Shown piece after piece: positions 1 to 7,446 of a stretch of DNA of 7,446 nt; position 1 is the stretch's first letter, and each line of letters opens with the position of its first letter. This DNA comes from DRGV01 sp018903055 [NCBI: bacterium] (GTDB lineage: Bacteria > UBP18 > UBA7526), in assembly GCA_018903055.1 (NCBI GenBank), contig JAHIPW010000104.1, positions 1 to 7,446 on the forward strand, in the 5' to 3' direction. The position numbers and the translations under genes are program-made. Under the pieces are notes generated by a model. It searched no databases. It had not been told where the DNA came from and saw only the letters and a list, made by a program, of their open reading frames with translations.

Positions 1-669
1 ATCATCCTCTTTGAATTTAGAGTGTAGATACTGAACGCTCATCCCGATGATGGATAAGGGGTTTCTAATCTCATGGGCTACACCTGCCGCCAATCCTCCG
101 GCAGCGATTAACTTCTCCCTTCTCACCAACTCATCCTGGGTTCCCTTTAACTCCTTATAGGCCTCATCCAGTTCCGTTAAGAGGGTTTCCGACTCATCCT
201 TTGATTCCTCCAATTCGTTAGTCCTTTCCTTTACTCTCCTCCCTAAGTCTGCCTTAGTTCTCTTTAATCCTTCCATTAATTTTTTATTGGCCATTACTAA
301 TTGCCGCTTCTCAAGGCTTCTTTTAACCGTCGATTTTAGTTCACCGGTACCGAATGGTTTAGCGATATAATCATAGACCTCTTCCCTCATGGCCTCTCTC
401 GCTGATTCCAAAGAGGGGTAGCCCGTGATAATAACTATCTGGATATCAGGATTAAATTTTTTAATGTGCCGGATTAATCGAAGGCCATCCATACCGGGCA
501 TCTTCAAATCTATGAGGGCTAAGCTAAGGACCTCTTTTTTTGTTTTTTCTAATGCTTCTTTACCATCCCTTGCTTCTACTGGCTCATACCCTTCTTCCTC
601 TAAGAACTCGCATATCGTTTCCCGGGCATCCTTCTCATCATCTACCACAAGAATTTTTTCTTTAGCCAT
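1..669 (-). CDS. Receiver-histidine kinase hybrid (partial, C-terminus off the window)
   Basis: The frame is open from the ATG at 669 to the left edge, giving 223 visible residues. Residues 1-120 are a receiver domain: acidic pair D10-D11, phospho-acceptor D54 in LIDLKMPGMDG, T82 and K104 (AKPF). Residues about 124-185 are charged and heptad-like, probably a coiled coil. An H-box follows, with H199 in AAGVAHEIRNPLS, so this is a HisKA-type kinase with the receiver at its N-terminus; the ATPase domain lies outside the window. It should autophosphorylate H199 and be controlled through D54, probably in the cytoplasm since no membrane segment is visible. The start is firm: GGAGGTGA at 675-682 lies inside the last codons of the upstream gene, whose stop is 1 nt away, so the two are probably translationally coupled. 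The signal it senses is unknown. Confidence 0.93.
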   Translation of the reverse strand, partial: MAKEKILVVDDEKDARETICEFLEEEGYEPVEARDGKEALEKTKKEVLSLALIDLKMPGMDGLRLIRHIKKFNPDIQIVIITGYPSLESAREAMREEVYDYIAKPFGTGELKSTVKRSLEKRQLVMANKKLMEGLKRTKADLGRRVKERTNELEESKDESETLLTELDEAYKELKGTQDELVRREKLIAAGGLAAGVAHEIRNPLSIIGMSVQYLHSKFKEDD

Positions 670-670
670 G

Positions 671-1300
671 TTATTCACCTCCTGGCTTATAGGCTCTGGT
701 AAACGGTAACCGATGAATGAGATAACTAATCTCAATGTCCTTGGGCAAGTACTTATCTACCTCGTGCTTGATGCCCATGAATAGAATCCCGGTCTCACCC
801 TCTTTCAATGTCTCATCAATTCTTTTGGCAATATAGGCATCTCTTTTAGTCAATAACTCCCTACCTGCCTCTTCATACCTCTTAATCGCTCTTTCCTGTT
901 TTGCCAATTCCCTCGCCTGAGCAATATTCCGAAGGCATCCATACTCTTTTAAAAGTAGTTCCGCGCTTTCCGTTCCTTCTATCTTTGCCCCCTTCTCCGC
1001 CAAATCTAAAATTATTCCATGGTTTGTACTTCCCGCCCGAGCCACTTTACGCACAATCTCCTTCTCTTTCTCTCTGCCACAGACCGGCAGGCCATCCTGA
1101 TAGATTCTTACCTTCTTATAGTTTAATTTCAGACTTTTTAATTTCTCTTTTATTCCCTGCCACATATCTCTTACTGCCCCCTTTTGCTTCTGCCACCTTC
1201 CTTTGCCAAATTTTTTCAGATACTCCTCTTTTAGAGAACCGGCTAGGGAGCCCATATCTGCCTCAGTATGGATGATGGGGACGTAGATAAGCTTGCGCAT
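671..1300 (-). CDS. Uncharacterised conserved-looking protein, 209 residues
   Basis: I do not recognise this family. It appears soluble and alpha/beta: the hydrophobic strand KLIYVPII at the N-terminus is followed by HTEADMGSL (11-19), then a basic stretch (22-65), IYQDGLPVCG (66-75), STNHGIILDL (91-100), and a long charged helix region (about 123-168). It ends with GILFMGIKH (171-179). The combination RDAYIAKRI (153-161), a gap, then a hydrophobic strand ending in G-x-x-H faintly recalls the C-terminal pattern of the TraB/GumN/TIKI group, but this is weak inference. There is no signal peptide or membrane helix. It sits between two receiver genes on the same strand and its stop is 1 nt from the hybrid kinase ATG, so a role in that signalling pathway is likely. 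The ATG at 1300 is preceded almost immediately by GAGGTGA, a rather short spacing. Confidence 0.85.
   Translation of the reverse strand: MRKLIYVPIIHTEADMGSLAGSLKEEYLKKFGKGRWQKQKGAVRDMWQGIKEKLKSLKLNYKKVRIYQDGLPVCGREKEKEIVRKVARAGSTNHGIILDLAEKGAKIEGTESAELLLKEYGCLRNIAQARELAKQERAIKRYEEAGRELLTKRDAYIAKRIDETLKEGETGILFMGIKHEVDKYLPKDIEISYLIHRLPFTRAYKPGGE
675..682 (-). promoter_or_regulatory. Ribosome binding site inside the upstream gene
   Basis: GGAGGTGA on the minus strand encodes the last residues of the 209-residue protein (Gly-Gly-Glu) and sits 5-8 nt before the hybrid kinase ATG at 669. The arrangement supports translational coupling of the two genes. Confidence 0.8.
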
Positions 1301-1319
1301 TCACCTCGCTCCGCTCAGA

Positions 1320-1347
1320 TTGAACAATGAACAAGTAACATTGAATA
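1320..1347. repeat. Degenerate 7-nt repeat array
   Basis: Four consecutive heptamers can be read as TTGAACA, ATGAACA, AGTAACA, TTGAATA. They lie in the 115-nt gap between the response regulator and the 209-residue protein. The rest of the gap (1348-1415) is AT-rich, and I see no clear promoter or terminator in it, so the three genes could share a transcript. Confidence 0.5.
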
Positions 1348-1415
1348 TTTTTGCTGTCAGTTAATATCGGTTACTTTTAAATTGCCTTTTATCCTTCGTC
1401 CCACTTTCTCACTTT

Positions 1416-1784
1416 TTACTTTTCCGAGAGGGCGTCTCTGAGGACCGCCTTTATAAAGTCCAGATTAATGGGTTTGGTAACGTAATCAAAGGCCCCTAAC
1501 CTCATGGCCTCTCTTGCTGTCTTCAGGTCTCCATAGCCAGTAATCATGACTACCGCTATATTCTCATCTATCTTTTTTATCTTCTCCAATACCTCTATTC
1601 CATCCAGGCCGGGCATCTTAATATCTAAAAGTACCACATGCGGCTTTTCTTTCCTGACCAGAGTTAGAGCATCCTTACCATTGAGAGCGGTTAGTACCCT
1701 ATAGCCTTCTTCAGGTAGAGTCTTCTGAAAAAAATCGCAGACATCCTTTTCATCATCTACTACTAAAATGTTTTCTCTTGCCAT
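1416..1784 (-). CDS. Receiver-only response regulator (CheY/Spo0F-like, NtrC-type receiver)
   Basis: This 122-residue protein is a complete receiver domain without an output domain. It has D10-D11, phospho-acceptor D54 in LLDIKMPGLDG, T82 in MITGYG and K104 in TKPI. The REAMRLGAFDYVTKP stretch is typical of NtrC/AtoC-family receivers. It is clearly paralogous to the N-terminal receiver of the hybrid kinase further along the same strand (both begin with ILVVDDEKD and share K-M-P-G-x-D-G and S/T-A-R-E-A-M), so one probably arose by duplication. As a single-domain protein it probably acts as a phosphorelay intermediate or by protein-protein contact; it cannot bind DNA itself. A strong AAGGAGG precedes the ATG at 1784. 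A terminator-like hairpin lies only 28 nt upstream. Confidence 0.95.
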   Translation of the reverse strand: MARENILVVDDEKDVCDFFQKTLPEEGYRVLTALNGKDALTLVRKEKPHVVLLDIKMPGLDGIEVLEKIKKIDENIAVVMITGYGDLKTAREAMRLGAFDYVTKPINLDFIKAVLRDALSEK

Positions 1785-1811
1785 CTCTCCCTCCTTGGGA
1801 AATTAAGCAAT

Positions 1812-1840
1812 AAAAAAGCCATCCCTTATTCTGGGATGGC
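1812..1840 (-). terminator. Intrinsic terminator just upstream of the receiver gene
   Basis: Perfect 8-bp stem GCCATCCC/GGGATGGC (1818-1825 with 1833-1840) and a 7-nt loop. On the minus strand it is followed directly by TTTTTT. It faces into the response-regulator gene, which starts at 1784, so it would end transcripts from the minus-strand promoter at 2127-2156 before the gene. It may be an attenuator or the 3' end of a short RNA. On the plus strand no good T-run follows. Confidence 0.75.
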
Positions 1841-1860
1841 TCAATTCATGTCTTTTCTTT

Positions 1861-1930
1861 ATTCGTGTGAATTCGTGTTTTGTGTTTGTTGCGTCCTTAT
1901 CTAACAGTTCGTGTAGATTCGTGTCCTGCC
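1861..1930. repeat. ATTCGTG-type short repeats
   Basis: ATTCGTG occurs at 1861-1867 and 1871-1877, followed by related heptamers TTTTGTG and TTTGTTG. TTCGTGTAG and ATTCGTGT follow around 1908-1924. The array is degenerate and non-coding; no function is evident. Confidence 0.4.
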
Positions 1931-1954
1931 AGTTCCTGGGCATCTTACTTCTCA

Positions 1955-2063
1955 CTCCGTTCGAAGAGTTCGGAGCACGCTCCCCCGACCTTTAGTCGGG
2001 GTCACTTGAGTTCGGTGTATTTGTTTTAACTCCGAATTCCGAACTATAGCGAAGCTGTTCGCT
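1955..2063. repeat. Cluster of small palindromes in the divergent intergenic region
   Basis: Three hairpins lie close together. CTCCGTTC/GAG-TT-CGGAG has a GAA loop (1955-1975). CCCCGAC/GTCGGGG (1983-1989 with 1995-2001) has a 5-nt loop. AGCGAA/TTCGCT (2048-2053 with 2058-2063) has a 4-nt loop. GTTCGG (2010-2015) and CCGAAC (2039-2044) form a further inverted pair, and GAGTTCGG is present twice (1966-1973 and 2008-2015 region). They may fold in the leader transcribed from the minus-strand promoter, or may be copies of dispersed palindromic repeats. The open frame across here (1992-2228, minus) has no family resemblance and I do not call it. Confidence 0.6.
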
Positions 2064-2126
2064 GGTCACTTCTATTCTAAGATTTATGGAGAAGAAACTA
2101 TATCTGAAAATCTGACTACTATGGAA

Positions 2127-2156
2127 AGAATACCATACTTCAAACCCCTTTGTCAA
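2127..2156 (-). promoter_or_regulatory. Sigma-70-type promoter toward the signalling operon
   Basis: On the minus strand TTGACA (2151-2156), an 18-nt spacer and TATTCT (2127-2132) match the housekeeping consensus closely. Predicted transcription start is near 2120, leaving a leader of about 335 nt before the response regulator ATG at 1784. That leader contains the palindrome cluster and the terminator at 1812-1840. Confidence 0.7.
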
Positions 2157-2174
2157 GCATTTTTTAATTTTTAT

Positions 2175-2203
2175 TTGACAACCCCTATTTTTTATGGTAT
2201 AAA
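2175..2203 (+). promoter_or_regulatory. Sigma-70-type promoter for rpoN
   Basis: TTGACA (2175-2180), an exact 17-nt spacer and TATAAA (2198-2203) match the housekeeping consensus almost perfectly. Predicted start is near 2210, giving a leader of about 230 nt before the rpoN ATG. It is back-to-back with the minus-strand promoter, with 18 bp between the two -35 boxes. Confidence 0.8.
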
Positions 2204-2254
2204 TTCCATAGAGCCCCTCGCTAAGCACAAATAATCACGAATTTTGAAGCATAA

Positions 2255-2369
2255 ATCAAAAATCAAAGTGCAAAATGACAGTGCAAAATGACAGTGCAAA
2301 ATGCAAAGATTTTTTATGATATATTGATTTGATATTTAATATGTCATTTTTATTTTTGATATTTAATAT
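2255..2369. repeat. AT-rich direct and inverted repeats in the rpoN leader
   Basis: GTGCAAAATGACA occurs at 2268-2280 and 2281-2293, with a partial third copy at 2294-2303. TTGATATTTAATAT is repeated at 2329-2342 and 2356-2369. ATCAAAAAT (2255-2263) is complementary to ATTTTTGAT (2352-2360), and AAAATGACA (2285-2293, also 2272-2280) to TGTCATTTT (2342-2350), so the leader can form a long imperfect hairpin. The remaining leader to 2426 is AT-rich with no further signal; the rpoN ribosome binding site AAGGA is at 2428-2432. Confidence 0.65.
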
Positions 2370-2439
2370 TTGATTTTATTATGGTATGTAATTTTAATTT
2401 TTGATTTTTACTATTTAATTTTCCTATAAGGAAGAATCT

Positions 2440-4059
2440 ATGGTGAAAGCGGAATTGGAGCTGCGCCCAAAACTCATTCAGAAACTGAGGCTTGCTCCTC
2501 AGATACGCCAGACCTTAGCTCTTCTCCCCTTGTCCAATATTGAACTAGCCCACCTCATCCGGAAGGAGTTAGGGGAGAATCCCCTCTTAGAGGAAGGAGA
2601 AGAAAGCCCAACCCGCCTGCCGGCGAGGCAGGAGTTAGAAGAGATAGAGGCCCCTAAGGTAGAAGAAAAAGAGGCTACTCTCGATTGGGTAGAATACCTT
2701 GAGGACTACGAACGGGGCGCCTACCCTACTCAGGAAAGAAGAGAACCCTTCCCCTTAGAGAAGTTAGTAACCAGGAAGCCCACTCTATCAGAACACCTCC
2801 TCCGCCAGTTGAGACTTTCCACCCCGTTAGAGGCAGGCCCCGTTAGAGGCAGGTCGCCCCAAGGCGGCCGTAGCCGTGCCTCTCGCCTCGTCTTCGACGA
2901 GTCGAAGCGGGTCGGCAGGGCGGCCTCTAACGGGGCAGGTCGCCCCAAGGCGGCCGTAGCTCGCTCCGACGTATTTTCGGAGGGGCGGCCTCTAACGGGG
3001 TCCACATCAGATAGAATGGTTTTAAAGATCGGAGAACAGATCATCGGCAACTTAGATAGGAATGGCTATCTAAAAACCCCCTTGGGTGAGATAGCCTCCA
3101 CCCTTAAAATGAGAGAAAAAGAGGTTGCTAAGGTCTTAGGCTTAATCCAGACCTTTGACCCCATAGGAGTGGGAGCAAGGGATGTAAAGGAGTGTCTTTT
3201 AATCCAGATCAGACGCCGCACATTGAGAAAGCCTCTTGTCTATAGGATAATAAAGGAACATTTAGAAGATCTGGGAAAGAGAAGATATAGAGAGATTGCT
3301 AAAGCACTTAAAGTAAGAGTAGAAAAGGTTCAGGAGGCAGCAGACTTTATTGCTACCCTGGAGCCCAAGCCCGGCCGCTCTTTTGGAGAAGAGAGTGTCC
3401 AGGCAGTAATCCCCGATGTTACTGTTACTAAGGTGGACAAAGAATATGTCATTGTCTTGAATAATGAAGGACTCCCCAGATTACAGATCAGCCCCCTCTA
3501 CAAGAAGATGCTCGCTAAGGGAAGCAGGATAAATAAGGAAGAAGAGCAATATATAAAGGATAGATTAAATGCTGCTATCGGTCTAATAAAAGCCATAGAC
3601 CAGAGAGAGAAGACCATCTATAAGATAACGGAGAGTATCATCAAGGTGCAGGGAGATTTCCTGGAGAAAGGGATTGATTACTTAAAGCCTCTCACCTTAA
3701 AGAAGATTGCCCGAGATGTGGGAATGCATGAATCGACAGTAAGTCGCACCACGAGTAATAAATATATTCAGACCCCTCAAGGAGTATTTGAACTCAAATA
3801 CTTCTTTGCTTCCGGATTTGGCAAATCATCCGTCCGTCCGGCCGCCGAAGGCGGTCGGAAAGAGACTACCTCTTCACGAAGTATAAAAGAGGCCATCAGA
3901 GACCTGATAAACTCTGAGGATTCCCAAAAGCCCTTGAGCGATCAAAAAATAGCCGTCATCCTCACCATTAACTTAGGCATCAACATCGCCAGAAGAACAG
4001 TAGCCAAATATCGAGAAGAAATGAGGATACTGCCCTCTCATCAAAGAAAACGCTACTAA
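2440..4059 (+). CDS. rpoN: RNA polymerase sigma-54 factor
   Basis: RpoN directs core RNA polymerase to -24/-12 promoters and needs an AAA+ enhancer-binding activator to open them. Region I is at residues about 4-50 (LRPKLIQKLRLAPQIRQTL, ending ELGENPLLEE). An acidic linker follows. The core-binding region includes IIGNLDRNGYLKT and FDPIGVGARDVKECL. The helix-turn-helix is around 415-450 (ARDVGMHESTVSRTTSNKY), and the RpoN box ARRTVAKYRE is at 517-526. At 539 residues it is long for a family usually near 470-490. Most of the excess is a 61-residue insertion at about 128-188 encoded by a palindromic element. A shorter insertion lies near 464-475, encoded by a hairpin, and a 21-bp repeat lies near 58-65. 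All are in frame and every conserved block is intact, so the protein is probably functional. ATG at 2440 has AAGGA 7 nt upstream. Confidence 0.97.
   Translation: MVKAELELRPKLIQKLRLAPQIRQTLALLPLSNIELAHLIRKELGENPLLEEGEESPTRLPARQELEEIEAPKVEEKEATLDWVEYLEDYERGAYPTQERREPFPLEKLVTRKPTLSEHLLRQLRLSTPLEAGPVRGRSPQGGRSRASRLVFDESKRVGRAASNGAGRPKAAVARSDVFSEGRPLTGSTSDRMVLKIGEQIIGNLDRNGYLKTPLGEIASTLKMREKEVAKVLGLIQTFDPIGVGARDVKECLLIQIRRRTLRKPLVYRIIKEHLEDLGKRRYREIAKALKVRVEKVQEAADFIATLEPKPGRSFGEESVQAVIPDVTVTKVDKEYVIVLNNEGLPRLQISPLYKKMLAKGSRINKEEEQYIKDRLNAAIGLIKAIDQREKTIYKITESIIKVQGDFLEKGIDYLKPLTLKKIARDVGMHESTVSRTTSNKYIQTPQGVFELKYFFASGFGKSSVRPAAEGGRKETTSSRSIKEAIRDLINSEDSQKPLSDQKIAVILTINLGINIARRTVAKYREEMRILPSHQRKRY
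2612..2632 (+). repeat. 21-bp palindromic repeat, copy in rpoN
   Basis: The stem CCTGCC (2616-2621) / GGCAGG (2627-2632) flanks a GGCGA loop. The 21 bases are identical to the reverse complement of 5741-5761 in birA. Both copies have the same orientation relative to their gene but are read in different frames: here as part of T-R-L-P-A-R-Q-E in the variable linker of RpoN. Confidence 0.85.
2823..3000. mobile_element. MITE-like palindromic element inserted in frame in rpoN
   Basis: CCCGTTAGAGGC at the left end (2823-2834) is the inverse of GCCTCTAACGGG at the right end (2988-2999). TCCAC flanks both sides (2818-2822 and 3001-3005), a probable target duplication. Element plus duplication is 183 bp, exactly 61 codons; removing them restores a smooth LRLST-SDRMV junction and a 478-residue RpoN. 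Internally there are second copies of both ends (2838-2850 and 2923-2935) and a 27-bp direct repeat (2848-2874 and 2934-2960). There are also hairpins CTCGTC/GACGAG (2887-2901) and CTCCGA/TCGGAG (2964-2982). GC content is far above the surrounding gene. It carries no transposase. The exact ends are ambiguous by 1 nt because of a C/G run. Confidence 0.8.
3837..3859. repeat. GAA-triloop hairpin inside rpoN
   Basis: TCCGGCCGCC pairs with GGCGGTCGGA around a GAA loop, a 10-bp stem with one G-T pair. It encodes part of SSVRPAAEGGRK, which interrupts the normally short segment between YFFASG and the ETTSSRSIKEAI helix. It looks like a second small insertion and keeps the frame. Confidence 0.7.
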
Positions 4060-4060
4060 A

Positions 4061-4082
4061 AGAGGTCTCTGAAAAGACCTCT
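4061..4082. other. Hairpin directly after the rpoN stop
   Basis: AGAGGTCT (4061-4068) pairs perfectly with AGACCTCT (4075-4082) around CTGAAA, beginning 2 nt after the rpoN TAA. No T-run follows on the plus strand; on the minus strand TTTTAG follows. It may stabilise the rpoN 3' end or be a weak terminator. Confidence 0.5.
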
Positions 4083-4274
4083 GATTACAAAGATTTAACA
4101 ATGATTATGGTGATAAAATCGCCAATGGGATTAAGGTTTTACCCTTCCAGTATCACTGCCAATGCTTAGTTATCTATGCTCTCTAGGATGCTAACGAAGT
4201 GCATCCTGAATCTCGTCTTTAACATCACTGTAATCCCTGCCTATTCGGACTTTTTCAGAAATCTCCAAAAAATT
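4083..4274. other. Non-coding spacer after rpoN with one hairpin
   Basis: The stretch between rpoN and the next gene (4060-4358) holds no credible gene. In its middle AGGATGC (4185-4191) pairs with GCATCCT (4201-4207), and the inner AC/GT closes a GAA loop, leaving a 2-nt TA bulge. The rest shows no tRNA fold or recognisable RNA. Confidence 0.5.
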
Positions 4275-4302
4275 AGCCTCGATTCTTATCAGGGCTTTTT
4301 TT
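4275..4302 (+). terminator. Intrinsic terminator after rpoN
   Basis: AGCCTCGAT pairs with ATCAGGGCT (4275-4283 with 4288-4296; one C-A mismatch, one G-T pair) around TCTT, then TTTTTTT. It ends only 3 nt before the -35 box of the next gene, so termination and initiation signals abut. Confidence 0.7.
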
Positions 4303-4304
4303 AT

Positions 4305-4333
4305 TTGACAAATTAGTTTAAAAGAAGTATATT
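4305..4333 (+). promoter_or_regulatory. Sigma-70-type promoter for the Fis-type gene
   Basis: TTGACA (4305-4310), a 17-nt spacer and TATATT (4328-4333). Predicted start is near 4340, giving a leader of only about 20 nt; AAGGA at 4348-4352 is the ribosome binding site. No -24/-12 sigma-54 motif was seen here. Confidence 0.75.
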
Positions 4334-4358
4334 AAAACACAGAAGGAAAGGAATTAAA

Positions 4359-4904
4359 ATGGTTCCCAAACAAGAACGAAAAGTAGAGCTTAGGTTAAGG
4401 TTCGCTGAATTTAAAGGGGGGCCAGTTCAAAAAACACTGGTGGTGGGCAAAAAGGCTCCTATTACTCTTAAAGATGCAAAGAAGATGACCGATTCTATAT
4501 TACCAAACCACTACCAGATTATTCCCGTTAAGGATGATATCATTGCTGGCCTGATCATAAGAAAAGCAGCCTTAAAAATGATATCTGAAAAAGCCCTTAT
4601 TCCAATTCTCATTGAAGAGGCCAAGAAGATAATGGTGCCTGAAAATATAATCGAAATCGACCTTGATGTATCCCTGGCCATTAGAAGAATAATCGATTTA
4701 ACTGAAAAGGCTGAGTTAAAGGGTAAGACTACTCTGAAGGAAATGAGTAAAAGCGCCAAAGAACGAGCAGAGAAGGAGATGATTATCCAGGCCTTAGAGA
4801 AAGCAAACTGGAACAAGGCCAAGGCAGCCCGCCAGTTGGGCATTGACTACAAGACCCTTTACTACAAAATAAAAAACTACGGCATCAAAAAACAAAAAAA
4901 CTAA
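4359..4904 (+). CDS. DNA-binding protein with C-terminal Fis-type helix-turn-helix
   Basis: The protein has 181 residues. Residues about 138-176 (from EKEMIIQALEKANWNKAKAA through RQLGIDYKTLYYKIKNYGI) match the Fis-type helix-turn-helix found at the C-terminus of NtrC-family activators. Residues 1-120 are not a receiver and not an AAA+ domain: there is no Walker A motif and no GAFTGA loop. They look alpha/beta, with a hydrophobic, helical middle (60-92) and IIEIDLDVSLAIRRII (97-112). I do not recognise the N-terminal domain. Fis-type domains bind DNA as dimers. Lying next to rpoN it could be a helper, an antagonist or an enhancer-site competitor in the sigma-54 system, but it cannot activate sigma-54 alone. 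It is a single-gene unit with its own promoter and terminator. Confidence 0.85.
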   Translation: MVPKQERKVELRLRFAEFKGGPVQKTLVVGKKAPITLKDAKKMTDSILPNHYQIIPVKDDIIAGLIIRKAALKMISEKALIPILIEEAKKIMVPENIIEIDLDVSLAIRRIIDLTEKAELKGKTTLKEMSKSAKERAEKEMIIQALEKANWNKAKAARQLGIDYKTLYYKIKNYGIKKQKN

Positions 4905-4923
4905 CTCGCTTAGACAAAAAATT

Positions 4924-4953
4924 AGCCCCGATCTTTTCGGGGCTTTTCTTTTT
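4924..4953 (+). terminator. Intrinsic terminator of the Fis-type gene
   Basis: AGCCCCGA (4924-4931) pairs with TCGGGGCT (4937-4944) around a 5-nt loop, followed by TTTTCTTTTT. The sequence leading into the stem closely resembles that of the terminator at 4275-4302. Confidence 0.9.
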
Positions 4954-4960
4954 AGCAGAT

Positions 4961-5007
4961 AAAAAAACAGGTAAATCAGGTAATTTGGGTTACCTGATAA
5001 TTACCTG
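4961..5007 (-). terminator. Intrinsic terminator of the nadC-birA unit
   Basis: ATCAGGTAA (4975-4983) pairs with TTACCTGAT (4990-4998) around TTTGGG. The stem is extended by CAGGTAA (4968-4974) with TTACCTG (5001-5007) after a 2-nt bulge. On the minus strand it begins 9 nt after the birA stop and is followed by TTTTTTT (4961-4967). On the plus strand a TTTTTT lies a few nt further, so it may work weakly both ways. Confidence 0.85.
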
Positions 5008-5016
5008 ATTAATTTT

Positions 5017-6060
5017 TTATAGAAGGGTTACATCGCCAGCCAGGATTCTTTCCTTTTTTCCTGCTTTTGTTTTTATTATTAGTGTTCCGTCGGAATCGAT
5101 GTCTATTGCTTTTCCTTCTATAATTCTTCTTCCAGAGACCGCTTTTACCCCCTTTCCTAATGTAGCGGAAATTTCTTTCCACTCCTTTAGAATAGGTGCA
5201 AAACCCCTCTTCTTAAAGAGAAGATAAAAATTCTCTATTTCTTCAAGCATTCTCTTGGTAAATTCTACCCTATCGATCTTGCGACCCAGTTCTTTTTCTA
5301 AAGAAGTAGCATCTTTTCGAAATTCTATAGGAAATTTTTTAACGTCGATATTTAAGTTTGCTCCAATCCCAATCACTACATAATTGACCGTATCCTGCTC
5401 CGCCTCCATCTCAGTCAATATTCCACATACCTTTTTAAAGACCCTAGACCCTTTCTTTCTCATTCGCCCATTCGCGCGAATGGTCCCAAGTTGAGACCGG
5501 ATTAGAATATCGTTTGGCCACTTTATAAAAGCATCCAGAGAATAAAGTTCTCTTATGGTCTTTGCTACTCCTAAGGCAGCGATGACCGTCATTCTCGGTG
5601 CCTGAGTGGGAAGGATTTTTGGTCTTAGGATTATGGAAAGCCATAATCCACCGAAAGGTGAAGACCATTCTCTTCCCAAGCGCCCCTTTCCTTTGGTCTG
5701 GACCTCAGCTATAACTATCGTTCCCTCTCTTGCCCCTTTCCCTGCCTCGCCGGCAGGCGGGCGTGCCAACTCGATGGCACAGTCATTCGTTGAGCCAATC
5801 TCTTTGAAGTAGTATATTCTTTTGCCCAGGATTTTAGTCTTTAAATCTCTTTTTATCTCATAAGGTAGCAGGAGGTCAGGAACCGAGACCAAGGAATAGC
5901 CCAATCTTTTTTGACTATTAATCTTATAGCCCGCTCCCTTTAGGGCCTGGATATGTTTCCAGATAGCAGTCCTCGAAATCCCCACTTTCTGACTCAATTC
6001 CTCCCCGGAAACATATTCTTTCTTCCGTTGGTAAAGAAGATTTAGAATTCTTTCTCTCAA
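5017..6060 (-). CDS. birA: Bifunctional biotin-protein ligase / biotin operon repressor
   Basis: BirA makes biotinyl-AMP and transfers biotin to a lysine of biotin-dependent carboxylases; versions with an N-terminal helix-turn-helix can also repress biotin genes. Residues 1-60 are that domain (SQKVGISRTAIWKHIQALK). The ligase core has GSTND (89-93), the biotinyl-AMP loop QTKGKGRLGREW (121-132; the usual GRGR reads GKGR), KWPNDIL (180-186), CGILTE (212-217) and GIGANLN (231-237). Residues about 295-347 are the SH3-like C-terminal domain. At 347 residues it is longer than the usual 320-330 because of two insertions: PPAGEAG (101-107) from a 21-bp repeat and about 20 residues at 188-208 from paired palindromes. 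The start is TTG, supported by AAGGA 6 nt upstream (6067-6071) and no ATG before the in-frame stop further up. Confidence 0.96.
   Translation of the reverse strand: MRERILNLLYQRKKEYVSGEELSQKVGISRTAIWKHIQALKGAGYKINSQKRLGYSLVSVPDLLLPYEIKRDLKTKILGKRIYYFKEIGSTNDCAIELARPPAGEAGKGAREGTIVIAEVQTKGKGRLGREWSSPFGGLWLSIILRPKILPTQAPRMTVIAALGVAKTIRELYSLDAFIKWPNDILIRSQLGTIRANGRMRKKGSRVFKKVCGILTEMEAEQDTVNYVVIGIGANLNIDVKKFPIEFRKDATSLEKELGRKIDRVEFTKRMLEEIENFYLLFKKRGFAPILKEWKEISATLGKGVKAVSGRRIIEGKAIDIDSDGTLIIKTKAGKKERILAGDVTLL
5468..5498. repeat. Pair of palindromes inside birA
   Basis: CCATTCGCGCGAATGG (5468-5483) is a perfect 16-bp palindrome. It overlaps a second hairpin, GGTCCCA/TGAGACC (5482-5498, 3-nt loop, one G-T pair). 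They encode the segment between KWPNDIL and KKVCGILTE, which in BirA relatives is usually a few residues (such as a short G/K-rich turn) but is about 20 longer here. Confidence 0.7.
5741..5761 (-). repeat. 21-bp palindromic repeat, copy in birA
   Basis: Reverse complement identical over all 21 bases to 2612-2632 in rpoN. Here it encodes the P-P-A-G-E-A-G insertion after the GSTND helix of BirA. A further hairpin, GTGCCA/TGGCAC (5763-5768 with 5775-5780), lies next to it. Confidence 0.85.
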
Positions 6061-6066
6061 AATTCT

Positions 6067-6071
6067 TCCTT
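6067..6071 (-). promoter_or_regulatory. Ribosome binding site fixing the TTG start of birA
   Basis: AAGGA on the minus strand lies 6 nt before the TTG at 6060. The upstream codons in this frame are repeat-derived and hold no ATG or GTG before a stop, so TTG is the only plausible start. Confidence 0.7.
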
Positions 6072-6095
6072 TTTTTCTAACTGGTGAATTGTCTA

Positions 6096-6167
6096 CCTGT
6101 CTTCCTGTCCAACCTGTCTGCCTGTCGACTGGTTAGACTGGTCTGACTGGTAGACTGGTTGACCTGG
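6096..6167. repeat. Head-to-head array of CCTGTC and GACTGG units between nadC and birA
   Basis: CCTGTC begins at 6096, 6104, 6113 and 6121. GACTGG begins at 6127, 6136, 6145 and 6153, with a degenerate GACCTGG at 6161. Spacing is 8-9 nt throughout. The two halves are near-complementary, forming an imperfect palindrome of about 33 nt per arm in which the same A/T position mismatches in each unit. It fills the 111-nt gap between nadC and birA and is probably transcribed. Confidence 0.7.
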
Positions 6168-6171
6168 CACT

Positions 6172-7101
6172 TTATGTCACAATATCGAGACTAATGTCCA
6201 ATGCTTTGGCAGAATGGGTCAGAGCACCGATAGAGATTCTATTTACTCCAGTCTTAGCAATCTTCCCCACATTCTCTAAGGTTATTCCCCCTGATGCCTC
6301 AATAATCGGTGACCGGTAACCGGTGACCGGTGACCGGTGACATAATTCTATTGCTTTTCTTATGCTTTTAAGATTCATATTATCAAGCATTATAATATCT
6401 ACCACTGCCTTTAAGGCTTCTCTTACTTCTCTTAAATTCTTCGCCTCCACCTCAATTTTCATCCCTCTTGATATTCTCTTTCTTATCTTCTTCACTAAGT
6501 CCTGAAGCCTGAAGCCTGAAGCCTGAAGCCTGAAATGATTATCCTTAATCAATACTTGATCATACAGTCCTATCCGATGATTATACCCTCCCCCGCACCT
6601 CACAGCATATTTCTCTAAGTATCTCAAGCCCGGAGTGGTCTTCCTGGTATCAAAGATTTTAACTTTGTAGGGTCTTACCTTTTCTACGAATCGGTTGGTC
6701 AGGGTAGCAATTCCGGATAATTTCTGCAAGAAATTCAACGCCGTTCTTTCTGCAGTCAATATACTCCTGGCATCCCCAATAACTTCTGCAATCGCCTGCC
6801 CTTTCTTTACCTTTTCTCCCTCTTTCACTCTTGCTTTAAATACGACCCGCGACCCGCCCGCCGAAGGCGAGGTCTCGCCCATCCGGGGCGGACGACCTGC
6901 GACCTGCTGGAATGCTAACTCCGCCACCGGCAACCCAGCAATGACCCCTTTCTCTTTGGCCCGAATAATTCCTTTTGCATTTTTTTCTTTGGGAACGGTT
7001 AACAGAGTAGTAATGTCCCCCTTCCCAACATCCTCTTCCAATGCCCTTCTTACAACAGGCCTAATTTTCTTTAAATTTAATCCCCCAATTTTCTTTTTCA
7101 T
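6172..7101 (-). CDS. nadC: Nicotinate-nucleotide pyrophosphorylase (quinolinate phosphoribosyltransferase)
   Basis: NadC converts quinolinate and phosphoribosyl pyrophosphate to nicotinate mononucleotide, CO2 and pyrophosphate in de novo NAD synthesis; it is cytoplasmic and normally a dimer. Numbered from the ATG at 7101 (309 residues), family blocks are EEDVGKGDITT (22-32), ERTALNFLQ (118-126), DTRKTTPGLR (151-160), GGGYNHRIGLYD (170-181), LIKDNH (184-189), EVEA (217-220), MLDNM (238-242) and EASGGI (268-273). Substrate-binding R119, R153, K154, H175, R176, K186 and D240 appear present. The length exceeds the usual 275-290 because of three repeat-encoded insertions (about 68-85, 191-200 and 255-264). 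An ATG at 7122 would add 7 residues but lacks a ribosome binding site, whereas GGAGAG precedes 7101. nadC lies 111 nt upstream of birA, a common pairing. Confidence 0.96.
   Translation of the reverse strand: MKKKIGGLNLKKIRPVVRRALEEDVGKGDITTLLTVPKEKNAKGIIRAKEKGVIAGLPVAELAFQQVAGRPPRMGETSPSAGGSRVVFKARVKEGEKVKKGQAIAEVIGDARSILTAERTALNFLQKLSGIATLTNRFVEKVRPYKVKIFDTRKTTPGLRYLEKYAVRCGGGYNHRIGLYDQVLIKDNHFRLQASGFRLQDLVKKIRKRISRGMKIEVEAKNLREVREALKAVVDIIMLDNMNLKSIRKAIELCHRSPVTGYRSPIIEASGGITLENVGKIAKTGVNRISIGALTHSAKALDISLDIVT
6307..6341. repeat. 7-nt tandem array in nadC (CGGTGAC x5)
   Basis: Five contiguous heptamers, with the second reading CGGTAAC. On the coding strand they are translated as R-S-P-V-T-G-Y-R-S-P, a 7-residue peptide unit plus a partial repeat, placed just before the conserved EASGG strand of NadC. 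Confidence 0.9.
6501..6534. repeat. 7-nt tandem array in nadC (CCTGAAG x4.9)
   Basis: Four exact copies and a six-base partial copy. It encodes F-R-L-Q-A-S-G-F-R-L-Q right after the conserved LIKDNH motif. A 7-residue period results because 21 nt is three heptamers. Confidence 0.9.
6843..6906. repeat. Heptamers CGACCCG x2 and CGACCTG x2 flanking a palindromic segment in nadC
   Basis: CGACCCG occupies 6843-6849 and 6850-6856, and CGACCTG 6893-6899 and 6900-6906. The 36 nt between contain CGCC-GAA-GGCG (6859-6869) and GCGAG/CTCGC (6867-6878), and CCGCCC (6854-6859) pairs with GGGCGG (6886-6891). It encodes about 18 extra residues (from AGRPPRMGETS to AGGS) in the N-terminal domain of NadC. It looks like a palindromic element inserted into a heptamer array. 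Confidence 0.75.
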
Positions 7102-7103
7102 TT

Positions 7104-7109
7104 CTCTCC
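7104..7109 (-). promoter_or_regulatory. Ribosome binding site deciding the nadC start
   Basis: GGAGAG on the minus strand precedes the ATG at 7101 by 2 nt (GGAG by 4). The ATG seven codons upstream (7122) is preceded by GCTCTA and has no such site. Confidence 0.6.
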
Positions 7110-7183
7110 ACCACTTTCGCATTAGAGCGAATGCTTACTACACTATTTTAAGGTATCGGAACTTCAATAAGTAAAACAAGGTT

Positions 7184-7196
7184 CTGACGAAGTCAG
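7184..7196. repeat. GAA-triloop hairpin in the nadC leader
   Basis: CTGAC pairs with GTCAG around GAA, with weaker outer pairing across 7180-7200. It lies at the start of the predicted nadC leader, and on the minus strand CCTTGTTTT follows. It could be a leader hairpin or a weak terminator of the upstream gene. Confidence 0.45.
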
Positions 7197-7202
7197 GTTC
7201 TT

Positions 7203-7232
7203 ATTTTAGCGTATATTAACACCGAAAGTCAA
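7203..7232 (-). promoter_or_regulatory. Possible sigma-70-type promoter for nadC-birA
   Basis: Minus strand TTGACT (7227-7232), an 18-nt spacer, TAAAAT (7203-7208). Predicted start is near 7196, leaving a leader of about 95 nt before the nadC ATG. Confidence 0.55.
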
Positions 7233-7238
7233 GTTATA

Positions 7239-7446
7239 CTATAGTTTCTTACAGATTTGATTTAGTTGGAGGAGGGCTTTTTCTTCTAAAGTGACGATCT
7301 CCAGAATCTTTGGTTGGGATTTAGTAAAAACTTCTCTGTCATTAGTCTTTGAAGCCTCCAGAAACATCTTAGCTAAATCAGTCCAGTGATTAGCAATCTC
7401 TTCATACTCCAAAGATAGATCTTTTAGGGCCTCGTCTTTCAATATC
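7239..7446 (-). CDS. C-terminal part of an uncharacterised protein (N-terminus off the window)
   Basis: The frame is open to the right edge and ends with TAG at 7239. About 68 residues are visible, all predicted helical and rich in charged and Leu/Ala positions (LSLEYEEIANHWTDLAKMFL, then EIVTLEEKALLQL). There is a TTG near 7442, but the frame continues through it, so the gene probably begins outside the window. The pattern of a helix with W-x-x-L-A followed by a second E-rich helix vaguely recalls the C-terminal helices of BtrH_N/DUF4872-type proteins; this is a weak resemblance. It is followed by 137 nt containing the nadC promoter, so it need not share a transcript with nadC. Confidence 0.65.
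   Translation of the reverse strand, partial: ILKDEALKDLSLEYEEIANHWTDLAKMFLEASKTNDREVFTKSQPKILEIVTLEEKALLQLNQICKKL

Follow-up and report, generated by a model that had tools for sequence, protein, structure and literature searches.

How did 61 additional codons come to lie within an rpoN gene, which codes for sigma-54, and how could the reading frame remain open through them? The question is raised by a window of 7,446 nucleotides (the whole stretch of DNA analysed), which is contig C93 of the source genome G000, an assembly of 1.085 Mb in 191 contigs with an estimated completeness of 85%. A preliminary description of this window had proposed that a single MITE-like element with a target duplication entered the gene. 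Our analyses support two successive insertions of a non-autonomous MITE-like palindrome as the best explanation of the 183 extra bases as a whole (with a probability of about 0.85), and place the element in a family whose copies recur in frame within conserved genes.

The rpoN gene and its insert

The features of the locus are listed below by position, with the basis of the assignment in brackets.

2440..4059, forward strand: rpoN (sigma-54), 539 codons with the insert (open reading frame; Pfam AID, CBD and DBD; TIGR02395)
2818..2821, no strand: TCCA, left copy of the 4-bp target duplication (sequence; single copy in the relative G002; 4-bp rule of the family)
2822..2837, forward strand: outer element, left part, CCCCGTTAGAGGCAGG
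2834..2837, no strand: CAGG, left copy of the duplication around the inner element
2838..2935, forward strand: inner element, 98 bp, identical to a 68-bp copy from contig C5 but for 30 additional nt
2882..2911, forward strand: 30-nt GC-rich hairpin within the inner element (clean insertion relative to the C5 copy)
2936..2939, no strand: CAGG, right copy of the inner duplication
2940..3000, forward strand: outer element, right part, ending in CCTCTAACGGGG; the outer element totals 77 bp
3001..3004, no strand: TCCA, right copy of the 4-bp target duplication (sequence; empty site in G002)

The product of the gene scores 410 bits against TIGR02395 (cut-off 277), and its frame runs unbroken through the insert to give 539 amino acids; the 478 residues left once 61 are subtracted are the length of several orthologues, as the preliminary description had anticipated. 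The insert spans 2822-3000 (179 bp) between the exact ends CCCCGTTAGAGG and CCTCTAACGGGG, and with the 4-bp duplication the net gain is 179+4 = 183 bases or 61 codons, a length divisible by three that leaves sigma-54 readable, as first claimed. The inverted termini and high internal GC described earlier also withstood measurement: 2821-2840 and 2982-3001 form terminal inverted repeats with 90% complementarity, and the GC content of 2821-3000 is 0.70 against 0.21-0.59 in the 180-bp windows without insert overlap. Relative to shuffled sequences, the folding z-score of the insert is -9.5 as RNA and -8.1 as DNA.

The rpoN gene of G002, a genome of the same family with 81% amino-acid identity, carries an uninterrupted site with one TCCAC and matching flanks, the empty site in a relative that the preliminary description had suggested seeking. 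The TCCAC reported on both sides of the insert is indeed found at 2818-2822 and again at 3001-3005, but a duplication of four bases, here TCCA, is what suits the family as a whole; the fifth base, C, could equally be the first base of the element.

The one discrete event originally proposed gives way to two nested insertions plus a hairpin. The inner element is identical to the 68-bp copy on contig C5 apart from the 30-nt hairpin, and whole codons were gained at every step: 77+4 = 81 bases (27 codons) for the outer element, 98+4 = 102 (34 codons) for the inner one, and 30 for the hairpin.

Other GC-rich palindromic stretches were observed in the window. One of 21 bp (2612-2632, 7 codons) lies in rpoN and is missing from the G002 orthologue; palindrome-like stretches lie at 3826-3865 in rpoN, near residues 459-476 (pLDDT <50), at 5731-5780 in a birA-like gene and at 6841-6915 in a nadC-like gene, whose product matches QRPTase_N with 101 residues over 82 profile positions, about 19 extra residues.

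An element family with fixed ends and 4-bp duplications

The family is characterised by a pair of ends, CCCCGTTAGA/TCTAACGGGG, by a fold with covarying pairs that forms a three-way junction, and by duplications of 4 bp. The CCCCGTTAGA end occurs 103 times in the source genome of 1.085 Mb, against once for a reversed control pattern; it is found 23 to 51 times in the five other genomes of its bacterial family, 26 times in G006 and 75 times in G025, and is about as rare as the control in most of the 60 genomes scanned. Close inverted pairs of the ends (56-86 bp) were present in 19 of 386 genomes, from 12 families, the listed control counts being zero. In the source genome, 23 places were scored by a covariance model, and the elements mostly measure 62-104 bp.

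Identical 4-bp flanks surround 19 of the 37 exact-end pairs of the source genome (2000 shuffles: mean 3.3, maximum 9), all 19 fitting the pattern YNNR; no pair has identical flanks of 3, 5 or 6 bp, and eight have flanks identical over 2 bp (mean 4.5). The remaining 18 pairs lack an identical 4-bp flank, and several of them carry a recurring TTCA/CAGG pair. In the group termed 'f1 others', with the G025 copy (L242) left out, the duplication was found in 6/16. The empty site, the many other copies and an excess of 4-bp duplications (4-5 bp had been suggested) far above shuffles thus support the proposed MITE-like mobile element and its target duplication.

Several observations were made beside these counts. 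Different kinds of element in the source genome (L002, L003, L196, L203, L206) have in common two flanks that do not match each other, TTCA to the left of the element and CAGG or CAGA to its right, in place of a duplication. In the distant genome G025 the same ends number about 75 and mostly delimit elements of around 94 bp that are off the length rule described below (e.g. L280, L291). The end pair is carried by four IMG/VR viral contigs (L276, L277, L278, L279), two of which also have short hairpins (about 28 bp) that consist almost entirely of the ends. At L203 (209-317 and 344-405; G000:C142) a tRNA-Val gene has a CCCCGTTAGA end on one side and a TCTAACGGGG end on the other, and beside it a 62-bp copy interrupts a sequence read as a truncated tRNA D-arm.

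The main type of element folds as a three-way junction, with a 13-bp stem of terminal repeats and two hairpin arms. The alignment retained 29 of 40 exact-end places, those dropped being one near-duplicate and ten without the two-arm fold (lengths of the form 3n+2 in 5/10 of the latter). In these 29 distinct copies, pairing is retained in 96.7% of pair cells, and for 12 of 25 pairs both partners have changed; the covariation score of 0.345 exceeds the 0.121 of shuffles and drops to at most 0.076 once partners are slid by 1 to 3 columns. Ten of the 13 terminal pairs are invariant, partly due to the exact-end requirement of the search. The cells of variable pairs comprise 393 Watson-Crick, 18 G-T and 24 mismatched, and the scarcity of G-T is accounted for no worse by a palindrome maintained as DNA than by a functional RNA; we claim no role as RNA.

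Copies within conserved genes

In the source genome, copies lie in frame in the matched domains of rpoN (two), rodA, an ABC ATPase, a PD-(D/E)XK nuclease and moaA; RodA exceeds the cut-off of its equivalog model, and the ABC ATPase is nearest to SufC, under the SufC cut-off. Relatives have in-frame copies in murA and in the genes of a creatinase-fold peptidase and a YjeF protein, and in G004 a copy stands immediately ahead of a Mur-ligase C-terminal match. In G118 and G255, which belong to another family, the hosts of in-frame copies include pheT (B5 domain), panC, nadA, pyrD, the genes for an 8-oxoguanine glycosylase and a citrate-transporter-like protein, and others, among them a thymidylate-synthase-like protein below its NCBIfam cut-off. 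At equivalog level the hosts are RodA, MoaA, MurA, PheT, PanC, NadA and PyrD. The idea that landing in a gene such as rpoN is unusual thus finds no support for this element, which has repeatedly entered conserved genes in frame.

Not all copies are found in genes. Ten of the 24 copies in the source genome (the 23 places and the outer element of the window) have no convincing surrounding gene. Among the 19 loci examined in G118 and G255, 13 were classed as in-gene, three have no open frame, and three are ambiguous, terminal or off length. The in-gene proteins of L223 and L227 (source genome) and L254 (G001) have no Pfam match, their gene status resting on the open frame.

The 36 in-gene copies are read in phase 2 in 29 cases and in phase 1 in seven; only this split is informative, phase 0 being absent by construction as an open frame was required. 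Mean hydropathy per strand is -0.88 and -1.07 (hydrophilic) in phase 2, and -0.17 and 0.61 in phase 1.

The insert in rodA is common to the source genome and its congener G001, at the same site and in frame in both (74 and 68 bp). Between the two, the flanks have a dS of 0.30 and a dN/dS of 0.11, which indicates that rodA has been under purifying selection while carrying the insert, and the insert (26 codons) has a dN/dS of 0.67. A second shared copy lies near the C-terminus of a histone-deacetylase-like gene, with no synonymous change in the 23 codons of the insert and a dS of 0.42 in the flanks.

In the histone-deacetylase-like gene at L220 (G000:C143), a different 69-bp palindrome-like insert, also in frame, is missing from the G001 orthologue, and is possibly from a second frame-keeping palindrome family with other ends. 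The element may have fused two genes at L248 (G005:C104), where a Memo domain ends in a copy through which the frame continues into an AMMECR1 domain. At L225 (G000:C46), a copy follows directly on the ATG of a gene which we take to be cobS, and the element end together with the duplication supplies GTG as a new start.

Length rule and stop depletion

The length of the element is of the form 3n+2 in 70 of the 74 copies scoring at least 45 bits with covariance model R1, a model which may favour such lengths as 28 of the 29 copies it was built from are 3n+2, those 29 having been chosen by fold from an exact-end pattern search and not by length. By group, the proportion is 23/23 in the source genome, 30/31 in five relatives and 17/20 in G118, G255, G222 and G351, from two other families; the exceptions measure 76 bp (G004), 120 and 69 bp (G118) and 69 bp (G255). 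When only distinct lengths are counted, 8/11 follow the rule (P about 0.009 under equal classes). Below the cut lie a place of 123 bp in G005 (44.5 bits), which departs from the rule, and one of 71 bp in G002 (39.2 bits), which follows it; a hand count of all places at E <= 0.001 gave 24/32 in G118 and 15/20 in G255.

Added to the 4-bp duplication, such a length yields a gain divisible by three. TAG and TAA, held in the ends of the element, share one phase at 3n+2, so that two phases per strand are left open. Of 116 such usable frames in the 29 copies, 102 are free of stops, whereas 1000 shuffles preserving the fold and the outer ten bases averaged 72 and never exceeded 88 (another run had 500 shuffles). 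After thinning to 17, 9 and 7 representatives (<80, 70 and 60% identity), the number of shuffles in 1000 that attained the observed value rose to 1, 3 and 62, and 16/17, 9/9 and 7/7 representatives were 3n+2.

From these results we consider it rather probable that the DNA of the family has been shaped by selection for translation, its length locked to the duplication (3n+2 plus 4) and its four usable frames purged of stops, and that it spreads through housekeeping genes as a linker in several bacterial families. The alternative to be weighed most seriously is survivorship only, in which insertion is indiscriminate and the MITE may have any length, genes retaining only those copies that are stop-free and in frame, without a build compatible with coding in the lineage of the element. 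It is consistent with a stop depletion which is strongest in the in-gene copies of the source genome (30/32 frames, null mean 20.1) and weaker in six copies outside genes (19/24, null mean 14.2, reached by 31 of 1000 shuffles), and with elements of other types that bear the same ends and are off the length rule (3n+2 in 9/17 in the source genome and 6/21 in G025). Against it, some ten copies of the source genome without a convincing gene are also 3n+2, unless they descend from in-gene copies, and we regard this explanation as possible though doubtful.

Other origins of the insert appear much less credible. REP/REPIN-type elements moved by a Y1 (RAYT) transposase resemble the family in being short, abundant and palindromic. 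REPs are, however, mostly extragenic and not known to carry target duplications, and Y1 transposition is not known to leave any, whereas 4-bp target duplications are found here in place of the lack of duplication that marks REP/REPIN; this origin is very improbable. It is hardly to be believed that the palindrome is a removable insert, excised from the mRNA or skipped by the translating ribosome and thus absent from the protein: the strong fold would suit such a role, but neither a 3n+2 length nor stop-free frames would be needed, and the window gave no Rfam match at the gathering threshold, including the intron covariance models that would reveal a self-splicing intron or IStron. An assembly artefact at a repeat might be suspected from a repetitive insert in a fragmented assembly of 191 contigs, but is highly implausible given exact duplications at both nesting levels, an unbroken frame and many other duplicated copies across different contigs and genomes. 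Finally, the single open frame through rpoN would also be expected if the residues were an old conserved part of sigma-54, an idea rendered practically untenable by the empty site of G002, whose flanks match at 81% amino-acid identity, and by the presence of the same DNA elsewhere in the genome.

Consequences for sigma-54

The preliminary description had placed the insert between region I/linker and the core-binding domain. The Pfam CBD match restarts after the insert at profile position 27 of 185 and the conserved columns L116, L120 and Q123 precede it, which places the site within that domain; the DNA-binding domain is covered in full length by the Pfam DBD match. An AlphaFold model with the insert (28-sequence alignment; mean pLDDT 75.2, pTM 0.45) has residues 136-186 at pLDDT <50 between confident helices at 116-127 and 189-203.

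Between the source genome and G002, rpoN has an overall dN/dS of 0.15, and most of this divergence may predate the insertion. A search for a sigma-54 activator in the 85%-complete genome found none, the sole PF00158 match being an ATPase read as ClpC-like, and an rpoN match is absent from four of five family members (G001, G003, G004 and G005; 53, 93, 83 and 75% complete). Judging from this gene content, sigma-54 may be dispensable in the source organism, in which case its tolerance of the insert proves little.

Proposed mechanism

The favoured sequence of events, two insertions of the same kind of element, can be cast as follows. An enzyme acting in trans would recognise the CCCCGTTAGA ends, and its staggered cuts would leave the 4-bp YNNR duplication. 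With a 3n+2 length, element and duplication would add up to a multiple of three; the end stops would fall in one phase and two of three phases per strand could stay open. Insertion in a gene would then usually add a linker of at least 22 residues without a frame shift, presumably translated in the host protein, and in rpoN the linker would fall between the first helix and the remainder of the core-binding domain. Frame-neutral copies may have prevailed since they survive and multiply in gene-dense genomes. What has been observed are the empty site, the duplications, the dispersed copies, the covarying fold, the length rule, the stop depletion and the in-frame copies in conserved genes, one of them inherited through a species split while its gene remained constrained.

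At 20 loci of the source genome where ends are unpaired, inspection by eye of the first 60 residues of neighbouring open reading frames of at least 90 amino acids gave no recognised transposase, nor did that of frames of at least 120 amino acids in nine stretches of G255 and G118 with widely spaced ends; 20 stretches of G025 were checked for end positions only. The IS1380-type model PF13701, the only transposase family searched by model, had weak or partial matches in two of 14 genomes, with no element ends nearby. No autonomous relative with the same ends was seen in the draft genomes by this PF13701 search and the inspection of selected stretches.

Comparison with known systems

Rickettsia palindromic elements (RPE) and Wolbachia palindromic elements (WPE) are described as short palindromes found in frame in many unrelated conserved genes, where they add a peptide, and orthologues can share the insert (PMC10969869, PMC2229807, PMC3767692); the target duplication of RPE is marked '?' in a table of PMC2229807. 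The family described here likewise consists of palindromes in frame within unrelated conserved genes, with an insert common to orthologues. It differs from RPE/WPE in its defined CCCCGTTAGA ends, its empty site, its three-way junction and a 4-bp duplication to which the length rule is linked; it probably occurs in other bacteria, and it mostly measures 62-104 bp, against their 105-146 bp.

As in MITEs, there are terminal inverted repeats, a fixed 4-bp target duplication and dispersed copies without a transposase gene of their own. The bacterial MITEs Correia/NEMIS, RUP and ERIC similarly have inverted ends, target duplications, many copies, nesting and no gene of their own; according to review passages they are mostly intergenic, and some carry open frames and fuse in frame. 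Those passages mention no rule linking length to duplication. By description, not by sequence, the family resembles RPE/WPE in effect and a MITE in anatomy, and we do not file it as RPE.

The literature search returned papers on RPE/WPE, MITEs and REPs, mostly at the level of titles, and among these no description of the family or of a frame-length rule; the end sequences turned up only under titles that look unrelated. No family uniting defined ends, a three-way junction and a 4-bp duplication to which the length is tied appears in the passages and listings examined.

Implications

Transposons usually break the genes they enter, whereas this family seems to avoid breakage by arithmetic, its gain being a multiple of three and its fixed stops confined to one phase. 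If selection for translation did shape it, it would constitute a transposon adapted to coding DNA instead of one avoiding it. Through this family the idea developed from RPE would reach other bacteria, and its defined ends, duplications and empty sites allow insertions into genes to be dated and counted. Among conserved proteins (RodA, MurA, PheT, MoaA and RpoN) the copies amount to a naturally occurring set of linker insertions, which makes testable both the tolerance of proteins to inserted peptides and the role of mobile DNA as a source of new protein parts.
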